Positions 1 through 64,000 of a stretch of 64,000 nucleotides of DNA are shown one piece after another (within the stretch, counting starts at the first letter, position 1; the number at the start of each line of letters is the position of its first letter). This stretch comes from Deltaproteobacteria bacterium (GTDB lineage Bacteria > Myxococcota > Myxococcia > SLRQ01). Where the stretch lies: positions 1 to 64,000 of the forward strand of contig JARGFU010000006.1 in the NCBI GenBank assembly GCA_029210625.1. Reading direction: 5' to 3'. The notes under the pieces are model-generated. The model did not search any database. It saw only the letters and a list, made by a program, of their open reading frames with translations, and was not told the origin of the DNA. The position numbers were made by a program, and so were the translations under genes.

Positions 1-1
1 G

Positions 2-55
2 GAGACCGGGGAGACCGGGGAGACCGGGGAGACTGGCGAGACCGGCGAGACCGGG
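2..55 (+). repeat. 9-bp tandem repeat encoding Glu-Thr-Gly
   Basis: Six in-frame copies of GAGACCGGG, with single-base variants in copies four and five, encode (ETG)6. More copies may lie upstream of the window. Short in-frame repeats like this can change length by slippage without breaking the frame. Confidence 0.9.
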
Positions 56-421
56 GTCGACCTCGAGCTCTACGCTCGCGAGCTCGCCCGGGCGCAGAAG
101 AAGTACGAGTCCGGCCGCTTCCGCGGCGCCATCTCCGACTTCAAGCGGGCGATCATCGCCAACCCCGAGGGGGTGGTGGCGCACATCGGCATCGCGCAGG
201 CCTACTACGACGCCAGCAACCTCGCCCTGGCGGTGCAGCACGGCAAGACCGCCGTGGAGCTCGACCCGAAGCAGGCGCGCGCCTGGCTCCTCCTCGGCAC
301 CGTCTACCAGGAGCAGGGGAAGAAGAAGCCGGCCGCCGAGGCCTACCAGCGCTACCTCGATCTCAAGCCAGACGGAGAGTTCGCGGCGGACGTGCGTGCC
401 GTGCTGCGGATGCTGCAGTAG
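2..421 (+). CDS. TPR-repeat protein, C-terminal part (5' end outside window)
   Basis: The frame is open from base 2 and ends in TAG at 419-421, so only the C-terminal ~139 residues are present. It begins with six Glu-Thr-Gly tripeptides, then a short linker and about three TPR-like helices. The helical-repeat signatures are the YESGRFRGAISDFKRAI and AQAYYDASNLALAVQHGKTAVELDP segments, followed by AWLLLGTVYQEQGKKKPAAEAYQRYLDLKPDG. TPRs normally mediate protein contacts. The ETG run looks like a flexible spacer between an unseen N-terminal domain and the TPRs. The last base of the stop overlaps the GTG of tsaD, so the two are probably co-transcribed. Confidence 0.85.
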   Translation, partial: ETGETGETGETGETGETGVDLELYARELARAQKKYESGRFRGAISDFKRAIIANPEGVVAHIGIAQAYYDASNLALAVQHGKTAVELDPKQARAWLLLGTVYQEQGKKKPAAEAYQRYLDLKPDGEFAADVRAVLRMLQ

Positions 422-1476
422 TGAGCGAGCACCTCCTCGCCCTCGAGACCTCCTGCGACGAGACGGCGGTCGCCATCGTCAGTGATGGCGGACAGGTCGT
501 CGCCAGCCGGGTGCACACGCAGATCGATCTGCACGCGCTCTACGGGGGCGTCGTCCCCGAGCTCGCCTCGCGGGACCACCTGGCCCGGATCCTGCCCCTG
601 GTCGACGAGACCCTGCGGGAGGCGGAGATGAGCCTCGAGGAGATGACCTGCATCGCGGCCACCGCCGGTCCCGGCCTCGTCGGCGCGCTCCTGGTGGGCC
701 TGCAGACGGCCAAGGGGCTCGCGCTGGCCTCGGGGCGGCCGCTGGTGGGGATCAACCACCTCGAGGCCCACCTCGCCGCGATCCTCCTGGAGGACGAGTG
801 GCCCACCACGCCCTTCCTGGCCCTCCTGGTCTCGGGGGGGCACACGACCCTCTACGAGGTGCAGGACGCCTCGGGAGGGGAGGGCGATCGGGAGCGCTGG
901 TCGGTGCGCCGCATCGGCGGGACCCGGGACGACGCCGCCGGCGAGGCCTTCGACAAGTCCGCCCGCCTCCTCGGCTTGCCCTATCCGGGCGGCCGGGCCC
1001 TCGATCAGCTCGCCGCTGGCGGCGATCCCGAGGCGGTGCCCCTGCCCCGGGGGATGATGCACCGGCCGGAGCCGGACTTCTCCTTCAGCGGGCTGAAGAC
1101 CGCGGTGCGGCTCCACGTCGAGCGGGAGGGGGTGCCCGAGGGGCAGGCCCTGGCCGATCTCTGCGCCTCGATCCGGGCGGCGATCGTCGAGCCGCTGGTG
1201 AAGAAGACCGTGCGGGCGGCGGAGGGGCTCGGCGTGAACGAGGTGCTCCTCTGCGGGGGCGTGGCAGCGAACGGGACCCTGCGCCAGACCCTGGAGCAGG
1301 CGCTGGCCGCGGAGGGCCGCCGCCTCTTCGTGCCGCGGCCGGCCTACTGCACGGACAACGCGGCGATGGTCGGCGCCGCGGGCTGGATGGCGTTTCGCGG
1401 CGGGGGCCGCTCACCGATGAACCTCAACGCCGACCCCGGCTGGAAGCCGGGGGGCGTGGGTCCTCACCATGTCTGA
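421..1476 (+). CDS. tsaD: tRNA N6-adenosine threonylcarbamoyltransferase TsaD
   Basis: Cytoplasmic enzyme that transfers the threonylcarbamoyl group from TC-AMP to A37 of ANN-decoding tRNAs, working with TsaB and TsaE (not in this window). The 351-aa length is normal for the family. Visible signatures are LALETSCDETA at the N terminus, the metal-binding HLEAH (His113, His117), LLVSGGHT, GEAFDKSARLLGLPYPGG, and CGGVAANGTLR with a late DNAAM. The GTG start at 421 overlaps the TPR gene's stop by one base, which supports that start. The 3' end overlaps rsmA by 8 bp, indicating a translationally coupled pair of RNA-modifying enzymes. Confidence 0.97.
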   Translation: MSEHLLALETSCDETAVAIVSDGGQVVASRVHTQIDLHALYGGVVPELASRDHLARILPLVDETLREAEMSLEEMTCIAATAGPGLVGALLVGLQTAKGLALASGRPLVGINHLEAHLAAILLEDEWPTTPFLALLVSGGHTTLYEVQDASGGEGDRERWSVRRIGGTRDDAAGEAFDKSARLLGLPYPGGRALDQLAAGGDPEAVPLPRGMMHRPEPDFSFSGLKTAVRLHVEREGVPEGQALADLCASIRAAIVEPLVKKTVRAAEGLGVNEVLLCGGVAANGTLRQTLEQALAAEGRRLFVPRPAYCTDNAAMVGAAGWMAFRGGGRSPMNLNADPGWKPGGVGPHHV

Positions 1477-2338
1477 TCGTCCGGGGCCCGGGGAGATCCC
1501 GGCTCCCCGCACGCTGCTGTCGGCGCACGGCCTCGCGCCGAAGAAGGCCTGGGGGCAGAACTTCCTGCAGGACCGGCAGGTCCTCGACCGCATCGTCTCC
1601 CTCTGCCATCCCCGGGAGGGGATGAAGGTCGTCGAGCTCGGAGCGGGGCTCGGGCACCTCACCGCCCGCCTGCGCGGCAGGGGGGTCGAGGTGGTCGCCG
1701 TCGAGCGGGACCGGGACCTGGTGGCCATCCTCGAGAAGCTCTTCGAGGGTGACGCGGGCACGCGGATCGTCGCCGCCGACGCCAAGACCGTCCGCCTCGA
1801 GGAGCTCTGTCCGGGCGTCGAGCGGCGCGACCTGCAGGTGGTGGGCAACCTGCCCTACAACATCAGCACGCCGATCCTCTTTCACCTGCTGGAGCAGCAG
1901 GAGCGGATCGGGGCGCTGGTGGTGATGGTGCAGCGCGAGGTGGCCGAGCGCCTGGGCGCCGAGCCGGGCAGCAAGGACTACGGCATCCTGAGCATCCGCT
2001 TCGGGCTCCACTTCCACGTCGAGCAGGCCTTCGACGTGGCGCCCCACGCCTTCCTCCCCCAGCCCAAGGTCGTCAGCTCGGTGGTGCGCCTCGAGGCGCG
2101 GCAGCGGCCGCTGGCCGAGGTGGGCGACGAGGCGGCCTTCGCCCGGGTGGTGAAGGGGGCCTTCGCCCAGCGGCGCAAGACCATCCTCAACTCCCTGCGC
2201 TCCGCGAAGCTCCTGCCGCCGGACGCGCTGCGCGAGGCGCTCGCCGAGGCGGGCATCGAGCCCGGCGCCCGGGCGGAGACGGTGAGCATCGAGGGCTTCG
2301 CTGCCCTCACCGCAGCGGTCAGTAGCCGCGCGCCCTGA
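1469..2338 (+). CDS. rsmA: 16S rRNA (adenine1518-N6/adenine1519-N6)-dimethyltransferase RsmA/KsgA
   Basis: Dimethylates two adjacent adenines in the 3' hairpin of 16S rRNA using SAM, late in 30S maturation. The 289-aa protein shows KKAWGQNFLQD near residue 30, the SAM-binding VELGAGLGHLT, the catalytic NLPYNISTPILF, and the FLPQPKVVSSVVRLE segment typical of KsgA. Its ATG lies inside the last codons of tsaD (8-bp overlap). Its last 20 bp overlap the convergent small gene on the minus strand. The C-terminal domain looks complete. Confidence 0.97.
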   Translation: MSDRPGPGEIPAPRTLLSAHGLAPKKAWGQNFLQDRQVLDRIVSLCHPREGMKVVELGAGLGHLTARLRGRGVEVVAVERDRDLVAILEKLFEGDAGTRIVAADAKTVRLEELCPGVERRDLQVVGNLPYNISTPILFHLLEQQERIGALVVMVQREVAERLGAEPGSKDYGILSIRFGLHFHVEQAFDVAPHAFLPQPKVVSSVVRLEARQRPLAEVGDEAAFARVVKGAFAQRRKTILNSLRSAKLLPPDALREALAEAGIEPGARAETVSIEGFAALTAAVSSRAP

Positions 2339-2675
2339 CCGCGGCCATCAGCCGCCCCATGTTCTTGTCGAGGTAGCTGCGGAAGGCCTGCTTGTCGAGG
2401 GCGAGGTCGTCCATGACCTCCTGGAGGATGCTGTCGAAGTGCAGCTCCTCCTCGGGGCCCAGGCGGCGCATGGCCATGGCGATCTTCAGCAGGGCCACCG
2501 GATAGAGGGGATCACGGGTGGCCTCCTCGTCGAGCCCGACCGCCGGCGTGGGGGCGGGCTCCGCGTGGGCCGTCCGCGTGAGTGACGGGCGGTTGACGCG
2601 CCGCGGCAGGCCCGCGTCGGTGACCTCCAGCAGCCCCAGACTCGATCGAGCCGAACCCCTCGTATTTCCTGCCAT
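2319..2675 (-). CDS. Conserved-looking small protein of unknown function
   Basis: 118-aa soluble protein with no signal peptide or membrane segment. The N-terminal ~45 residues look disordered (Arg/Ser/Pro/Ala-rich). The C-terminal half is predicted helical and carries acidic stretches such as RLGPEEELHFDSILQEVMDDLALDKQAF. I recognise no family. It is probably a real gene: a GGAGG Shine-Dalgarno lies about 7 nt before the ATG, and a good sigma70 promoter lies about 50 bp upstream. It is transcribed divergently from the deoxynucleoside kinase and converges on rsmA with a 20-bp overlap. Confidence 0.7.
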   Translation of the reverse strand: MAGNTRGSARSSLGLLEVTDAGLPRRVNRPSLTRTAHAEPAPTPAVGLDEEATRDPLYPVALLKIAMAMRRLGPEEELHFDSILQEVMDDLALDKQAFRSYLDKNMGRLMAAVRARGY

Positions 2676-2723
2676 CGTATCCTCCAGCCCCCGGAAAACA
2701 GGGAGATTCGATGTGTGGTCGTG

Positions 2724-2752
2724 ACCCTACGCTACGATACATACCCTGTCAA
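2724..2752 (-). promoter_or_regulatory. Sigma70-type promoter for the small protein gene
   Basis: On the minus strand a perfect TTGACA (2752-2747) is followed after exactly 17 nt by TAGGGT (2729-2724). It lies in an unusually AT-rich stretch for this genome, about 50 bp upstream of the ATG at 2675. The -35 box is strong and the -10 box is weak (3 of 6). Confidence 0.6.
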
Positions 2753-2783
2753 CTTTTCTGACCTTGTGATTAACTCAATAGAT

Positions 2784-2811
2784 CGATCGATCGGATCCCT
2801 CGATCGATCGG
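2784..2811. repeat. Repeated self-complementary GATC-rich motif in divergent promoter region
   Basis: Two copies of CGATCGATCGG (2784-2794 and 2801-2811) are separated by six bases, 40-70 bp upstream of the deoxynucleoside kinase start. Each copy is largely palindromic and GATC-rich. Possible roles are a protein-binding site or a methylation-sensitive site; the sequence alone does not decide. Confidence 0.5.
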
Positions 2812-2850
2812 CTTTCCCAAGATCCACGGTTGTGGCACCCTCCGCGCCCG

Positions 2851-3504
2851 ATGCGTCCGCGCTACATCGTGGTCGAAGGCCCCATCGGGGTCGGGAAGAC
2901 GACCCTGGTCAAGGCCCTGTCCAAGCGGTTTGCGGCCAAGTCGGTCTTCGAGGTGGTGGAGGAGAACCCCTTCCTGGCCGACTTCTATACCGACCGGGAC
3001 CTCTACGCCTTCCAGACCCAGGTCTTCTTCCTGCTCTCGCGCTTCAAGCAGCAGGAGGCGCTCGCCCAGCGGGACCTCTTCCAGCAGGTGATCGTCAGCG
3101 ACTACCTCTTCGCGAAGGACCGCATCTTCGCCGAGCTGACCCTCAACGGGCCGGAGCTCGGCCTCTACCACCGGGTCTACGACGCGCTCACCCCCCGGGT
3201 GCCCAAGCCCGACCTGGTCATCTACCTCCAGGCCCGCATCGACGTGCTCCTCGGCCGGATCAAGGAGCGGGGGCGCCCCTTCGAGCGCGACTTCGACGCC
3301 CAGTACCTGACCGACCTCTGCCAGATCTACAACGACTACTTCTTCCGCTACGACGACACGCCGCTCCTGGTGGTCAACACGAGCGATGTGAACCTGCGGG
3401 ACTCGCGCGCCGCCCTCGACGACCTCGTGGACGAGATCGAGCACCTGCGCGGCGGCACGAAGCACTACGTCCCCCGGGGGGACGCCCGGCCCCAGGCCGA
3501 CTGA
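2851..3504 (+). CDS. Deoxynucleoside kinase (dNK / deoxyadenosine-deoxyguanosine kinase family)
   Basis: Predicted to phosphorylate deoxynucleosides for salvage into dNTPs, in the cytoplasm. The P-loop GPIGVGKTT lies at about residues 9-17. EENPFLADFYTDRD and the SDYLFAKDRIF segment match the substrate-binding and DRS-like regions of the family, and the lid-type RIKERGRPFERDF follows. Length is 217 aa from the ATG at 2851, typical for the family. A longer form from a TTG at 2830 is possible but adds only MWHPPRP. It is monocistronic, with a hairpin soon after the stop, and lies upstream of panB. Substrate preference cannot be read from sequence. Confidence 0.9.
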   Translation: MRPRYIVVEGPIGVGKTTLVKALSKRFAAKSVFEVVEENPFLADFYTDRDLYAFQTQVFFLLSRFKQQEALAQRDLFQQVIVSDYLFAKDRIFAELTLNGPELGLYHRVYDALTPRVPKPDLVIYLQARIDVLLGRIKERGRPFERDFDAQYLTDLCQIYNDYFFRYDDTPLLVVNTSDVNLRDSRAALDDLVDEIEHLRGGTKHYVPRGDARPQAD

Positions 3505-3524
3505 AGGGAGACCGCTTCAGGCTC

Positions 3525-3544
3525 TCACGCCCCTTCGGGCGTGA
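3525..3544 (+). terminator. Hairpin after deoxynucleoside kinase gene
   Basis: A perfect 8-bp stem (TCACGCCC / GGGCGTGA) closes on a CTTC tetraloop 20 nt after the kinase stop. No T-run follows, so it may be an mRNA-end stabiliser or a weak or Rho-assisted terminator rather than a classical intrinsic one. Confidence 0.45.
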
Positions 3545-3718
3545 TCGATCCGCTCCGGGGGGATAAACTCTAATCGTCTGGTGTGCTCGACGACTCTCTC
3601 GGCGAGATGGCCGTAGGCGCTGACCCGATGGGACCCACGGGCAGCGACCCCGAGCCGAAGAGAGGCGAGCCCTCGAGGCACCAGCCCGAACAACCAAAGA
3701 GAACGACGGAGGTAAACC

Positions 3719-4589
<871 letters not shown>

Positions 4590-4597
<8 letters not shown>

Positions 4598-5480
4598 CGC
4601 CCCCCGGCCGAGGGTCGCCCGGACGACCCGCGAGTGCCAGGAGCTGCTCGCGGCCTTCCCCCGGGAGGGCGCGGCGCCGATCGCGCTGGTGCCCACCATG
4701 GGCTACCTCCACGCCGGCCACGCCGCGCTCCTGCGGGAGGCGCGGCGCAGCGGCGCGCGGGTCGTCTGCTCGATCTTCGTGAACCCCACGCAGTTCGGTC
4801 CGAACGAGGATCTCGCGCAATATCCCCGGGACCTCGAGCGCGACCTCTCCGTCTGCGCCGCCGAGGGCGTCGAGCTGGTCTTCGCCCCCGAGAGCCCCGC
4901 CGAGCTCTATCCCCCCGGGGCGGCGACCCGGGTCCGGGTCGAGGGGCTGACCGAGCACTTCTGTGGCGCCTCCCGCCCCGGGCACTTCGACGGCGTGGCC
5001 ACCGTGGTCACCGCCCTCTTCGGGATCGTCCGGCCCGCGCGCGCCTACTTCGGCGAGAAGGACTTCCAGCAGCTGGCGGTGATCCGGCGCTTCACCCGCG
5101 ACCTGCACCTCGGCGTGGAGATCGTCGGGGTGCCCACCGTGCGCGAGGCCGACGGCCTGGCGCTCTCCTCCCGCAACGCCTACCTCGACGCAGCGGGACG
5201 CCAGAAGGCCCTCGCCCTCTCCCGGGCCCTCGCCGCCGTCCGCCGCAGCTACGGCCAGGGCGAGCGCTCGGCCGGAGTCCTGCGCAAGCTCGCCCACGGC
5301 ACCCTCGCCGAGGGGGTCGACGCGATCGACTACGTCGAGCTCGCCGATCCCGAGGCGCTGCGCCCCCTGGCGCCGGCGACGCTGGTCGACGCCTCGACCC
5401 GGCTCCTGATGGCGGCCTTCGTGGAGGGTGAGGGGGGGCGGCGGACGCGCCTCATCGACAACGGGGCGCTGCAGGACTAG
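4590..5480 (+). CDS. panC: Pantothenate synthetase PanC
   Basis: ATP-dependent condensation of pantoate with beta-alanine to give pantothenate, in the cytoplasm. The 296-aa protein shows [14 protein letters not shown] (HxGH nucleotide-binding motif), [49 protein letters not shown] and the late LSSRNAYL (KMSKS-equivalent region). It is translationally coupled to panB by an 8-bp overlap and followed by smpB after 9 bp, so panB-panC-smpB reads as one operon. Confidence 0.97.
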
Positions 5481-5489
5481 ACCGCGAAC

Positions 5490-5984
5490 GTGGCGAAGAA
5501 GAAGAAGGAGAAGAGCAGCCCCGAGCCCGGGGTGAAGGTCATCGCCCGCAACAAGCGGGCGAGCCACCGCTGGGCCATCGAGGACACCTTCGAGGCCGGG
5601 CTGGAGCTGCTGGGCACCGAGGTGAAGAGCCTCCGGGCCGGGCTCCTCCAGCTCTCGGACGCCTACGCCGCCTTCGAGGGAGAGGAGCTCTTCCTCTACC
5701 ACCTGCACATCGGCGCCTACCCGGCCGCAGGGCCTCACCTGCAGCACGACCCCCTGCGCCGCCGCAAGCTGCTCCTCCACCGCGCTCAGCTCGAGCGGCT
5801 CCGCGGCAAGCTGGAGCAGCGGGGCTACAGCCTCATCCCCCTGGAGCTGCGCTTCCGGGGCCCCTGGGCCAAGGTGATCGTCGGCCTGGGGCGGGGCAAG
5901 AAGCAGCAGGACCGCCGCGAGGACATCCGGGAGCGGGAGGCCGACCGCGACATGGCCCGCGCCCTCCGCCGCGACAACCGCTGA
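5490..5984 (+). CDS. smpB: SsrA-binding protein SmpB
   Basis: Binds tmRNA and brings it to stalled ribosomes for trans-translation. Its RNA partner ssrA lies about 11 kb downstream in this window. The 164-aa protein begins with a Lys-rich tail, then ARNKRASHRWAIEDTFEAGLELLGTEVKSLR, YAAFEGEELFLYHLHI, HDPLRRRKLLLH and a basic C-terminal tail ending REREADRDMARALRR, which normally probes the mRNA channel. The start is GTG. It converges on the DUF971 gene with a 7-bp gap. Confidence 0.96.
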   Translation: MAKKKKEKSSPEPGVKVIARNKRASHRWAIEDTFEAGLELLGTEVKSLRAGLLQLSDAYAAFEGEELFLYHLHIGAYPAAGPHLQHDPLRRRKLLLHRAQLERLRGKLEQRGYSLIPLELRFRGPWAKVIVGLGRGKKQQDRREDIREREADRDMARALRRDNR

Positions 5985-5991
5985 CCGGGGC

Positions 5992-6339
5992 TCAGATCCC
6001 GGCGAGGTTCTCGGGGTTGTACCCGGGGCCGCCGTGGAGCGGGCAGGGGCAGATCTTCAGCAGGTGCTCGTAGGAGTAGATCCCCGAGTCGTGGCCGTCG
6101 GCGAAGCGGAGGCCGATGGCGTAGGAGCCCACCGTCTCCATACCGACCAGCTCGATCGCGGCGCCGCTGGCCTCCCTGAAGGTGTGGGTGCCGCCGTGCC
6201 CCTGGCAGCCCGCGCAGGGGCAGTGGCCGCGCAGGTAGGCCAGCTCGTAGCGGGACTCGTGCCGGTCGTTCCAGGTGATCACCACGACGCCCTCGGAAGC
6301 GAGGGCGTGCACATCGACGGGGCGGGGGAGGGGATCCAT
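5992..6339 (-). CDS. DUF971 domain protein
   Basis: A 115-aa protein carrying the DUF971 / gamma-butyrobetaine-hydroxylase-like N-terminal fold: ITWNDRHESRYELAYLRGHCPCAGCQGHGG, then VGSYAIGLRFADGHDSGIYSYEHL. In other bacteria DUF971 occurs alone or fused to Fe-S carrier (Mrp/ApbC) proteins. Its role is not settled. The CPCAGC and CPCPLHGG cysteines could bind metal. I chose the ATG at 6339; the frame extends upstream to a TTG at 6378 with no better start signal. Confidence 0.85.
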   Translation of the reverse strand: MDPLPRPVDVHALASEGVVVITWNDRHESRYELAYLRGHCPCAGCQGHGGTHTFREASGAAIELVGMETVGSYAIGLRFADGHDSGIYSYEHLLKICPCPLHGGPGYNPENLAGI

Positions 6340-6437
6340 GAGGGGCAAGAAGGTGCACCCGGCCCGCGGCGCGGTCAACCGGCGAGGCCGCCCTCGCCTC
6401 GCCCTCTCACCGGCTTAGGGTGTAGAGAGGCCGGAAC

Positions 6438-7466
6438 GTGAACGGACTCCTCCTGGTCAACCTGGGCACGCCCGAGGCCCCCACGATCCCGGCCGTCCGC
6501 CGCTACCTGCGGGAGTTCCTCTCGGATCCCCGGGTCATCGATCTGCCGGCCCTCGGGCGCTGGCTCCTGCTCAACCTGATCATCCTCCCCTTCCGCCCCA
6601 AGCAGAGCGCGCACGCCTACCAGCAGATCTGGACCGAGCGGGGCTCTCCGCTGCTCCTCCACGGGCGCTCGCTGGAGTCGATGGTGCAGGAGCGGCTCGG
6701 CGAGGGCTGGAAGGTCGTGCTGGCCATGCGCTACGGCGCACCCTCCCTGGCCGAGGGCCTCGCCGCCCTCGAGGCCGCGGAGGTCGAGCGGGTGGTGGTC
6801 CTGCCCCTCTATCCCCAGTACGCCTCCTCGACGACCGGCTCGACCCTCGAGGCCCTCTACGCCCTCGCCGGCGCGGGCCAGCGCGTCCCCTCGCTCTGCG
6901 TCGTGCCCCCCTTCCACGAGGACGAGGGCTACCTCTCGACCCAGGCCGCGCTGATGCGAGAGACCCTCGAGCGCGAGCCCGTCGATCACGTCCTCTTCAC
7001 CTTCCACGGCCTCCCCGAGCGCCAGGTGCGCGCGGCGGATCCCACGGGGCAGCACTGCCTGGCGCGAGAGGACTGCTGCGAGCAGCCCAGCCCGGCGCAC
7101 CGCACCTGCTACCGCCACCAGTGCCGGCGGACGGCCGAGGCCCTGGCCGGCCGCCTGGACCTCGCCGAGGGTGCCTGGTCGGTCGCCTTCCAGTCCCGGC
7201 TGGGGCGCACCCCCTGGCTGGGGCCCTACACCGATCAGGTGCTGGCGGAGCTCGGAGCGAAGGGCGTCGAGCGGGTGGCCCTCGTCAGCGGCTCCTTCGT
7301 GGCCGACTGCCTGGAGACCCTCGAGGAGCTGGGGCTGCGGGGGCGCGAGACCTTCGAGGCCGCCGGCGGCAAGCAGCTGGTCCTCGTGCCCTCGCTCAAC
7401 GACCAGCCGGCCTGGGCCGACACGGTGGCCGCCCTGGCGCGGCGCGCCGCCCCGGCCACGGACTGA
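6438..7466 (+). CDS. hemH: Ferrochelatase with internal cysteine insert
   Basis: Inserts Fe2+ into protoporphyrin IX (or coproporphyrin III) in the last stage of haem synthesis. The 342-aa protein has VNLGTPEAP at the N terminus, the catalytic FTFHGLPERQ (His190), FQSRLGRTPWLGPYTD and SGSFVADCLETLEEL. An internal segment around residues 207-229 holds five cysteines (C207, C213, C214, C224, C229). This matches the known class of bacterial ferrochelatases that hold a [2Fe-2S] cluster in an internal insert rather than at the C terminus. Start is GTG. The gene faces the yceI-like gene across a shared terminator. Confidence 0.95.
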   Translation: MNGLLLVNLGTPEAPTIPAVRRYLREFLSDPRVIDLPALGRWLLLNLIILPFRPKQSAHAYQQIWTERGSPLLLHGRSLESMVQERLGEGWKVVLAMRYGAPSLAEGLAALEAAEVERVVVLPLYPQYASSTTGSTLEALYALAGAGQRVPSLCVVPPFHEDEGYLSTQAALMRETLEREPVDHVLFTFHGLPERQVRAADPTGQHCLAREDCCEQPSPAHRTCYRHQCRRTAEALAGRLDLAEGAWSVAFQSRLGRTPWLGPYTDQVLAELGAKGVERVALVSGSFVADCLETLEELGLRGRETFEAAGGKQLVLVPSLNDQPAWADTVAALARRAAPATD

Positions 7467-7505
7467 AAAAAAAGCGGGCGTCGCGGATGGCTCCACGACG
7501 CCCGC
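7466..7505 (-). terminator. Intrinsic terminator of the YceI-like gene
   Basis: A perfect 10-bp GC stem (GCGGGCGTCG / CGACGCCCGC, 7474-7483 and 7496-7505) is flanked on its left by eight A, which read as U8 on the minus strand. This is a textbook Rho-independent terminator for the leftward yceI-like gene. It overlaps the last base of hemH. Confidence 0.85.
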
Positions 7506-7558
7506 CTCAGAGGGCAGCCTCCCTCTCGGGAGACCGACCCCTTCGTTGGGGGGAACGT

Positions 7559-8167
7559 CTAGCTCTTCGGCTCGGGCTTTCGATTGAGCTCGATGTCGAT
7601 CTCGATCTTCACCTCGTCACCGACGACGGCGCCGCCGGTGTCCATGGTCTTGTTCCAGCTCACGCCGTAGTCCTGCCGGTTGATGACGGTGCTGGCCGTC
7701 GCGGCCCGCGAGTACCACTTCGCCGGGTTGAGCACGGGCTCGGAGATGTCCTCGACCTCGAGGACCACCGGGCGGGTCACGCCGTTGAGGGTGAGGTCGC
7801 CGCTCACCTTCAGCTCGTCGCCCTTCTTCTCCACCTTCTTCGAGACGAAGGTGATGGTCGGGTGCTTCTTGATGTCGAAGAAGTCGGCGGTCTTCAGGTG
7901 GCGGTCGCGCTGCTCGTTGCCGGTGTCGACGGTGGTGGCGTCGATGGTGACGTCCACCTCCAGCTTGCCGAGGTCCTCGGGATCGAGCTTCACCGTGCCC
8001 GTGATGCCGGTGAACTGACCCCGCACGGTGGCGATGAGCAGGTGCTTCACCTTGAAGTTGGCGGAGGTGTGCGCGGTGTCGATCTTCCAGGTCTCGAGCT
8101 CGGCCTGCGCCGGGGCGGCCAGGAGGAGCAGCGAGAGGAGGATCAGGGTCGGGAGGGTCTTTCTCAT
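7559..8167 (-). CDS. YceI family periplasmic protein
   Basis: Secreted lipocalin-like protein; the family binds isoprenoid-type lipids and is often linked to stress tolerance, but a specific ligand cannot be inferred. The 202-aa product starts with a clear signal peptide (MRKTLPTLILLSLLLLAAPAQA) and continues WKIDTAHTSANFKVKHLLIATVRGQF, the family's opening strand. VDVTIDATTVDTGNEQRDRHLKTADFFD and the C-terminal DYGVSWNK are also characteristic. The ATG at 8167 has a GAGGAGAG Shine-Dalgarno. A longer reading frame upstream lacks a credible start. It is single-gene with its own terminator. Confidence 0.93.
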   Translation of the reverse strand: MRKTLPTLILLSLLLLAAPAQAELETWKIDTAHTSANFKVKHLLIATVRGQFTGITGTVKLDPEDLGKLEVDVTIDATTVDTGNEQRDRHLKTADFFDIKKHPTITFVSKKVEKKGDELKVSGDLTLNGVTRPVVLEVEDISEPVLNPAKWYSRAATASTVINRQDYGVSWNKTMDTGGAVVGDEVKIEIDIELNRKPEPKS

Positions 8168-8301
8168 GGGTCTCTCCTCGGGGTTGGCCGGCAGCGCTCG
8201 AGAAGCGAGCGCGCTCACCCCTCCCTTCGCCGGGAGCCAGGACGAAGTTACGACCGAACCCATGAAGACAAATGTGGGCCCGGGCCCCGCGCCTCGCTAC
8301 C

Positions 8302-8532
8302 TCAGGTTGCGCGGGCGCGCAGGGGCGCGAGGATCTCCTGCTCCTCGTCCGGGAAGCGGCCGCTGGCGTGCTTCGAGTAGAGCAGGGCGCCATCCACGTG
8401 GATGTCGTAGATGCCGCCGCCGCCGCGGATCAGCTCGACCTCGACGCCCGGCAGGTCCTTCAGCTTGGCCGCCAGACCGGCGGCCCTCGGCTCGTAGTTT
8501 CAAGCCCCGCAGTAGGTGATCGTGATCTTCAT
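8302..8532 (-). CDS. SelW-like (SelT/SelW/SelH, Rdx family) selenoprotein with in-frame UGA at codon 11
   Basis: Reading ATG at 8532 through the TGA at 8502-8500 gives a complete 76-aa thioredoxin-like protein beginning MKITITYCGA-U-NYEPRAAG and ending in TGA at 8304-8302. The redox motif is Cys-Gly-Ala-Sec, where Cys-only members carry CxxC. The body (AAKLKDLPGVEVELIRGGGG, then IYDIHVDGALLYSKHASGRF, PDEE) matches the Rdx family in order and length. A 7-bp stem-loop sits 14 nt after the UGA (separate entry). The gene starts 22 bp after the DUF2063 gene, with GAGGA before the ATG, so it is the fourth gene of the DUF692 operon. Predicted role: thiol/selenol redox in the cytoplasm. The selABCD genes are not in the window. 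Confidence 0.87.
8467..8485 (-). promoter_or_regulatory. Bacterial SECIS-like hairpin downstream of the UGA codon
   Basis: On the minus strand GGCCGCC pairs perfectly with GGCGGCC around the 5-nt loop GGTCT. The loop begins 21 nt after the UGA and its first two bases are G. Both agree with the loose bacterial SECIS consensus (small apical loop with an early G, within about 16-37 nt of the UGA), which SelB reads. Confidence 0.75.
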
Positions 8533-8554
8533 GTCCTCGAGGATAGTCCAGGCG

Positions 8555-9304
8555 TCACCCTCGCGCCGGCAGGAGGATCAGGCCGAGCCCGGCCGCCCGC
8601 TCGAGGAGCGCCCCAGCCTCCTCCTGGCGCTGCCCGGACTGGCGGGCGGCCTCCTCCAGGGGGATGCCCTCGAGGGAGACCTTCAGGGCGAAGAGGAGGG
8701 GGTCCGAACCGCGGTAGTAGGAGGCGATCAGCCGCTCGGGGTGGCGGAAGACGAGGACCGTCTCCGGCGCCTCGAGGGGCTCTGGCGGCGGGGGAGGGGG
8801 CTCGCCCCGCGAGGCGCGCGCGTCGTGCTCCAGGACCCAGTCCACCAGGGGGAAGGCGACCTGGAGGACCCGCAGGGTCGGGTTGGGGGTGGGGGCCTTG
8901 AGCGAGGCGGGCTCGGGCTCGCGGGCCTCGTCGGCGTAGGCCGCGAAGCACTCCCACTCGAAGCGGGCCAGCGCCACGGCGAAGGCCGGCACGCGCGCGT
9001 CGCCGGCGGCGTGCAGGGCCTCGAGGAAGTCGGCGAAGGGCTCGGCGGCCCGGTTCAGCTCCCAGGAGCGGGCCGGGTGCGAGAGGTAGAAGCCCCCGGC
9101 CAGCTCCCCGGCGGACTCGCCGAGGAGCGCCCAGCTCATCGGGTGGTTCTTCTCCACCACCGAGACGACGTGGTGGCGGACGAAGTTCCGGTAGATCGTC
9201 AGGCGGGCCGGATCGCAGCCGAGGATCCGGGCCGTCGCGTCGGTGGAGGCCTCGCCCCGCAGCAGGGCGTGGAGCTGCGCCTGGGTCGCCCTCAGCGCGT
9301 CCAT
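8555..9304 (-). CDS. DUF2063 (HvfC/BufC N-terminal domain) partner protein of the MNIO
   Basis: 249-aa protein. The N-terminal ~95 residues match DUF2063: AQLHALLRGEAS, RLTIYRNFVRHHVVSVVEKNHPMSWALLGE, GGFYLSHPARSWELNRAAEPFADFL. The C-terminal part carries a Pro-rich stretch and VLVFRHPERLIASYYRGSDPLLF, as in BufC/HvfC proteins. In described systems this partner delivers the precursor peptide to the DUF692 enzyme. The ATG at 9304 lies inside the end of the DUF692 gene (13-bp overlap), showing coupling. An upstream in-frame extension to 9403 is rejected because it lies entirely within that gene. Confidence 0.88.
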   Translation of the reverse strand: MDALRATQAQLHALLRGEASTDATARILGCDPARLTIYRNFVRHHVVSVVEKNHPMSWALLGESAGELAGGFYLSHPARSWELNRAAEPFADFLEALHAAGDARVPAFAVALARFEWECFAAYADEAREPEPASLKAPTPNPTLRVLQVAFPLVDWVLEHDARASRGEPPPPPPEPLEAPETVLVFRHPERLIASYYRGSDPLLFALKVSLEGIPLEEAARQSGQRQEEAGALLERAAGLGLILLPARG

Positions 9305-10200
9305 GCCGCGACCTCCACCTCGCCGAGGGTCTCGCGGGCGACAGCCCGCACCTTGCGGTTCTCCTCCAGGAGGACCGGGAGCTCGGGGATGTCGTTGTCC
9401 CACTCCACCAGGGTGCTCACCGGGCCGGTGTGCTCGAGGGTGTGGGCGTAGAGCGCGAGCACCTCGGGGACGGCCGGCGCGCCGTGGGTGTCGATGATCA
9501 CCTCGGGCAGGCGCTCGTGGCCGGCCATGTGGATCTGCACCACCGCCTCGGGGGGGATGCCCTCGATGAAGGCGCGGGGCTCGTAGCCGTGGTTCTGGCT
9601 GTTCACGTAGACGTTGTTCACGTCCAGCAGGAGCTTCACGCCCGTCCGGGCGACCAGCCGCTGGATGAACTCCAGCTCGCTCATCTCGGAGGCCCCCAGC
9701 TCGATGTAGTAGCTCGGGTTCTCGAGGGCGAAGGGGATCGGGAAGCGCCGCTGGATCCGCTCCACCCGGCGGCTGACGTGATCGAGCGCCGCCTCGGTGA
9801 AGGGGAGGGGAAGGAGGTCGTGGTACTCGACGCCGAAGCCGCCGCTGGAGCAGAGGTGGTCCGAGAACCAGGGCGCCCCGGTGGCGTCGATCAGGCGCTC
9901 GAGGTGCGTGAGGTAGTCCTCGCTCAAGGGATCGGGGCCGCCGATGGAGAGGCCGACGCCGTGGAGGACGAAGGGCCTGGAGCGCAGGAGCCGCTCGAGG
10001 ACGGCCCGGGGGCGGCCGCCGAAGGACATGTAGTTCTCGACCAGGATCTCGAAGAAGTCGATCTCGTGGCGGGTCGCCTCGGCCTCGACGGTCTCGACGA
10101 TCGCGTCGTAGTGCGGGCGGCGCAGTCCGATCCCGTGACCGAGGTAGGGGACGCCGCCGGCCGGCGCGGGTCTCGGGGTCTGCAGCGCGAGAGCGGTCAT
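9292..10200 (-). CDS. DUF692 multinuclear non-haem iron oxidative enzyme (MNIO; BufB/HvfB/MbnB family)
   Basis: 302-aa TIM-barrel protein. Characterised members use a di- or tri-iron centre to rearrange cysteines of a small precursor peptide into copper-binding heterocycles. Family motifs are present in order: VLHGVGLSIGG (His80), WFSDHL (Asp114, His115), FALENPSYY (Glu160, Asn161), LLLDVNNVYVNSQNHG (Asp193, Asn196, His204), QIHMAGH (His224, His228), IDTHG (Asp237, His239) and LVEWDNDIP (Glu266, Asp268). The set of likely metal ligands looks intact. The ATG at 10200 has AGGTGA upstream. It lies between a Cys-rich precursor gene and the DUF2063 partner. Confidence 0.95.
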   Translation of the reverse strand: MTALALQTPRPAPAGGVPYLGHGIGLRRPHYDAIVETVEAEATRHEIDFFEILVENYMSFGGRPRAVLERLLRSRPFVLHGVGLSIGGPDPLSEDYLTHLERLIDATGAPWFSDHLCSSGGFGVEYHDLLPLPFTEAALDHVSRRVERIQRRFPIPFALENPSYYIELGASEMSELEFIQRLVARTGVKLLLDVNNVYVNSQNHGYEPRAFIEGIPPEAVVQIHMAGHERLPEVIIDTHGAPAVPEVLALYAHTLEHTGPVSTLVEWDNDIPELPVLLEENRKVRAVARETLGEVEVAAWTR

Positions 10201-10230
10201 GGGGTCACCTGAAGAGAGGGGGGGTTGATA

Positions 10231-10264
10231 CGCCCCCCGTGCCGGCGGCGCGGACGGGGGGGCG
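10231..10264 (-). other. Strong hairpin between precursor and DUF692 genes
   Basis: CGCCCCCCGT and ACGGGGGGGCG form a 10-bp stem with one bulged base, within the 85-bp spacer after the precursor gene. There is no U-tract. Such a structure could limit read-through or protect the 5' precursor mRNA, so that precursor outnumbers enzyme, a common need in RiPP operons. That role is inference. Confidence 0.55.
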
Positions 10265-10285
10265 CAATCGCGAGTCCGCAGGCGA

Positions 10286-10591
10286 TCAGCCGCCGCAGGA
10301 GCCCGCGCCACAGCTGCCGGCACCGCAGGAGTGCTCGCCGCCCTCGGTCGCGGCCTCGCCGCCGGCCTCGCCGCCGCTCTCCGGCGCGGCCTCACCGGCC
10401 GCCTCGGCCTTGCCGCCGCAGCTGTGCTCGCCGCCTTCGGTCTTGCCACCGCAGGAGGCGCCGCCGCAGGACTTCTCCTCGGCCTTCACGTTCTTGGAGG
10501 CCCCGGCGCAGCCGGTGGCGCCAAGGCCCAGGCTGCCCAGGGAGATGGTGGCCGCCAGGGCGCCCATCGTCATGGTCTTGCTGATCTTCAT
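10286..10591 (-). CDS. Exported Cys-rich precursor peptide of the DUF692 operon (bufferin/HvfA-like)
   Basis: 101-aa small protein: a basic hydrophobic leader of about 27 residues ending at GATGC (possible lipobox with Cys28), then an Ala/Glu/Gly-rich low-complexity region with seven Cys in all (28, 42, 47, 58, 89, 94, 99). Six of them sit in Ser-Cys-Gly motifs: SCGGASCGG, EGGEHSCGG, and a terminal EGGEHSCGAGSCGAGSCGG. Placement directly before DUF692 and DUF2063 genes identifies it as the probable substrate, comparable to HvfA/BufA peptides that carry repeated EGKCG motifs. The motif here differs. Start at 10591 has a GAGGAG Shine-Dalgarno. A longer frame (to 11185) runs antisense to the next gene and is rejected. 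Confidence 0.85.
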   Translation of the reverse strand: MKISKTMTMGALAATISLGSLGLGATGCAGASKNVKAEEKSCGGASCGGKTEGGEHSCGGKAEAAGEAAPESGGEAGGEAATEGGEHSCGAGSCGAGSCGG

Positions 10592-10633
10592 CGAGATTCT
10601 CCTCTTCGGGAGGGTTGGGGTTGATGCCTCTAC

Positions 10634-10659
10634 TTGGGCCGGTGGGCGGGGATGGTTAC
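10634..10659 (-). promoter_or_regulatory. ECF-sigma-type promoter of the DUF692 operon
   Basis: On the minus strand GTAACC (10659-10654) is followed after exactly 16 nt by CCAA (10637-10634), giving an expected 5' UTR of about 35-40 nt before the precursor ATG. It closely resembles the GTAACC-N16-CGAA box that I recall being described for the metal-responsive ECF factor SigF of Caulobacter, which controls DUF692-type operons. One base of the -10 box differs. No ECF/anti-sigma pair lies next to the operon. Confidence 0.55.
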
Positions 10660-10802
10660 AGCCGCCCCCACCGGTCCCTTCATCGGGGCGAGCGATAGGG
10701 TGGGCCGCCCCCGGTGGGGCGGCCAGCGCCCTCGCTCCGGCGTGAATCTTTGGGCTAGGCTCTCCGTCGAGACGGTCAGAGCTCACCTCGAAAGGGAGAC
10801 CC

Positions 10803-11984
10803 ATGTTCACCAAAATCGCAGCCCTGTCTGGAAAAACCTCCTCGCTCCTCCTCACCGCGGGCCTCTTCTCGGCCCTCCTCGTCTCGCCAGCGGCGGCCCG
10901 GGCCCAGGCCCAGCCGGCCGTCGCTCCCTCCCAGCCCGCCGGGGCCGGCTCCACCGCCGCGCCGACGGGCGGGACCCCGCCGGCCGTCGAGCGGCCGGCC
11001 GCGGCCCGGAACATCACCCCGGAGATGAAGAAGAAGGTCGGCAAGAACCCGCTCATCCAGCGCCTCTCCACCGTGGGCGGCCCGCCCCGCTTCTCCGGGA
11101 ACGCCAAGGGCGCCTCCCGCTGGCACGACGAGGTCATCGGCCGGGGCTCGGTGCCGATCACCGTGCCCACCCCCCGGGGCCTCATCGAGGCCTACGCCAC
11201 CCCCGACGGCAAGAAGCTCTGGATCGCCGGCGCCATGGTCCGCGACTCGGGGGTCATCCTGCGCATGGGGGATCTGCTCCCGTTGCTGCAGGTCGTGGGG
11301 GTCTCGGATCGAGAGGTGGCGCTCGGCGCCAACCTCCTGCAGGTCGGCAGCGGTGTGCCGCCCTCCTACACCCTCGGCTTCCGCCCCGGTCTGCTCTGGA
11401 AGCACCGGGCGACCCTCGAGCGGCAGCGGCAGGCCGGCCGCGTGCTCTACAGCCTCACCACCGGTCAGCTCACCGTCCTCGGCGCGCACGTCCTGGTCGA
11501 GGGCCGCACCGGCGCGCTGCGGGCGCAGCTGGTCAGCCCCCAGGGCGATCAGGTCGAGCGGATCGAGCAGCTGATGACGCCCACCGGCTGCCGGGACCTC
11601 GAGGAGGGCCTGCGCTCGGCAGAGCCCGAGAAGCTCCTCCCCGTGGCGAAGAAGAAGCTGGGGGTCCCCTCCATGACCCAAGCCTGCGCCGCGCGCTTCG
11701 TGGCCCTGGCCGGCGGGCCGGGCGCGGCGGACCTCCTGCGCAAGGCGCTCCGGGGAGATCAGATCGCCCGCCCCTTCGACCTCGTCGAGGCCCTGGCGAC
11801 CGTCTCACCGAAGCCCGAGAAGCAGAACCTCGAGGCCGTGCTGCAGATGATCCAGCGCACCGGCACCGTCGGCTCGGACGCCGCCTGCCGGGCCGCGCCC
11901 CTCTCCTGGACCAGCGCCCTCCTCGAGCGCAGCGACCTCGACGACGCGACTCGCTCGGTGCTGACCCGCTGCGCCTGGCACTAG
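10803..11984 (+). CDS. Secreted protein of unknown function
   Basis: 393 aa. The N-terminal signal peptide (SSLLLTAGLFSALLVSPAAARAQA) is followed by an Ala/Pro/Gly-rich linker to about residue 65, then a folded region with no family I recognise. It contains three Cys in the C-terminal third (TGCRDLEEG, TQACAARF, SDAACRAAP) and a fourth near the end (LTRCAWH), compatible with two disulphides. The ATG is preceded by AAAGGGAG. It is divergent from the DUF692 operon across a 211-bp spacer, so the two may share regulatory DNA, but nothing else links them. Ends 8 bp before the convergent MepA-like gene. Confidence 0.8.
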   Translation: MFTKIAALSGKTSSLLLTAGLFSALLVSPAAARAQAQPAVAPSQPAGAGSTAAPTGGTPPAVERPAAARNITPEMKKKVGKNPLIQRLSTVGGPPRFSGNAKGASRWHDEVIGRGSVPITVPTPRGLIEAYATPDGKKLWIAGAMVRDSGVILRMGDLLPLLQVVGVSDREVALGANLLQVGSGVPPSYTLGFRPGLLWKHRATLERQRQAGRVLYSLTTGQLTVLGAHVLVEGRTGALRAQLVSPQGDQVERIEQLMTPTGCRDLEEGLRSAEPEKLLPVAKKKLGVPSMTQACAARFVALAGGPGAADLLRKALRGDQIARPFDLVEALATVSPKPEKQNLEAVLQMIQRTGTVGSDAACRAAPLSWTSALLERSDLDDATRSVLTRCAWH

Positions 11985-11992
11985 GGGTCTGG

Positions 11993-13306
11993 CTAGGACA
12001 CGGGGATGAGCTGCACGCCGGCCCTCCACCGCTTCCAGGGTGGGGTGCCGTCGTCGCAGCCGCAGGCCGCCCGGTCCTCGGCGGTGCACCAGAGCTCGAC
12101 GTGGAAGTAGTGCACGTAGGGATCGGCGTTCGAGGGCTGGTGGAGGAGCTGGGCCGCGATCTTGCGCAGCCCCTCGGGCTCACCGGCGGCCTCGGCGGCA
12201 GCCAGCAGTCCCTCCTCGATGAAGGGGGCGACGAAGACGAAGCGCAGGCCCGAGCCATCGGGGCGGGAGACGCCGGTGAGGTCGTCGATCACCCCGATCT
12301 CGGGATCGAGGAGCAGGGTGCGGATCAGCTGCCAGCCGCGAGCGTAGTCGATGGCGTACGCGCCCTCGGGCACCAGGCAGGTCACCTCGGCGAGGCCCGA
12401 CCGGATCCGGTTGCGCCGGCAGCCGGGGGGGACCTCGGCCGCGGCCGGGAGGTGCAGGCGGCGGACGCCGGCCTCCGAGCGGCCGCTCGCCTCGAAGGCC
12501 AGGGCGGTCTCCACCGCGGCGACCGGGCGCCCCAGGGCGTCGACGAGGGGGAAGGCCAGATCGGCCGCCCGACCCGCGCCGTGAGAGAGGGAGTAGAGGG
12601 CCGGGTGGAAGGGGTCCTGGCCGGCCTGGCTGCCGGCGGGGCCCGAGAGGTTGCCGACCATCAGGGGGGCGCTCGCCTCGCCGCCGGACGCTCCGAGGCG
12701 TGACGCGATGCGGGTGATGGCCCCGACCAGCTCGTCGGTCCCGTAGGCGAGCTGCCGGTGAGGGAAGATCAGGCGGTAGCCCGCGCCCGCGTCCTCGAGG
12801 TGCGCGGCGTGCTCGAGCGGGCCCCGCGAGCGCGTCCCGCCGCTACAGGAGGCGGCCGCCGTCTCCTTCGAGAGCGCCTCCGGCGGGGGCAGGATCAGCG
12901 GGCTGGAGGGCGCGGGGGCGGGCGCCCTCGGGGGCGGCGGCGGGGTCACGGGGGTGGCGGTCGCTGGCCGGGCGGGCTCGGCCGCCGGGCGGGAGACCTC
13001 GGCCGCCGGCGGCGGGCCGGGGGCCTGCTGCACCACCCGCGGGGAGGTCGGCTGGTAGGCCAGGGGGGCCGTCGCCGCGAGGCGATGCCAGACCAGCGCG
13101 GCCACGGCGAGGAGGAGGCTGCCCGGGACGATGGCCAGCCCCAGGGCGATGGTGAGCGAGACGAAGCGCCGCGAGGCGAGCGCGGCGAGGTGGCGCCAGG
13201 GCCGGCTCGCCACCCAGCCCGCTCCCCGCTCGAGCGCCGCCCGGAGCGTCTCCAGGGCGTCGGTGCCCGCGGCCGACGCAGTCGCCGCGGGCGGGGTGGT
13301 CTCCAT
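11993..13306 (-). CDS. MepA-like (peptidase family M74 / LAS-type) murein endopeptidase, membrane-anchored
   Basis: 437 aa from the ATG at 13306. One transmembrane segment lies near residues 45-70 (FVSLTIALGLAIVPGSLLLAVAALVW), then a long Pro/Ala-rich periplasmic linker, then a C-terminal domain resembling penicillin-insensitive murein endopeptidase. Zinc-ligand motifs match MepA spacing: SHGAGRAAD (His, then Asp seven residues on) and HYFHVELWC (His of the FHVxL strand). The NLSGPAGSQAG segment parallels the MepA substrate loop. Expected to cut D-Ala-mDAP cross-links. The overall match is remote, so substrate is uncertain. The frame extends 38 codons upstream without a better start. Confidence 0.7.
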   Translation of the reverse strand: METTPPAATASAAGTDALETLRAALERGAGWVASRPWRHLAALASRRFVSLTIALGLAIVPGSLLLAVAALVWHRLAATAPLAYQPTSPRVVQQAPGPPPAAEVSRPAAEPARPATATPVTPPPPPRAPAPAPSSPLILPPPEALSKETAAASCSGGTRSRGPLEHAAHLEDAGAGYRLIFPHRQLAYGTDELVGAITRIASRLGASGGEASAPLMVGNLSGPAGSQAGQDPFHPALYSLSHGAGRAADLAFPLVDALGRPVAAVETALAFEASGRSEAGVRRLHLPAAAEVPPGCRRNRIRSGLAEVTCLVPEGAYAIDYARGWQLIRTLLLDPEIGVIDDLTGVSRPDGSGLRFVFVAPFIEEGLLAAAEAAGEPEGLRKIAAQLLHQPSNADPYVHYFHVELWCTAEDRAACGCDDGTPPWKRWRAGVQLIPVS

Positions 13307-13514
13307 CCAGAGGATCGTGACCGGCTGCGTGACCTCCTCGTCGCGTCCGGCCAGACACGTCCTCGTGTGCTCGTCTCCACGATTTCGGCTCCAGATCCCC
13401 ATGTGGGGAGAGGTGTGCACGGGGCGTGCCGGGACGATCCTCGGTCCGAGGCGGGGAGGTCCCCTCCTGCTTCGGCTTGCTCCCGCCGCCGGGGACGTGG
13501 ATCATCGGTTCCCC

Positions 13515-15341
13515 ATGCTCCCGCTCAGGTTCGTGCTCCCCGCTCTGGTCCTGCTCCTCGCCTCGGAGGCGCTGGCCGGCCAGCTCCACATCGAGCGCTA
13601 CGGCCTCCTCGCCGTCGCCCGGCAGGGGGGGCTGGTGGCACAGGTGAAGGTGCGCAGCGTGAAGACCGCCGAGGGCAACGACGTGGTCGCCGGAGTGCGG
13701 GTGCTGCGGACCTGGCCCGCGGGCCGCCTCCCGGAGGGGAAGAGCCAGGAGGTGCGGGTCTACGGTGGGATCGTCTGGGACGATCCGCGGGTCTCGCCCA
13801 TGGACCGCCGCCTGCGCGGAGGACTCACGGCACGAGCCCTGAAGGTGGGCGACGAGGTGCTCCTGGTGCAGGAGCAGGGCGGGCGCGGCCTCGAGGGGAG
13901 GGTGGAGGCGCTCCCGATGAGCGAGGAGAACCTCGCGAAGATCGAGATCCTCTTCGACGAGAGGGCCACCACCCGCTTCAAGGGCTCGCCCCGGCCGGAG
14001 CTGCTCGCGGCCCTCGGGGATCCCGACCTCGCGCCGCTGGCCATGGAGGCCCTGGGACACCGGGGCGGGGTCCGGGCGCCGGAGATCCTGGAGGCGGCTC
14101 CTCGCGCGATGTACCACGACCTCGTCGCTGCCATGGCGCTGCCGGAGCGCGCCCGCTTCTTCCGTCAGGCGCAACCCTGGGCCCGCGAGCACCTCGCCTC
14201 CCTGAAGGACCTGGTCGATCTCGGGGCGCGCTTCTTCGAGCCGCCGGTCGGCCTGGCCCTCGCGCCGCTGGCCCTCCTGGCCGATCCTCGCACCGAGGAG
14301 GGGCACCGCATCCTCGCCACCCCGCTCCTCGAGGCGGTGGGGCTCCTCGAGCAGGGCAAGGGGGGCGGGCGCCTGGCCGACGCCTACGCGCCGGTCTTCG
14401 CCGCCTGGGTGGAGCGCCGGGAGAGCTACGAGGAGCCCGCCCGTACCCTGAAGATCCTCCTGGAGGAGACCACGCCGAAGGCGCGCCGCCAGCTCCTGCG
14501 CGCCCTCCTGGAGAGGGTGCCCGGCGGCGGAGAGGGGCTGGACCTCCAGCTGCTCGCCGAGCTCGCTCCGGCGGTGGAGGCCCGGCCCGACCCGGAGGCC
14601 CTCACCGCGATCCTCGCGCTCGAGCCCTTCGCGGCGGACGTGCTCTCGACCCAGAACTCGGTGCTCGAGTGGATGGTCCGGATGGCAGCGGCCATCGTCT
14701 CGAAGCGCCCGGCGGATCGAGGCCGCCTCGCGGGCCGGGTCGAGCCCTACCTGCGCTACGGCCTCGCGCTCGAGGACGAGGCGCTGCGCGCCTACCTCGG
14801 CGCCGTGGGCAAGGCGCCGGCCTCCCTCGTCTCGAAGGAGGACGCCCTCGCGCAGCGCAGCGAACACCGGCTGGCTCCCGGGCAGCGGGGCACCGATCTG
14901 GCCGGCTTCCGGGTCGACTTCGATCTCGAGGACGACGGCGGCTACAGCTACCGGATCAAGCCGGACCACCACCGCGGCACCGAGGGCAGGCTGAAGGCCG
15001 GCGAGTGCTGGCGGATCGAGGGGGTCGAGTCCGGCCGCCTCTTCGTGTTGAGCCGCGGGAAGCACGATCGCGAGGGGCAGCCCCGGCTGGAGATCGTGTT
15101 GCACCCCTACTCCGAGACGAAGCCCACGCCACAGCCGGAGGAGGCGCTGCGGCCCCTGGCCCTCGAGGCGGCGAAGGAGGCCCAGTGCCCGGCGACCGGG
15201 TCCTTCATCCACGAGCCCGAGCTCGGCCGCCTGCGCTACCTGACCACCGATCCGGTGGTCTCGGGCTGCACGGTGGTGGTGGGGGCCTTCACCGGCGAGG
15301 TGAGGGTGCGGCGCGAGCGCGACCTGAGCCCGGCACCCTAG
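13515..15341 (+). CDS. Large secreted protein of unknown function
   Basis: 608 aa with a clear signal peptide (MLPLRFVLPALVLLLASEALAG). The first domain (to about residue 150) is beta-rich, including VYGGIVWDDPRV and LKVGDEVLLVQEQGG. A long helical middle follows, rich in Leu/Ala/Glu with HEAT-like spacing. The C-terminal domain has SYRIKPDHHRGTEGRLKAGECWRIEGVESGRL and a pair of late cysteines. No catalytic motif is recognisable. The ATG at 13515 is chosen because it opens the signal peptide; the frame is open far upstream over the divergent gene. No good Shine-Dalgarno is visible. Confidence 0.8.
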   Translation: MLPLRFVLPALVLLLASEALAGQLHIERYGLLAVARQGGLVAQVKVRSVKTAEGNDVVAGVRVLRTWPAGRLPEGKSQEVRVYGGIVWDDPRVSPMDRRLRGGLTARALKVGDEVLLVQEQGGRGLEGRVEALPMSEENLAKIEILFDERATTRFKGSPRPELLAALGDPDLAPLAMEALGHRGGVRAPEILEAAPRAMYHDLVAAMALPERARFFRQAQPWAREHLASLKDLVDLGARFFEPPVGLALAPLALLADPRTEEGHRILATPLLEAVGLLEQGKGGGRLADAYAPVFAAWVERRESYEEPARTLKILLEETTPKARRQLLRALLERVPGGGEGLDLQLLAELAPAVEARPDPEALTAILALEPFAADVLSTQNSVLEWMVRMAAAIVSKRPADRGRLAGRVEPYLRYGLALEDEALRAYLGAVGKAPASLVSKEDALAQRSEHRLAPGQRGTDLAGFRVDFDLEDDGGYSYRIKPDHHRGTEGRLKAGECWRIEGVESGRLFVLSRGKHDREGQPRLEIVLHPYSETKPTPQPEEALRPLALEAAKEAQCPATGSFIHEPELGRLRYLTTDPVVSGCTVVVGAFTGEVRVRRERDLSPAP

Positions 15342-15416
15342 GAGAGGGTCAGGATTCGGTCACAAGGGCCGGGCGGCCCTTCCCCAGACGGGGCCGAGCC
15401 CGCAGATTGCCTTCGC

Positions 15417-16085
15417 ATGAGCCCCTCCGAGACCGCCGCCGCCACCCTCCCCACGAGCCGCTACACCCCGGCCGAGGAGCGAGCCAACAGCGCCACCCAC
15501 GCCCTGGGGGCGTGCCTGGCGCTCGGCGCGCTGGCCTGGATGCTGGCCGTGGCCACCGGCAGCGGTGATCCCCGGCAGATCGGCACGGTCACGGTCTTCG
15601 GCGCGAGCCTCTTCGCGCTCTACCTGGCGAGCAGCCTCTACCACGGCCCCTTCTCGGTGAGCGCCAAGCAGAAGCTACGGATCGCCGACCACATCGGGAT
15701 CTACCTGCTCATCGCGGGCACCTACACGCCGATCACCCTGGTGGGCCTCGAGGCCAGCCCCTGGGGCCTCGGGCTCTTCGCGGCCATCTGGAGCTTCGCG
15801 GCGCTGGGCATCGCCCTCGAGGTCTTCTGGGTGGACCGCCCGAGATGGATCTCGGTGGCGGTCTACGTGGCCATGGGCTGGCTCGCGATCCTGGCGGTCG
15901 GTCCCCTCTTCGATCACCTTCCCACCGGCGCCCTCTGGCTGATCTTCGGCGGGGGGGCGGTCTACACCGGGGGCACGCTCTTCTACCTGATCAAGGTGCC
16001 CTACGCGCACGCCATCTGGCACCTCTTCGTCATCGGCGGCAGCGCCTGCCACGTCGCCGCCGTCGCCCTCTACGTCGTCGGCTGA
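15417..16085 (+). CDS. Hemolysin III / PAQR-type integral membrane protein
   Basis: 222 aa with about seven predicted membrane segments. The family's putative metal-binding residues are visible: SSLYHG near residue 73, IADHIGIYLLIAGTYTP near residue 98, and HAIWHLFVIGGSACH near the C terminus (three His plus Ser and Asp). Bacterial members are called hemolysin III, but their physiological role is membrane-lipid or fluidity homeostasis rather than proven haemolysis. Apparently monocistronic. A very GC-rich hairpin region starts 24 bp after the stop. Confidence 0.9.
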   Translation: MSPSETAAATLPTSRYTPAEERANSATHALGACLALGALAWMLAVATGSGDPRQIGTVTVFGASLFALYLASSLYHGPFSVSAKQKLRIADHIGIYLLIAGTYTPITLVGLEASPWGLGLFAAIWSFAALGIALEVFWVDRPRWISVAVYVAMGWLAILAVGPLFDHLPTGALWLIFGGGAVYTGGTLFYLIKVPYAHAIWHLFVIGGSACHVAAVALYVVG

Positions 16086-16108
16086 GCGCGGGGTGAGACC
16101 GCAGCCCT

Positions 16109-16298
16109 AGGGGCCCGGGGGAGGGGGACCCCCCGGGGGACGCTCCCCTCCCGGCGGGTCGCCTGCCGGCGCGGACCCTCTTTGGCGAGGACCCGCCTCC
16201 GGCTCGCTCGACGTCGGGGCCGGCTTCGGTTCGTGCTGGTTCGGTCGGCGAAGCCGGCCCCTCCACGCCCCCGGGAGGTCCCCCTCCCCCGGGCCCCT
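16109..16298. repeat. 190-bp nested inverted-repeat element upstream of ssrA
   Basis: The outer arms are 31 nt each (16109-16139 and 16268-16298), identical as reverse complements except one position. An inner pair (GGGGCCGGCTTCG at 16216-16228; its complement at 16249-16261) is perfect over 13 nt. Another pair, GGCGGGTC/GACCCGCC, lies between. The whole 375-bp gap between the hemolysin III gene and ssrA (16086-16460) shows no plausible gene. The element could end the upstream transcript or be a dispersed palindromic repeat. Confidence 0.75.
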
Positions 16299-16460
16299 CG
16301 GCCGCTCTTGCTCACCGCGCGCAGGCCGCGCTCTCGGGACCTTGCTGCGTCGTGGCAGGGGGGCGCCGTCGTACTCATCGGTGGACGGGCTTCCGGGCGA
16401 GTGACATCATGGTGGTTCGGGTCGGCCTCGAGATGTGGGTCGATCGATCTGTGACAATCT

Positions 16461-16819
16461 GGGGGCGACTTGGCTTCGACGAGGGCAGTGAAGCCAGCGA
16501 TCGCATGCCGTGGCGCCGCAACCACGTCAAAAGCGGCAAAAACACAAAAGCCAACGACGACGTTGAGCTCGCTCTCGCGGCCTAAACACCCGTAGAGAGT
16601 CGTCCGGCCACCCCGAGCCCGAGGGGGTGGGTCCCGGGCGTCAAACTTTCGGGCTGGTCAGCGCGTTTCGCCCGGCGATGCGCTGACGAGATTTTTGTCG
16701 GGACCGCGTCTCGCATCACCTGTCGGTGGGTGGGTGGGGCGTCAAATTGATCATCGACTAAGCATGTAGTGGTCCTGGTGGAGCGCTTTCGGACCCGGGT
16801 TCGACTCCCGGCGCCTCCA
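16461..16819 (+). ncRNA. ssrA: Transfer-messenger RNA (tmRNA), tag ANDDVELALAA
   Basis: 359 nt. The 5' end GGGGGCG pairs with CGCCTCC at 16812-16818, with one G-U, to form the tRNA-like acceptor stem. The T-arm CCGGGTTCGACTCCCGG precedes it. The CCA end is not encoded. The tag frame starts at GCC 16550 (resume codon) and reads ANDDVELALAA to TAA at 16583-16585. GC-rich pseudoknot-like stems follow. With SmpB it rescues stalled ribosomes and tags the nascent peptide for proteolysis. No convincing promoter is visible directly upstream, and the mature 5' end is normally made by RNase P. The 3' end is reiterated in the adjoining tandem repeat. Confidence 0.93.
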
Positions 16820-17122
16820 AACGATCTCCGTGCGTCCGATCCGAGCGTGTTGCTCGGGTCGGACGTTCGGAGTTCGATCACCGTCGACATGGTTGGAATC
16901 GTGCAACTCCGCGGACTTTCGTCCGCTCCGTTCTGCACGATTCCAACAATGTTCGACTCCCGGCGCCTCCAAACGATCTCCGTGCGTCCGATCCGAGCGT
17001 GTTGCTCGGGTCGGACGTTCGGAGTTCGATCACCGTCGACATGGTTGGAATCGTGCAACTCCGCGGACTTTCGTCCGCTCCGTTCTGCACGATTCCAACA
17101 ATGTTCGACTCCCGGCGCCTCC
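16799..17122. repeat. 152-bp tandem repeat carrying copies of the ssrA 3' end
   Basis: Two full identical-looking units (16799-16950, 16951-17102) and a 20-nt start of a third (17103-17122). Each begins with GTTCGACTCCCGGCGCCTCC, the T-loop and acceptor end of ssrA. Each full unit then holds hairpin A (21-nt arms, 18 matching) and hairpin B (GTTGGAATCGTGCA and its exact complement, with inner GCGGAC/GTCCGC on a tetraloop). The 3' end of ssrA is a classical integrase target, so these look like repeated att-type sequences. No integrase is seen here. Confidence 0.85.
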
Positions 17123-17161
17123 TCACTGCGTCTGGAGGGAAGGGATGGTAGAGGTACGGGC

Positions 17162-17851
17162 ATGGGTCTGAAGGACTGGTTCGGGAAGAAGAAGATCGAG
17201 GCTCCCGCGGCGCCCCCGCCGGAGAGTGACGAGAAGGCGGAGGGGTGGGACGCGATCGAGGCGGCCTTCCTGGAGCACTACCCGGGGCAGACGGATCCGC
17301 CGCACGTGGCGCCGGGGGTCTATCGGATGCACGATCTCTCGGAGAACGCGGCGGCCTTCGACGGGATGAGCGCCTACGACGCGGGGACCTTCTGGCACCT
17401 GGTCTCCTTCGGGCTGACCGAGCTCTACGCCAAGGAGAACGTGGATCAGCCGGAGGTGAGCGGCTTCGGCTACGAGCTGACCTTCCGGATCCCGAAGACC
17501 TCCGAGCGGCCGCCGGCGCTGGCCTTCCGCCTCCTGGACGCCATCGGCAAGGCGGTCTGGGGCGGGCAGGACTTCGCGCCCGGCCACACGATCCAGACCG
17601 GCCCCATCGACGGCAGGCCCGAGACGAAGGAGACGGCGATGCTGGTCCTGCGGGATCCGCTCTTCCCGGAGCCCCTCTCCACGCCTCACGGGCAGGTGGA
17701 CCTCCTCCTGCTCCTGGGCGTCGAGAACGCGCTGCGCGAGGCGGTGATGGCGGCCTACGAGGAGAGCGAGGGCGCCGAGGGCTGGGAGGCCGAGATCGTC
17801 GCCCGGATCCGCGAGGCCAACCCCGAGCTGGTCACCCCCCTGCGCGCCTAG
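17162..17851 (+). CDS. Suppressor-of-fused (SUFU) domain protein
   Basis: 229 aa. The N-terminal ~35 residues are charged and flexible, followed by a SUFU domain: WHLVSFGLTELYAKENVDQPEVSGFGYELTFRIPK, ALAFRLLDAIGKAVW, DGRPETKETAMLVLRDPLF. Bacterial SUFU proteins are commonly found in polymorphic-toxin immunity contexts and as solitary genes; no toxin gene is next to this one. Start ATG 17162 has AGAGGT about 8 nt upstream. It lies directly after the ssrA-derived tandem repeats, as would cargo of an ssrA-targeted insertion, but its base composition looks like the rest of the window. Confidence 0.85.
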   Translation: MGLKDWFGKKKIEAPAAPPPESDEKAEGWDAIEAAFLEHYPGQTDPPHVAPGVYRMHDLSENAAAFDGMSAYDAGTFWHLVSFGLTELYAKENVDQPEVSGFGYELTFRIPKTSERPPALAFRLLDAIGKAVWGGQDFAPGHTIQTGPIDGRPETKETAMLVLRDPLFPEPLSTPHGQVDLLLLLGVENALREAVMAAYEESEGAEGWEAEIVARIREANPELVTPLRA

Positions 17852-17876
17852 CCGGCCCCGGGACTAGGTTGCGCCC

Positions 17877-18785
17877 ATGGCTGACTTCTCCGAGAGCGAA
17901 TGGGAGCACCGGCGGATCTCCGTCGGCGAGCTCGAGCTGCACGTGGTCCTGGCCGGACCCGAGGAGGGGCCGCTGGTGGTGCTCCTCCATGGCTTCCCGG
18001 AGCTCTGGTACGCCTGGCGCCTGCAGATCGGGCCGCTGGCCGCCGCGGGATACCGGGTGGCGGTGCCCGACCTGCGCGGCTACGGCGAGTCGGACAAGCC
18101 GGAGGGCGTCGAGGCCTACTCCCGCCCCCGCCTGACCGCGGACGTCGCCGAGTTGATCGCGGCGTTGGGGTACGAGCGGGCCCACGTGGTCGGCCACGAC
18201 TGGGGCGGGGCGGTGGCCTGGATGGTGGCGATGTACCGGCCGGAGGTGGTCGAGCGGCTGGTGATCCTGAACGCGCCGCACCCGCGCGCCTTCGCGAAGC
18301 ATCTGCGCCGGCCCGGCCAGCTGGCGCGCTCCTGGTACATGTTCTTCTTCCAGCTGCCCTGGCTCCCCGAGGCGCTGATCCGCGCGGGCGACTACCGCCT
18401 GATCCGCCGGGTGCTGCACGACGAGGCTCGGCGTCCGGGCGGGTTCAGCGAGGCGGATGTGGAGCGCTACGTCGAGGCGGCAGCTCGCCCCGGGGCGCTG
18501 ACCGCCTCGATCAACTACTACCGCTCGGCCATCCGCGACTCGTGGCGATCGATCTTCCGCCCGCCGCGCCCGGAGAGCGGCGACCGGCGGGATCGCACGG
18601 TGCGCGCGCCGACCCTGGTGATCTGGGGCGAGCAGGACAGCTTCCTCACCCCGCCGGTCGCGGACCCGGGCACCCGCTGGGTGCCCGATCTGCGCGTCGA
18701 GCGGCTACCCTCCGCCGCCCACTGGGTGCAGGTGGACGAGCCGGAGCGGGTCAACGCCCTCCTGCTCGAGCACCTCGGCGGCTGA
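17877..18785 (+). CDS. Alpha/beta hydrolase, epoxide-hydrolase-like
   Basis: 302 aa. VVLLHGFPELWYAWR (oxyanion HGFP motif) is followed by LRGYGESDKP, and the nucleophile elbow GHDWGG carries Asp, as in soluble epoxide hydrolases and haloalkane dehalogenases. A late Asp region (WGEQDSFL) and His in SAAHWVQ complete an Asp-His-Asp triad. Cap-domain Tyr residues (SWYMFF, NYYRSAIRD) are consistent with epoxide opening. Cytoplasmic. It starts 25 bp after the SUFU gene and faces the YbaK gene across a 3-bp gap. Confidence 0.88.
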   Translation: MADFSESEWEHRRISVGELELHVVLAGPEEGPLVVLLHGFPELWYAWRLQIGPLAAAGYRVAVPDLRGYGESDKPEGVEAYSRPRLTADVAELIAALGYERAHVVGHDWGGAVAWMVAMYRPEVVERLVILNAPHPRAFAKHLRRPGQLARSWYMFFFQLPWLPEALIRAGDYRLIRRVLHDEARRPGGFSEADVERYVEAAARPGALTASINYYRSAIRDSWRSIFRPPRPESGDRRDRTVRAPTLVIWGEQDSFLTPPVADPGTRWVPDLRVERLPSAAHWVQVDEPERVNALLLEHLGG

Positions 18786-18788
18786 GCC

Positions 18789-19256
18789 TCAATGCAACCC
18801 GATGTCGGCGACCTGGGGGTGCACCAGGCGCTCGAAGTCGGGGAAGGAGAGCACGATCGCCTCGTGGTGGGTGCCGCCCTCGAAGACGAAGGCGGCGTCG
18901 GTCACCAGCCCCGAGTCGACGACCACCGGCAGGCCGTAGACGTTGCCGAAGGGCGGCATCGCGCCGGTCTCGCAGTCCGGGAAGCTGCGATCGATCTCCT
19001 TCTCGGAGGCGAGCTCGACGATGCTCGCGCCCAGCACCATGCGCAGGGCGGAGAGATCGAGTCGGGTGTTGGCGCTCACCGCCGCGAGGACCGGCCGGCC
19101 GTCGGCCTTGACCAGGACGGTCTTGGCCATCATCCGGCCAGGGACGTGGAGCGCGTGGGCGACCTCGGGAGCGGTGAACTCCTCGGGGTGCGAGAGCACG
19201 TGGTAGTGGACCGCGTGCTCGTCGAGATAGTTCCGGAGCTTCCTTGCGATGGCCAT
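18789..19256 (-). CDS. YbaK/EbsC-type aminoacyl-tRNA deacylase
   Basis: 155-aa single-domain protein of the INS/YbaK superfamily, which hydrolyses mischarged aa-tRNAs (for example Cys- or Ala-tRNAPro) in trans. Hallmarks: HPEEFTAPEVAHALHVPGRMMAKTVLVKADG with the catalytic-site Lys, AAVSANTRLDLSALR, and the late TGAMPPFGNVYGLPVVVD loop (GxxxPFG). Exact tRNA specificity cannot be told from sequence. The end is separated by three bases from the convergent hydrolase stop. Confidence 0.88.
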   Translation of the reverse strand: MAIARKLRNYLDEHAVHYHVLSHPEEFTAPEVAHALHVPGRMMAKTVLVKADGRPVLAAVSANTRLDLSALRMVLGASIVELASEKEIDRSFPDCETGAMPPFGNVYGLPVVVDSGLVTDAAFVFEGGTHHEAIVLSFPDFERLVHPQVADIGLH

Positions 19257-19369
19257 GGTACGGATCCCCCGGCGGCCGACCTACAAGGTTCGTCCTCGCA
19301 GCCTCTCGACCGCTCGCCCCCAATATGCTTCCGGGGGCTGCGCGTGGCAGATCTCCCCGGTAGCCTCCC

Positions 19370-19888
19370 CTAGTCCGTGCCCTGCTCCAGGAGGTCGAAG
19401 ATCTTCGGCCGGTCCGGCTCCCCGTCGAGGTAGGCGGCCTCCTCCAGGCGGCCGATCCTGCCGATGCCGCGCACCAGCACCTTGCCGTTGTCGGGGTAGA
19501 CGCAGACCTCCTCGGGCTCCCGGTTGCCGATGGCCAGGTAGACCAGATCCTCATCGAAGGGGTTGGCCAGCTGGTGGGCGGTCTTGGTGCCGGCCGGGCA
19601 GGAGATGCAGTCTCCCGGGCCCACCTGCCGGAGCTGGTCTCCGTAGCGGAAGATCCCCCGCCCCGAGAGGATGTAGAACACCTCGTCCTCCAGCTGGTGG
19701 TAGTGGAAGGGGACGGTGGCCCGGCCCGGGGGGCAGACGGTGCGATTCACCCCCAGCTTGCCGCCCAGCGGCCGCATGGCAGGCGTCAGGGCCCGGTAGG
19801 ACCCCCCCCAGTGCTCCCCGAAGAGGTGCTCCTGATCCTCGGCGTCGTCGACATTGAGAACCAGGGGCAGATCGTCAGACTTGCTCAT
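19370..19888 (-). CDS. Cupin-domain protein
   Basis: 172 aa. The double-stranded beta-helix has the metal-binding motif FHYHQLEDEVFYILSGRG (cupin motif 1: two His and a Glu), then GDCISCPAGTKTAHQL (motif 2 His). The C-terminal extension (VYPDNGKVLVRGIG, EPDRPKIFDLLEQG) recurs in small cupins that I would compare with sugar-isomerase-like or ureidoglycolate-type proteins. No substrate can be assigned. Monocistronic. The 113-bp gap to YbaK shows no gene. Confidence 0.85.
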   Translation of the reverse strand: MSKSDDLPLVLNVDDAEDQEHLFGEHWGGSYRALTPAMRPLGGKLGVNRTVCPPGRATVPFHYHQLEDEVFYILSGRGIFRYGDQLRQVGPGDCISCPAGTKTAHQLANPFDEDLVYLAIGNREPEEVCVYPDNGKVLVRGIGRIGRLEEAAYLDGEPDRPKIFDLLEQGTD

Positions 19889-19971
19889 GCCCCCGAGAAT
19901 AAAACGGGAGGCGGCCGGAAGTCGCCGGCAATTGCCGGGAGGGCCGGTCTTCTGGCAGGTTCGCCTTCGCC

Positions 19972-20457
19972 ATGCGCTCCGAGGTCCACCGGCTGAAGGT
20001 CAACGGAGAGGAGCGGGAGGTCACCGTCGCCGGCGACACCCCTCTGCTCTGGGTGCTGCGAGAGCAGCTGGGGCTGACCGGCACCAAGTTCGGCTGCGGT
20101 GAGCAGCTCTGCGGAGCCTGCACCGTCCTCATCGACGGCGCCGCCGAGCGCGCCTGCGGCACCAGCGTCGCCGACGCGGTGGGGAGCGAGATCCTCACCA
20201 TCGAGGGGCTGAAGCAGGGAGGGGTCCTCCATCCGGTGCAGCAGGCCTGGCTCGACGAGCGCGTCTCCCAGTGTGGCTACTGCCAGCCCGGACAGATCCT
20301 GGCGGTGGTGGCGCTCCTCGGGGAGAGCCCGCGCCCCACCGACCGGGAGATCGATCTGGCCCTCGAGGGGAACCTCTGCCGCTGCGGCACCTACCCGCGC
20401 ATCCGCCGCGGGGTCCACCGGGCCGCCGCGCTCCTGGCCGGAGAGGAGCCCACGTGA
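19972..20457 (+). CDS. 2Fe-2S subunit of a xanthine-oxidase-family molybdenum hydroxylase (IorA-like)
   Basis: 161 aa with both iron-sulphur domains of this family: the plant-ferredoxin-type cluster [18 protein letters not shown] plus a downstream Cys, and the helical domain [12 protein letters not shown] ... [14 protein letters not shown]. It passes electrons from the molybdopterin subunit to an acceptor. No FAD subunit follows, as in isoquinoline 1-oxidoreductase (IorAB) and similar two-subunit enzymes. The stop overlaps the GTG start of the large subunit by 4 bp. Confidence 0.93.
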
Positions 20458-22667
20458 GCCTCACCCGCCGAGAGTTCCTGGGCAGCAGCGCGGCGGCGGG
20501 CGCCGGGCTGGTGATCGCCGCCCAGCTGCCGGCTTGCGGCGCGGGGCGCCGGCCGCCCCTCGACGCCGACCTGCCGGCCGGGACCTTTACCCCCAACGCC
20601 TGGCTGCGCCTCACCCCCGACGGCCGCATCCGCTTCTACCTGAGCCCGGTGGAGATCGGGCAGGGCACCCAGACCGGGCACGCCCAGCTCGTCGCCGAGG
20701 AGCTCGAGGTGGCGCCCGAGGCCGTGGAGGTCGTCCCCGCGCCCCCCGATCCGGCCTTCGCCAACCCCCTGATGGGGATGCAGGTCACGGGGGGAAGCAC
20801 CGGCATCTCCTCCTTCCACGAGGCCGTCCGGGCGGCGGCGGCCCAGGCGCGCCTCTGTCTGCTCACCGCAGCATCCCGGCGCCTCGGGATCCCGCTCGAG
20901 CAGTGCCGCGCCCGGGACGGGCGGGTGCACCACCCGGGCGGCGAGAGCATCGCCTACGGCGAGCTGGTCGAGGCGGCCGCCCGCCTGCGGGTCGCCGCGC
21001 CGGAGCTGAAGCCCTCCGGAGCGTTCCGCGTGATCGGCAAGTCCGTGCCCCGCCTGGATTCGCCGGCGAAGCTCGAGGGGTCGGCGGTCTACGGCCTCGA
21101 TGTCCAGCTGCCCGGTCTGCTCACGGCGGTCGTGATCCGGGCGCCCGAGCTCGGGGCGAGCCTGCGGGCGCACCGGACCCGCGAGGCCCGCGCCATGCCC
21201 GGCGTGGTGGCCGTCTTCCCGATCTCCCGCGGCATGGCCGTGGTGGCGAAGGGGTACTGGCAGGCACGGCAGGCCGCGAAGAAGGTCGAGCTGCGCTGGC
21301 ACCGGCGCCACGAGCCCCCCCTCGACGATCGCGAGATCCGGCGGACCTACCGGGAGCTGGTCGAGACGCCCGGCAAGGTCGTCCACCGGAAGGGCAAGGT
21401 GGAGGAGGCCCTCGCGGGCGCCGCAACCGAGCTCGAGGCGGTCTACGAGCTGCCCTACCTCGCGCACGCCACGCTCGAGCCGCAGAACGCCACGGCCTGG
21501 GTGCGGGAGGGACGCTGCGAGGCCTGGGTGCCGACCCAGTCGGTGAGCATCGCCCGGCAGGTCGCCGCCGACGCCGCCGGGCTCCCCCTCGAGGACGTGA
21601 CGATCCACACGACCTGGGTGGGTGGAGGCTTCGGCCGCCGCGCGAACCAGGACTTCCTCGCCGAGGCGGTCGAGATCTCCGCGCGTCTGCAGCGGCCGGT
21701 GAAGGTGATCTTCAGCCGGGAGGAGGACACGGCGGTCGACTACTACCGGCCGGCCTACGTCCACCGGGTCCGCGCCGGGATCGACGGCGAGGGGAAGATC
21801 GTCGGCTGGCACCACCGGCTGGCGGGGCAGTCGATCCTCGCCCAGGTCATCCAGGACTTCGCCGGCTCGGCCATGCCCGGCTGGCTGCCGGCCCGGGCGA
21901 AGCACTTCCTGGGCGAGGTCGCCGGGAACGCCCTGAAGCGCTCCGACCCCACCTCCTTCGAGGGCACCGAGGATCCCCCCTACGCCCTCGGGGCGCATCA
22001 GGTGGAGTACCACTGGCAGGACCCCGAGGTGCCGGTGGGCTTCTGGCGCTCGGTGGGTCACTCCTCCTCGGCCTTCGCGGTCGAGTCGATGATCGACGAG
22101 CTCGCCCACGCCGCCGGAAGCGATCCCCTCACCTATCGCCGTACGCTCCTCGCCGGAAAGGACGACGACCTGAAGGTGCTGGAGACGGCCGCCGAGGCCG
22201 CCGACTTTGGAGAGGCGCTCCCCGCGGGACACGGCCGTGGCCTGGCGATCCACCGGAGCTTCGGGACGATCGTGGCGGTCGTGATCGAGGTCTCGGTGCG
22301 CGGGGAGCGGGTGAAGCTCGAGCGCCTCGTCTGCGCCTTCGACTGCGGTCTGGCGGTGAACCCCGACCAGGTCCTGGCCCAGCTTGAGGGCAGCATGGTC
22401 TTCGGGCTCTCGGCCGCGCTCTTCCAGGAGATCACCCTGCGCGAGGGGCGGGTGCAGCAGGGGAACTTCGACAGCTTCGAGCTCCTGACCTTCGACGCGA
22501 CGCCGCCAATGGAGGTGATCCGGGTGCCCAGCGATCGTCCCCCCCAGGGGGTGGGCGAGCCCGGGGTGCCGCCGGTGGCGCCCGCCCTCGCCGGGGCGAT
22601 CTTCGCCGCCACCGGCAAGCGCCTGCGGCGCTTGCCCCTGCTGCCGGAGCTGAAGCGGCAGCGCTGA
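20454..22667 (+). CDS. Molybdopterin-binding subunit, IorB-like, with Tat signal
   Basis: 737 aa from the GTG at 20454. The N terminus has a twin-arginine signal ([22 protein letters not shown]), so the holoenzyme is likely exported to the periplasm, carrying the small subunit along. Molybdopterin-domain landmarks: [77 protein letters not shown] and the C-terminal [19 protein letters not shown] (active-site Glu region). Substrate is unknown; the family oxidises N-heterocycles or aldehydes. Annotation within another frame (start 20271) is rejected because it overlaps the small subunit. Confidence 0.93.
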
Positions 22668-22689
22668 GCGGTCGGCCTCGCTCTCCCCT

Positions 22690-24474
22690 CTAGCTGGCGT
22701 CGAGGGTGCTGCGCACCCGCTCGGCCAGCTCTGCCAGGGAGAAGGGCTTGTGCAGCAGGCGGACCCCCGGGTGCAGGATCCCGTTCTCGGCGATCACGTC
22801 GGCGGTGTAGCCCGAGAGGTAGATCGTCCGCACCCCGGGCCTCTCCTCCGTGATGGCCTGGGAGAGCGCCCGGCCGTTGAGCCCGGGCATCACGACGTCG
22901 GTGATGAGGAGCTGGAACTCGAGGGAGGTGTCGCGGGAGAAGGCGAGGGCCTCCCGGGGATCCGCGAAGCCGTGCACCACGTAGCCGAGGCCCTCGAGCA
23001 TCCGCCGGGCGACGTCCAGGATGTGGGGCTCGTCCTCCACCAGCACGATCGCCTCGCTCCCCTTGCGCACCACGACCGGTGCGGGGGCCTCCGCCCGGGC
23101 GGGGACCCCCACGTGGCGGCGCAGGTAGATCCGGAAGGTCGTCCCGAGGCCGGGCTCGCTGTAGAGGTTCAGGAAGCCCTCGTTCTGCCGGACGATGCCG
23201 TAGACCGTCGCGAGCCCCAGCCCGGTCCCCTTACCCTCACTCTTCGTGCTGAAGTAGGGCTCGAAGACCTGGGCCTTCACCGCGGGGGTCATCCCGGCGC
23301 CGGTGTCGCTCACCGCCAGCATGATGTAGCGGCCGGGGGCTGGCCCGGCCGACCAGGCGGGAACGGCCTCTGGCGCCTCCTCGAAGTCGCGGGCGCCGAG
23401 CTCGATCGAGATCTTTCCGTGCCCCTCGATGGCGTCGCGGGCGTTCACGCAGAGGTTGGACAGGACCTGATCGATCTGGCTGGGATCGATCAGCACCCGG
23501 GCGGGCTCGTCCATCGGGTGAAAGGAGAGGTCGACGTTCTCTCCGATGAGGCGCCGCATCATCTTCAGCAGATCGGCGACCTTCTCGTTGAGGTCGATCA
23601 CCTGCGGTTCGGCGGCCTGCCGGCGGGCGAAGGCGAGGAGCTGGTGGGTGAGCGCCGCCGAGTGGCCCGCCGTCTCGATCAGCTGGTTGAGGTCGGCCTC
23701 GAGCTCGGGGCTCATCCCCTCCTCCTGTCCGCGCAGGAGGGCGAGGTCGGCGGTGCCCATGATGACGCTGAGCATGTTGTTGAAGTCGTGCGCCACCCCA
23801 CCCGCGAGGCGGCCGACCGACTCCATCTTCTGCGCCTGCTGCAGCCTCTCCTTCGCCTGATCGCGCTCCTCCAGGAGGCGCTTCAGCTCGGCCGCCTGGG
23901 CCTCGCGTTCCTCGTAGTGCCGGGCGTTCCTCGCGGCGAGGGCGGTGATGTTCGCCAGGGAGCGCGAGAGATCGACCATGAGGGCAGAGACGCGCGTCGG
24001 CTCACCGACGGAGCCCGCCATGAACACCCCGACCACCTCGTCGTCGGCGATCATCGGGATCACCACGAGCGTCCGCAGGTCCCGCTGCTCGGCGGCCGCG
24101 CGCTCGGCGGGGGTGGAGGCCGTGGCCTGGAAGTCCTGGACGAGGAGGGGCGAGCGCGACCAGACGGCCTGCTCGATCGTGGGGTGATCCTGGCGCCGGG
24201 CGATCCGCAGGTGCTCGGGAAAGTCCGGCGGCAGCGGCGGGGTCGTCGCCATCAGGTGGAGCTGCTCACCCTCCAGGAGATAGATCGCCGAGGTGTCGAG
24301 GCCGACGAGGCTGGTGATCCCGTCGACCGCGGTCTGGGTCACCTGCTCGAGGTCCAGGGTGGCGCAGACCTGGTGACCGACCTCGACGATGACCGAGAGG
24401 CCCCGGCTGCGCTCGCGCAGCGTCGCCTCGTCTCCCGCACCTTCGGGCGGGCCGTGTCCGCCACCCCGTCTCAC
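22690..24474 (-). CDS. Hybrid histidine kinase: GAF-HisKA-HATPase-REC
   Basis: 594 aa, cytoplasmic (no membrane segments). GAF-type sensor at about residues 25-185, coiled coil to 220, HisKA with phospho-acceptor His229 in [11 protein letters not shown], HATPase with [10 protein letters not shown] (N box), DTGAGM (G1) and [15 protein letters not shown] (G2), and a C-terminal receiver with Asp526 in ITDVVMPG and the Lys of LHKPF. The same module order closes the second kinase of this window (50431-52074). Start GTG at 24474. No partner output gene is adjacent. Confidence 0.93.
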
Positions 24475-24524
24475 GCTACCCCCATCTCCCGGCGCCCCAG
24501 AGGCCGACGCAGAGGCCTTCGATT

Positions 24525-25370
24525 CTAGAGAGGCGAAGGGGCTGGGTCCAGACTCCCCTCCTGGAGAGCGGCGAGCCAGGCGCGCAGCGCCTCGGCGATC
24601 TCCACCGCCTGGCTCTTCTGCAGGTTGTGGCCGCCTGCTCCGAAGACCAGGCGAGGCCCCTCGGGCAGGGCGGCGTCGAGCTCCTCGAAGATCTCGGCCT
24701 CGATGAAGGGGTCGTCACCCGCCCAGGCCGTGAGGGTCGGGGCGGTGAGCCCCCGCACCATCCCGGCGATGGACTCGAAGGAGACCGCCGCCACGCTGGT
24801 GGCCAGGTGGATCAGGCTCTCGTCGGTGTAGTGGCCCCGGAAGCCGGCGCTGCCGAGGCCCCGGCGATAGAAGCGGCGCAGGGGCCAGCCCAGCAGCGGG
24901 GTCCGCAGGCCCAGGGCGAAGGCGCCGGGCATCGGGAGGCTGCGGAAGAGGCGGTGAGGTCGCAGGCCCACCGAGGCGAGGAGCGCCAGGGCGGGGAAGC
25001 GCTCCGGCCAACGCTGCGCCGCGGCGAGGGCGACGGGGCCTCCCATGGAGTGGCCCAGGATGCAGGCCCGCTCGATCTCCAGGGCATCGAGGAGCTCGGG
25101 GAGGAAGGCGGCCCGGCCCTCGATGGTGGCAAGGGGCGCGGAGGCGATCGGGGTGCCGCCGAAGCCCGCGAGATCGACCCGCACGAAGCGCAGGTGGGGC
25201 TCGAGGGCGGCGCCCAGCCAGCGGAAGTCCCGCACCGTGCCGGGCAGCCCGTGGAGAGCCAGCACCGGCAGCGCGCCCTCCGGGGACTCGCCGCGGTCGG
25301 TGAGGCTCACCGGGCCGCAGGAGAGCGAGAGCACGCGCGGCTCGGGATCGGAGGGACGCTCAGGGTGCAT
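24525..25370 (-). CDS. Alpha/beta hydrolase
   Basis: 281 aa. Oxyanion motif LALHGLPGTVRDF, strand VRVDLAGFGGTP, nucleophile elbow GHSMGG (Ser), Asp in WAGDDPFI and His in GAGGHNLQKSQ form a plausible Ser-Asp-His triad. There is no signal peptide, so probably cytoplasmic. The family covers esterases, lipases and C-C hydrolases; no substrate is indicated. It lies 50 bp upstream of the hybrid kinase in the same direction. Confidence 0.87.
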   Translation of the reverse strand: MHPERPSDPEPRVLSLSCGPVSLTDRGESPEGALPVLALHGLPGTVRDFRWLGAALEPHLRFVRVDLAGFGGTPIASAPLATIEGRAAFLPELLDALEIERACILGHSMGGPVALAAAQRWPERFPALALLASVGLRPHRLFRSLPMPGAFALGLRTPLLGWPLRRFYRRGLGSAGFRGHYTDESLIHLATSVAAVSFESIAGMVRGLTAPTLTAWAGDDPFIEAEIFEELDAALPEGPRLVFGAGGHNLQKSQAVEIAEALRAWLAALQEGSLDPAPSPL

Positions 25371-25413
25371 GATCGAAGGGGCTCTCCCGCGCGGGACGGC
25401 GGGAGGCCGGCCC

Positions 25414-26634
25414 TCAGGGCGTGAGGAAGCGGCCCCGGATGACGAAGTCGGGGTTCGCGCCGTCCTGCCAGGTGAGGAAGAAGCGGCCGCCGCCCAGGGC
25501 GATCAGGCTCAGGGGGTAGGGGGCGGCGTTGGTGGTGCCCACCTCGCCGGCCCCGGAGAGGGTGCCGTCGCTGGCGACCCGGACGAAGTGGACCTCGTTC
25601 GAGAGGCCGCCGAGGTTGCGGTACCAGGCGACCATCGCGCCGGTCTCGTCGGCGGCGACCACCGGCGAGTGATCCGTGCCCGGGTCGCCCAGGTTGATCA
25701 AGAGCCCGCCGGGCAGGCGGAGCCGCGGCTGGTTCATGCCGGCGTAGGCGAGCCAGGTCTCGCTGCCGTGGCTGGCGAGGGAGGGGTGAGTCCCACCCGC
25801 GCTGCCGCCGATGGGGGTGGCCGCGGCCGGGGCGCCGGCGCCCTCGGCCAGGCTGGAGGTGGTGACGCCCGTGCTGCCGCCCCCATCGTCCCAGGCCACC
25901 TGGAGGGTCCGGGCGCCGTCGAGGCTCACCGTCGGGTTCACCTGCCCGATCGCGGGCCGGAGGTCCCAGTCCCAGCTCTCGCCCACCAGCGAGGCGTCCG
26001 CGTCGAGGTGCTGTCCGTAGGCCTGGAAGGCGGTGGCGTCGGCGTGGCCCCAGGCGCCCACCAGGGTGAAGCCTCCCTGCGCGCGCGGGGCGATCTGCGG
26101 CATCCAGGCGTTCTGCTCGTTGACCACGCCGCCGCGCCGGGCCGCCAGCTCGGTGGGGCCGGTCAGCGCCGCTCCCTCGGCGTCGTAGAGGCGGAAGTGC
26201 GTGTCGAGGTTGTAGGGGGCGGTCTGGTTGTCCGACTGCCAGGCGACGAGCACCCGCTCACCGCTCCCGACGATGGCGGGATCGAGCTGGTTGATGGTGT
26301 CGTCCGCGCTCACCGCCCAGGGCTCGCCGATGGGCGCCCCGTCGCAGGAGAGGCGCAGGGCCTGGATGGAGAAGTTGCCGCCCTCGCTGGGGTGAGAGTA
26401 GGCGACCCAGATCTCCTGGTTGGCGAAGGCCGCCGCCGCGTGGATCTGGGTGAGGGGGCCGAGGGTGTCGAGGGCCAGGTTCTCGGTGGGTGGGGTGAGG
26501 TCGGCGCAGGGGGTGTGGTTCGTGCCGCCGTCGCCTCCACCGTCCCGGCCGTCGTCGTCGGCGGGGGTGCCGCAGGCCAGGCTCAGCGCGAGGAGGGGCA
26601 GGAGGAGGGCGAGGTGAGCAGCGGGCTTCTTCAT
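25414..26634 (-). CDS. Surface lipoprotein with beta-propeller-like repeats
   Basis: 406 aa. Signal peptide with lipobox LSLAC at about residue 20, then an Asp/Gly-rich linker (TPADDDGRDGGGDGG) typical of myxobacterial lipoproteins. The remainder is beta-rich with repeated W/Y-containing strands (EIWVAYSHPSEGGNF, RVLVAWQSDNQT, TLQVAWDDGGGS, TWLAYAGMNQ, GAMVAWYRNLGG, FFLTWQDGANP) spaced ~45-60 residues apart, suggesting a six- or seven-bladed propeller. No enzyme motif. The gene before it in the transcript (26690-27799) ends 55 bp upstream. Confidence 0.8.
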   Translation of the reverse strand: MKKPAAHLALLLPLLALSLACGTPADDDGRDGGGDGGTNHTPCADLTPPTENLALDTLGPLTQIHAAAAFANQEIWVAYSHPSEGGNFSIQALRLSCDGAPIGEPWAVSADDTINQLDPAIVGSGERVLVAWQSDNQTAPYNLDTHFRLYDAEGAALTGPTELAARRGGVVNEQNAWMPQIAPRAQGGFTLVGAWGHADATAFQAYGQHLDADASLVGESWDWDLRPAIGQVNPTVSLDGARTLQVAWDDGGGSTGVTTSSLAEGAGAPAAATPIGGSAGGTHPSLASHGSETWLAYAGMNQPRLRLPGGLLINLGDPGTDHSPVVAADETGAMVAWYRNLGGLSNEVHFVRVASDGTLSGAGEVGTTNAAPYPLSLIALGGGRFFLTWQDGANPDFVIRGRFLTP

Positions 26635-26677
26635 CGCCGCCTCGAATAGCCGATCGGCCCCCTCCTTGGCGAGGGAC

Positions 26678-26708
26678 CCCGCCCGGCGGCTACTCGGATC
26701 CGGGCGGG
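26678..26708 (-). terminator. GC hairpin at the 3' end of the 26690-27799 gene
   Basis: CCCGCCCGG (26678-26686) and CCGGGCGGG (26700-26708) form a perfect 9-bp stem spanning the stop codon of the leftward gene. There is no U-tract, so termination efficiency is doubtful. Confidence 0.35.
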
Positions 26709-27799
26709 TCGAGGGAGGAGAGGACGGCCTCTCGCAGGCCCCGCAGCTCTCCCTCGAGGAGGACGCCCGGGGCGGCCCCCTCGCTCTCGCGGGTCTCGTA
26801 GGTGAGCTCGAGCCCCTCGCCGGCGAGGGCCTCCTTCAGGCCGGCGGCGCCGAGCTCCATCAGCTCATCCCAGCCGAAGGGGTCGGCGCTGCAGCGCAGC
26901 TCCAGGTGGAGGCGCAGGGTGTCGGCGTCGATGAGGTCGATGAAGCCCTCGAGGCGCTGGCACTCGCCGAGGGCGGCGCCCCCGGCGGAGGGCTGCGGGT
27001 CGCCCTCGAGCGCAGCGAGGGCCAGCGAGCGGATCAGGGGGACGTCGAGGCGCAGCACCCCGGTGGCGTCTCCCGGGCCGCGCAGCGCCGCCAGCGCCTG
27101 ACCCAGCTCCGAGCCGCGCGCGCCTGCCTCGCCAGCCGCGTCGAGGTGATCGAGGCTCCGCTTCAGAGGCTCGAGCCCGGTGGCCATCAGGATGCTGCCC
27201 CCCAAGAGGCTGAAGGCGCCGTCGGGCCCGTCGAGGATCGTACGGCCCCGGTGCTCGACGAACTCCTCCTTCGCGCTGCCCTCCTCGAGGGCCGAGATCC
27301 AGTCCAGGCTGCGGGCGTACATCCGGGGCAGGTGGTCGAGGTTGATTGCGCCGACCACCGTGGGCTCGCCCTCCTCGCCCTCCTCTCCGGGGTGGAGCAC
27401 GACGATCCCCTCGATGGGGAAGAGCCAGCCGAGCTGCTGCCGGTTGGAGCTGTTGCCGGCCTGCTGGAGGAAGCGCAGGGGCGCGGGCAGCCCGGCGCGC
27501 TCCGCGCTCTCCCGCTGGGCGGCCGCGAGGGCGTCGAAGAAGGTGTCGACCACCGCCTCCACGCCCGGGTCCTCGAGGTTCGCCTCGACGAACAGCACCC
27601 CGATGGCCTCGTCGTCCACCAGGGAGGCGAGCTCGATCTGCCCGGGGGTGGTGGCCAGGTAGAGCGCCGCCCCGCCCGCGAGGAGGCAGCTGCCGAAGAA
27701 GAAGACCCCCGCCACGATGGCGCAGCCCAGCAGCACCCGGGTGGCGCCGCTGCGGCCTCGCGTGAGCGAGGGGCGGGGAGGAGAGGCGGCGGTGCTCAT
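26690..27799 (-). CDS. Membrane-anchored protein of unknown function (DUF3352-like layout)
   Basis: 369 aa. One N-terminal membrane segment (VLLGCAIVAGVFFFGSCLLAGGAALYL), then a large periplasmic domain. The body has the general look of substrate-free lipoprotein-like sensors with phrases such as IGVLFVEANLEDPGVEAVVDTFFDAL, GIVVLHPGEEGEEG and GRTILDGPDGAFSLLGGSILMATG. A DUF3352-type fold is only a guess. The ATG at 27799 is preferred over longer frames because those overlap the divergent CheW gene. Confidence 0.7.
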   Translation of the reverse strand: MSTAASPPRPSLTRGRSGATRVLLGCAIVAGVFFFGSCLLAGGAALYLATTPGQIELASLVDDEAIGVLFVEANLEDPGVEAVVDTFFDALAAAQRESAERAGLPAPLRFLQQAGNSSNRQQLGWLFPIEGIVVLHPGEEGEEGEPTVVGAINLDHLPRMYARSLDWISALEEGSAKEEFVEHRGRTILDGPDGAFSLLGGSILMATGLEPLKRSLDHLDAAGEAGARGSELGQALAALRGPGDATGVLRLDVPLIRSLALAALEGDPQPSAGGAALGECQRLEGFIDLIDADTLRLHLELRCSADPFGWDELMELGAAGLKEALAGEGLELTYETRESEGAAPGVLLEGELRGLREAVLSSLDPPGSE

Positions 27800-27850
27800 C
27801 GAGGCCGAGCTTATGATGGTTGCGCCGCCGGAGCCTCCTGCTAACCTGCG

Positions 27851-28315
27851 GTGGTCTTGGGAGCGCAGGATTCCAACCGTCACCTCGTCTTCCGGGCGGG
27901 CAACGCCTGGGCCGCCGTGCCCGTGCCCGCGGTCCTCGAGATCCGGGCGCTGCCCGAGTACACACCCCTGCCCGGGCAGCCGCGCTTCATGCGTGGCCTG
28001 ATCGTCGTCGACGAGAAGATCGTGCCGGTGATCGAGCTGGGCGAGGCGCTGGGCCTCGAGGCCGAGGAGACCGAGTCCAAGGTCCGCCGCGGGCGCCTGG
28101 TCGTCCTCGGCCAGGAGAAGCGGCGGATGGGGATCCACACCTCCCGGGTGCTGGGCTTCGTCGATCTGCGGGAGGAGGAGCGGGCCGGGGTCGAGGTCCT
28201 CGCCGGGCCGATCGCCGCCATCGCCGAGGAGGCCTACATGGCCCTCGACGGCTGGGTCGCGGTCTCCACCTTCGACAAGCTCTTCGGGCACGTCCGCGGG
28301 CTCATCACCCGCTGA
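27851..28315 (+). CDS. Orphan CheW-like chemotaxis coupling protein
   Basis: 154-aa single CheW domain: HLVFRAGNAWAAVPVPAVLEIRALPEYTPLPGQPRFMRGLIVVDEKIVPVIELGEALG, the canonical insertion after the IRG-like segment, and VDLREEERAGVEVLAGPIAAIAEEAYMALDGWVAVSTFDKLF. It would couple a receptor to a CheA kinase, but no che genes adjoin it. The GTG at 27851 is chosen; a TTG two codons on is an alternative. Confidence 0.88.
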   Translation: MVLGAQDSNRHLVFRAGNAWAAVPVPAVLEIRALPEYTPLPGQPRFMRGLIVVDEKIVPVIELGEALGLEAEETESKVRRGRLVVLGQEKRRMGIHTSRVLGFVDLREEERAGVEVLAGPIAAIAEEAYMALDGWVAVSTFDKLFGHVRGLITR

Positions 28316-28343
28316 TCCGGGACCGGTTGCCCGGCGCCCCGCC

Positions 28344-29306
28344 TCAGAGGAGGAGGGCCGCGGCGGCGGAGGCCGCCAGGGGAACGGTCAGGTTGTCGTC
28401 CAGCGGGCCGGAGTAGAGCTCGGCCAGGGCGCCGGCGAGGGCGGCGCCGACGCTCATCCGCAGGATCACCCAGCCGCCCAGCTCGGGGGCCACCAGGGAG
28501 AGGAGGAGCACGCCGAAGACGAGGGAGGCGCCGACGAAGGCCAGGCTGCCCTCGAGGGTCTTCTCCCCGAAGAGGCGCCGGCGTCCGAAGTGCTTGCCCA
28601 CCAGCGAGGCCGCCGGATCCCCCAGGGCCAGGACCAGCACGCCCAGCTCGACGGCGGGCCTCGGCAGCCAGACGACGCCGACCAGGAGGGCGCCCACGTA
28701 CCAGACGGCCGAGGGGACGTGGAGGTGCTCGTGCGGCCGCGAGATGGCGCCGAAGAGCCGCTCGACCATCTTCTCGTTCACGACCGGTGAGATGCGCCGA
28801 CCCAGATCCAACAGGATGAAGGCGAAGAAGATCGCCGCGGCCAGCCCGGCGACCACCAGCCGCTGCCCGAGCAGCTCGTAGATGGCGATGCCGATGAGGC
28901 CGCTGCTGATGTGGAAGAGGTTCCGGGCGTAGTTGCGCGGCTTGAGCCGGGCCAGCCGGCGGCCGGCGGGCAGCGCGAGCTCGGCGTTCTTCGCCTCGAG
29001 GTGGAGGGCCTCGTAGGTGTGCGCCAGGGCGCGCCAGCGCGCGCGCAGCTCGGCGGCGCGGGGCACGGAGCTCTCGAGCTCCCGGCCCAGGGCGGCGAGC
29101 TCGGCCGCGGCGGCATGGAAGTGCGACGAGAGCTCACCGGCCGAGGCCTCGGCGACCTGGCGCAGCCGCTCGGTGAGACGGGTGGCCTGCTCCGAGAGGC
29201 CCTCGGGGAGCCGGGCCCGCCGGAAGCGGGTGCCCAGGGACTCGGTGAGGGCCACGAAGTCGTGCAGGTCGCAGATGGAGAGCGAGAGGGCGTATTCGGG
29301 CGACAT
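28344..29306 (-). CDS. SEC59/DGK1-like membrane protein (CTP-dependent lipid kinase family) with N-terminal helical domain
   Basis: 320 aa. The first ~120 residues are soluble and helical (coiled-coil-like Ala/Glu/Leu/Arg repeats). The C-terminal ~195 residues have six or seven membrane segments and the family's signatures NLFHISSGLIGIAIYE, LGDPAASLVGKHFGRRRLFGEKTLEGSLAF and ELYSGPLDDNLTVPL. Relatives (dolichol kinase, Dgk1, phytol kinase) use CTP to phosphorylate lipid alcohols. Substrate is unknown. The N-terminal helical extension is not part of the standard family. Confidence 0.82.
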   Translation of the reverse strand: MSPEYALSLSICDLHDFVALTESLGTRFRRARLPEGLSEQATRLTERLRQVAEASAGELSSHFHAAAAELAALGRELESSVPRAAELRARWRALAHTYEALHLEAKNAELALPAGRRLARLKPRNYARNLFHISSGLIGIAIYELLGQRLVVAGLAAAIFFAFILLDLGRRISPVVNEKMVERLFGAISRPHEHLHVPSAVWYVGALLVGVVWLPRPAVELGVLVLALGDPAASLVGKHFGRRRLFGEKTLEGSLAFVGASLVFGVLLLSLVAPELGGWVILRMSVGAALAGALAELYSGPLDDNLTVPLAASAAAALLL

Positions 29307-29362
29307 CGCCCACCCTGACTACCACCCGCGGACCCGCCCCCCGGGTCATGGTTCGGTCAGGA

Positions 29363-29761
29363 TTACCGTCCGTGAACCAGCTTGCGCTCCCCCTGGGGGA
29401 AGTGGACGGTCATCTTGGTGCCCTGGACGCTCTGGACGACGCCCTCCCCGAAGGAGGGGTGGACGACGCGATCGCCCGGCGCGAAGCGCTCCTTCGGGTG
29501 GTAGCCGCGTGCCGGGCGCCCGGGATCGGCCGTGACGGGGGGCGCCTTCGCCGCCGCGCTCTTGCGCGTGGTGACCCCGCCGCGAGGCGCCTTCGCCGCG
29601 CTCGCCCCGGCGCCGCCGGGCCGCTTCAGGCGGTGTACCCCACCACACTGCTTGCACTGCACCTTGGCGATCTTGTCGTCCTTCTTGGACACCACCACGT
29701 GCCAGACGTCGCCGCACTTGCGGCAGATGGACTCGATGTCGGCTCCGATCGCCTCGCTCAT
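29363..29761 (-). CDS. Zinc-ribbon protein with UvrD/CarD-like C-terminal domain
   Basis: 132 aa. N-terminal zinc ribbon with CRKCGDVWHVVV and CKQCGGVHRLKRP (two CxxC pairs about 20 residues apart). A Lys/Ala/Pro-rich linker follows. The C-terminal ~45 residues, FAPGDRVVHPSFGEGVVQSVQGTKMTVHFPQGERKLVHGR, match the small beta domain found at the C terminus of UvrD/PcrA helicases (DUF3553-like), which contacts RNA polymerase. This suggests a transcription- or repair-associated adaptor; the role is inference. Monocistronic. Confidence 0.75.
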   Translation of the reverse strand: MSEAIGADIESICRKCGDVWHVVVSKKDDKIAKVQCKQCGGVHRLKRPGGAGASAAKAPRGGVTTRKSAAAKAPPVTADPGRPARGYHPKERFAPGDRVVHPSFGEGVVQSVQGTKMTVHFPQGERKLVHGR

Positions 29762-29957
29762 GCGGCCACCCTATCCTGCTTCGCTCCGGGGAGGGCTGCG
29801 TCGAGGGTGAGAATCGACCGGAGCGTTCCGGCGCAGCGGTGCACCCAAAACGAGTCAGCGCCGGGCACCGGAGGGGGAGAGCGGGCCGATCCCGGGCAGA
29901 TCCGCGCTGGCACGCCCCTCGCAGAACCGTGAGGCGACCACGAGAGAGGAGGTCGGG

Positions 29958-31166
29958 ATGAGCACGGCAAAGGCAACGGTGATCGCCCACCCCGCGGCGG
30001 TCCGCGAGGTCACCGGCTGGCGGAGAGGCCGGCCGATCGAGGATCCGGAGAAGATGAAGCGCTGGGGCTGGGTGACGGCCCGCCCCTCCGAGTTCCTGGT
30101 GCACTGCCGGCGGGGCCGGGTGCTGGAGGACTCGAGCGGCCAGGGCGCGACCTGCTTCAAGTGGCCCATGGACTCGGTGGCGGTGGTGCCGACCTCCCTG
30201 CAGCGCGTGCAGTTCACCGCCGATCAGGTGACCCGGGAGAAGGTCGGGGTGGCGGTCACCGGCCTCGCGGTCTACCGGATCGCGAACCCCCTGCTCGCCT
30301 TCCGGCTGCTCAACTTCTCCTTCCCGGAGCGGGCGCAGGAGAAGCTCGACGAGGTGCTGGTGGAGATGCTCATCGGCGCCTGCCGCCGCCTCATCGCCAA
30401 CCTCGAGGTCGAGGCCTGCCTCACCCAGCGCAAGTCCGCCCTGGCCGAGCGCCTCCTCCAGGAGATCGCGCCGGTGGTCGGCGGCAGCGGCCGGGCGCGG
30501 GACGCCAGCGACCAGGGCTGGGGGGTGGTCGTCGACACCATCGAGATCCAGGAGGTGCGTGTCCTCTCCGACTCGGTCTTCGAGGCCATGCAGGCGCCCT
30601 ATCGCTCGCGCATCGATCGGGAGGCCCGGGAGGCGCGGGCCGAGGCCGCCCAGCTGGCCACGCTGCGCGAGGCCGAGGCCCAGCAGCGGATGCAGGAGGC
30701 CCGCCTCGAGGGCGAGGCCGCGGTCCGGACCCGGCAGGCCGAGCTCGCCCGGGAGGCGGCCGAGCGCAAGATGCAGGACGCCATCCGGGAGAAGGAGCGG
30801 CTGGTGCAGGAGGCGGCCGCCGAGGTCGCTGCCCACGAGACGCGGATGCAGGCGGCGGCGGTGCGCGCCGAGCTCGAGACGAGCGAGGCCCGGGGCCGTC
30901 ACCTCCTGCGCCAGGAGGAGGCGAGGCTGCTGCGCTTCGAGCGCCTCCTCCACGCCGAGGGAGAGCTGAAGCTGGCCGAGATCCGGCGCCTCGACGCCGA
31001 GTCCGACGCCCGCCGGACCCTGGCCGAGAACCTCCCCGAGCTGGCGCAGGCCGTCGGGGCGCGCTTCGGCGAGGTGAAGATCACCCAGATCGGCGGCGGG
31101 GAGAGCCCCTTCGCCTCCATCGCCCAGGCGGTGGCCTCCCTCCTCGAGCTGGCCCGGGAGGGCTGA
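29958..31166 (+). CDS. SPFH/Band-7 domain protein without membrane anchor
   Basis: 402 aa. The SPFH domain (about residues 40-215) includes VLEDSSGQGATCFKWPMDSVAVVPTSLQRVQF, VTREKVGVAVTGLAVYRI and GWGVVVDTIEIQEVRVLSDSVFEAMQAPYR. It is followed by a ~130-residue Ala/Glu/Arg-rich coiled coil (residues 215-345) and a short C-terminal tail. Unlike flotillins it shows no N-terminal hydrophobic segment, so membrane association, if any, must be peripheral. Strong AGGAGGT precedes the ATG. Probably forms oligomeric scaffolds. Confidence 0.87.
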   Translation: MSTAKATVIAHPAAVREVTGWRRGRPIEDPEKMKRWGWVTARPSEFLVHCRRGRVLEDSSGQGATCFKWPMDSVAVVPTSLQRVQFTADQVTREKVGVAVTGLAVYRIANPLLAFRLLNFSFPERAQEKLDEVLVEMLIGACRRLIANLEVEACLTQRKSALAERLLQEIAPVVGGSGRARDASDQGWGVVVDTIEIQEVRVLSDSVFEAMQAPYRSRIDREAREARAEAAQLATLREAEAQQRMQEARLEGEAAVRTRQAELAREAAERKMQDAIREKERLVQEAAAEVAAHETRMQAAAVRAELETSEARGRHLLRQEEARLLRFERLLHAEGELKLAEIRRLDAESDARRTLAENLPELAQAVGARFGEVKITQIGGGESPFASIAQAVASLLELAREG

Positions 31167-31205
31167 GGCTCGCCTCCGTCCCCGGCCTGCCTGTAGATTG
31201 CCAGG

Positions 31206-31826
31206 GTGGGCCGGGAGAGAGGGAGAGCCTGGAAGCTCGTCGGTGCGCCGCTGCTGATCACGCTGCTCTGCACACCGGGTGGCGTGCGCGCCGAGGAGCC
31301 CGGCCGCGAGGGCCAGGGCTCCGGCGACGCCACCGAGGCCTCGGTGGGAGAGGGGGACGCTCCCTGGATGCCCCTCTTCGAGCTCTCCCTGGCGGACACG
31401 CAGTTCTTCGCCGGTGGCGCGGTCCCCGACGAGCTCGAGCAGATCGTCCCGACCTCGGCCGCGCTCTTCCTCGGGGAGCTCTTCCTCACCTACCGGTGGC
31501 GGCTGCTCACCTTCTTCCACCTCCCCCTCACGCCGGAGCGCAGCATCGTCGAGGGCGAGCTCGTCACGACCTACTCGCCGCCGGCGATCGCCGCGGGGCT
31601 CTCCTACGCCCCCTGGTGGAAGGACTTCCGGGAGAAGCGGCGCCTCGAGCTGCAGGTGGCGCTGGTGGGCGGCGTCTTCCTGCGCAAGGAGCCACGCTAC
31701 TTCCCGATGACGGCGGTGCGGCTCTACCTGCTGCACGCGGAGGACATGGGCATCTACCTGGGGATGGCCTACGCCTTCGCCCCCGGCACCTTCGGCCTGA
31801 TCTACGGCTTCGGCTACCGGTTCTGA
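31206..31826 (+). CDS. Secreted or outer-membrane protein of unknown function
   Basis: 206 aa from a GTG. Signal peptide (LVGAPLLITLLCTPGGVRA), an acidic Gly/Ser linker, then alternating amphipathic strands (FELSLADTQFFAG, LFLTYRWRLLTFFHLP, IVEGELVTTYSPPAIAAGLSYAPWW, LELQVALVGGVFL, MGIYLGMAYAFAPGTFGLIYGFGYRF) ending in Phe. A terminal aromatic and beta-strands are typical of small outer-membrane barrels. It starts 39 bp after the SPFH gene. Confidence 0.75.
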   Translation: MGRERGRAWKLVGAPLLITLLCTPGGVRAEEPGREGQGSGDATEASVGEGDAPWMPLFELSLADTQFFAGGAVPDELEQIVPTSAALFLGELFLTYRWRLLTFFHLPLTPERSIVEGELVTTYSPPAIAAGLSYAPWWKDFREKRRLELQVALVGGVFLRKEPRYFPMTAVRLYLLHAEDMGIYLGMAYAFAPGTFGLIYGFGYRF

Positions 31827-31881
31827 ACTCGCGGCGCATGCCACCTCGTGCGAGAATCCCCGCCGTGAAGAGGATGGGGGA

Positions 31882-33270
31882 ATGAGCGTGACCGGGACCC
31901 GGCCGAGGGTGGAGGCCCCCCTCGAGGCCCTCGAGGCCTTCTTCAGCACCGAGGTCATCCGCGGTGAGCGGATCGTCGCCTGGACGAGGCTGGTCCTCGC
32001 CGTCACCGGGCTGGGCAACGAGGTCTACATCGGGAAGTTCCCGGGGACCGCGGGCGCCACGGTGGACTCCACCCTGACCACCACCGGTCTGGCGCTGGCC
32101 TTCGCCTACTCGCTCTTCACGCTCCTGACCCTCAAGCGTGCGGGCAAGACCACCGAGCTGCGCCTCTTCCTCTCGGTGACCGTGGACGCGATCCTCATCT
32201 GCCTGGTCACCTGCGGCGACATCGTCCAGCCCGACCCGAACTACCACGGGCTCCTGCGGGAGACGAGCGTGGGCCTCTTCTTCCTGGCGGCGATGGCCGC
32301 GGGGGTCCGCCTCTCCGGCCGGGTCGCCATCGGGGGCTCGATCATGTTGCTGCTGGTGGGCATCGGGATGGTCATCGCCGACACCACCCTGCAGCCCGAC
32401 TACGTGCGCTACGGGGAGGAGGAGATCATCCTCTGCCTGATCCTGCTGCTGGGCTCGACGCTGCTGGGCTACACCGGCGCCTCGCGGACCCGGAACCTGG
32501 TCTTCCGGGGCGCGAACTTCGCGGTCGAGGCCGAGCGGACGCGGCAGCGCTTCGGCGTCTACGTCTCCAAGGAGGTCGCCGATCAGGTCCTGAAGGACGA
32601 CGAGACCAAGAAGGGAGGGCGCCGCCAGCCGGTGGCCGTGCTCTTCTGCGACCTGCGGGGCTTCACCCGCTACGCCGAGAAGACGCCGCCCGAGCAGCTG
32701 GTCACCGAGCTCAACGACTACCTCGACGCCATGCTGGCGGTGGTCCGCGAGGAGGGGGGCTGGCTCGACAAGTACATCGGCGACGCGATGATGGTCGTCT
32801 TCGGGGTCGGGTCGCCCCGGGCCGACGACGCCTCGCGCGCGATCCGGACGGCGGCCGGGATGCGCACCGCCCTGATGCGCCACAACGAGGAGCGCAAGCG
32901 AAAGGGGAAGCCTCCCTTCGCCCACGGCATCGGCGTCCACCACGGCAGCGCGATCGTGGGGAACATCGGCACCGAGGACCGGCTGCAGTTCACGGTCGTC
33001 GGTGACGTGGTCAACCTCGCCAGCCGCCTCGAGGCGGCCACCAAGCAGGTGCAGGTCCCGGTCCTCATCTCCAGCGTCGCGGCCCACGTCGCCCGCGGCG
33101 CCCCGGGCAAGGGCCTCCCGGCCCTGCGGGAGGTGGGCAACCACGAGCTCCCTGGCCGCAGCGGCAGCTTCGATCTCTACACCCTCGAGAGCGAGTCCCG
33201 TGCGGCGACCTACGACCCGGGCTTCGAGGACGAGACCTCCGGCGACTTCAAGCCGATCCACAGCCGCTGA
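31882..33270 (+). CDS. Class III adenylate/guanylate cyclase, membrane-bound
   Basis: 462 aa. The N-terminal half has about six membrane segments (residues 30-215), then a short linker and a C-terminal cyclase domain from about residue 245. Metal-binding motifs are present: VAVLFCDLRGFTRYAE (first Asp) and LDKYIGDAMMVVFG (second Asp), with FTVVGDVVNLASRLEAAT for the transition-state region. Makes cAMP or cGMP; substrate choice is not clear by eye. The layout resembles the membrane cyclases abundant in Myxococcota. Converges on the GT39-like gene with a 7-bp gap. Confidence 0.9.
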   Translation: MSVTGTRPRVEAPLEALEAFFSTEVIRGERIVAWTRLVLAVTGLGNEVYIGKFPGTAGATVDSTLTTTGLALAFAYSLFTLLTLKRAGKTTELRLFLSVTVDAILICLVTCGDIVQPDPNYHGLLRETSVGLFFLAAMAAGVRLSGRVAIGGSIMLLLVGIGMVIADTTLQPDYVRYGEEEIILCLILLLGSTLLGYTGASRTRNLVFRGANFAVEAERTRQRFGVYVSKEVADQVLKDDETKKGGRRQPVAVLFCDLRGFTRYAEKTPPEQLVTELNDYLDAMLAVVREEGGWLDKYIGDAMMVVFGVGSPRADDASRAIRTAAGMRTALMRHNEERKRKGKPPFAHGIGVHHGSAIVGNIGTEDRLQFTVVGDVVNLASRLEAATKQVQVPVLISSVAAHVARGAPGKGLPALREVGNHELPGRSGSFDLYTLESESRAATYDPGFEDETSGDFKPIHSR

Positions 33271-33277
33271 AGCAGGC

Positions 33278-35302
33278 CTAGCGGGGCTCGCGGCAGGGCA
33301 GGAGCCCCAGCCAGGGCCGCCGGGCGGGCAGGCGGTGGAAGTCCCGGTCGGCGAAGCGGGCGGGGTGGCGGCGCGCCAGGGGCGTCTCCCGGGTCGGCGC
33401 CTCGAAGGGGAGCGCCGCGCAGTCCGGGCGGAGGGGCTCTCCCCCGAGGCGCGGCGGCTCGCCTGCCTCGAGCTCCTCCCGCGTGAAGCCGTAGCAGCCC
33501 GAGTCGAGGTAGACGAAGCAGGGCAGCGCGCCGTCCTCGCCGGTCTCGACCCGCTTGCCCGCGGCCTCGAGGAGGTAGGCCGGGAAGGCGAGCTGCACTC
33601 GCCGGCCGGGAGACCAGCGCGGGGCGCTCACGACCCGCAGCGCGCCGGGCAGGTGCGCCACGCTCTCCCTGACCTGCAGGAAGGCGAGGTCGTGGAGGTC
33701 GGCGGGCAGGGTGAAGGAGAGGCCCGGCAGGCTGGCGCCGACGAGGGCGAGCCCCACCCCCAGGGTCATCGCCCGCTGGCGCAGCGGCGGCGCGAGGAGG
33801 ACCAGCGCCGCGGCGGCGAGCAGCAGGAAGAGGTGCGGGGCGCTCTGGTAGCGGATGAGGTCCGTACGGCAGGTGAGGGCCACCTTCCAGCTCGGGAGGG
33901 TGAGGAGGAGGGGCGCGGCGAGGAGGGTGAGCCCGAGCAGCGGGCGGCGCCGGTAGAGCAGGGTGAGCACGCCGAGCAGCGCGAGCAGGAGGAGCAAGGG
34001 GGAGGCGAGCTCGCTGCTCTGGCCGAGCATCTGCCCCACCGTCGAGAGGTCGCTCCCCGCGCCGCGCTCGGCTCCCTCGGCGAGGTGGCCCCCGAGGGTG
34101 TAGAGGTGGGCGAGGCTCACGCCCCCGAGGAGGAGGGCGGGGGCGAGGAGGCGCAGGAGGGCGGGGCGGCGGGGTCCGCGGCAGGCCGCCAGGGCGAGGA
34201 GGAGGGCGAGCGGGCCGAGGAGGAGGGTGACCACGCGCAGCTGCACGGCCACCGCCACCGCCAGGGTCCCGCCGCCGAGGCGCAGCAGGCGGTCGGGCAG
34301 CGAGAGGCCCTCGTTCAGCCCCCGGGCCAGGGCCCAGCTCCCGCCGAGGAAGAGGAGCAGGGCGAGGGGCCAGGGGCTCTCCGAGAGGGAGAGCCGCAGG
34401 TGGCCCGGGTGCAGGGCCAGCCCCAGGGCGGCCACCCCCCCGACCGCCCAGCTGCCGGTGAGGCGGCGGGCGAGGAGGAGGAGCGCCGGCACGCTGAGGG
34501 CTCCGGCCACGGCGGCCGCGAAGAGGGGCCAGTCGGGGCTCTGGAGGAGCGCGGCGGCGGGCGCGAGGAGGCGGCGGTAGGCCGGGCCGTAGAGCTCGGC
34601 CCGGGCCAGCCCTTCGCCGGGCCAGAGCCCGGCCAGCCCGCCGAGCTCGAGGACACCGTGGCGATCGGCGTGGAGGGGGGCCCAGGGGGGGAGGAGGAGC
34701 CGGCCGAGGAGGGCCAGGAGGAAGAGCCCGCCGGTGGCGGCGAGGAGCCGGCCGGGGGGAGGCGCGCGCCGCCAGGCGCGGAGGAGATCACCGAGGAGGA
34801 GGAGGGCCGCCAGGAGGAAGAAGGTCTCGACCACCAGCCACTGGGGGAGGAGGGGCTCCCGGGTGGGCTCCGGCACCACCTCGGACTCGGGGTCGGCCTG
34901 GAGCGCGGCGCGGAGCGCGCCGACCCGCCGGGCGAAGCTACCGTCGTCCCGCGCCCGGAGGCGCTCGATGAAGGCCCGGGCGGCGGCCTCGAAGGCCGGG
35001 GGGGCGTCCGGGGGCAGCTGGACCTCGAAGCTCGGCGTGGCGAGGGGCGCCGCGCCGCCCGCCACCGGCAGGAGGAAGAGCTCCCCCTCGCCCTCCGGGC
35101 CCTGGAGCGCGACCACGATCCTCGCCTGCTCGATCTTCACGTCCCCGAGGCGGTGCGCGCCGGGGAGGGGCGCGTCCCCGGGCCGGGGCAGCACCAGCGC
35201 CGACACCTCGGCCTCCATCCCCGGGGGGATCGCGAGCCCGGCCACCGCGGAGGCCGGCAGGATCAGCGCGGCGAGGAGCGCGGCCTTGATCCGGAGGTGC
35301 AG
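33278..35302 (-). CDS. Polytopic membrane glycosyltransferase-like protein (GT39/PMT-type)
   Basis: About 674 aa. N-terminal signal or anchor (HLRIKAALLAALILPASAVAG), a ~130-residue periplasmic domain, then about ten hydrophobic segments rich in Leu/Ala, with GPAYRRLLAPAAALL, LHPGHLRLSLSESPWPLALLLF and SWKVALTCRTDLIRYQSAPH. The last ~150 residues are soluble. The layout is that of polyprenyl-phosphate-sugar transferases, but no catalytic motif is certain. No ATG/GTG/TTG precedes the signal sequence outside the Hsp70 gene. A CTG at 35302 lies 7 nt after GGAGGG and is my choice of start. It begins 19 bp after the Hsp70 stop. Confidence 0.65.
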   Translation of the reverse strand: MHLRIKAALLAALILPASAVAGLAIPPGMEAEVSALVLPRPGDAPLPGAHRLGDVKIEQARIVVALQGPEGEGELFLLPVAGGAAPLATPSFEVQLPPDAPPAFEAAARAFIERLRARDDGSFARRVGALRAALQADPESEVVPEPTREPLLPQWLVVETFFLLAALLLLGDLLRAWRRAPPPGRLLAATGGLFLLALLGRLLLPPWAPLHADRHGVLELGGLAGLWPGEGLARAELYGPAYRRLLAPAAALLQSPDWPLFAAAVAGALSVPALLLLARRLTGSWAVGGVAALGLALHPGHLRLSLSESPWPLALLLFLGGSWALARGLNEGLSLPDRLLRLGGGTLAVAVAVQLRVVTLLLGPLALLLALAACRGPRRPALLRLLAPALLLGGVSLAHLYTLGGHLAEGAERGAGSDLSTVGQMLGQSSELASPLLLLLALLGVLTLLYRRRPLLGLTLLAAPLLLTLPSWKVALTCRTDLIRYQSAPHLFLLLAAAALVLLAPPLRQRAMTLGVGLALVGASLPGLSFTLPADLHDLAFLQVRESVAHLPGALRVVSAPRWSPGRRVQLAFPAYLLEAAGKRVETGEDGALPCFVYLDSGCYGFTREELEAGEPPRLGGEPLRPDCAALPFEAPTRETPLARRHPARFADRDFHRLPARRPWLGLLPCREPR

Positions 35303-35321
35303 GAGGCAGCCCTCCAGCGGC

Positions 35322-36479
35322 TCAGGCCGGGACGACCCTGGCACCGCCGTGCATCTCGCCCGCCTGAAGGGCCGCGGAGATGCAGGCGCCCTGCGCCACC
35401 GTACGATCCGGCGCCAGGTCGTAGAGCGGCCGCTTGCCGAAGTAGCTCTCGACGGCGGCGCGCACCGCGGGGAGGTAGGTGCTTCCGCCGGCGAGGATGA
35501 CATCGTCGATCGCCTGGACCGGGAGGCCGGCCTCGAGGAGCACCTCGTCGCAGAGGGCGAAGCTGCGCTGGACCAGCTCGTGGATCGCCCGGTCGAAGGC
35601 CTCGCGGCCGATCTCGAGGGTCTTGCCGGCGAGGGTGGGGTCGATGATGTCGAGGCGGACGGTCACCGAGGGCTGGAGCGAGAGGGCGAGCTTCGCCTTC
35701 TCGGCGGCGACCAGGAGGCGGGCGAAGATGCTGCGCTCACCGCGCAGATCCCAGCGGTGCTCCTGCAGGACGCGGTTGGCGATGAGGTTCGCCAGGGCGT
35801 GGTCGACGTCGTCGCCGCCGAGGTAGGGGTCACCCCCCGAGGCGATCACCCGGTGGGAGAGTCCGCGGACGCGAAGGACCGCGAGGTCGAAGGTGCCACC
35901 CCCCAGGTCGTAGACCGCGACGTTCCGCTCTCCGGAGAGGCGCTCGAGGTAGGGCACCACCGCGGCGTAGGGCTCGTCGATGGTGCCCACCCGGTTGAAG
36001 CCGGCCTTGCGGGCGGCGTTGCAGAGGGAGAGCACCTGCTCGGGGCCGTAGGAGGGCGGGACGCAGAGCACGGCGTTCTTCAGCTCGCCGGCCGGGAAGC
36101 CCGCGTAGTGCCGCACGACGCTCAGCTGGTGGGCGATCACGTCGACCGGGAGGAGCTGGCCCTTGCGGGTGATGAAGCGGGGGACACCGTCGCCGCCGCG
36201 CTCGAGCTTCATCGGCGTCGACTCCCGGAAGTCCACGACCTCCTGATCGAACCAGCGGCGCCCGGCGATGCGCTTCACCGAGTAGAGGGTGTTCTCGGGA
36301 TCGATGCCGCGGCGGAGGGCGGCGCGGGCGCCCACCTGAACGCGATCACCCGGCAGGTAGGCCACCACCGAGGGGGTCAGCTCGAGGCCGTCGGAATCTC
36401 GCAGGAGCTGGGGCTTTCCCTGCTTCCACACCGCCACCAGCGTGGTTGAGGTCCCGAAGTCGATTCCGACGATTCCCAT
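35322..36479 (-). CDS. Hsp70-family protein, nucleotide-binding domain only
   Basis: 385 aa. Clear actin/Hsp70 ATPase signatures: GIVGIDFGTSTTLVAVW (phosphate 1), NRVGTIDEPYAAVVPYL, VAVYDLGGGTFDLAVLRV (phosphate 2), and VILAGGSTYLPAVRAAVE (adenosine). It ends right after the NBD (DRTVAQGACISAALQAG), so the linker plus ~230-residue substrate-binding domain of DnaK is absent. There is no DnaJ or GrpE neighbour. Such NBD-only proteins may be regulators or specialised chaperones; the role is unknown. GGAGGAC lies close to the ATG. Confidence 0.88.
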   Translation of the reverse strand: MGIVGIDFGTSTTLVAVWKQGKPQLLRDSDGLELTPSVVAYLPGDRVQVGARAALRRGIDPENTLYSVKRIAGRRWFDQEVVDFRESTPMKLERGGDGVPRFITRKGQLLPVDVIAHQLSVVRHYAGFPAGELKNAVLCVPPSYGPEQVLSLCNAARKAGFNRVGTIDEPYAAVVPYLERLSGERNVAVYDLGGGTFDLAVLRVRGLSHRVIASGGDPYLGGDDVDHALANLIANRVLQEHRWDLRGERSIFARLLVAAEKAKLALSLQPSVTVRLDIIDPTLAGKTLEIGREAFDRAIHELVQRSFALCDEVLLEAGLPVQAIDDVILAGGSTYLPAVRAAVESYFGKRPLYDLAPDRTVAQGACISAALQAGEMHGGARVVPA

Positions 36480-36601
36480 CCCAGGAGGACTCCCTTTCTT
36501 CGCCGATCCCCACCTTGCACCGGCCCGTACATCATAGCCCCTGCGGAGCCGTGACGCTGATCACAAATACGAAAGGGCCGGGAAAAACGGACAATGAAGG
36601 G

Positions 36602-36637
36602 GCGACCGGGGTGGGTGGATGTGCCGAAAGCCCGGTC
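36602..36637 (-). terminator. Possible terminator after the sigma-factor cassette
   Basis: On the minus strand an 8-bp perfect stem (CGACCGGG / CCCGGTCG) lies about 15 bp after the small gene's stop, and a T5 run follows 14 nt later. The distance between stem and T-run makes intrinsic termination uncertain. Confidence 0.3.
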
Positions 36638-36651
36638 GGGCCGGCGCCGGA

Positions 36652-36888
36652 TCAGGCCCCCGAGCCTCGGATCCGGGCCAGAACGGCTCTCGCGGTGCAG
36701 GAGAGGCCCTCGGGATCCAGGGCGGCCTCCAGGCGGCGCTGCAGGAGGGTCTCATCGAAGGCTTCCTGGCGTCCGGCGGCGTCGAGGTCGTGCCAGGCCG
36801 GCGCGGAGCGCAGGCGGCCGCCCGGCGATCGCTCCCGGTGGGCGGTGGTGACGGCCTCGATGAGGGCGGCGCGCTCGCGATCGGTCAT
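36652..36888 (-). CDS. Small soluble protein coupled to the sigma factor
   Basis: 78 aa, charged and helical (MTDRERAALIEAVTTAHRER ... AGRQEAFDETLLQRRLEAAL). There is no membrane segment and no zinc-binding His/Cys set, so it is not a typical anti-sigma factor. Its ATG overlaps the sigma stop (ATGA), showing translational coupling, so a role tied to the sigma factor or the VIT/VWA protein is likely but undefined. Confidence 0.65.
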   Translation of the reverse strand: MTDRERAALIEAVTTAHRERSPGGRLRSAPAWHDLDAAGRQEAFDETLLQRRLEAALDPEGLSCTARAVLARIRGSGA

Positions 36889-37454
36889 GGTCTGACTCCT
36901 CCCAGGTCCGCGCCCTGGCGCTCGAGGCAGTCGGCGAGCAGGCGCCGGGCCCGGCCGACGTTCTGGAGGAAGGTGTTGGTGCGCATCCCCAGCCCGCCGG
37001 CCAGGGTGGTGTCGGACTCACCGCCCGCGGCGTGCAGGCGCGCGGTGAGGGCCCGGGCCGGCTGGCGCGGCAGCTTCTCCCGGCAGTAGGCGATGAGGCG
37101 GCGCAGGAGGGGGTCCGGTGGCGGCGCCTCGGCCGGGGCCTCCTGGAGGATCCGCTCCAGGTCCTGGGCGTCGAGAGGGGCCGGGCGCTGCCGCCGCAGC
37201 TCGCTCACCGCGAGGTTGCGGGCGATCCGCACGGCGAGGCGCAGCAGGCTCTCTCCCCGGCCGTCGGGCACCACTCGCGGGGCCACCTGCCAGACGCGCA
37301 GCAGCGTCTCCTGCACGATGGGCTCGGTGTCGAGGGTCGTCGCGAAGCTCGAGAGGGAGAGGCGCAGGCGCGCCTCGACGCCGGCGACCCAGCGCCCGAA
37401 GGCGTCCGGATCGCCGGCGGCGATGAGCGGGAGGAGGTGGTCGAGATCAGCCAT
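36885..37454 (-). CDS. Sigma-70-family (ECF-like) sigma factor
   Basis: 189 aa. The sigma-2-like region is recognisable: DPDAFGRWVAGVEARLRLSL, TEPIVQETLLRVWQVAPR, and LLRLAVRIARNLAVSELRRQRP. A linker of about 35 residues leads to a C-terminal helical region (GGLGMRTNTFLQNVGRARRLLADCLERQG) resembling sigma-4. It overlaps the VIT/VWA gene by 8 bp and the small downstream gene by 4 bp, forming a tight three-gene cassette. No anti-sigma factor with a membrane segment is present. Confidence 0.82.
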   Translation of the reverse strand: MADLDHLLPLIAAGDPDAFGRWVAGVEARLRLSLSSFATTLDTEPIVQETLLRVWQVAPRVVPDGRGESLLRLAVRIARNLAVSELRRQRPAPLDAQDLERILQEAPAEAPPPDPLLRRLIAYCREKLPRQPARALTARLHAAGGESDTTLAGGLGMRTNTFLQNVGRARRLLADCLERQGADLGGVRP

Positions 37455-39891
37455 CGACGATCCGGACCTCCAGGGCCGAGCCCGCCGAGCGCAGGTGGAG
37501 GACGAGCACCTCCGCGATCTCCGGGGCCGCGCCCGGCTCGACGATGAGGGTGATCTTCAGGCGCTGTCCCGCACCATGGAGACCGTCGCGGGTGGTCGAG
37601 CGGGGATCGACCGCGGCCTCGATCAGGGCGGTCGATCCGTCCGCGAGCTCGACCTCCAGCTCGGCGTCGAGGAGGGGCGCCCAGTCGAGCTCCCCGTCGA
37701 GCTCGAGCTCGAAGGTGAAGCTCCGGTCCTGGCGTCGCAGGAGGCGGGCGATCAGCTGCCGGACCTCGTGGAGCTCGTCCTCGCTGTCGAGGCGCCCTGC
37801 GTCCAGGAGGGAACGGGCGTCGTCGAGCTCGAACTCTTCGGGCGCTCCGCTACCACCGAAGCCCTCGGCCGCCGACTCCTCCATCCAGCCCTTGGCCTCT
37901 TCCTTCCTCGCCCCGCGGCTGCGGTCGAAGAGGCCGCCGAGGGAGAGGGAGCGCCGCTTGGCCCCTGCCGCCCGGCCGGCCGGGGCCATCGGCGCCGCGG
38001 CCGCGAACACGCCGGTGATCGGCGCGGCCGGGGGGAGCGGGGCGGCCGCCCGCAGCCCGAGCCGCTCGATGCTCATCCCGTGGGGCAGGGCCTGGGGGAG
38101 GCGCTCGTGGCGGGTGGGGTCCCGGGGATCCACCGTGGCCTCCTTCGTGACCGCGATCCACGAGGTGAGCCGGGTCGCCACCTGGAAGGCGAGCCCCCGG
38201 GCCTCGATCTCGCGATCGACCTCACTCGCCTGGCGGCCCCCCGCCAGCTCGAGCTCGAGGTCCTCGATCTCCTCGCGGGCGACCAGCACCGTCACCGGGC
38301 CGGTGACCTCCGCGGGCGCGCTCGCCGGCACCGCGAGGGTCTGCTCGAAGAGCCCCTCCGCCGTGCGGCCCGTGATCCGCAGCGCGCCGCCCTCGGCCTT
38401 CAGGCGCAGCCCGAGGAGCGCGGGCTGGCCGACGAAGAGGTCGGGGATCCGCGCCGGGGCGAAGGAGCGCAGCGCGCTGCCCTCGAGGCGCAGATCGACG
38501 ACCAGGGGCGCCTCGGTGGCGGCGACCAGCCGCCGGGCGGCCGGATCCGCGTCCTCGTCGAGACCCAGGATCAGCTCCTGTCCGCGGCCGGCGCGGGAGA
38601 CGGGGCCGGTGAGGGAGCGGTTCACCCCGGAGCCCACGCCCACGCAGTGCACGCGGGAGCCGGCCGGCAGGTGACGCGCGACGGTGGCGACGATCTCCTG
38701 CTCGAAGCCGATGAGACCGTCGGTGACCAGGACCACCTGCCGCTGGGCCTCGCCGCGCAGGCTCTCGAGGGCCGCGAGGATGCCCTCCTTCATCTCGGTG
38801 GCGCCCCCGGCCGAGAGGCTCGCCACCCACTTCAGGGCCCGCCGGCGGTTGCGCTCGGTGGCGCTCACCGCCTTCTTCTCGAAGCGGCGGGCCGCGCTCG
38901 AGAACTCGATCAGCTCCAGGGTGTCGCGAGCGCCCAGGGTCTCGATCAGGGCCGAGGTCACCGCCTGGGCCTGGCGCAGCGGCTCGCCGTGCATCGAGCC
39001 GCTGGTGTCGAGCAGCACGATGAGGTCCCGGGCCACGGGCTCGAACCGGGCGTCCTTGCGCGGCGGCACGAGGGTCAAGAGCCCGAAGGCCTCGTCGGCG
39101 TGGGCGTGATCCGGCGCCGGGCGGGAGAGGCGCAGGCCCGTCCGGACCTCACCCGCCGCCACCGGCCAGTGGACCACCAGGTCCCGGTCGAGGGCCGCCC
39201 CGGTCTCCGAGGCCAGGCCGACGATCCGCGCGGCGCCCTCGCTGCGCACGTGCAGGTGGTGGCTGGGCGAGCCGGGCTCCCCGCCCGCCAGACGATCGGC
39301 GATGCGCAGGACGAAGCCGGCCCGGGGCGTCGTGCCCGCCGGGCTCACGTCGACCTCCACCGCGGCGGCGTCCGGCACCCGGCCGGCCGCGCCGAGGTAG
39401 CGCGGGGCGACCACGGTGGGGAAGCGCCAGGACCAGGCGCCCTCGGCCAGCCAGTCCAGGCGCTGATCGATCACGATCCGCGCGACCACGGTCTCCCGCG
39501 GCGGGAGGTTCCCGACCTCCTGGGTGAAGAGGCTGCTGCGATCCTGCTCCAGCAGGGCGGCGGTCCGGCCCAGGGCGAGCGCCTCCTCGAAGCGCTCGCG
39601 GGCGCTCTCCCGCCGGTCCACCTCGCCGATCACCTCGAGGGCGCCCAGGGTGAAGGAGAAGCCGCTCACCGCCCCGCGCTCGGGCAGGGGAAGCTGATAG
39701 GTCACGGCCAGGGGCTCGTCGTGTGGGTTCTCGAAGGTCTGCTCCAGGATCACCCGGGCGAGGCCTCCCTCGGCCTCGACCTCGAGGCGGGCCTCGCGCA
39801 GGGGAAGGGTGCGTCCGTCGGCGGCGACCAGGCGGCCTCCGCTGCTGCGATCGTCGGGGGTGGGGCGGGAGAGGGCGGTCTGCGGCATCAT
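37447..39891 (-). CDS. VIT and VWA domain protein
   Basis: 814 aa. N-terminal vault/inter-alpha-trypsin (VIT) domain (about residues 20-150; VILEQTFENPHDEPLAVTYQLPLPERGAVSGFSF, ARERFEEALALGRTAALLEQDR). It is followed by a von Willebrand A domain with an intact MIDAS (LIVLLDTSGSMHGEPL, ... VLVTDGLIG) at about 285-460. The C-terminal region has SWIAVTKEATVDPRDP, a Gly/Ala-rich linker and a final beta/alpha segment. It lacks a signal peptide, so it is presumably cytoplasmic. The ATG at 39891 has GGAGG upstream (a second ATG follows at once). First gene of the cassette with the sigma factor. Confidence 0.92.
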   Translation of the reverse strand: MMPQTALSRPTPDDRSSGGRLVAADGRTLPLREARLEVEAEGGLARVILEQTFENPHDEPLAVTYQLPLPERGAVSGFSFTLGALEVIGEVDRRESARERFEEALALGRTAALLEQDRSSLFTQEVGNLPPRETVVARIVIDQRLDWLAEGAWSWRFPTVVAPRYLGAAGRVPDAAAVEVDVSPAGTTPRAGFVLRIADRLAGGEPGSPSHHLHVRSEGAARIVGLASETGAALDRDLVVHWPVAAGEVRTGLRLSRPAPDHAHADEAFGLLTLVPPRKDARFEPVARDLIVLLDTSGSMHGEPLRQAQAVTSALIETLGARDTLELIEFSSAARRFEKKAVSATERNRRRALKWVASLSAGGATEMKEGILAALESLRGEAQRQVVLVTDGLIGFEQEIVATVARHLPAGSRVHCVGVGSGVNRSLTGPVSRAGRGQELILGLDEDADPAARRLVAATEAPLVVDLRLEGSALRSFAPARIPDLFVGQPALLGLRLKAEGGALRITGRTAEGLFEQTLAVPASAPAEVTGPVTVLVAREEIEDLELELAGGRQASEVDREIEARGLAFQVATRLTSWIAVTKEATVDPRDPTRHERLPQALPHGMSIERLGLRAAAPLPPAAPITGVFAAAAPMAPAGRAAGAKRRSLSLGGLFDRSRGARKEEAKGWMEESAAEGFGGSGAPEEFELDDARSLLDAGRLDSEDELHEVRQLIARLLRRQDRSFTFELELDGELDWAPLLDAELEVELADGSTALIEAAVDPRSTTRDGLHGAGQRLKITLIVEPGAAPEIAEVLVLHLRSAGSALEVRIVDG

Positions 39892-40121
39892 GGCGATTGT
39901 CCTCCAAATGGGGGTCTCGAGAGGGGCTTCATCGAGACCAACGCGAGGAGGGGCCGGACGGTGACACACTTTCTTTACGGCCTCGCATCCGGGGGGAGGA
40001 GGCCCATGCTCACCGTCCTCCCCCGCGGGGCACCCCCCCCGGTGCCCGCCGCCCCTCCCGGGGACAGGCGGAGCCGAGTGACTAGGGTGCCCGGACCATC
40101 CCAAGAAGGAGTCGCTCCCCG

Positions 40122-41501
40122 ATGAAGAAGCTCGTCCTCCTGCTCGTCGTGCTGGGCCTCGTCGCCCTCGCCTTTCCCCTGATCAACCTCGCGGTCGGCT
40201 CCGGCGCCGGGGTCCACTTCGGCGAGGGATCGGGGGGCACCCCCGAGTACCAGGCCGCCATGGCCGTGCTGGCGCAGAAGTGCGGCGACTGCCACGCCGC
40301 CGAGGGCAGCCGGCCCTTCTACGCCAGCTTCCCGGTGGCCAGCGCGATGATCGCCGAGCACGTCGAGGAGGCCCTCGAGCACTACGACATGAGCGCCCTC
40401 CTGGCGGGCAGCCCGACCCAGGCGGTGGACGAGGTGGCCCTGGCGCGCCTGCAGCTCACCCTCGAGTACGGGCCGACGATGCCGCCGCCGAGCTACACCC
40501 TCCTGCACTGGGACGCCTCCTTCTCGGAGGCCGACCGGGAGCTCGTGATGAAGTGGGTCCGGGCCGAGCGGGCGGCGCGCCACGCGGCCCCCGGGGTGGC
40601 CGAGGCCCTGCGAGGAGAGCTGCTGCGGCCCATCCCCACCCCCGAGGTGAAGGACCCCGCCAAGGTCGCCCTGGGCCGGAAGCTCTACCACGACGTCCGC
40701 CTCTCGAAGGACGACACGATCTCCTGCGCCTCCTGCCACGACCTCGCCAAGGGGGGCACGGATCAGGCTCCGGTCTCCACCGGCGTCGACGGCCAGAAGG
40801 GTGGGATCAACTCGCCGACCGTCTTCAACGCCGCGCTGAACCTGGCGCAGTTCTGGGACGGCCGGGCGGCGGACCTGAAGGCCCAGGCCGACGGCCCGCC
40901 GAACAACCCGGTCGAGATGGCCACCAGCTGGCCCGAGATCATCGGCAAGCTCGAGCAGGACGAGGCGCTCAAGGGCGAGTTCGTCGCGGTCTATCCGGAG
41001 GGCTTCTCGGGGGCGAGCATCACCGACGCCATCGCGGCCTTCGAGGAGACCCTCCTCACGCCGAACTCGGACTTCGATCGCTTCCTCGGCGGTGACGCGG
41101 GGGCCCTCTCCGCGGAGGCGAAGGGCGGCCACGCCCTCTTCCTGGAGCTCGGCTGCGCCAGCTGCCACGTCGGCGAGGCCCTCGGCGGCCAGTCCTACGA
41201 GAAGATGGGGAAGAAGCGGGACTACTTCGGCCACCGCGGCGACGTCGGCCCCGCCGACGAGGGGCGGGCCGCCTTCACCAAGAACCCCGCGGACCGCCAC
41301 CGCTTCAAGGTGCCGACGCTGCGCAACGTCGCCCTGACCGCGCCCTACTTCCACGACGCCTCGGCCAAGACCCTGGACGACGCGGTGGCCGCGATGGCCA
41401 GCTTCCAGCTCGGCGAGGATCTGCCGGCGGAGAAGCAGGCGAAGCTCGTCGCCTTCCTCCAGAGCCTCACCGGCGAGCTGGACGGAAAGAAGCTCGAGTA
41501 G
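40122..41501 (+). CDS. Tri-haem cytochrome c peroxidase (CCP/MauG family)
   Basis: 459 aa. An N-terminal membrane anchor (LVLLLVVLGLVALAFPLINLAVG) is followed by a haem-binding domain with CGDCH (54-58). The usual di-haem CCP core follows, with CASCH at 202-206 and 345-349. VALGRKLYHDVRLSKDDTISCASCH, GGINSPTVFNAALNLAQFWDGRA, and KVPTLRNVALTAPYFHDASAKTLDDAV are standard CCP segments. Predicted to reduce H2O2 to water in the periplasm, the extra haem acting as electron entry from the quinol/cytochrome pool, as in E. coli YhjA. Monocistronic. Confidence 0.93.
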   Translation: MKKLVLLLVVLGLVALAFPLINLAVGSGAGVHFGEGSGGTPEYQAAMAVLAQKCGDCHAAEGSRPFYASFPVASAMIAEHVEEALEHYDMSALLAGSPTQAVDEVALARLQLTLEYGPTMPPPSYTLLHWDASFSEADRELVMKWVRAERAARHAAPGVAEALRGELLRPIPTPEVKDPAKVALGRKLYHDVRLSKDDTISCASCHDLAKGGTDQAPVSTGVDGQKGGINSPTVFNAALNLAQFWDGRAADLKAQADGPPNNPVEMATSWPEIIGKLEQDEALKGEFVAVYPEGFSGASITDAIAAFEETLLTPNSDFDRFLGGDAGALSAEAKGGHALFLELGCASCHVGEALGGQSYEKMGKKRDYFGHRGDVGPADEGRAAFTKNPADRHRFKVPTLRNVALTAPYFHDASAKTLDDAVAAMASFQLGEDLPAEKQAKLVAFLQSLTGELDGKKLE

Positions 41502-41562
41502 CCGGTACGAGGCGGCGGCCGGTGGGTCGCGGGCGCGCTTGCGACTATCATCGCGGCTGACC

Positions 41563-43452
41563 ATGAGCACCCCGACCCAGGGCCGCCGGCCCCTCTTCGA
41601 GGATCCGCGGTGGATCCTCCTCCTGCCCTTCGCGGTGGGGGTGGCGGTCTACGGCTTCACCCTCGGCCACGCCTTCGTCTTCGATGACAACCTCATCGTC
41701 CTGGGCAACCCGCAGATCACCGAGGGGGTGACCCTGCGGGAGCTCTTCCTCTCGGACTGGTTCGACCGCAGCGGCGTCGGGGGCATCGGCTACTACCGGC
41801 CGATCACCAAGGCCAGCTTCCGCCTCGACTACCTCCTGGCCGGGGCCTCCCCGGCCTACTTCCACGGGGTGAACGTCCTCCTCCATGCCCTCAACGCCGC
41901 GCTGGTCGGGCTGCTGGGCTGGACCCTCCTGGGCTCGCGGCCCGGGCTGATCGGCGGCCTGCTCTTCGCCCTCCACCCCACCACCGCGGAGGCGGTCTCG
42001 ATCGTCACGGCGCGCAGCGATCTGCTGGCCACCCTCTTCCTCCTCGGGGGGCTCCTCTGCTTCGCCGCCTGGCGGCGCCTCCTCTCGGCGGGCTGGCTCG
42101 CCGGGAGTCTGCTGCTCTTCGCCCTGGCGCTGGGCTCCAAGGAGTCGGTGCTCCTCTCCCTCACCCTCCTCCCGATCCTCGCGCGCCTCGAGGGAGACAC
42201 CTGGCGGGGAGCCCTCTTCTCCTCCGCGCCCTTCCTCCTGCTCTTCGCCGCCTTCTTCCTCCTGCGCTCGGCCTGTGCGCTGCCGATGGGCGACAACCAC
42301 CTCGCCTCCCTGGGCGCCGGGACGCTGGCCCTCTCGGTCCTGCAGGCCCTGGGCAGCTACCTCGAGCCGCTGGTGCTGGCCCGGCCGATCCTCCAGCTGC
42401 CCTCCATCCCCGAGGGGCTCTTCGAGCCGGGGGTCCTCGGTGGGATCTCCCTCCTGCTCCTCGCCGCGATCCTGGCGGCGCGCGATCGTCTCTCCAGCCC
42501 CCTGGTGCTCCTCCTCGCCTTCGGGCTGATCACCCTGGCGCCGGCGCTGGTGCTCTGGAAGCTGAAGATCCCCCAGTGGCACGAGAGCCTGCCGATGACC
42601 CTGCGCTGGCTCTACACGCCCTCGGTCGCCTTCTGCCTGGGGCTGGGCTGGCTGCTCTCGCTCCTGCGGGGGGTGCTCCAGCCGGTGTTGGTGGTGGGGG
42701 TGGGCATCGCCCTCCTGCCCCTGACCCTCTACCAGGCCGCCTCCAACGAGGACGAGCTCGCCTACGCCCGCTACCTCCTCCAGGGCTACGCCGAGGTGCC
42801 CGCCGGGGAGCTCGACCCCATGGAGCGCTACCAGCTCCTGATGAGCCAGGCGATGGTCGCCAACGAGGAGGGCGATCTCGACACCGCGCTGAAGGCCCTG
42901 CAGCAGGCCATCACCGAGGCGCCCTTCCACGGCTCGGCCTGGGAGCTGGTGGCCCGCTACGAGAGCCGGCGGGGCAACCACGACGCCGCCGAGAAGGCCG
43001 CCCGCCTGATCCTCTCCGACGCGTTCTGGGAGGACCCCCGCAGCCGGGAGGAGCACCGGCTCATGGGCGGCTGGGCGCGGAACCGGATCGACCGGCCCGC
43101 CCTGCGGGCGGTCCTGGCCCGGGCCGCCGCCGTGCGCGGTGATCTCGCCGAGGCGCAGGCGCTCATCGATCAGGTGGTCGAGGAGAGCGCCGGCACGGCG
43201 CCGGAGTTCCAGTACCGCTTCGACCAGGGGAAGATCCGGGAGCTGCGGGGGGACTACGCCGCCGCCCGCGAGGCCTACCTGGCCTCGGCCCAGTTGCGCC
43301 CGGACTGGTATGGCGCCCGCCTCCAGCTCGCCCGCCTCGAGCTGAAGGACGGCAACCCCGGGCAGGCCCGGAAGCTCCTCGAGGGCCTCGCCCGGGAGGC
43401 GGGCCCCGGAGCGGAGCCCGCCCGCAAGCTCCTCGAGAGCTTCGCGCCCTGA
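41563..43452 (+). CDS. TMTC-like polytopic membrane protein with C-terminal TPRs
   Basis: 629 aa. About nine to eleven hydrophobic segments to residue ~400, beginning with the N-terminal DDNLIVLGNPQITEGVTLRELF region and YYRPITKASFRLDYLLAG, both hallmarks of TMTC/PMT-like glycosyltransferase families (acidic DD after the first helix). LHALNAALVGLLGWTLL and ALHPTTAEAVSIVTARSDLLATLF follow. The last ~220 residues are TPR-like helices (GDLDTALKALQQAITEAPFHGSAWELVARYESRRG). Likely transfers sugars to exported proteins; the specificity is unknown. The ATG at 41563 is chosen over 41539. Confidence 0.82.
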   Translation: MSTPTQGRRPLFEDPRWILLLPFAVGVAVYGFTLGHAFVFDDNLIVLGNPQITEGVTLRELFLSDWFDRSGVGGIGYYRPITKASFRLDYLLAGASPAYFHGVNVLLHALNAALVGLLGWTLLGSRPGLIGGLLFALHPTTAEAVSIVTARSDLLATLFLLGGLLCFAAWRRLLSAGWLAGSLLLFALALGSKESVLLSLTLLPILARLEGDTWRGALFSSAPFLLLFAAFFLLRSACALPMGDNHLASLGAGTLALSVLQALGSYLEPLVLARPILQLPSIPEGLFEPGVLGGISLLLLAAILAARDRLSSPLVLLLAFGLITLAPALVLWKLKIPQWHESLPMTLRWLYTPSVAFCLGLGWLLSLLRGVLQPVLVVGVGIALLPLTLYQAASNEDELAYARYLLQGYAEVPAGELDPMERYQLLMSQAMVANEEGDLDTALKALQQAITEAPFHGSAWELVARYESRRGNHDAAEKAARLILSDAFWEDPRSREEHRLMGGWARNRIDRPALRAVLARAAAVRGDLAEAQALIDQVVEESAGTAPEFQYRFDQGKIRELRGDYAAAREAYLASAQLRPDWYGARLQLARLELKDGNPGQARKLLEGLAREAGPGAEPARKLLESFAP

Positions 43453-43469
43453 AAGGAGCGAGGCCGGCC

Positions 43470-44834
43470 ATGCCCCAGCGGAAGCGAGCGCGCGGCCCGG
43501 CGGAGGTCACCGTCGAGGCCCTCGACGACGAGGGGATCGGCACCGCCACCTTCGAGGGGCTCGAGCTGAAGATCCCCGGCGCCTTTCCGGGGGAGCGGGT
43601 CGCCTTCCGCCAGACCTACCGCGGGCAGCGGCGGATGGGGGGTGAGCTCCTCGAGGTGCTCGAGCCCTCGGCCGAGCGCATCGCCTCCCCCTGCGCGAAG
43701 GCGCGGGAGTGCCTGGGGTGCCCCCTCATCGAGCTCTCGCCCGCGGCGCAGCAGGAGGCCCGCCGGGCGCGGGTGCAGCGCGCCCTCGCCGCCTACCCCG
43801 AGCTCGCCGGCCTCGAGGTGGCCGAGCCCCTCGCGGCGGGCCAGCCCCTGGGCTACCGCAGCCACGCCAAGCTGGTCCTCGCCCACCGCGGGGGCCGCCT
43901 GCGGATCGGCATCTACCGTCGCGGCAGCCACGAGGTCGTCGATCTCGAGGGCTGCCCCCTGCACCACCCCCTCATCAACCGGATCGTCGAGGTCGCGCGC
44001 GAGGAGCTCGAGCGGCGGAAGATCAGGATCCACGATCCACGCACGGGCCAGGGGCTGCTGCGCTACCTCCTCGTCCGGGTCAGCCCCGCCAGCGAGCGCG
44101 CCCTGCTCACCCTCGTGGCCACCCGCCCCGAGAAGAAGGTGCTCGGCGAGCTCGCCCGGTGGATCCGGCGCCGGGTCCCCGAGCTGGTCTCGATCCAGCT
44201 GAACGTGAACGCCTCGGAGGGCAACACCCTGCTGGGCGAGGAGACCGAGCGCCTCCTGGGTGAGGCGACCCTGCGCGACGTCGTCGGCGAGACGGTGCTC
44301 TCCATCTCGCCGGCCTCCTTCTTCCAGGTGAACCACGAGCAGGCCGGGCGGATCTATGCGCTGGTCCGGCGCTGGGCCGCGCTCGGCCCGGGGGACGAGG
44401 CCCTCGATCTCTTCTGCGGCATCGGCGGGATCGCCCTGGCCCTGGCCCGGGACGCCGGGAAGGTCACGGGGATCGAGGTCGTCGAGGCCGCCGTGGAGAA
44501 CGCCCGGGAGAACGCCCGGCGCAGCGGCCTGGAGAACGCCCGCTTCCTGGCCGGCGACGTGCTGACCCTCCTCGCCGATCGAAGGGCGGACTTCCCTCCG
44601 GGGCAGGTCGTGGTCCTCAACCCGCCGCGCAAGGGCGTCGCCGGCGAGGCGCTCGAGGCGGTGGCGGCGCTCGCACCCCGGATGATCGTCTACGTCTCCT
44701 GCAACCCGACGAGCCTCGCCCGGGATCTCGCCCTGCTGCACGGTCGGGGCTACCGCGTCGAGGCGGTGCAGCCGGTGGACATGTTCCCCCAGACCGGCCA
44801 CGTCGAGACGGTCGTCCGGCTGACGCGGAGCTAA
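43470..44834 (+). CDS. 23S rRNA (uracil-5-)-methyltransferase, RlmD/TrmA family
   Basis: 454 aa. The N-terminal TRAM domain (VTVEALDDEGIGTATFEGLELKIPGAFPGERV) is followed by the Fe-S ligand set C75, C81, C84 and C162, the same spacing as in RlmD. The C-terminal SAM domain has ALDLFCGIGGIALALA, GIEVVEAAVENARENARRSGL, VVLNPPRKG and the nucleophile motif VYVSCNPTSLARD. Expected to make m5U in 23S rRNA. The stop TAA lies within the left arm of a MITE-like element, so the final residue may have been set by that insertion. Confidence 0.93.
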   Translation: MPQRKRARGPAEVTVEALDDEGIGTATFEGLELKIPGAFPGERVAFRQTYRGQRRMGGELLEVLEPSAERIASPCAKARECLGCPLIELSPAAQQEARRARVQRALAAYPELAGLEVAEPLAAGQPLGYRSHAKLVLAHRGGRLRIGIYRRGSHEVVDLEGCPLHHPLINRIVEVAREELERRKIRIHDPRTGQGLLRYLLVRVSPASERALLTLVATRPEKKVLGELARWIRRRVPELVSIQLNVNASEGNTLLGEETERLLGEATLRDVVGETVLSISPASFFQVNHEQAGRIYALVRRWAALGPGDEALDLFCGIGGIALALARDAGKVTGIEVVEAAVENARENARRSGLENARFLAGDVLTLLADRRADFPPGQVVVLNPPRKGVAGEALEAVAALAPRMIVYVSCNPTSLARDLALLHGRGYRVEAVQPVDMFPQTGHVETVVRLTRS

Positions 44835-44996
44835 ACCAGAAATCACGATTCCCGATCACGCCTGGCTTGCAGGCCGCACCCGTCTGCAGCGTCAGGCCTC
44901 GGTCACCTAGCTAAGGCTAGGCTCCCTCACCCTTCCTCGCATCCGGGCACGTCCGCGGCGCCATCCGCTGTTCGGGAATCATGATCTCTGGTTTAG
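44831..44996. mobile_element. MITE-like element with 25-bp terminal inverted repeats
   Basis: The 25-bp ends (44831-44855; 44972-44996) are inverted repeats matching at 23 of 25 positions, starting CTAAACCAGA. The 166-bp element has no ORF of note. Its left end contributes the TAA of the methyltransferase gene. No clear target-site duplication is visible. An extended hairpin or terminator is the alternative reading. Confidence 0.55.
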
Positions 44997-45003
44997 AACG
45001 AGA

Positions 45004-45038
45004 GAGGCCCGCCCCCCCCCGGTGGGGAGACGGGCCTC
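45004..45038 (-). terminator. Hairpin terminator after the DUF11-type gene
   Basis: GAGGCCCG (45004-45011) and CGGGCCTC (45031-45038) form a perfect 8-bp stem with a GC-rich loop, about 30 bp after the leftward gene's stop. It is followed on the minus strand by TCTCGTTCT, only a weak U-rich tail. Confidence 0.5.
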
Positions 45039-45069
45039 GTCACGTCAGCGCATCAGCGCTGGCTCGACG

Positions 45070-47190
45070 CTACTCGGAGCAGTGCCCCGGGCCGACGAAG
45101 CCGTTGTTGTAGTCGTCGAGGAGCGTGGCGAGGTCGATGAAGACCTGGCGCTCTGCCTGGCCGCGCTTGCCCTTGAGGGAGGCGACGAGCTCGGGCGAGT
45201 TGTTCAGCAGCAGCGCCTCGGCCTGGGCCAGCGCGTCGCGGACCTCGGTCGTGGTGGAGGCGCCGTTGAGGGTGTTGAGGTACGCCGCGATGTAGGCGTG
45301 GACCAGGATGTACCAGGCGTTGCCCTGCGGGGCGGTCCACAGCGCGTCGTAGTAGCTGAGGGTGTCGTAGAAGAGGGTGTCCGCGCCGCTCGGCAGCTGG
45401 GCCCAGGTGTCGTCGTAGGGCGCCGGGCCGATGGAGGAGTGGGTCTTCCAGTAGCCCGGGGTCAGGGTGCAGCCGTCGCCGCAGGCCAGCTCGATGGTCA
45501 CGATCCAGCTGTCCTGACCGGCGGTGGCGGTGTCGTCGGTGACGAAGCTGGCCACGTTCTCGACGGTCGTGGTGCCGCAGGTCTCGGAGCCGAGGTAGAG
45601 CGAGTAGCTGAAGGTCTGCGGGGCGGTGTCGAAGCAGAGGGCGCCCAGGGGGCCGGCCAGGGTGTCGTCGATGGAGACGCAGTCGTCGATCGGGGTGACG
45701 GCCGCGACGTCGAAGCTCACCGGCGCCGAGCCGCTGAAGGCGGTGGTGCCGGCCGGGAGGGCCTGGCCGCCGCCGAAGGCGTAGTTCTGCAGGCTGGCGG
45801 TGGCGACGTTGGTGCGGGCCGCGCCGTCGGCGAGGTCGGCGGCGTAGGTGCACGTGAGGCTGCCACCGGCCGGGACCACCATCGAGGGGCAGGAGACGGC
45901 GGCGGCCACCCCGCCGTCCATGACGTCGATGAGGGAGAGGAGGCTGGCGTCACGGGTGGGGTTCGGGTTGGTGACCAGGATGCCGCCGGTGACGGCGTGA
46001 TCCGAGTCCGCGGAGGCAGCGCTGGCGGTCACGTCGTAGGTGACGAGGTGCTGCTGCCCCTCGGAGAGGAGGAGGCTGGACTCGGAGGCGGTCTTGTCGA
46101 TGCTCCAGGTGAAGGTCCGGGTCAGCGAGGTGGCGGCGTCCTTGGCCACCGCGAGGCGGTAGCAGTCCACGGCCACGTCGGCCGAGGCCGAGGCGCCGGT
46201 CTCGAGGAGGGTCGCGACGTTCGGGTGAGTGTAGGTGCCGGTGAGGCCGTTCCAGGTCACGCTCTCGCAGTCGAAGTGACCCTCGTAGCTCACGCTGCCG
46301 CTCTCGGCGAAGCTCCAGCTGGCGCCGTTGGTGTCGGTCACCGTCACGGTGGGGTTCACCTCGGTGATGTCGGCGGCGCCGAAGTCGACGTCCGCGGTGG
46401 CCACGTCACCGCCCACGGTGCCGGTGGTGTTCACGGTGGCGGTGTTCACGCGGTCGGTGCCGTCGGCGAGGGCGCCGACGTAGGTGCAGGTGAGGCTGGC
46501 GCCGGAGGCGAGGGTGGTGGGCAGGCCGCCCGGGCAGTTCACGCCCAGGATCTCGCCGGTCGAGAGGGTGTCGCGGACGCTGGTGATGTTCGCGGTGAAG
46601 GGCGTGCGGTTCTCGACGACGATGGTGCCGGCGACGGCGAAGTCGCTGTCGACGAAGCCGGTCTTCAGCACCTCGACGAGGTAGTCGGAGGAGGCCGCGT
46701 CACCGGCGAAGAGGCTCCAGGCCGCGGGAGAGACGCTCTTGGCGATGGCCCACTCGTAGGTGCGGGTGAAGGAGGTCTCGGCGGTCTTCGCGGCGTTCAC
46801 CTCGTAGTCGAAGCAGACGCTGATGTGGCTGATCGCCGCCGCGCCGCCGCTCGCGTTGATCGGCGAGAAGAGGCCCTGATCGGAGGTGGCCTCCGGATCG
46901 TAGAGGTAGACGTTGGCGCCGTCGCCGCCCTTGGAGATCACGGCGTCGATGCCCATCGAGGAACCCCAGTCGAAGACGACGCCGTCGGCGGTGTTCCAGG
47001 AGAAGGTGTTGTAGGCGTCCATGGCGTAGTGGCCGGGGACGGGCGGATCGACCTTGAACTCGAAGCTGCCCAGACCGAGGTCGGCGCAGGTCGGGTTGCC
47101 AGGGTAGTAGACGGGCGTGACGGAGGCGGCCAGGACCGGCTGGGCCAGCACGATCGTGGCGAGGATGGCGAGGTAGCGAATGGCGCTCAT
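45070..47190 (-). CDS. Large secreted protein with DUF11-like repeat domains
   Basis: 706 aa. Signal peptide (MSAIRYLAILATIVLAQPVLAA). The body is beta-rich with repeating units such as TIVVENRTPFTANITSVRDTLS ... GASLTCTYVGALADGTDRVNTATV and GILVTNPNPTRDASLLSLIDVMDG ... GGSLTCTYAADLADGAARTNVATA, typical of DUF11-like adhesin/surface repeats. A distinct C-terminal domain contains CTLTPGYWKTHSSIGPAPYDDTW (a motif of secreted proteins in many environmental bacteria) and helices to the end. It lacks a visible LPXTG or PEP-CTERM sorting signal. It has its own promoter and terminator. Confidence 0.85.
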   Translation of the reverse strand: MSAIRYLAILATIVLAQPVLAASVTPVYYPGNPTCADLGLGSFEFKVDPPVPGHYAMDAYNTFSWNTADGVVFDWGSSMGIDAVISKGGDGANVYLYDPEATSDQGLFSPINASGGAAAISHISVCFDYEVNAAKTAETSFTRTYEWAIAKSVSPAAWSLFAGDAASSDYLVEVLKTGFVDSDFAVAGTIVVENRTPFTANITSVRDTLSTGEILGVNCPGGLPTTLASGASLTCTYVGALADGTDRVNTATVNTTGTVGGDVATADVDFGAADITEVNPTVTVTDTNGASWSFAESGSVSYEGHFDCESVTWNGLTGTYTHPNVATLLETGASASADVAVDCYRLAVAKDAATSLTRTFTWSIDKTASESSLLLSEGQQHLVTYDVTASAASADSDHAVTGGILVTNPNPTRDASLLSLIDVMDGGVAAAVSCPSMVVPAGGSLTCTYAADLADGAARTNVATASLQNYAFGGGQALPAGTTAFSGSAPVSFDVAAVTPIDDCVSIDDTLAGPLGALCFDTAPQTFSYSLYLGSETCGTTTVENVASFVTDDTATAGQDSWIVTIELACGDGCTLTPGYWKTHSSIGPAPYDDTWAQLPSGADTLFYDTLSYYDALWTAPQGNAWYILVHAYIAAYLNTLNGASTTTEVRDALAQAEALLLNNSPELVASLKGKRGQAERQVFIDLATLLDDYNNGFVGPGHCSE

Positions 47191-47281
47191 GACTGACTCC
47201 GGAAGACCGCTGCGACGGCGATCTCGTTGAGGGGTTCCCCCCCGGTTGATGAGGAGCTCGCCGCCCGCTGGCGAGCCCTGT

Positions 47282-47303
47282 CCTACATGGGCGTACATGT
47301 AGG
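47282..47303. promoter_or_regulatory. Palindrome over the -10 region of the DUF11-type gene
   Basis: CCTACATG-GGCGTA-CATGTAGG has perfect 8-bp arms with a 6-nt centre, 92 bp upstream of the ATG. It overlaps the predicted -10 box, the position expected of a repressor operator. It would also fold as a small 5'-leader hairpin if transcribed. Confidence 0.5.
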
Positions 47304-47324
47304 TTTTCGTGGCACACCAGTCAA
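47296..47324 (-). promoter_or_regulatory. Sigma70-type promoter of the DUF11-type gene
   Basis: On the minus strand TTGACT (47324-47319) is followed after 17 nt by TACATG (47301-47296). The -35 box is good (5 of 6) and the -10 box weak. The surrounding 100 bp is unusually AT-rich for this genome, as expected for a regulated intergenic region. Confidence 0.5.
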
Positions 47325-47473
47325 TCGAAATCTTGGGCCTTGTTCTCAAAATCGCTCTAAGCCACTGTAAATATTTGCTGTATATTTCTTCAGGAAGTTC
47401 AATCCGATGACGCGCCGTGTCGTCGACGCTCTTCCGCCACCGGTCCGGGGCGGTCTCGGGGCATGATGGGCGG

Positions 47474-48449
47474 GTGAGGGAGGGGAGCCGCAAGAAGCGT
47501 CCGGGTCCGCTGCGGACCATCGCCGGCTGGCTCTCCCTCCTGGTCCTGATCCCCCTGCTCTTCGTGATGATCGTCTTCGGGGCCTACGGGCTCGGCGAGC
47601 TGGCCCCCTCGGTGGCGTTGCTCGGGCCGGTCGCCCTCCTCCTCGAGGACCTCAAGCGCTTCCGGCAGAAGCGCTCACCCCACTCGCCGGTCTACGTCGC
47701 CGCGCGCTTGCCCTTCATGCCCTTCGTCATCCTGGCCTGGATGTGTCCCTTCGTCGCCTTCAACCACCTCTGGAAGACCTACCTCTTCGAGCTGAAGGGG
47801 GAGGTCAGCGTCTCGGTGCCCTTCCTCACCTACAGTGGAGACATCCTGAACGAGCTGCCCCCGGTCACCCGGATCTCGGCGGCCTGCGCCCTGCTCCTCG
47901 CGCTCTGGATCATCGGCAGCGTCACCCACCTGGTGCGGCGCCGGATCCGGCTGCTGGAGCAGACCGAGACCCTCTCCCTGCGCGAGCTGCGACCCGGGCC
48001 GGTCGAGCTGGTCGGCGTCGCCCGGGCGCCGGAGGGAGAGAGCGGTCCCCTCCTGCGCCACCGGGTCACCAAGAAGCAGAGCGGAGAGGAGGTCGTCGAG
48101 AAGCAGGTGCGACCCTTCTTCCTGGAGGAAGGAGAGCAGAGGATCCGGATCGATCCGGGCGAGGCGGAGTTCTTCGATCCCACCGCCACCGCGGCGGGCC
48201 GCGACGCCGCCCACTTCCTGCTCCTCACCCGGCGGCTGGTGAAGGAGGCCGAGCAGACGACCGCCACCCTGGAGGACGGTGATCGGGTCTACGTCTTCGG
48301 CACCGCCGCGCGGGAGGAGGACGGGCGCTGGATCATCCGGCCACGGCGTCGCCCGGCGCGAGCCGCCTTCTTCGATCGCCTGCTCTTCCTGGTGGAGCGG
48401 GAGATCACCTCGCGCGATCCCCGCGATCCTCCTCTTGCTCACGACCTAG
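47474..48449 (+). CDS. Membrane protein with GIDE-like domain; 3' end uncertain
   Basis: Start taken at GTG 47474. Two N-terminal membrane segments (TIAGWLSLLVLIPLLFVMIVFGAYGLGEL), two more to about residue 160 (ISAACALLLALWIIGSVTHLV), then a cytoplasmic beta domain (GPVELVGVARAPEGESGPLLRHRVTKKQSG ... EQRIRIDPGEAEFFDP) that resembles the GIDE domain of membrane-protein E3-like families. In this sequence the frame does not stop near the expected end but runs on to 50410 over two convincing minus-strand genes. A stop exists at 48447-48449 in an adjacent frame, where it reads AILLLLTT. I therefore set the end there and suspect a frameshift or error near 48420. Confidence 0.5.
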
Positions 48450-49273
48450 GCCGGACGGACGATCTCCAGCAGCTTCTGCTCGCCGAGGCCGGGGATGGCG
48501 GGGGGCGCCACGCCGACATCTTCGCGCCAGAAGCGCTCGTCGGCGAAGAGCTCCACCGTGGCCCTGATGTGACCGTCCTGGCTGAAGAGCACCCCGCCGG
48601 GCTTCAGCAGGGGAAAGAGGTGCCGGGTACAGACGCGGGTCGAGGCGATGAGGTCCACGTCCAGGAGGGCCACGTCGATGGCCGCGTCGAGCCCCGGGAG
48701 GGTCTCCTCGAAGAGGCCCTTGTGGAAGGTGCAGACCTCCGGCGCGCCGAAGCGCTCGACGTGGCGGCGGACCGACTCGAGGCGGCCGCGGAAGGCGCCC
48801 TTGCGGTAGACCAGGGGGCGGCCGTCGAGGTGCTCGTGGCGCTCGTCGTTCTCGGGGATGCCCTGGAAGGTGTCGAAGACCAGCAGCCGGCCGCCCACCT
48901 TGCGAACCGCGAGCGAGAGCTTGGCCGTGCTCGAGCCCGAGCCGCTGCCGGCCTCGACGACCACGACCTCGCCCTGGCCGGCCCTCCGGAAGATGCGGTC
49001 GCAGACCCGCAACATCTCCTCGAGGGTGTGGTAGCCGCGCAGGGCGTGGGTGGTCCGCAGGAAGTCCCGCAGCAGCGCGAGGCGCGCCCGGCGGGAGAGC
49101 GCGAGGGGGTAGTCCGCGCGCAGGAAGTCGAGGACCTCGCGGCGATCCCGGGTCAGGAGGAAGCGCAGGGACTGCCCCTGCCGGTAGAGGGAGCCGGGCC
49201 CGCGCCGCAGCAGGCGGGAGGTCGAGGAGGGACGGCGCCCGGCGGCGCGGGGCGTGGCTGGCGAGGACCGCAC
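48446..49273 (-). CDS. TylF/MycF-type SAM-dependent O-methyltransferase
   Basis: 275 aa. SAM site VVVVEAGSGSGSSTAKLSLAV, LLVFDTFQGIPE (family FDTFxGxP motif), and DVALLDVDLIASTRVCTRHLFPLLKPGGVLFSQDGH (TylF-like metal and product region). N-terminal Ser/Arg/Pro-rich extension of about 40 residues. TylF-type enzymes methylate sugar or macrolide hydroxyls. No biosynthetic cluster adjoins, so the substrate is open. Convergent with the membrane-protein gene, whose frame it runs antisense to. Confidence 0.85.
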   Translation of the reverse strand: MRSSPATPRAAGRRPSSTSRLLRRGPGSLYRQGQSLRFLLTRDRREVLDFLRADYPLALSRRARLALLRDFLRTTHALRGYHTLEEMLRVCDRIFRRAGQGEVVVVEAGSGSGSSTAKLSLAVRKVGGRLLVFDTFQGIPENDERHEHLDGRPLVYRKGAFRGRLESVRRHVERFGAPEVCTFHKGLFEETLPGLDAAIDVALLDVDLIASTRVCTRHLFPLLKPGGVLFSQDGHIRATVELFADERFWREDVGVAPPAIPGLGEQKLLEIVRPA

Positions 49274-49291
49274 GGCTGGCGGTCTAGCAGC

Positions 49292-50311
49292 CTAGCTGCT
49301 CGGCTTGAAGATCCAGGGGTAGGTCACCTGCACCACCCCGCCGCCCCGGGGCTCGGGGAAGCGCCAGCGCCGCACCCGCTGGAGGATGCACGCCTCGACC
49401 TCACCGTCGTCCAGGGTCGAGCGGGCGATCTCGGCGCTCGCCACGGCGCCCGTGCCGTCGATCACCCAGACGACCGCGACCTTGCCGTGGAGCTCGGGGT
49501 CCTTCTGGAGCGAGCGCTCGTAGCAGTACTTGATGGCGCTCTGGTGGCGCCTCACCACCCGCGCGATGACCTCACGGTCGAGGCCGCCCCGCACGAGGGT
49601 CGCCTCGGGCTCCAGGGGCGGGGGCTCCCGCTCGTGCCCCTCGAGCTCGAGGCCGCCGGGGCCGCCCGGGCCGCGATCACCGCGCCGGGTCCCCAGCCCG
49701 CCGATGCCGACCGCGTCGCCGCCCCCGCCCGGACCGAGGCCGCGCGAGCCGAGGCCGCCCACGCCGTGGGCGTCGCCCATCGAGGCGCCCGGGGTGAGGG
49801 CGCCCAGGGCGTTGTTGATCCCGCTGCCGAGGCCCGCGGGGCCGAAGATGTTGGAGGCCTCCGCGCGCCGCTCCTCGTCGTTGAGGAGACCGAGGAGGCC
49901 GGTCTTCATCATCCGCTCGCGGTCGCGCTCCCGCCGGCTCACGTCCACCAGCGGGGCGCCCTCCCGCGAGGGGGCGGCCGCCCGTCGCGCCGCGTCGGGC
50001 CGCCCGAAGGTGCCCTCCTCCTTGCGTGGGATCGCCCGGGGGCGCTCGAGGAGTGGGCCGCCGAAGTGGGCCTTTCGCTCCGGCGGCCGGATCAGGAGCG
50101 CGGTGAAGCGGTTCGGATCCCGGAACATCTCCTCGGAGAAGGAGAGCGGGTCGAGGGGCGTGAAGAGGAGGGCGCCGATGAAGAGCAGGTGCGCCATCAG
50201 CGAGGTCGAGAGGATCCGGGTGAAGCGGTAGTCGCGCTGCCCCGCTTCGAAGGCGAGGTGCTCGGGATCGGGGAGAGGCGGGGCGGGCGGGGTGGGGGTG
50301 GGATCCGTCAT
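49292..50311 (-). CDS. AgmX/PglI-type TonB-like protein
   Basis: 339 aa. An N-terminal cytoplasmic stretch and one membrane helix (LSTSLMAHLLFIGALLFTPL), then a Pro/Arg/Gly-rich periplasmic region with glycine-loop repeats (GVGGLGSRGLGPGGGGDAVGIGGLGTRRG). The C-terminal AgmX/PglI domain (~95 residues) contains VVRRHQSAIKYCYERSLQKDPELHGKVAVVWVIDGTGAVASAEI and CILQRVRRWRFPEP. In Myxococcota these proteins take part in gliding-related or TonB-like energy transfer across the envelope. The start is divergent from the PAS hybrid kinase. Confidence 0.9.
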   Translation of the reverse strand: MTDPTPTPPAPPLPDPEHLAFEAGQRDYRFTRILSTSLMAHLLFIGALLFTPLDPLSFSEEMFRDPNRFTALLIRPPERKAHFGGPLLERPRAIPRKEEGTFGRPDAARRAAAPSREGAPLVDVSRRERDRERMMKTGLLGLLNDEERRAEASNIFGPAGLGSGINNALGALTPGASMGDAHGVGGLGSRGLGPGGGGDAVGIGGLGTRRGDRGPGGPGGLELEGHEREPPPLEPEATLVRGGLDREVIARVVRRHQSAIKYCYERSLQKDPELHGKVAVVWVIDGTGAVASAEIARSTLDDGEVEACILQRVRRWRFPEPRGGGVVQVTYPWIFKPSS

Positions 50312-50430
50312 GCCTCGTTGGACCGCGCCCGGAGCCCCGGGTTCCTGCGGTGCGCCCGCGAGGGTGCTCTGCTTCGAGGGCGAGTCACGCCGGGCCCGGG
50401 GGTCCGGTGAAGATGGGAAGACGGGAACGG

Positions 50431-52074
<1,644 letters not shown>

Positions 52075-52171
52075 GCGCCCCCGCCGCGCACCTCATCGTC
52101 CGGGGAGATCTCTGGTAGAGAGGGGCCTCCTCCCACCCCCGTCCCCGGGGCGACCTCCAAGGAGCCATCTC

Positions 52172-53023
52172 ATGAGCGAGCTGCGCGCGATCGACACCCT
52201 CTTCCCTCTCCTCCTGAAGAGCTGGAAGCAGAGCTGGGTGGAGGCCACCAACTCCGCGGGCGAGCTGAAGTGCAAGGTCGAGCAGGCCTGGGGCGACGGC
52301 TACGAGAACGGTGAGGAGCTGATCGCGGCCATGGACGCGGCTGGAGTGCAGACCATCCTGGCCACCGATCTCCTCGCCTGGTCCTACCCGCGCCAGACCC
52401 GCTTCGCCAACGACACCACCTCCGAGATCGCGGAGATGACCAAGAAGTACCCGGGTCGGGTCTACGGTCTGGCCGACTACGATCCCTTCCACATCCGCGC
52501 CAGCCTCGAGAAGGTCGAGCGGGACGTGAAGGAGCACGGCTACAAGGGCATCTACCTCCACATCTACGGCTACGACATCGGCCTGGATCACCGGAAGATG
52601 TACCCCCTCTACGCCCTCTGCGAGAGCCTGGGGATCGCCGTCTCGATGCAGATCGGCCACGTCCTGGAGGCCATGCCCAGCGAGCACGGCCGCCCGATCC
52701 AGCTCGACCGCATCGCCTGCGACTTCCCGGACCTGACCCTGGTGGGCACCCACACCGGCTGGCCCTGGGTCGAGGAGGCGCTGGCCGTCATCTCCAAGTG
52801 GCCGAACGTCTACCTCTCCACCAGCGCCTGGCTGCCCAAGTACTTCTCGCCGACCCTGCTCGCTTTCCTCAACTCGCGGGTGGGCAGCCAGAAGATCCTC
52901 TTCGGCTCCAACGGCCTGGACTGGCAGCGCTACCTCGATCAGTGGGCCGAGCTGGGCCTGCGCGAGGACTCCTCCCACGCCATGCTCTTCGAGAACCCGA
53001 AGCGGGTCTTCAAGCTGGACTAG
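52172..53023 (+). CDS. Amidohydrolase-2-like protein lacking the usual metal-binding residues
   Basis: 283 aa. TIM-barrel family of ACMSD-like amidohydrolases judged by IGHVLEAMPSEHGRPIQLDRIACDFPDLTLVGTHTGWPWVEEALAVISKWPNVYLSTSAW and FGSNGLDWQRYLDQWAELGL. Functional members have HxH right after the first strand and a late Asp in the FGSD motif. Here these positions read IDTLFPLL and FGSN, so at least three metal ligands are missing. It may be a non-catalytic or re-purposed homologue. Good Shine-Dalgarno (AAGGAG) before the ATG. Confidence 0.8.
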   Translation: MSELRAIDTLFPLLLKSWKQSWVEATNSAGELKCKVEQAWGDGYENGEELIAAMDAAGVQTILATDLLAWSYPRQTRFANDTTSEIAEMTKKYPGRVYGLADYDPFHIRASLEKVERDVKEHGYKGIYLHIYGYDIGLDHRKMYPLYALCESLGIAVSMQIGHVLEAMPSEHGRPIQLDRIACDFPDLTLVGTHTGWPWVEEALAVISKWPNVYLSTSAWLPKYFSPTLLAFLNSRVGSQKILFGSNGLDWQRYLDQWAELGLREDSSHAMLFENPKRVFKLD

Positions 53024-53045
53024 GGCGGACCCCTTCGCGAACGAG

Positions 53046-54623
53046 ATGGGGGACGCGAGACGCCTGGCAGAGGTCGCCCACCAGCGCGGTGGGCGCCTCG
53101 CGGCCGAGAAGGTGCGGCTGCTGGAGGACCTCCGCGAGCGCGGCGCGCTCGGGCGCCGTGAGCGGCGCGGCGTCGCCGCCTCGGTCAACTACCTGCGGGC
53201 CTATCCGGACGACGCGGCGGTGCGCCGGGCAGCCGAGCGGCTCGCGGCCGAGCTGCCCGCCGAGGAGGTGGTCTACGAGTACTCCTACGGGGTGCTGCAG
53301 AGGCTGGTCCGCCTCTTCCCCGGTGCGCTCGAGTTCGACTGGGAGCTGCTGCCGGACGACGGCCCGATCATCGAGGCCCTCGAGGTGCTCCTCCCCCCCG
53401 GAGAGCGGCAGGCCTTCGAGTCGGGCGATCTCGGCGTCGAGGAGTGGTTCTCGCTCGCGCGCCCGGAGCCCGGCTGCACGGACCTCGAGCACCTCCTGCG
53501 GCTCTTCGAGCGCTCGTCGCTCCCGGGGCAGGCGCGGGTCCTCCTCTTCGAGCGCTGCGAGCTCCCGGTGCGCTACGCCGGACCGCCGAGCACCCGGATC
53601 GCCTTCCCCACCGGGCGGGTGAGCTACCGCCGCCGCCCGCCGGACCGCAGCCGCTTCCCCCTGCCGCCGGTGATCCGCTCCCCCCTCGGGAGGCTGCGGC
53701 GAGGCGGGCCGCGGGAGATCGACCTGGCCCTGCAGGCGCTCTGCGCGCGCAGCCTGGAGATCCACTCGCTGATCTACCCGAACCCGGAGGAGGTCTGGAT
53801 CGCCGACTGCGGGCGGGGCCTCGAGGTGCTGCTCATCGGCACCCACCCCGACTGGCGCGGCCCCTGGGAGGTCATCTCCTTCTTCGGCATCGTCCAGAAC
53901 GGGGTGCCGCTGGCCTACGGGCCGGCCGGCGTCTTCGGGGGCTGCTGCGAGATGGGCATCAACCTCTTCCCCGAGTTCCGCGGCGCCGAGATCCGGAACA
54001 TCTACGCCCAGCTGATGCGGGTGCTCCACCACCACCTGGGCGTCGAGTACTTCTTCCTCGACCGCTACGGCATGGGCGTGGGCAACCCCGACGCGATCGC
54101 CTCCGGCGCCTTCTGGTTCTACCGGAAGCTCGGCTTCCTCCCGACCGAGCCGGTCATCGCCGAGCTGGCGCTCCGGGAGGAGGAGAGGATGCGAAGAGAG
54201 CCCGGCTACCGCTGTGATCGCCGCACGCTGCGCCGGCTCTCGCATACCGAGGCCTACCTCGATCTCTCCGGGGGCCGCCTGCGGCCCCTGGATCTGGCCG
54301 GCCTCGGCGCGGCCGAGAGCGCCCAGGTGGCGCGGCGCTTCGCCGGTGATCGCGAGCGCGCGCGGCGCGCCTCGGTGCGCTCGGTGGCGAAGGTGCTCGA
54401 GCTGGACCCGCGGGAGCCGGCGCTGCCGGGGCTCGCGCCCACCCTGGCCCTCCTGCCGGATCTGGAGGGCTGGCCCCGCGCGGAGCGCCGCCGGCTCGCG
54501 CGCTTCGTGCGCGCCAAGGGGGCCGCGCAGGAGGCCGAGGCGGCCCGGCTCTCGGCCCGCCTGCCGCGCCTGCTGGCCGGCCTGCGCGCCCTCGCCCGGC
54601 CCGAGGGCGGCGGCTCACTCTGA
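53046..54623 (+). CDS. Large protein of unknown function with a GNAT-like acetyltransferase region
   Basis: 525 aa, soluble. Residues ~1-140 are helical, charged and Arg-rich. The central part (about 220-400) resembles a GNAT fold, with VISFFGIVQNGVPLAYGPAGVFGGCCEMGINLFPEFRGAEIRNIYAQLMRVLHHHLGVEYFFLDRYGMG, ending IASGAFWFYRKLGFLP, a motif common to the last GNAT strands. The remaining ~130 residues are Arg/Leu/Glu-rich. The acetyl-CoA-binding Q/RxxGxG/A is not obvious. It starts 22 bp after the amidohydrolase-like gene, in an apparent operon. Confidence 0.75.
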   Translation: MGDARRLAEVAHQRGGRLAAEKVRLLEDLRERGALGRRERRGVAASVNYLRAYPDDAAVRRAAERLAAELPAEEVVYEYSYGVLQRLVRLFPGALEFDWELLPDDGPIIEALEVLLPPGERQAFESGDLGVEEWFSLARPEPGCTDLEHLLRLFERSSLPGQARVLLFERCELPVRYAGPPSTRIAFPTGRVSYRRRPPDRSRFPLPPVIRSPLGRLRRGGPREIDLALQALCARSLEIHSLIYPNPEEVWIADCGRGLEVLLIGTHPDWRGPWEVISFFGIVQNGVPLAYGPAGVFGGCCEMGINLFPEFRGAEIRNIYAQLMRVLHHHLGVEYFFLDRYGMGVGNPDAIASGAFWFYRKLGFLPTEPVIAELALREEERMRREPGYRCDRRTLRRLSHTEAYLDLSGGRLRPLDLAGLGAAESAQVARRFAGDRERARRASVRSVAKVLELDPREPALPGLAPTLALLPDLEGWPRAERRRLARFVRAKGAAQEAEAARLSARLPRLLAGLRALARPEGGGSL

Positions 54624-54654
54624 CGGCTCGCGACCGATCGCGTATCATCCGCGG

Positions 54655-55398
54655 ATGCGCGTCCACCCGCAGACGTTCGCCCCGCTGCTCCTGGCGGCCT
54701 CCTGGATCCTCCTCGCCCCCGCCTGCGGGGAGCCCGTCGACGACGACGGCCACCAGAGCGACGCCGGCTCGGTCGACGCGGCGCCGGACAGCGGCACCGA
54801 CGGCGGCTACGACGGGGGCGCACCGGACGCGAGCTACGACGGGGGGGATGACGGGGGCACGCCCGACGCTGGCTACGACGGCGGCTACGACGGAGGGGAT
54901 GACGGGGGCACGCCGGACGCCAGCTCCGACGCCGGCGTCGATGGCGGGGACGACGGTGGCCTGGCCGACGTGGTCACGCCCTGCGCAGAGATCTCCGCGC
55001 TGGACAACTACAGCTTCATCTCCGGGCCCAACTACTACCTGGGGACCCCGAACCCGGCGCTGGGCGGCGCCGACCCGGACGAGACCCACCTCTTCTTCTT
55101 CTCGGACCTCACGGGCGCCTTCAACCTGGCGGCGCCCCCCAACGACAACTACGCCACCTGCGAGCAGTGCCTGATGGTGCTGGAGGATGTTGGGCCGAAC
55201 GGGGCGGTGCGGCAGTACTTCCCCTCCGAGGGCTACATGGAGATCGTGGGCAACGAGTCGCCGCGCCTGGGGAACGCGACGATCAACCTCTACTCGGTGA
55301 GGCTGGTGGAGGTGAGCATCGACCCGATCACCTGGGTCTCGACGCCGGTGCCGGGCGGGGCCTGTGTCCAGTTCACCGACCTGGTCCTCGTCCCCTAG
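54655..55398 (+). CDS. Lipoprotein with long Asp/Gly-repeat linker
   Basis: 247 aa. Signal peptide with lipobox LAPAC at residue ~24, then an 80-residue linker of DGG/DASYDGG/TPDA repeats, then a compact C-terminal beta domain of about 140 residues (ISALDNYSFISGPNYYLGTPNPALGGADPDETHLFFF ... VLEDVGPNGAVRQYFPSEGYMEIVGN) holding a CxxC (CEQC) and single Cys residues. Reminiscent of the outer-surface lipoproteins abundant in Myxococcota. Function unknown. Confidence 0.82.
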   Translation: MRVHPQTFAPLLLAASWILLAPACGEPVDDDGHQSDAGSVDAAPDSGTDGGYDGGAPDASYDGGDDGGTPDAGYDGGYDGGDDGGTPDASSDAGVDGGDDGGLADVVTPCAEISALDNYSFISGPNYYLGTPNPALGGADPDETHLFFFSDLTGAFNLAAPPNDNYATCEQCLMVLEDVGPNGAVRQYFPSEGYMEIVGNESPRLGNATINLYSVRLVEVSIDPITWVSTPVPGGACVQFTDLVLVP

Positions 55399-55466
55399 GG
55401 CGCCCGGCGGGAAGGTCCCCGGCCGAGGGCTTCGCCTTCGGCCCCGAGTTCTTGTAGTCGTGGGGC

Positions 55467-56765
55467 ATGCTGGAACCACGAGCGGGACTCCTGCCGATCT
55501 GCCTCGCCCTCGGCGGCGCGCTGATCGGCGCGGGGGGATGCAGGACGACGCCAGGCGCAGGTGAATCGATGACCCAGGAGAAGATGCAGGAGCAGGAGCC
55601 CCTCGAGGCCCGGGCCGCGCGGCTCGCGAGGGAGCTGCTCATCGTGGACGGTCACATCGACCTGCCCTATCGCCTCTGGGAGGGGCGCGACGAGAGCGGC
55701 GCGCTCACCGAGGACATCGGCCAGCGCACCGAGAAGGGAGACTTCGATCTTCCCCGGGCCGAGGCCGGTGGGCTGGACGCGCCCTTCCTCGCCATCTACG
55801 TCTCGCCCAAGCTCGCCGCGGAGCCGGGCGCCTCGAAGGCGCAGGCCGACGCCCTCATCGATCTGGTCGAGGGCCTGGTCGCCGCCCACCCCGAGCGGAT
55901 GGCCCTGGCCCGCAGCCCCGACGAGGTCGAGGAGCGCTTCGCGCAGGGGAAGCTGGCCACCCTGCTCGGCATCGAGAACGGCTCGGCCCTCGAGGACGAT
56001 CTCGCGAACCTGGAGCACTTCCACGATCGGGGGGTGCGCTACGTCACCCTGACCCACTCGAAGAACAACCGCATCGGCGACTCCTCCTACGAGGAGCCCG
56101 AGGAGCGGCTGCACCACGGGCTCTCGGAGTTCGGGGTCGCGGTGGTGAAGGAGATGAACCGCCTGGGCCTCATGGTCGACGTCTCCCACGTCTCGGACGA
56201 GACCTTGCGCGCGGTGCTCGAGGTGGCCGAGGCGCCGGTCATCGCCTCGCACTCGGGGCTGCGCCACTTCACCCCCGGCTTCGAGCGCAACCTCGACGAC
56301 GAGGGCGTGAAGGGCATCGCCGCCGGCGGCGGGATCGTGATGGTGAACTTCGGCTCGATGTTCGTCTCCGAGGCCGCGCAGAAGGCCTCCGAGGCGCGCT
56401 GGAAGGCGGGGGACACCTACGCCGAGGCCCAGGGGCTCTCCTGGAAGGAGGAGGAGGAGCGGGCGAAGATCGAGGCCTACCTCGACGAGCACCACCCCCG
56501 GGTCGACGCCACCCTCGCCCAGGTCGTCGATCACATCGACCGGGTGGTGGCGCTCGCCGGCGTCGACCACGTCGGCCTCGGCTCCGACTACGACGGCGTC
56601 GGCCCCGGCGTGCCGGTGGGCCTGGAGGACGCATCGAGGTACCCGGCCCTGATCGCCGAGCTCCTGCGGCGGGGCTACACCGAGCCCCAGGTCGCGCAGA
56701 TCTGCTCGGGCAACCTGATGCGGGTCTGGCGGGCGGTCGAGGCCCACGCCGCCTCCGGGAAGTAG
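55467..56765 (+). CDS. M19 membrane dipeptidase, lipoprotein form
   Basis: 432 aa. Lipobox-type N terminus (GALIGAGGC) and a short linker precede the catalytic domain. Zinc ligands of the renal-dipeptidase family are visible: IVDGHIDLPYR (His-x-Asp), LLGIENGSAL (bridging Glu), LMVDVSHVSDETL and PVIASHSGLRHFTPGFERN (His residues), then VGLGSDYDGVG (Asp). Predicted to hydrolyse dipeptides (including D-amino-acid-containing ones) at the cell envelope. 69 bp downstream of the Asp/Gly lipoprotein gene. Confidence 0.92.
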   Translation: MLEPRAGLLPICLALGGALIGAGGCRTTPGAGESMTQEKMQEQEPLEARAARLARELLIVDGHIDLPYRLWEGRDESGALTEDIGQRTEKGDFDLPRAEAGGLDAPFLAIYVSPKLAAEPGASKAQADALIDLVEGLVAAHPERMALARSPDEVEERFAQGKLATLLGIENGSALEDDLANLEHFHDRGVRYVTLTHSKNNRIGDSSYEEPEERLHHGLSEFGVAVVKEMNRLGLMVDVSHVSDETLRAVLEVAEAPVIASHSGLRHFTPGFERNLDDEGVKGIAAGGGIVMVNFGSMFVSEAAQKASEARWKAGDTYAEAQGLSWKEEEERAKIEAYLDEHHPRVDATLAQVVDHIDRVVALAGVDHVGLGSDYDGVGPGVPVGLEDASRYPALIAELLRRGYTEPQVAQICSGNLMRVWRAVEAHAASGK

Positions 56766-56767
56766 AG

Positions 56768-57331
56768 ATGTCGATGGCCGGGAGGCGCCGCCCGATCCTC
56801 TTCCTCGTCCCCCTGGGGATCGTCGCGGTCGTGGTCGTCGGCCTCGAGCTCGGCGCCTTCTGGAAGGCGAAGGAGCTGGCCGACGCCGGTCCGCGCGAGC
56901 CTCCCCTCTCGCCCATGAGCAAGGTGGAGCGGGACCTCTACGCGGTCGTGCTCCCGGCGCTCGAGGCCGAGGAGCCCGGGTCCGCCCTCGCGCTGCGGCT
57001 CCGCCGCTCCCTCGCGCGGGTGGGACGAAGCCGCCAGCTCCCCGGAGCGCCGGCTGGAGGGGCGGGGATCGAGGACCCGCGATCGGAGACGCCGCCCTGC
57101 GGCACCCCGCTCGAGCGGGAGATCTGCGGCCGGCACCCTGCCCTCCCGGTCCTCCTGGCGCCCGCCCCGGGCGAGGGGGCCGTGCGCCCCGAGCTCGAGG
57201 CCGAGCGCCGCCGGCTACGGAAGCGCCTGCGGGCGTCGGCGGAGGAGGCGCCCCCGACCGATCCCCTCACCGCCGCGCTCTTCCTCGAGGCGCTCAGCGC
57301 CCGGCCGTCGCCAGCAGCACCGAGCCGATGA
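56768..57331 (+). CDS. Small membrane-anchored protein of unknown function
   Basis: 187 aa. One N-terminal membrane segment (PILFLVPLGIVAVVVVGLELGAFW) and a periplasmic tail that is Pro/Arg/Glu-rich with three Cys (TPPCGTP, EICGRHP, none paired in a known motif). It starts 2 bp after the dipeptidase stop, so it is probably co-transcribed. Its last 38 bp overlap the convergent DUF1648 gene. Confidence 0.65.
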   Translation: MSMAGRRRPILFLVPLGIVAVVVVGLELGAFWKAKELADAGPREPPLSPMSKVERDLYAVVLPALEAEEPGSALALRLRRSLARVGRSRQLPGAPAGGAGIEDPRSETPPCGTPLEREICGRHPALPVLLAPAPGEGAVRPELEAERRRLRKRLRASAEEAPPTDPLTAALFLEALSARPSPAAPSR

Positions 57332-57926
57332 CGAGGGCGGGCAGCGCGAGGATCACCGCCAGGATCAGCCAGGCAGAGGGGTGGGCGAAGTTCAGGGTCT
57401 GCCCCATGCCGAAGAGCTTGGGCACGAAGATCCGCGGATCGTCGGGGTTCTTGTAGGCCAGCGCGCCGTAGCCCTCGGGCAGCTCCTCCCCGGCCTCGCG
57501 GCTCTTCCTCGCCGCGTCCAGGATGCTCCAGAAGCCCAGGGCGCAGGCGAGGCCGACGCCGAGCAGGATGACGGCCACCGAGACGGTCACCGGCGGCTGG
57601 AGGAGGGGCAGGGCCAGCCCGGTGTAGACGGTGGCGAGGACGATGGCGACGGCCACCCAGCGGACCATTGCCACGTAGCCGCTCGAGAGGACCGGCAGCG
57701 CCTTGCCCTGCCGCACGACGAAGAGGGCGACGGCCTCGAGGGCGGCCCAGACCAGGGCCCCCAGGAGGAAGGGGAGGAAGGCGGTCACGCCCTCCTTGTG
57801 GGACCAGCCGTCGGGCTGCCCCCCGGGCCCCCAGTGGACCGGCCAGACCTCGGGGACCCGTCCCCAGAGGAGGAGCAGGACGAGCAGCCCGAGGATCAGG
57901 AGCAGGGGGGAGAGCCAGCGCAACAT
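57294..57926 (-). CDS. DUF1648 membrane protein with DUF5808-like tail
   Basis: 210 aa with five or six membrane segments. Opening MLRWLSPLLLILGLLVLLLLWGRVPEVWPVHWGPGGQPDGWSHKE matches DUF1648 (inner-membrane SdpI-like families). A cytoplasmic segment with GYGALAYKNPDDPRIFVPKLFGMGQTLNFAHPSAW corresponds to DUF5808. The role is unknown; SdpI-like proteins give immunity to killing factors in Bacilli. It ends up 38 bp within the convergent small gene, and its start abuts the DUF2461 stop. Confidence 0.82.
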   Translation of the reverse strand: MLRWLSPLLLILGLLVLLLLWGRVPEVWPVHWGPGGQPDGWSHKEGVTAFLPFLLGALVWAALEAVALFVVRQGKALPVLSSGYVAMVRWVAVAIVLATVYTGLALPLLQPPVTVSVAVILLGVGLACALGFWSILDAARKSREAGEELPEGYGALAYKNPDDPRIFVPKLFGMGQTLNFAHPSAWLILAVILALPALVIGSVLLATAGR

Positions 57927-58613
57927 CTAGAAGGGCACGTCCACGGCCTGGCAGAGGAAGCGCATCAGCGGGGCGGCGCTCTTGAAGTCCTTCGCCACCT
58001 CCTTCAGGAAGCCGGGGCTCGTCACGGCGGCGACCGACACCTGCTTCACCGCGATGAAGTCCTTGCGGCGCAGATCCTCGGCGGCCGGGTGATCGTCGCT
58101 CCAGGGCTTGGGGGTGCGCTTGAGGCTCTCACCGGAGAGCGCGAAGCTGGCCGTGAAGGCCTTGCCCGAGATCGCCTTCTTCCAGGCCTTCGGGTCCTCG
58201 GCGATGGCCGCCCGGATCTGGCGGGCCACCGGCGGGTCGGGGCGCCAGAGCCCGACGCCGACGAAGCACTCGCCCGGCTCGAGGTGGAGGTAGAAGCCCG
58301 GGGCGTGGGCGCTCTTCGCCTGCTCGTGGCGGAAGTGGATCCCCACCTGGGTCTTGTAGGGGGTCTTGTCCTTGCCGAAGCGAGTGTCGCGCTGGATGCG
58401 GAAGAGGGACCCGCCCACCTTCTTCGCGCTGGCGACGAAGTGGGGGCTGATCGCCTCGAGCGGAGCCTCGAAGTCGCGGATGAAGGCGAGGGAGGGCTCG
58501 CGCAGCGCGGACTCGTAGCGATCCTGGTGCTCCTTGAACCAGGCGCGGTCGTTGTTGCGCTTCAGGTCCTTCAGGTAGGCGAAGAGGGCGGGGGAGAAGT
58601 GGGCGCTGGACAT
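57927..58613 (-). CDS. DUF2461 family protein
   Basis: 228 aa, soluble. Family signature FSPALFAYLKDLKRNNDRAWFKEHQDRYESALREPSLAFIRDF at the N terminus, then RIQRDTRFGKDKTPYKTQVGIHFRH and GFYLHLEPGECFVGVGLWRP, TPKPWSDDHPAAEDLRRKDFIAVKQV. Function undetermined for the family. The stop abuts the DUF1648 ATG, so the two genes form a likely two-gene operon. Confidence 0.92.
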   Translation of the reverse strand: MSSAHFSPALFAYLKDLKRNNDRAWFKEHQDRYESALREPSLAFIRDFEAPLEAISPHFVASAKKVGGSLFRIQRDTRFGKDKTPYKTQVGIHFRHEQAKSAHAPGFYLHLEPGECFVGVGLWRPDPPVARQIRAAIAEDPKAWKKAISGKAFTASFALSGESLKRTPKPWSDDHPAAEDLRRKDFIAVKQVSVAAVTSPGFLKEVAKDFKSAAPLMRFLCQAVDVPF

Positions 58614-58761
58614 GGGGTGACGATACCCCTGGCCTGGGGGCCGCGCCCACCAGGGGTGGCCCGATCTTCCCCGAGAGCGGCCCGATCCTGGCAGGAGCGA
58701 GGGCTGGCACGGAGCCTGCTACTCCCGGGGCCGAACCCTCATCCCCTCAAAGGAGGCCCCC

Positions 58762-58878
58762 ATGGGCACCTTCTTCTTCGTCTTGATGATCGGATGCATC
58801 GCGGGCTTCGGTGGCGCCGCGCTGGCCTCTCACCTGCGGGAGGAGAAGGATTGGGAGCGCTTCCGCTTCCTGTCCTAG
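58762..58878 (+). CDS. 38-aa single-pass membrane microprotein
   Basis: Reads MGTFFFVLMIGCIAGFGGAALA (one membrane helix), then a charged tail SHLREEKDWERFRFLS. A very strong AAAGGAGG lies 6 nt before the ATG, better than most genes here, which argues for translation. Its final four bases overlap the stop of the convergent lipoprotein gene. Function unknown. Confidence 0.7.
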   Translation: MGTFFFVLMIGCIAGFGGAALASHLREEKDWERFRFLS

Positions 58879-59990
58879 AGCGGACCGCGGCCGGCCGGCT
58901 GGGTGGGCTGCACCGGCTGGGGGGTCGTCGGCGCGGCGGGTGCCGGCTGGGCGGTCTCCATCTGGGCGTCGAGGCGGCGGGCGTCCGCGCGCCGACGCTC
59001 GAGGGCCGTCTGGTAGCTGCGGGCCCGGCCGTTGGCCAGCTCGACGGCCGCCTGCTGGGCCAGCTCCACCGCGTGATCGAGGTCGCCGGTGCGCTCGGAG
59101 GCCAGGGCCAGGTTGAAGTGAGCCTTGCCCTTCAGCTTGGGGTCGCCGGTCTCGCCGGCGAGCTGCGACCAGATCCGGACGGCCCCGGCCCAGTCGCTGG
59201 CCCGCACGTGGCGCTTGGCGTCCTGCAGCAGGGGGTGGCCGCGGGTGTAGTAGCTGCGGCTGACCCAGACGTAGCTGGGAGCCACCCGGCGCCCGTAGGC
59301 CGCGCCCACCTCCTGCCCCAGCTTGGTGAGCTGGCTGCGGACGTTGGCCAGGTTGTTGCGGACCTGCTCGGGGGTCTCCCCCTCGGCGGTGAAGGTCTCG
59401 TCGATCCGGCGCCGGACCATCTCGTCGACGACCTGGTGCTGCCGGGCGTCGTAGAAGCGGATGGTGACGGTCACCCGGGCCTCGCGTGAGCCGCGGACGT
59501 TCTGGCTGCTGGAGCCCGAGCTGGCCTGGGTGCTGGGGAACTGGATGCCGCCGGTGTCGGAGTCGAACATCTCCAGGGAGACGACGCCGTCGCAGCCCGC
59601 CTGCTTGCAGATGCGATCGATGAGGGGCCAGCTCGCCGGGCGATCGTCGGGGCTCGACTCCAGATCCCGTCGGGAGAGGCCGGGGGCGCCGACGACCTCG
59701 AAGCGAGGCGAGTCGATCAGCGCTCGCTCCACCGCCTGCACCGCGGCCTGCGCGCCGTCGCGGTCGGCCATGATGTCCTCTCCGGTGAGGGCCCCCTCGA
59801 GGGCGTCGAGGAAGCCCTGACCGGCGTTGCGCGGTGTGCTGCGATCGACCACCGCCACCTTCTGGACGCTCGGTGGCACCGTGACCGGCGCCGAGGCCAG
59901 CACCTGGAGCTTCACGCCCCCCATGCAGCCGGTGGAGAGGAGGGCCAGGGAGAGGAGGGCGAGGGCGCCACCGCGGAGCAGACGATCCAT
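58875..59990 (-). CDS. Lipoprotein with DUF6340-like domain and TPR region
   Basis: 371 aa. Lipobox LLSTGC at about residue 22. The body begins APVTVPPSVQKVAVVDRSTPRN, resembling DUF6340-type lipoproteins (conserved VxxVDRS). RISKQAGCDGVVSLEMFDSD-like and ARVTVTIRFYDARQHQVVDEMVR segments follow. Near residues 250-340 comes a TPR-like pair (HFNLALASERTGDLDHAVELAQQAAVE). The tail is Pro/Gln/Ala-rich. Located at the outer membrane or periplasm; the exact role is unknown. 38 bp downstream of the next gene's stop, in the same direction. Confidence 0.78.
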   Translation of the reverse strand: MDRLLRGGALALLSLALLSTGCMGGVKLQVLASAPVTVPPSVQKVAVVDRSTPRNAGQGFLDALEGALTGEDIMADRDGAQAAVQAVERALIDSPRFEVVGAPGLSRRDLESSPDDRPASWPLIDRICKQAGCDGVVSLEMFDSDTGGIQFPSTQASSGSSSQNVRGSREARVTVTIRFYDARQHQVVDEMVRRRIDETFTAEGETPEQVRNNLANVRSQLTKLGQEVGAAYGRRVAPSYVWVSRSYYTRGHPLLQDAKRHVRASDWAGAVRIWSQLAGETGDPKLKGKAHFNLALASERTGDLDHAVELAQQAAVELANGRARSYQTALERRRADARRLDAQMETAQPAPAAPTTPQPVQPTQPAGRGPL

Positions 59991-60028
59991 GAGATTGCCT
60001 TTCGCTTCTTTCGTTTCGGTCGAGAGGA

Positions 60029-61222
60029 TCAGAGCCGCAGGCCGAGCATCAGCTGGAAGCCGAGGCCCTTGGCGAGGTCGGGCTCCGACTCGGTGTCGGT
60101 GCCGGTGGCGCCGCCGACGAAGGCGTCGGCGACGTGCACCTCGAGCTCGTAGGAGGCCATGAGCAGGGCCTGGAAGTGGCCGAAGGCGACCTGCACGCCG
60201 AGGCGCGGGCCGAGGAGCGCCCGGTAGAGCTTCCGGTCGCAGGGTGTGGCCGCCCCCTCGTCGGTGCTGCAGGGGAGCTCCACGCCGGCCGCCTCGTCCC
60301 AGCGGCCGGGGTTGGGGGCCGTCGCGTCGTTGAAGAAGACGATGCCACCGGCGAAGCCGACGAAGGGGGCGAGGAACCTCCAGGCGATCGGCATGATCCG
60401 CAGCTCGGGCCGCAGGAGGATCCCGTTCATCGGGCCCTTGGGATCGAGCCAGCCGAGCTCGAGGCCCATCCCCACCGCGCCGCCCTGACCGTGCAGGGCG
60501 AGCTGGAAGACGGGGGCGCCGGCCTGCAGGCCCGCCGCGACCCCCAGGGAGAAGCCGTTGCGAGGATCCTTCCGCAGGTCGGAGAGGGTCGGGTAGGCGG
60601 TCTGCTTCACCGTGGGCGGCGGGCGCCGCGGCGGCACCGGCGGCAGCGCCTTCACCCCGGGGTCCCGGGAGAGGAGCTCGTGGACCAGTCCGGCGGTCTC
60701 CTGGAGGAGGGGCTCGATGTTGGTCTCGATCACCACCATCCGGGTGGCGCTGGAGAGGCGGCGGCCCGCGCGCGTGTCGATCAGCGCGAGGTTGAGCCGG
60801 GCGGAGGAGCCGACCCGGGTCAGCTTGCCGGCCAGGAGACGGTCGGTCTTCAGGAGCTCACCGAAGTCGGCGGCGCAGCTCTCGTCGATGCAGCCCAGGA
60901 GCTGCTTCTGGGCCTCGAAGTCGATCATGGCCCGGAGCTGCTCGGCTGAGGTGATCTCGTAGACGTCGTAGTGGACCAGCCACCCCTCGATCCACTGGGT
61001 CGCCGCCTCGGCCGCCTCCTGCTTCACCCCGGCGCCGGCCTCCAGGTTCATCAGGGACACGCTCGGGCGCGTGGGCTCCGGTGGCGGCGCTGGCTCCGGT
61101 GCAGGCTCCGGCGCGGGTGCGGGTTCGGGGGTGGGCGCCGGCGCCTCCTCGGCCCTCGCCGGCAGGGCGAGGGAGAGGAGGGCGCCGAGGCAGATCAGGG
61201 ACGCGGGGCTCGAGCGCCTCAC
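60029..61222 (-). CDS. Secreted protein with Pro/Glu linker and outer-membrane-like C-terminal region
   Basis: 397 aa from GTG 61222. Signal peptide (SLICLGALLSLALPARA), an AP/EP repeat linker, a domain around residues 55-190 (SLMNLEAGAGVKQEAAEAATQW, LLKTDRLLAGKLTRVGSSARLNLALID), and a C-terminal barrel-like portion with amphipathic strands ending in LGLRL. The middle domain resembles periplasmic sensor proteins that detect partner levels in TPR-containing lipoprotein clusters. The start follows the previous gene's stop by two bases. Confidence 0.72.
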   Translation of the reverse strand: MRRSSPASLICLGALLSLALPARAEEAPAPTPEPAPAPEPAPEPAPPPEPTRPSVSLMNLEAGAGVKQEAAEAATQWIEGWLVHYDVYEITSAEQLRAMIDFEAQKQLLGCIDESCAADFGELLKTDRLLAGKLTRVGSSARLNLALIDTRAGRRLSSATRMVVIETNIEPLLQETAGLVHELLSRDPGVKALPPVPPRRPPPTVKQTAYPTLSDLRKDPRNGFSLGVAAGLQAGAPVFQLALHGQGGAVGMGLELGWLDPKGPMNGILLRPELRIMPIAWRFLAPFVGFAGGIVFFNDATAPNPGRWDEAAGVELPCSTDEGAATPCDRKLYRALLGPRLGVQVAFGHFQALLMASYELEVHVADAFVGGATGTDTESEPDLAKGLGFQLMLGLRL

Positions 61223-61224
61223 CT

Positions 61225-62058
61225 TCAGTTGAACCAGACGGTGAAGCCGGCCTGGGCCATCAGGTCGGTGTTGGCGAAGAGGTTCAGGCCGACACCGGGA
61301 TCGTAGGTCGGGCCGCCGCTGAAGGCCTGGTTGCCGGTCAGCAGGCTGATCACCGCGCCGGCCTGGGTGTGGATCGAGAAGAACTTCGTCACGAACCACT
61401 CGGGCCGGAGGCCCGCCTCGAGGTGGAAGTAGTGGGCCGTGGTGGACAGGCCGCTGAAGTCCGGTCCCCGGGTGATCGTGTAGCCCAGGCCGAAGGGGAT
61501 CGTGAGGTAGACGGTCCGCGAGAGGATCAGGCCCAGGTAGATGCCCCGCAGGGTCAGTCCGAGCTGGACCGTCGCCGGAGAGCCGGAGCCCAGGGCGAGC
61601 ACCGCGCCGGCCAGCACCTGGAAGTGGAAGAGGGCCGAGGCGGGGTAGACGAGGGAGAGGGCCGGCAGGCGCAGGGTGTGCTCGCTGCCACCCGTGCTCT
61701 CGGTGGCGGGCGCCAGCCGGAAGCCCATCGTTCCCTCGACGCCCACGCCGAAGGAGCCGGTGCGGTCCTCGGGCTGGGGCGGCGTCTCGTCCTTCACCTC
61801 GGGGACCACCGTGGTGGAGGCGGTGGGCGCGCTCTCGCCCAGGGGATTCATCGAGGGCGCCTCGCCGGTCTCGGTGCCCCCGGTGGCCTCACTCTCGGGC
61901 TCGGAGGCCGTGCCCTCGTCGGCCCAGGAGTCGGTGGTGTCCCCGTCGGAGGCGGTGTCCACCGTCCCACCGAGGGGGTCGGTGGTGGTCTGGGCCAGCG
62001 CGGTGGTCGAGAGCGAGAGCGCGGCCAGCGCGGCCACGCAGAACGAGAGACGTCGCAT
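61225..62058 (-). CDS. Secreted outer-membrane-barrel-like protein
   Basis: 277 aa. Signal peptide (FCVAALAALSLSTTALA), a low-complexity Thr/Ser/Glu/Gly stretch to about residue 90, and then alternating strands (GSFGVGVEGTMGFRLA, HTLRLPALSLVYPASALFHFQVLAGAVLALG, TVQLGLTLRGIYLGLILSRTVYLTIPFGLGYTITRG) ending in FTVWFN, an aromatic terminus typical of barrels. It belongs with the two downstream genes (60029 and 58875) in one operon of envelope proteins. No known family. Confidence 0.72.
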   Translation of the reverse strand: MRRLSFCVAALAALSLSTTALAQTTTDPLGGTVDTASDGDTTDSWADEGTASEPESEATGGTETGEAPSMNPLGESAPTASTTVVPEVKDETPPQPEDRTGSFGVGVEGTMGFRLAPATESTGGSEHTLRLPALSLVYPASALFHFQVLAGAVLALGSGSPATVQLGLTLRGIYLGLILSRTVYLTIPFGLGYTITRGPDFSGLSTTAHYFHLEAGLRPEWFVTKFFSIHTQAGAVISLLTGNQAFSGGPTYDPGVGLNLFANTDLMAQAGFTVWFN

Positions 62059-62179
62059 GATTCCTCCCTCGGCCGGTACGTCACCTCCCCCGACCGTCGT
62101 GACAATGGTTCGGCCAGAAACCCTGGCTGCCGCATCCTACGAGCGATGGGCGCGTGGCGTCAGCCCTCGCGGCCGAACT

Positions 62180-62902
62180 TCAGGGGCCGAAGAGCTCGTC
62201 CACGACGTAGGTGACGCTGACGCCGAGCACCGCTCCGGCCAGCACGTCGGAGAGGTAGTGGCGGCCGTCCTGGATCCGGGAGGCGCCCACCAGCAGGGTC
62301 AGGAGGGTGGCGGGCAGCCCCGCCCGCCAGCCGTAGCGGCGCCAGAGCAGGGTGGCCCAGGCCGCGGCCGAGGAGGTGTGCCCCGAGGGGAAGGAGGAGC
62401 GGTGCCCGGAGTCGGGCCGGGGGCGGCCGACGCTCACCTTGAGGAGGTCGGTGAGGCCGGCGTTGATCAGCTGCGAGACCACGAAGGACTCGAGGGCGCG
62501 CCGGTGGCCGGGGCGCCGCGCCTCCCGGTCCCAGAGCGAGAGCCCCCCGAGGGTCAGGGCGCTCCCCGCCAGCACGTAGGTGGGAGCCTGGCTGCCCACC
62601 TCCGAGAGCCTCCCGAGCGGCTGGTTCTCCCGGGCCCAGTCCGAGGACTCCCGGTCCCAGTCCGAGGCGAAGCTGATCACCGAGAAGGAGAAGGTGAAGC
62701 CGGCGACCTTCCAGGCGCCGTGCCGGGAGAGGCGCTGCCAGGCGTCCGGGGTGGCGGCCTCGGTCTCGCTCCCCCCGGGCTCCACCGCGCAGGGTGCTGT
62801 CGCGGTCGCGGGTGCGGCCTCCTCCTCGGCGCGGGCCGGCAGCGGGGAGGCCGCCAGGAGCGCGAGGAGGAGCAGGGCTCGAGGAGGGAGGGGCGCCGGC
62901 AT
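62180..62902 (-). CDS. PAP2-type phosphatase, secreted or membrane-bound
   Basis: 240 aa with an N-terminal signal peptide and several hydrophobic segments. All three catalytic motifs of the acid-phosphatase/PAP2 superfamily are present: KVSVGRPRPD (Kx6RP), FPSGHTSSAAAW (PSGH) and SRIQDGRHYLSDV (SRx5H). Likely dephosphorylates lipid phosphates (for example phosphatidate or undecaprenyl-pyrophosphate) at the periplasmic face. Confidence 0.92.
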   Translation of the reverse strand: MPAPLPPRALLLLALLAASPLPARAEEEAAPATATAPCAVEPGGSETEAATPDAWQRLSRHGAWKVAGFTFSFSVISFASDWDRESSDWARENQPLGRLSEVGSQAPTYVLAGSALTLGGLSLWDREARRPGHRRALESFVVSQLINAGLTDLLKVSVGRPRPDSGHRSSFPSGHTSSAAAWATLLWRRYGWRAGLPATLLTLLVGASRIQDGRHYLSDVLAGAVLGVSVTYVVDELFGP

Positions 62903-62917
62903 CGCCGGCGATCCCTA

Positions 62918-64000
62918 TCACAGCGCCGTGGCGGGATCCCGGGGTGGCTCGGCCGGCCGGGCCGGATCCGGATCGATCCGGGGGGGCTCGAGCTTCCAGT
63001 CCGTGCGGCCGGTGATCTGCATCATCACGAAGAGGGTGAGGATGGCGCCCACCGTGATCGCCAGCCCGGTGAAGCCCTGCCAGAAGAAGGTGATGGAGAA
63101 GAGCACCAGGTAGAGGGCCTGGGGCAGGGCCATCTTCGCGAGGGCGAAGCGCCAGCCGGTGAAGAGGCGGGTGTAGGAGGTGACCAGGCCCAGGGAGACC
63201 CCCGAGGCGATCGCGAAGGAGGGGGCGATGGCGAGGTGGTCGACCAGGTAGGCGAAGAGGAGGTGGAAGGCGAAGAAGCCGCAGCCGATCATGAAGAAGT
63301 GCATGGGGTGGAGCTTCACCTGTCCAGCGGTCGCCAGCACGCCGACCACGAAGAAGAAGAAGAGCAGGCCGATGGGCGCGAAGAAGGTGATCCGCGCCGC
63401 GATGGGCCCCGGGCTCGGGAGCTGCGGCAGCACGACCCCGATGTCCTTGGAGGCCAGCAGCGAGTCGAAGGTCCACTGCCCCTCCCAGCCGGTGGCGGTG
63501 GTCTGCTGGGAGGAGGGCGAGAGGGTGCGGAGGGGAAAGTCCACCGCCTCGAAGTTGGTGCGCATCACCAGCGAGAAGTTCTCGGTGCGGGTCTGATCGC
63601 CGCCCCCCAGACGGTAGTGCCAGCTCCCGAGCCCGCGCGAGCGGTAGCGCACGGCGTAGGTGCGCACCTCGCCCTCGGCGAGGTGGACCTCCCACGCGAG
63701 GTCACCGCCGCTGACGGTGGTCTCGATCGGGCGGGCCGTGCCCTCGTCCACGCGCTCGACGGAGAGGCCGTCGTAGACCACCGCGCCGGAGGAGAGGGGG
63801 AAGAGCAGGTCGAGCTGACGGTCCTCGCCGGTGTCGTTCTCGATCCGGTAGAGGGCATCGAAGCCCACCTCGTAGGTGGCGAACCAGGCCAGCCCGCGCT
63901 GCCGGTGCTCGAGGTCGAGGCGCACGCCGATCTCGCTGCCCCCGAGGGCGACGGGGTGCTCGCGCGTCTCCATCCGCGTCACGGTGCGCTCGTGGGCGTT
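62918..64000 (-). CDS. CreD-like inner-membrane protein, 5' end outside window
   Basis: At least 360 residues. The N-terminal visible part is soluble (LAWFATYEVGFDALYRIENDTGEDRQLDLLFPLSS ... GEVRTYAVRYRSRGLGSWHYRLGGGDQTRTENFSLVMRTNF). About six membrane segments follow from residue ~215 (GPIAARITFFAPIGLLFFFFVVGVLATAGQVKLHPMHFFMIGCGFFAFHLLFAYLVDHLAI). The family (CreD/CbrA-linked) is stress- or beta-lactam-responsive in other Gram-negatives. The frame is open to the window edge (AHERTV...), so the true start lies to the right. The stop is 16 bp before the PAP2 start. Confidence 0.82.
   Translation of the reverse strand, partial: NAHERTVTRMETREHPVALGGSEIGVRLDLEHRQRGLAWFATYEVGFDALYRIENDTGEDRQLDLLFPLSSGAVVYDGLSVERVDEGTARPIETTVSGGDLAWEVHLAEGEVRTYAVRYRSRGLGSWHYRLGGGDQTRTENFSLVMRTNFEAVDFPLRTLSPSSQQTTATGWEGQWTFDSLLASKDIGVVLPQLPSPGPIAARITFFAPIGLLFFFFVVGVLATAGQVKLHPMHFFMIGCGFFAFHLLFAYLVDHLAIAPSFAIASGVSLGLVTSYTRLFTGWRFALAKMALPQALYLVLFSITFFWQGFTGLAITVGAILTLFVMMQITGRTDWKLEPPRIDPDPARPAEPPRDPATAL

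Follow-up and report, generated by a model that had tools for sequence, protein, structure and literature searches.

Does the UGA inside a short frame of this deltaproteobacterial contig end a gene, or does it specify selenocysteine? The frame in question lies on the minus strand of the window, by which we mean the whole 64,000-nucleotide stretch of DNA that was analyzed. It runs from ATG 8532 to TGA 8304-8302 over 76 codons including the UGA, and the TGA at 8502-8500 is its only internal one, as an earlier note on this DNA had read it. The features considered here are as follows.

8302..8532, minus strand: gene for a SelW-like (Rdx / SelT-W-H) protein, predicted selenoprotein; 76 codons plus stop
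8500..8502, minus strand: in-frame UGA, very probably read as selenocysteine; residue 11, in the CxxU motif C8-G-A-U11
8467..8485, minus strand: bacterial SECIS hairpin, GGCCGCC / loop GGUCU / GGCGGCC, from sequence and comparative pairing
8534..8538, minus strand: possible ribosome-binding site GAGGA, seen in the sequence directly upstream of the ATG and unusually near the start
8555..9403, minus strand: upstream neighbor, a DUF2063 protein (BufC-like), ending 22 nt before the SelW ATG

The reading frame, its family and its relatives

Read through the UGA, the frame yields MKITITYCGAUNYEPRAAGLAAKLKDLPGVEVELIRGGGGIYDIHVDGALLYSKHASGRFPDEEQEILAPLRARAT. In profile searches, for which U was replaced by C, residues 2-65 of this product matched Pfam Rdx (PF10262) on both sides of the UGA (59.3 bits against a cut-off of 22.6; E=4.2e-16), and its score against NCBIfam TIGR02174 (CXXU_selWTH) was 51.1 bits, above the cut-off of 34.2. 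The likeness to Rdx/SelW proteins before and after the UGA that the earlier note had described is thus borne out. Against the NCBIfam equivalog NF041051 (SelTWH_Campy) the product reached 75 bits, below the curated cut-off of 88, and it is not filed there. By sequence it also matches SelW-family members of solved structure, among them the homologous vertebrate selenoprotein W (2npb). The CxxU/CxxC motif near the N terminus is present as C8-G-A-U11, with columns 8 and 11 invariant across 39 aligned sequences, and a search of the genome for a second Rdx protein found none, leaving this as the sole one. Its CGAU is also the active-site sequence of vertebrate SelW. Longer antisense open reading frames over the gene were judged to be GC-rich by-products.

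We scanned 84,980 species genomes and kept the best 80 relatives of the gene, which belong to the Acidobacteria, Deltaproteobacteria, Gemmatimonadetes, Planctomycetes, Krumholzibacteriota, and other groups. TGA occupies the aligned codon in all 80, across many phyla, a result that was not built in because the search patterns contained no TGA codon. Among 147 genomes of the same class, the TGA form was found in 87 and a Cys form in one; in another (G022) the only match was weak and partial and stops short of the Sec site. Taking a match at E<=1e-10 as a strong tRNA-Sec, 82 of the 120 class genomes with one carry a TGA form, as do 5 of the 27 without. The counts were tallied by hand, and the Fisher test on them (p=2.5e-6) should not be read strictly as a probability, since the genomes are related. 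All five TGA-bearing genomes that lack a strong match are draft assemblies. The only other genome of the same family examined (85% complete) does not carry the gene.

These counts bear on a first competing account, in which the TGA is a true stop, either because the gene is a pseudogene derived from a Cys form or because TGC or TGT was misread in sequencing. The single class member with a Cys form lends it some precedent, for there (genome G039, locus L103, 1501-1740) the codon is TGC, the motif reads YCAPCGY, and the genome has no tRNA-Sec over the cut-off. Nevertheless, TGA stands at the same codon in every one of the best 80 relatives and in 87 class genomes, so the sense codon in homologues that the earlier note had named as possible evidence against its reading is confined, within the class, to this one case. 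In addition, the frame 3′ of the UGA is open and conserved in the alignment of relatives, and the hairpin described below is under selection. We consider a true stop very improbable. The L103 Cys form retains GGTCTG and wobble-rich pairing where the SECIS would be, perhaps a relic of a recent change from Sec to Cys.

The stem-loop downstream of the UGA

The hairpin is a perfect 7-bp stem (GGCCGCC at 8485-8479 and GGCGGCC at 8473-8467) closing the loop GGTCT (8478-8474), and it starts 14 nt after the UGA; stem length, loop, and this distance are as the earlier note had stated. The distance from UGA to apical loop in bacterial SECIS elements is 16-37 nt, a range that the earlier note had worded inexactly and that the hairpin fits at 21 nt. 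Its 7-bp stem and its 5-nt loop beginning with GG, the early loop G noted before, likewise agree with the published description of bacterial SECIS elements, namely, a loop of 3-9 nt, an upper stem of 4-16 bp, and G in the first two loop positions, with the rule G[G|U] (PMC13188914). In E. coli fdhF the SECIS similarly lies within the coding region after the UGA and has the same GGUCU apically, but its upper stem contains a bulge, whereas here seven uninterrupted pairs lead to the 5-nt loop.

Since the hairpin overlaps codons for the peptide AAGLAA, which alone could give much of the pairing, we compared it against synonymous recodings. In 98 sequences, which are related and whose counts are therefore not independent events, the seven stem positions formed 622 pairs, against 466±9 expected from 200 recodings with synonymous codons at their local frequencies (maximum of the 200 draws, 489). 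All seven pairs formed in 48 of the 98 sequences, against 4.5 expected, and when the 3′ arm was shifted by 1 to 4 nt no complete stem remained. In pair 4 both partners are third codon bases, the codons being mostly Ala, so that its changes are mostly silent; across 94 distinct segments it was C-G in 47, U-A in 33, G-C in 5, A-U in 1, U-G in 6, and unpaired in 2, and the two bases thus pair in 92 of 94. Codon choice in the loop is similarly skewed: of 55 Gly codons, 52 are GGT (8.6 expected), and where Ser stands instead, the codon is AGT in 12 of 12 (0.7 expected). Loop position 2 was G and position 3 was U or G in 94 of 94, a pattern that fits the G[G|U] rule. Because no sequence departs from G[U/G] at loop positions 2-3, the relatives provide a clean set for testing loop recognition by SelB.

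The stem-loop is selected as RNA, beyond what the peptide AAGLAA implies. It is the comparative test that carries the SECIS claim, since the minimum free energy of the 48-nt hairpin segment is only mildly better than that of dinucleotide shuffles (z=-1.65). An Rfam scan of the region returned no SECIS family, only sub-threshold chance matches.

Selenocysteine machinery and probable decoding of the UGA

The earlier note had proposed a search for selA, selB, selC, and selD and would have counted a lack of selB and selC against its reading; all four are present in the source genome (6.1 Mb, 98% complete). We recovered a tRNA-Sec with a UCA anticodon (selC; 67.5 bits), SelA (461 bits), a full-length SelB with a SelB-wing (winged-helix) domain (292 bits), and SelD (382 bits; G000:C1:67334-68257). 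The selD gene has an in-frame TGA of its own, in AGUACK, and the gene for one formate dehydrogenase alpha subunit, FdhA (741 bits; G000:C36:13888-15894), has one as well. Since the SelW-like gene, SelD, and FdhA each carry an in-frame TGA, at least three genes of this genome appear to decode UGA as Sec. Downstream of its UGA, the FdhA gene also has the loop GGTCT, as the SelW-like gene does.

A second competing account would have the UGA read as Trp or Cys under a changed code, or passed by leaky termination, with the hairpin a by-product of the Ala-Ala-Gly-Leu-Ala-Ala codons. Such codons in GC-rich DNA do tend to self-complement, and 5.2 of the 7 pairs are expected by chance for the window's own sequence; yet pairing at synonymous sites, covariation, and the choice of loop codons all lie far above the peptide-driven expectation. 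Against this account, too, the gene itself ends in TGA, the genome has no Rdx paralogue, and the Sec pathway is complete. We give this account almost no credence.

Instead, we expect that the locus is almost certainly a genuine bacterial SelW-like selenoprotein gene whose UGA is decoded as Sec via a SECIS, the interpretation that the earlier note had favored, and that the internal UGA very probably inserts selenocysteine. Ribosomes would start at ATG 8532, and the UGA at codon 11 would be decoded by Sec-tRNA(Sec) brought by SelB, which the hairpin 14 nt downstream, within the coding region, would recruit. This differs from eukaryotic Sec insertion, in which the SECIS lies in the 3′-UTR. The predicted product is a 76-residue, thioredoxin-like protein of the Rdx family whose active site is CxxU; it would probably act as a thiol/selenol oxidoreductase.

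Descriptions of the family go back to 2005, and it ranks with the commonest selenoproteins of marine bacteria; the locus is a new member of it and as such of low surprise. SelW-like proteins outnumbered every other family in the Sargasso Sea selenoproteome, in a study that described their function as unclear (PMC1088965). With 427 genes they were also the largest family tabulated from the Global Ocean Sampling (PMC2398784), and Cys homologues of them are very few in Sec users (PMC1794560). The earlier note was therefore right that Sec forms of SelW exist in bacteria. It had also called the gene hidden; standard stop-to-stop gene calling would indeed miss the gene confirmed here, but the word overstates the case, since the family and such losses are published (for example, SelW genes of Epsilonproteobacteria missed by annotation [PMC4607533]) and NCBIfam models exist. 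With the known bacterial SelW-like selenoproteins (PMC1088965, PMC1794560, PMC2398784; TIGR02174, NF041051) the locus shares the Rdx family, CxxU, the in-frame UGA, a SECIS directly 3′ of it, and the scarcity of Cys homologues in Sec users; apart from its score below the NF041051 cut-off, there is no difference in kind. What is added is a SelW-like selenoprotein that is well supported and whose SECIS is clearly under selection. A literature search on selenoproteins combined with Myxococcota found nothing.

Gene neighborhood

Given its position, the DUF2063 gene is probably on the same transcript as the SelW-like gene. At 8555-11185 on the minus strand, the window holds an MNIO enzyme (PF05114), its overlapping DUF2063 partner, and, upstream of these, a short Cys-rich, precursor-like open reading frame that is small and signal-peptide-like, with SCGG/HSCG repeats; the group resembles a bufferin cluster. 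A SelW-like selenoprotein cotranscribed with, and working in, such a metal-binding RiPP cluster (MNIO plus DUF2063) might, for example, keep the precursor cysteines reduced; SelW proteins would then be tied functionally to metal-buffering peptides, a connection that would be new. We regard it as unlikely, and as speculation, because YceI (encoded after the SelW-like gene), DUF2063, MNIO, hemH, and other window neighbors do not recur near SelW in the 80 relatives or the class loci. The paper on MNIO/bufferin clusters makes no mention of SelW, Rdx, or selenoproteins. A conserved neighborhood was rejected, the flanking clusters being lineage-local or antisense open reading frames over the SelW-like gene itself. 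Elsewhere in the window, a tmRNA gene lies on the plus strand at 16461-16819, with the tag ANDDVELALAA.

Follow-up and report, generated by a model that had tools for sequence, protein, structure and literature searches.

Positions 10591–8555 of the window (the whole 64-kb stretch of myxobacterial DNA analyzed here) hold what is, from its sequence, an ordinary three-gene MNIO RiPP operon that is bufferin/captophorin-like, and the gene behind it encodes a selenoprotein of the SelW type. This neighborhood had been predicted to be a new MNIO system with the Rdx (SelW) protein as its fourth member. The operon and the selenoprotein gene are both borne out by family matches, a SECIS hairpin and the Sec machinery of the genome; the four-gene system is not. 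Our preferred reading, to which we give a probability of roughly 0.7, is an ordinary MNIO copper-peptide operon accompanied by an incidental, lineage-specific SelW gene that has no conserved role in peptide making.

Gene order at the locus

All four genes lie on the minus strand, in the order precursor, MNIO, DUF2063 protein and Rdx/SelW. Precursor and MNIO genes are separated by 85 bp, the MNIO and DUF2063 genes overlap by 13 bp (−13), and 22 bp lie between the DUF2063 and SelW genes; the single direction and the three junctions agree to the base with the original prediction, which had overlooked a same-strand YceI gene after SelW (8161–7559). Judged from the spacing and the ribosome-binding site of SelW, co-transcription of the four genes is likely. 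The features are:

10654..10660, minus strand: TGTAACC, resembling the −35 half of an ECF-type promoter motif; the precursor start codon follows after ~70 nt
10286..10591, minus strand: RiPP precursor (BufA/HvfA-like), 101 aa; homology to Myxococcaceae precursors
9292..10200, minus strand: MNIO (DUF692) precursor-modifying enzyme, BufB/HvfB-like, 302 aa; PF05114
8555..9304, minus strand: DUF2063 partner (PME-type 1, HvfC/BufC-like), 249 aa; PF09836
8467..8485, minus strand: bacterial SECIS hairpin, 7-bp stem, GGUCU loop; fold z-score −2.45
8302..8532, minus strand: Rdx/SelW-family selenoprotein, 76 aa (MKITITYCGAUNYEP...); PF10262
7559..8161, minus strand: YceI-family exported protein; PF04264, E=6.5e-51

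The selenoprotein and its UGA codon

SelW-type proteins are thioredoxin-fold thiol oxidoreductases. The Rdx protein of the window matches PF10262 (E=4.2e-16, 59.3 bits against a cut-off of 22.6) and TIGR02174 (51 bits against 34), resembles SelW-type structures, has no signal peptide and is encoded by the only Rdx gene of its genome. An in-frame UGA at 8502–8500 falls within the CxxU motif (CGAU) and is followed closely by the SECIS hairpin, which recurs at this position in about 30 related Rdx genes; almost every UGA-containing Rdx gene of the relatives has a GU-containing loop at the equivalent place. Elsewhere, the same genome encodes SelB, scoring above cut-off, and a tRNA-Sec (anticodon TCA). 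The hairpin, its conservation in Rdx genes, SelB and tRNA-Sec make UGA decoding credible, and the predicted SelW selenoprotein is genuine. That the UGA acts as a stop, leaving a dead or truncated gene, is a reading we consider barely tenable, as the family match spans the codon and continues past it (residues 2–65) in a genome equipped with SECIS, SelB and tRNA-Sec. Comparison of the SelW region with Rfam returned chance matches only.

The Rdx/SelW selenoproteins of Myxococcia likewise carry CxxU, with the SECIS in the same place, and are 37–50% identical to the window SelW; whereas the window gene adjoins an MNIO operon, those of its relatives lie elsewhere. One relative has a tandem Rdx pair (L016; G050:C44:127685-128259), of which one gene has UGA (CNSU) and the other has Cys at that place.

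Precursor, MNIO enzyme and DUF2063 partner

A Cys-containing precursor with a signal is encoded directly upstream of the MNIO gene, and homologs occupy the same place in relatives. Its leader is hydrophobic and of the lipoprotein type, with GATGC (signal judged by eye and from homology), and its six core cysteines all fall in xCG[G/A] sites: KSCGG, ASCGG, HSCGG, HSCGA, GSCGA and GSCGG. Profile searches of Pfam and NCBIfam gave no match to the precursor. Homologous Myxococcaceae precursors follow the pattern MN[V/A]KALAA..LATGCAS...GSCGAGSCGG in the same layout as in the window, with either GSCGAGSCGG or EGKCG repeats; an example is that of L046 (MNVKALAAVVGTLSLGALATGCAS...EGSCGAGSCGAGSCSGKK), and the L047 ortholog of the window precursor has EGKCG repeats (...EGKCGEGKCGEGKCGEGKCGGKK). 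Exact EGKCG repeats, by which Oxazolin/Buf_EGKCG precursors are assigned, do not occur in the window precursor. The precursor was also considered as a selenoprotein, with its UGA stop read as Sec, and this was rejected: the extension contains no Cys, the structure 3' of the UGA is no more stable than that of shuffles (z −0.44), and Myxococcaceae homologs end in GKK, QKK or similar.

The MNIO enzyme matches PF05114 (E=6e-97, 324.5 bits against a cut-off of 25) and is similar to the solved DUF692 structure 3BWW (E=2e-41). Its closest NCBIfam family is BufB (NF050167), which it matches at 302 bits, below the cut-off of 310. Directly downstream, the DUF2063 partner matches PF09836 (E=2.7e-13, 50.4 bits against 27.2), its closest NCBIfam family being HvfC (NF050145, E=1.1e-13, under the equivalog cut-off). 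Identity to the Myxococcaceae counterparts is 46–52% for MNIO and 34–39% for the DUF2063 partners. A tree of 148 MNIO rows places the window enzyme, with moderate support, together with that of L062, a Myxococcales MAG, and next with those of L196, L197 and L201, from other Myxococcota families. L062 holds the nearest MNIO (56% identical) in the order precursor–MNIO–DUF2063, followed by an opposite-strand gene that is rhomboid-like by eye.

In DUF2063 partners from Myxococcota, the C-terminal part matches the N-terminal region of SbtM (TIGR04082, a thio(seleno)oxazole radical SAM maturase). The match is weak in the window partner (residues 90–247) and is present also in the L046 and L197 partners. 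A link to selenium through this match was considered and dropped: Myxococcota DUF2063 partners without SelW match equally well or better, so the match reflects a shared domain. It suggests a common precursor-binding domain in two RiPP systems, those of DUF2063 partners and SbtM, that make related heterocycles.

Relation to known MNIO clusters

Clusters of this kind go by the names bufferin or Buf_EGKCG/oxazolin (PMC12452194), and EGKCG-type products contain 5-thiooxazoles and bind copper (PMC13097082). The window operon shares with the HvfABC/oxazolin (Buf_EGKCG) and fontiphorin clusters, the 'captophorins' (PMC13097082, PMC12452194), the order precursor–MNIO–DUF2063, an exported precursor with Cys-Gly repeats, and an MNIO of the large HvfB/BufB cluster. 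It differs from them in its repeats, which are mostly SCG[G/A] and not EGKCG, in its lipoprotein-type signal, in the SelW and YceI genes behind the operon, in the lack of DoxX and in scores under both the HvfB and HvfC equivalog cut-offs. DoxX, frequent though not obligatory in bufferin clusters, gave no match across the window's first 25 kb.

With the bufferins Buf1 (DUF2282) and Buf2 (6/12-Cys), the window has the three core genes in common and an MNIO close to the BufB threshold (302 against 310 bits); unlike in bufferin clusters, sigma/anti-sigma genes were not noted adjoining. Since the precursor matches neither Pfam nor NCBIfam, it is not Buf1. The Myxococcaceae MNIO operons (L039–L061 and L207–L213) likewise combine an orthologous lipoprotein-type precursor, MNIO and DUF2063 partner, often with YceI adjacent; in contrast to the window, they have no SelW, and their YceI precedes the precursor rather than following it.

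Conservation of the MNIO–Rdx adjacency

The gene neighborhoods of a further 146 MNIO loci were surveyed at sequence level; most of these loci belong to Myxococcota and Pseudomonadota, and a few are the same place taken twice. The MNIO–DUF2063 core is present in all but two, with DUF2063 following MNIO; an Rdx gene is present in none, the nearest relative L062 included. A sample of the class showed Rdx in 30 of 58 genomes and MNIO in 44; in each of the 26 other class genomes that have both, the genes either sit on separate contigs or are over 200 kb away from each other (coordinates read by eye). Among the MNIO matches listed for 195 genomes of the phylum, none has Rdx nearby. The reverse survey covered about 100 Rdx loci: 29 from the class and 37 further ones, mainly from Pseudomonadota, at ±1.5 kb each, and 40 at ±6 kb, some overlapping. 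Neither MNIO nor DUF2063 stands beside Rdx in any of these, and the window genes have no synteny in common with the Rdx loci of relatives. At family level, the comparison consists of one other genome, 85% complete, which has neither Rdx nor MNIO. Counting against a chance neighbor, a rough estimate puts the probability that two given genes stand side by side at random, in a genome of 6 Mb, at a few in 10,000. A literature search retrieved no paper with both 'DUF692' and 'selenoprotein', and neither selenoproteins nor Rdx come up in the MNIO landscape paper.

The outcome is a clean negative on MNIO–Rdx conservation. The original prediction had made its four-gene system depend on the pair being kept in relatives; the adjacency is absent there, so the system is not supported. 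SelW appears most likely to be a chance, lineage-specific neighbor.

Proposed pathway and the role of SelW

We propose that the precursor would be translated with a Sec/lipoprotein-type signal and presented by the DUF2063 partner to the iron-dependent MNIO enzyme, which would turn the Cys-Gly sites of the core into sulfur heterocycles by oxidation, with 5-thiooxazole the probable form. Once exported, and perhaps anchored by a lipid, the product would capture surplus Cu(I) in the envelope when the cell is exposed to metal or oxidative stress. Both the modification chemistry and the copper function of the product are inferred from related systems; as exact EGKCG repeats are absent from the precursor, 5-thiooxazole and copper binding are assigned solely by analogy. 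SelW would have come to lie between the DUF2063 gene and YceI in this lineage, and would probably be translated from the message of the operon, which we take to be co-transcribed, while being incidental and not needed for peptide making.

A point against an incidental SelW is its position: the same strand, a 22-bp gap and a good ribosome-binding site (GAGGA, 8538–8534) suggest deliberate co-expression. Given also a Cys-rich substrate and membership in a thiol oxidoreductase family, SelW might have a working part in the RiPP pathway of this lineage as an accessory, holding the cysteines of the precursor or the iron site of MNIO in the reduced state. We regard this as quite unlikely: besides the lack of Rdx in every other MNIO locus surveyed, the tree-nearest L062, L196, L197 and L201 among them, the related MNIO–partner pair FonBC works when just the pair is co-expressed with its precursor (PMC13097082). 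Equally doubtful is that this one lineage recruited SelW to assist in making, reducing or recycling heterocycles derived from Cys in a copper-binding lipopeptide anchored to the envelope. If SelW did take part in MNIO chemistry, no selenoprotein would have been linked to MNIO enzymes before it, as far as the literature searched shows, and the gene would open a genetic route to the role of bacterial Rdx proteins, which is poorly understood.

Promoter motif and YceI neighbors

Two regularities of Myxococcota MNIO operons emerged, an ECF-type promoter motif common to a subset and YceI neighbors, and both look more real than an MNIO–SelW system. The motif, TG[T/A]AAC[C/T]-N15-18-CGTA, has the form of an ECF promoter. 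Of 70 Myxococcota loci, 14 carry it in the 1 kb preceding MNIO, compared with 8 occurrences in the other 1.32 Mb. Its enrichment ahead of the precursor gene is strong, with L041, L181, L182, L184, L213 and L215 as examples. CorE has been described as a copper sigma factor (PMC3107203). The promoter that had been predicted for the window stands in part: TGTAACC at 10654–10660, the sole copy in the 64 kb, matches the −35-like half, but the CGTA half is not matched at the right spacing, and a sigma-70 promoter scan found no site.

YceI genes adjoin the MNIO operon in 15 of the 70 Myxococcota loci (L039, L040, L045, L046, L048, L049, L051–L053, L055, L189, L197 and L210–L212), in addition to the window. 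With 4–5 copies per genome of 6–9 Mb, far fewer than one such neighbor would be expected in 70 loci; because many of the loci are close relatives, the independent events behind this count are few. The neighbors, checked as PF04264 members in examples, come from different YceI subfamilies. YceI goes unmentioned in the MNIO landscape paper. An upstream ORF in L033 is YceI-like in look and was left out of the count, as it has no Pfam match.

The recurrent motif and the recurrent YceI neighbor suggest an envelope-stress regulon, and with a shared transcript likely, SelW could stand outside biosynthesis and be kept for its usefulness under the same metal or oxidative stress, as a lineage-specific extension of that regulon. 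We consider this account improbable, if somewhat less so than a part for SelW in biosynthesis, with SelW in this position in one genome only and the −10 half of the motif missing from the window. An incidental SelW is still our preferred reading.

The placement of YceI varies: in Myxococcaceae it precedes the precursor gene, in the window it follows SelW, and in L197 (genome G191), whose precursor carries a long run of KKC[C/G] repeats (GADKKCCADKKC...), it comes directly after DUF2063, without SelW.

Follow-up and report, generated by a model that had tools for sequence, protein, structure and literature searches.

Tandem gene-less units bounded by T-loop-edged copies of the ssrA 3′ end, and their likeness to the tyrT repeats of Escherichia coli

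Introduction

Why should the end of a tmRNA gene recur twice behind the gene, each time preceded by the same pair of hairpins? This question is raised by the ssrA locus of a Deltaproteobacteria bacterium (Myxococcota; assembly GCA_029210625.1), which lies in the window, namely, the whole 64,000-nt stretch of contig JARGFU010000006.1 that was analyzed. An earlier note, written from the sequence alone, had regarded the repeats as the possible outcome of successive integrations into a classical integrase target. The source assembly is a 6.1-Mb draft in 64 contigs, with ssrA on a contig of 262 kb.

Anatomy of the ssrA array

The tmRNA gene encodes the tag ANDDVELALAA according to ARAGORN and scores 195.8 bits with the Rfam model RF00023. 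A repeat search located its 20-nt terminus, GTTCGACTCCCGGCGCCTCC, at three starts (16799, 16951, and 17103, a spacing of 152/152), and these copies delimit two 152-nt units (16799-16950 and 16951-17102) that are 100% identical and contain no gene, so that the tandem repeats with three ssrA termini described in the earlier note are fully borne out. In tRNA numbering, GTTCGACTCCCGGCGCCTCC runs from G53, which is the T-loop edge and the first base of the GTTCGA motif, to C72, the last acceptor base, and it corresponds to the 20 bases of ssrA just ahead of the discriminator. The array consists of n units with n + 1 of these cores, and its edge is at G53. The features are the following, all on the forward strand.

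16461..16819, +, ssrA (tmRNA), intact, CCA not encoded (ARAGORN, Rfam)
16799..16818, +, core copy 1, within ssrA, G53-C72, GTTCGACTCCCGGCGCCTCC
16819..16950, +, spacer of unit 1, 132 nt; base 16819 doubles as the ssrA discriminator A
16822..16876, +, hairpin 1 of unit 1, beginning 3 nt past ssrA, with no T-run after it
16860..16876, +, putative degenerate left T-arm half, CGGACGTTCGGAGTTCG against CGGACCCGGGTTCG of ssrA; p = 0.055, only suggestive
16884..16956, +, hairpin 2 of unit 1, whose 3′ arm extends into core copy 2
16951..16970, +, core copy 2 (repeat search)
16971..17102, +, spacer of unit 2, 132 nt; hairpins at 16974-17028 and 17036-17108, coordinates by the 152-nt offset
17103..17122, +, core copy 3, the right-hand, att-like end, followed by the flank TCACTGCG
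17162..17851, +, next gene, SUFU-domain protein, on the same strand as ssrA

Even in a draft assembly, the difference between the left and right flanks guarantees a minimum of one unit and two cores, although the number of units may differ from two, as two perfect 152-nt copies in a 64-contig draft may stand for a longer array that was collapsed. The two hairpins noted in each unit are real, and their strength is far beyond chance: folding gave -44.5 kcal/mol for hairpin 1 (z = -8.8), -40.7 kcal/mol for hairpin 2 (z = -7.6), and -83.9 kcal/mol for the entire 152-nt unit (z = -9.1 versus dinucleotide shuffles).

It had also been suggested that the extra T-arm and acceptor ends compete for the enzymes that process tmRNA, which the array does not support, as copies 2 and 3 have no T-stem partner. 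To the left of their G53 stands CCAACAAT, where ssrA has its T-stem strand, GGACCCGG; because the two are unrelated, neither a T-arm nor an acceptor helix can form, and competition for tmRNA maturation is unlikely. In the predicted fold, the GTTCGA of the extra cores pairs with the base of hairpin 2.

The tyrT/tyrV and proK units of Escherichia coli

The repeats behind tyrT of E. coli are usually regarded as a peculiarity of one locus. Strain MG1655 has three 178-nt units with four copies of AATCCTTCCCCCACCACCA behind tyrV, and one related unit lies between tyrT and tyrV. The likeness to the ssrA array is in the architecture: at both loci, tandem units follow an RNA gene, n units go with n + 1 cores, the 3′ end of the adjacent gene recurs between the units and behind the last of them, and these copies start at or inside the T-loop and not upstream of it. 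The E. coli units differ in that they belong to tRNA-Tyr, have their edge at A58, are 178 nt long, and are 94-96% alike, whereas the ssrA units have their edge at G53, are 152 nt long, and are identical. The interiors are unrelated, and the Rfam covariance model of RtT, the E. coli element of the rttR/tpr locus, found no match in the ssrA array.

Variation in copy number by whole units is documented at tyrT/tyrV, where E. coli strains carry from 0 to 4 units. Among 5426 E. coli genomes, the spans fall in exact whole-unit steps (711, 533, and 355 bp), strain H40 has 834 bp for query positions 1-656, which is one unit more, and the unit interior has no match in 734 of the genomes. In two strains (L224 and L225), neither tyrT nor tyrV is followed by any unit, and the flank joins the tRNA end directly; units are gained and lost at this locus with exact, clean empty sites.

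At proK of E. coli CKJ_1000_3.1 (L242, positions 825-1150), there is a homologue of the tyr unit whose borders are copies of the 3′ end of proK itself, 19 nt in length. Its edge falls between G57 and A58, the same T-loop position as in the tyr units, and its inner T-arm fragments match proK and not tyrT. Comparison of the two loci indicates that the T-loop determines where the edge falls and that the core is the host gene's own, and this combination is the strongest hint of a specific process. A second unit at this proK is broken off after the left T-arm half by a REP-like sequence. In the literature searched, older tyrT papers aside, no article was found on such arrays as a class or on the host-specific edge at proK and tyr.

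Recurrence of the layout in other lineages

A scan of GTDB contigs for an ssrA-like 3′ end that is repeated after 116-146 nt returned 20 loci, each of which was read; with one spacing window and one 3′-end family, these frequencies are not estimates for all bacteria. Copy identity ends 0-3 nt to the left of G53 in 17 of the 20, while in the other three (L150, L154, and L160) it continues for 20-65 bases, as in ordinary longer duplications. The 17 T-loop-edged loci are spread over many phyla, with ssrA or tRNA-Ala as the host gene: the layout occurs in Rikenellaceae, Treponema, Planctomycetota, Acidobacteriales, Lysobacterales, Vampirovibrionales, and Nocardia, as well as at tRNA-Ala of Rhodospirillaceae and Pseudoclavibacter. 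Several arrays (L156, L161, L162, and L163) are terminated by an additional, decayed core. The similar unit sizes are in part a consequence of the spacer range that the scan accepted. Between lineages, the spacers are unrelated in sequence, often with a terminator or hairpins inside, and z ≤ -2 is reached by 12 of the 18 units that were folded when E. coli and the three ordinary duplications are set aside.

Of 30 ssrA loci sampled from Rikenellaceae, six have a 3′-end copy within about 400 nt (spacings of 146, 149, 155, 235, 267, and 376) and 24 have none, where three of the six copy-bearing genomes had come from the first GTDB scan. An identical structure fixed in distant relatives, which the earlier note had named as evidence contrary to its reading, was not encountered, as the units of other lineages are unrelated in sequence and their distribution is patchy.

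Some units carry a further trace of the host gene. A left half of the T-arm lies 64-79 nt ahead of the next core in E. coli, in several Rikenellaceae, and in a Treponema unit (p = 0.001-0.004); the ssrA array has the weak counterpart listed above, 74 nt before the core, and in most other lineages there is none. The pattern looks as if a second copy of the T-arm had received the hairpin segment in its T-loop, which is treated as a lead only because hairpins and T-arms have simple patterns in common. An inverted T-arm inside the ssrA unit was not significant (p = 0.82).

Relatives, recombinases, and possible sources of the unit

The unit of the ssrA array has no further copy in the 6.1-Mb source genome and no match among 96 relatives of the class; a looser pattern of the layout matches the source genome only, among 195 genomes of the phylum, and none of about 85 other tmRNA genes in the class has a close copy of the ssrA 3′ end within 600 nt. 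A dispersed repeat or REP-like family was ruled out, the ssrA locus being the only occurrence of the unit. A phage or plasmid attP was likewise rejected as the source, since the unit has no phage match and only chance-level plasmid matches; the arms of hairpin 2 are absent from viral contigs, and two viral contigs with the generic pattern (L192 and L193) proved to be tRNA gene clusters by sequence. No relative that shares the flanks of the array, and could display an empty site, was found among the class and same-family genomes: the only genome of the same family yielded neither a full tmRNA nor the SUFU neighbor, and the SUFU homologues in the class are distant (30-39% identity), none of them traced to an ssrA neighbor.

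The source genome encodes six tyrosine recombinases and one resolvase, and no integrase or resolvase is present on the 262-kb ssrA contig. A resolvase and a tyrosine integrase lie within ~10 kb of a tRNA-Arg gene (G000:C2:142317-152522), probably at the end of an island.

Other observations concern further tRNA and tmRNA loci. Behind a tRNA-Met gene of the source genome (L062; G000:C17, 126645-126718, minus strand) there is a decayed one-unit array with two hairpins, after which, ~95 nt downstream, a copy of the tRNA 3′ end follows with 2 mismatches (L062:1381-1405, minus strand). Inverted copies of tRNA 3′ ends (19-24 nt, few mismatches) enclose a terminator behind tRNA-Arg (L048, C15), tRNA-Phe (L052, C40), and another tRNA-Met (L060, C31). 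In three class relatives, the ssrA 3′ end recurs once, almost unchanged, downstream of the gene (L034, +968; L103, +1029; L118, +778), possibly as part of a small island, and one class relative has, besides a normal ssrA, another tmRNA gene whose predicted tag is unusually long (L122; G012:C41:108227-108545).

A conventional island might have entered ssrA via the T-loop and then lost its interior, leaving two ends of together 132 nt, with the scar doubled later by recombination between the cores. ssrA is often targeted by islands, and those of Dehalococcoides insert in the middle of the T-loop with a 20-bp direct repeat, form tandem arrays, and lack the integration module in 15 of 31 cases (PMC3146451); the single 3′-end copies 0.8-1.0 kb past ssrA in L034, L103, and L118 also agree with such an origin. 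As in an integrase-driven island, a displaced 3′ fragment in the same orientation lies downstream of the target; however, no integrase gene lies inside the element or beside it. The Dehalococcoides islands carry genes and often the serine recombinase DsiB, whereas the cargo here is 132 nt without a gene or a nearby recombinase. The small sizes recur, albeit in a scan restricted to spacers of 116-146 nt, the two-hairpin interior is unlike random leftovers (z = -8.6), and no island with matching ends was found, so that this origin seems rather unlikely. Islander-type tRNA/tmRNA islands with a T-loop crossover likewise combine an intact target with a displaced 3′ fragment at the far end (PMC4383910), but Islander demands an integrase and at least 2 kb and would filter out the ssrA array; filters of this type may be the reason why small integrase-free units are little recorded.

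Possible roles of the hairpins

Alternatively, the units may be a selected RNA element, whose hairpins end or process the ssrA transcript or yield a small RNA like RttR behind E. coli tyrV, with the duplication raising its dosage. Hairpin 1 starts immediately behind ssrA, where a T-run terminator is absent in the following 100 nt, versus its presence behind 61 of 85 ssrA loci of the class; the same-strand SUFU gene begins only 40 nt past the array; and RtT/RttR is annotated as a small RNA processed from the tyrT transcript. Further roles have been claimed for RttR. These points are offset by the lack of an RtT match in the array, the patchy distribution, the ordinary stability of the E. coli unit (z = 0.4), and the fact that 26 of 43 tRNA loci of the source genome likewise have no simple T-run. 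Selection for an RNA is accordingly improbable as the explanation of the array, but it does not exclude the other readings, and trimming or termination of the ssrA transcript is a possible, candidate role of the hairpins.

Proposed origin

The account that we favor, at about an even chance of being right, is that a gene-less element of the RtT type was inserted into ssrA at the T-loop, with duplication of the 3′ end, and that recombination or slippage between the cores later made two units out of one. A hairpin-bearing segment of ~130 nt would have entered by a T-loop-specific event, perhaps catalyzed by a site-specific recombinase acting in trans, leaving a copy of G53-C72 on both sides and ssrA intact. 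The resulting single unit with two 20-nt cores would then be doubled, and the same core-core process could remove units and restore the empty site. Insertion directed to the T-loop with a 3′ end on both sides would account for the n + 1 cores, for the constancy of the edge, and for the empty sites. No special enzyme would be required for the doubling, since recombination between the 20-nt cores suffices. By analogy, the ssrA array may have arisen like its E. coli counterpart and may share its mobility.

This proposal has to face several observations. Neither an integrase nor a resolvase was found on the contig, nor was there a phage match or a plasmid match above chance. The E. coli module carries T-arm parts of its host tRNA (tyr at tyrT/tyrV, pro at proK), which a simple attP × attB exchange with a fixed core would not predict, and the edge varies by lineage, from G53 at the ssrA array to A58 in E. 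coli. What stands of the integration claim in the earlier note is the att-type behavior of the cores (n + 1 copies, the T-loop edge, many lineages) together with the copy-number change in E. coli, while the nearby integrase and a relative with the same flanks are missing.

Slippage or template switching at the palindrome of the T-arm, where the T-arm and the hairpins would allow the polymerase to jump, would require no recombinase and could produce direct as well as inverted copies of the 3′ end; it would explain the host-specific cores at proK and tyrT. The inverted tRNA 3′ ends around the terminators behind tRNA-Arg, tRNA-Phe, and one tRNA-Met of the source genome are of the expected type, as are the inverted T-arm and the left half of a T-arm inside the E. 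coli units (p = 0.001-0.004) and the left halves in some Rikenellaceae and Treponema units (p = 0.001-0.002). However, this mechanism does not easily explain why the same T-loop edge recurs across lineages, nor the extra terminal core and the hairpin sequences that have no visible source, and as a full account it is unlikely. For the first insertion in the favored proposal, either a tyrosine or serine recombinase or template switching may be responsible: the host-specific proK cores and the inverted tRNA ends in the source genome favor a duplication made on the spot, whereas the exact edge favors a recombinase.

A wider proposal, which is tentative and on balance somewhat doubtful, is that gene-less elements of ~60-180 nt are widespread across phyla, where they insert at the T-loops of tRNA and tmRNA genes, make a second copy of the host gene's 3′ end, and multiply in tandem, the ssrA array being one case. 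One type of module could then serve different tRNA genes, as at tyrT and proK of E. coli.

Significance

Seen behind tRNA or tmRNA genes in unrelated bacteria, the layout has the appearance of a little-studied class of very small insertions, each directed to a single precise position in its target gene. That ssrA and tRNA genes share both this layout and the T-loop edge, even between unrelated phyla, points to one general process, and the range of 0 to 4 units among E. coli strains makes it testable. If this reading is true, units too small for island finders would represent overlooked variation just behind essential RNA genes.
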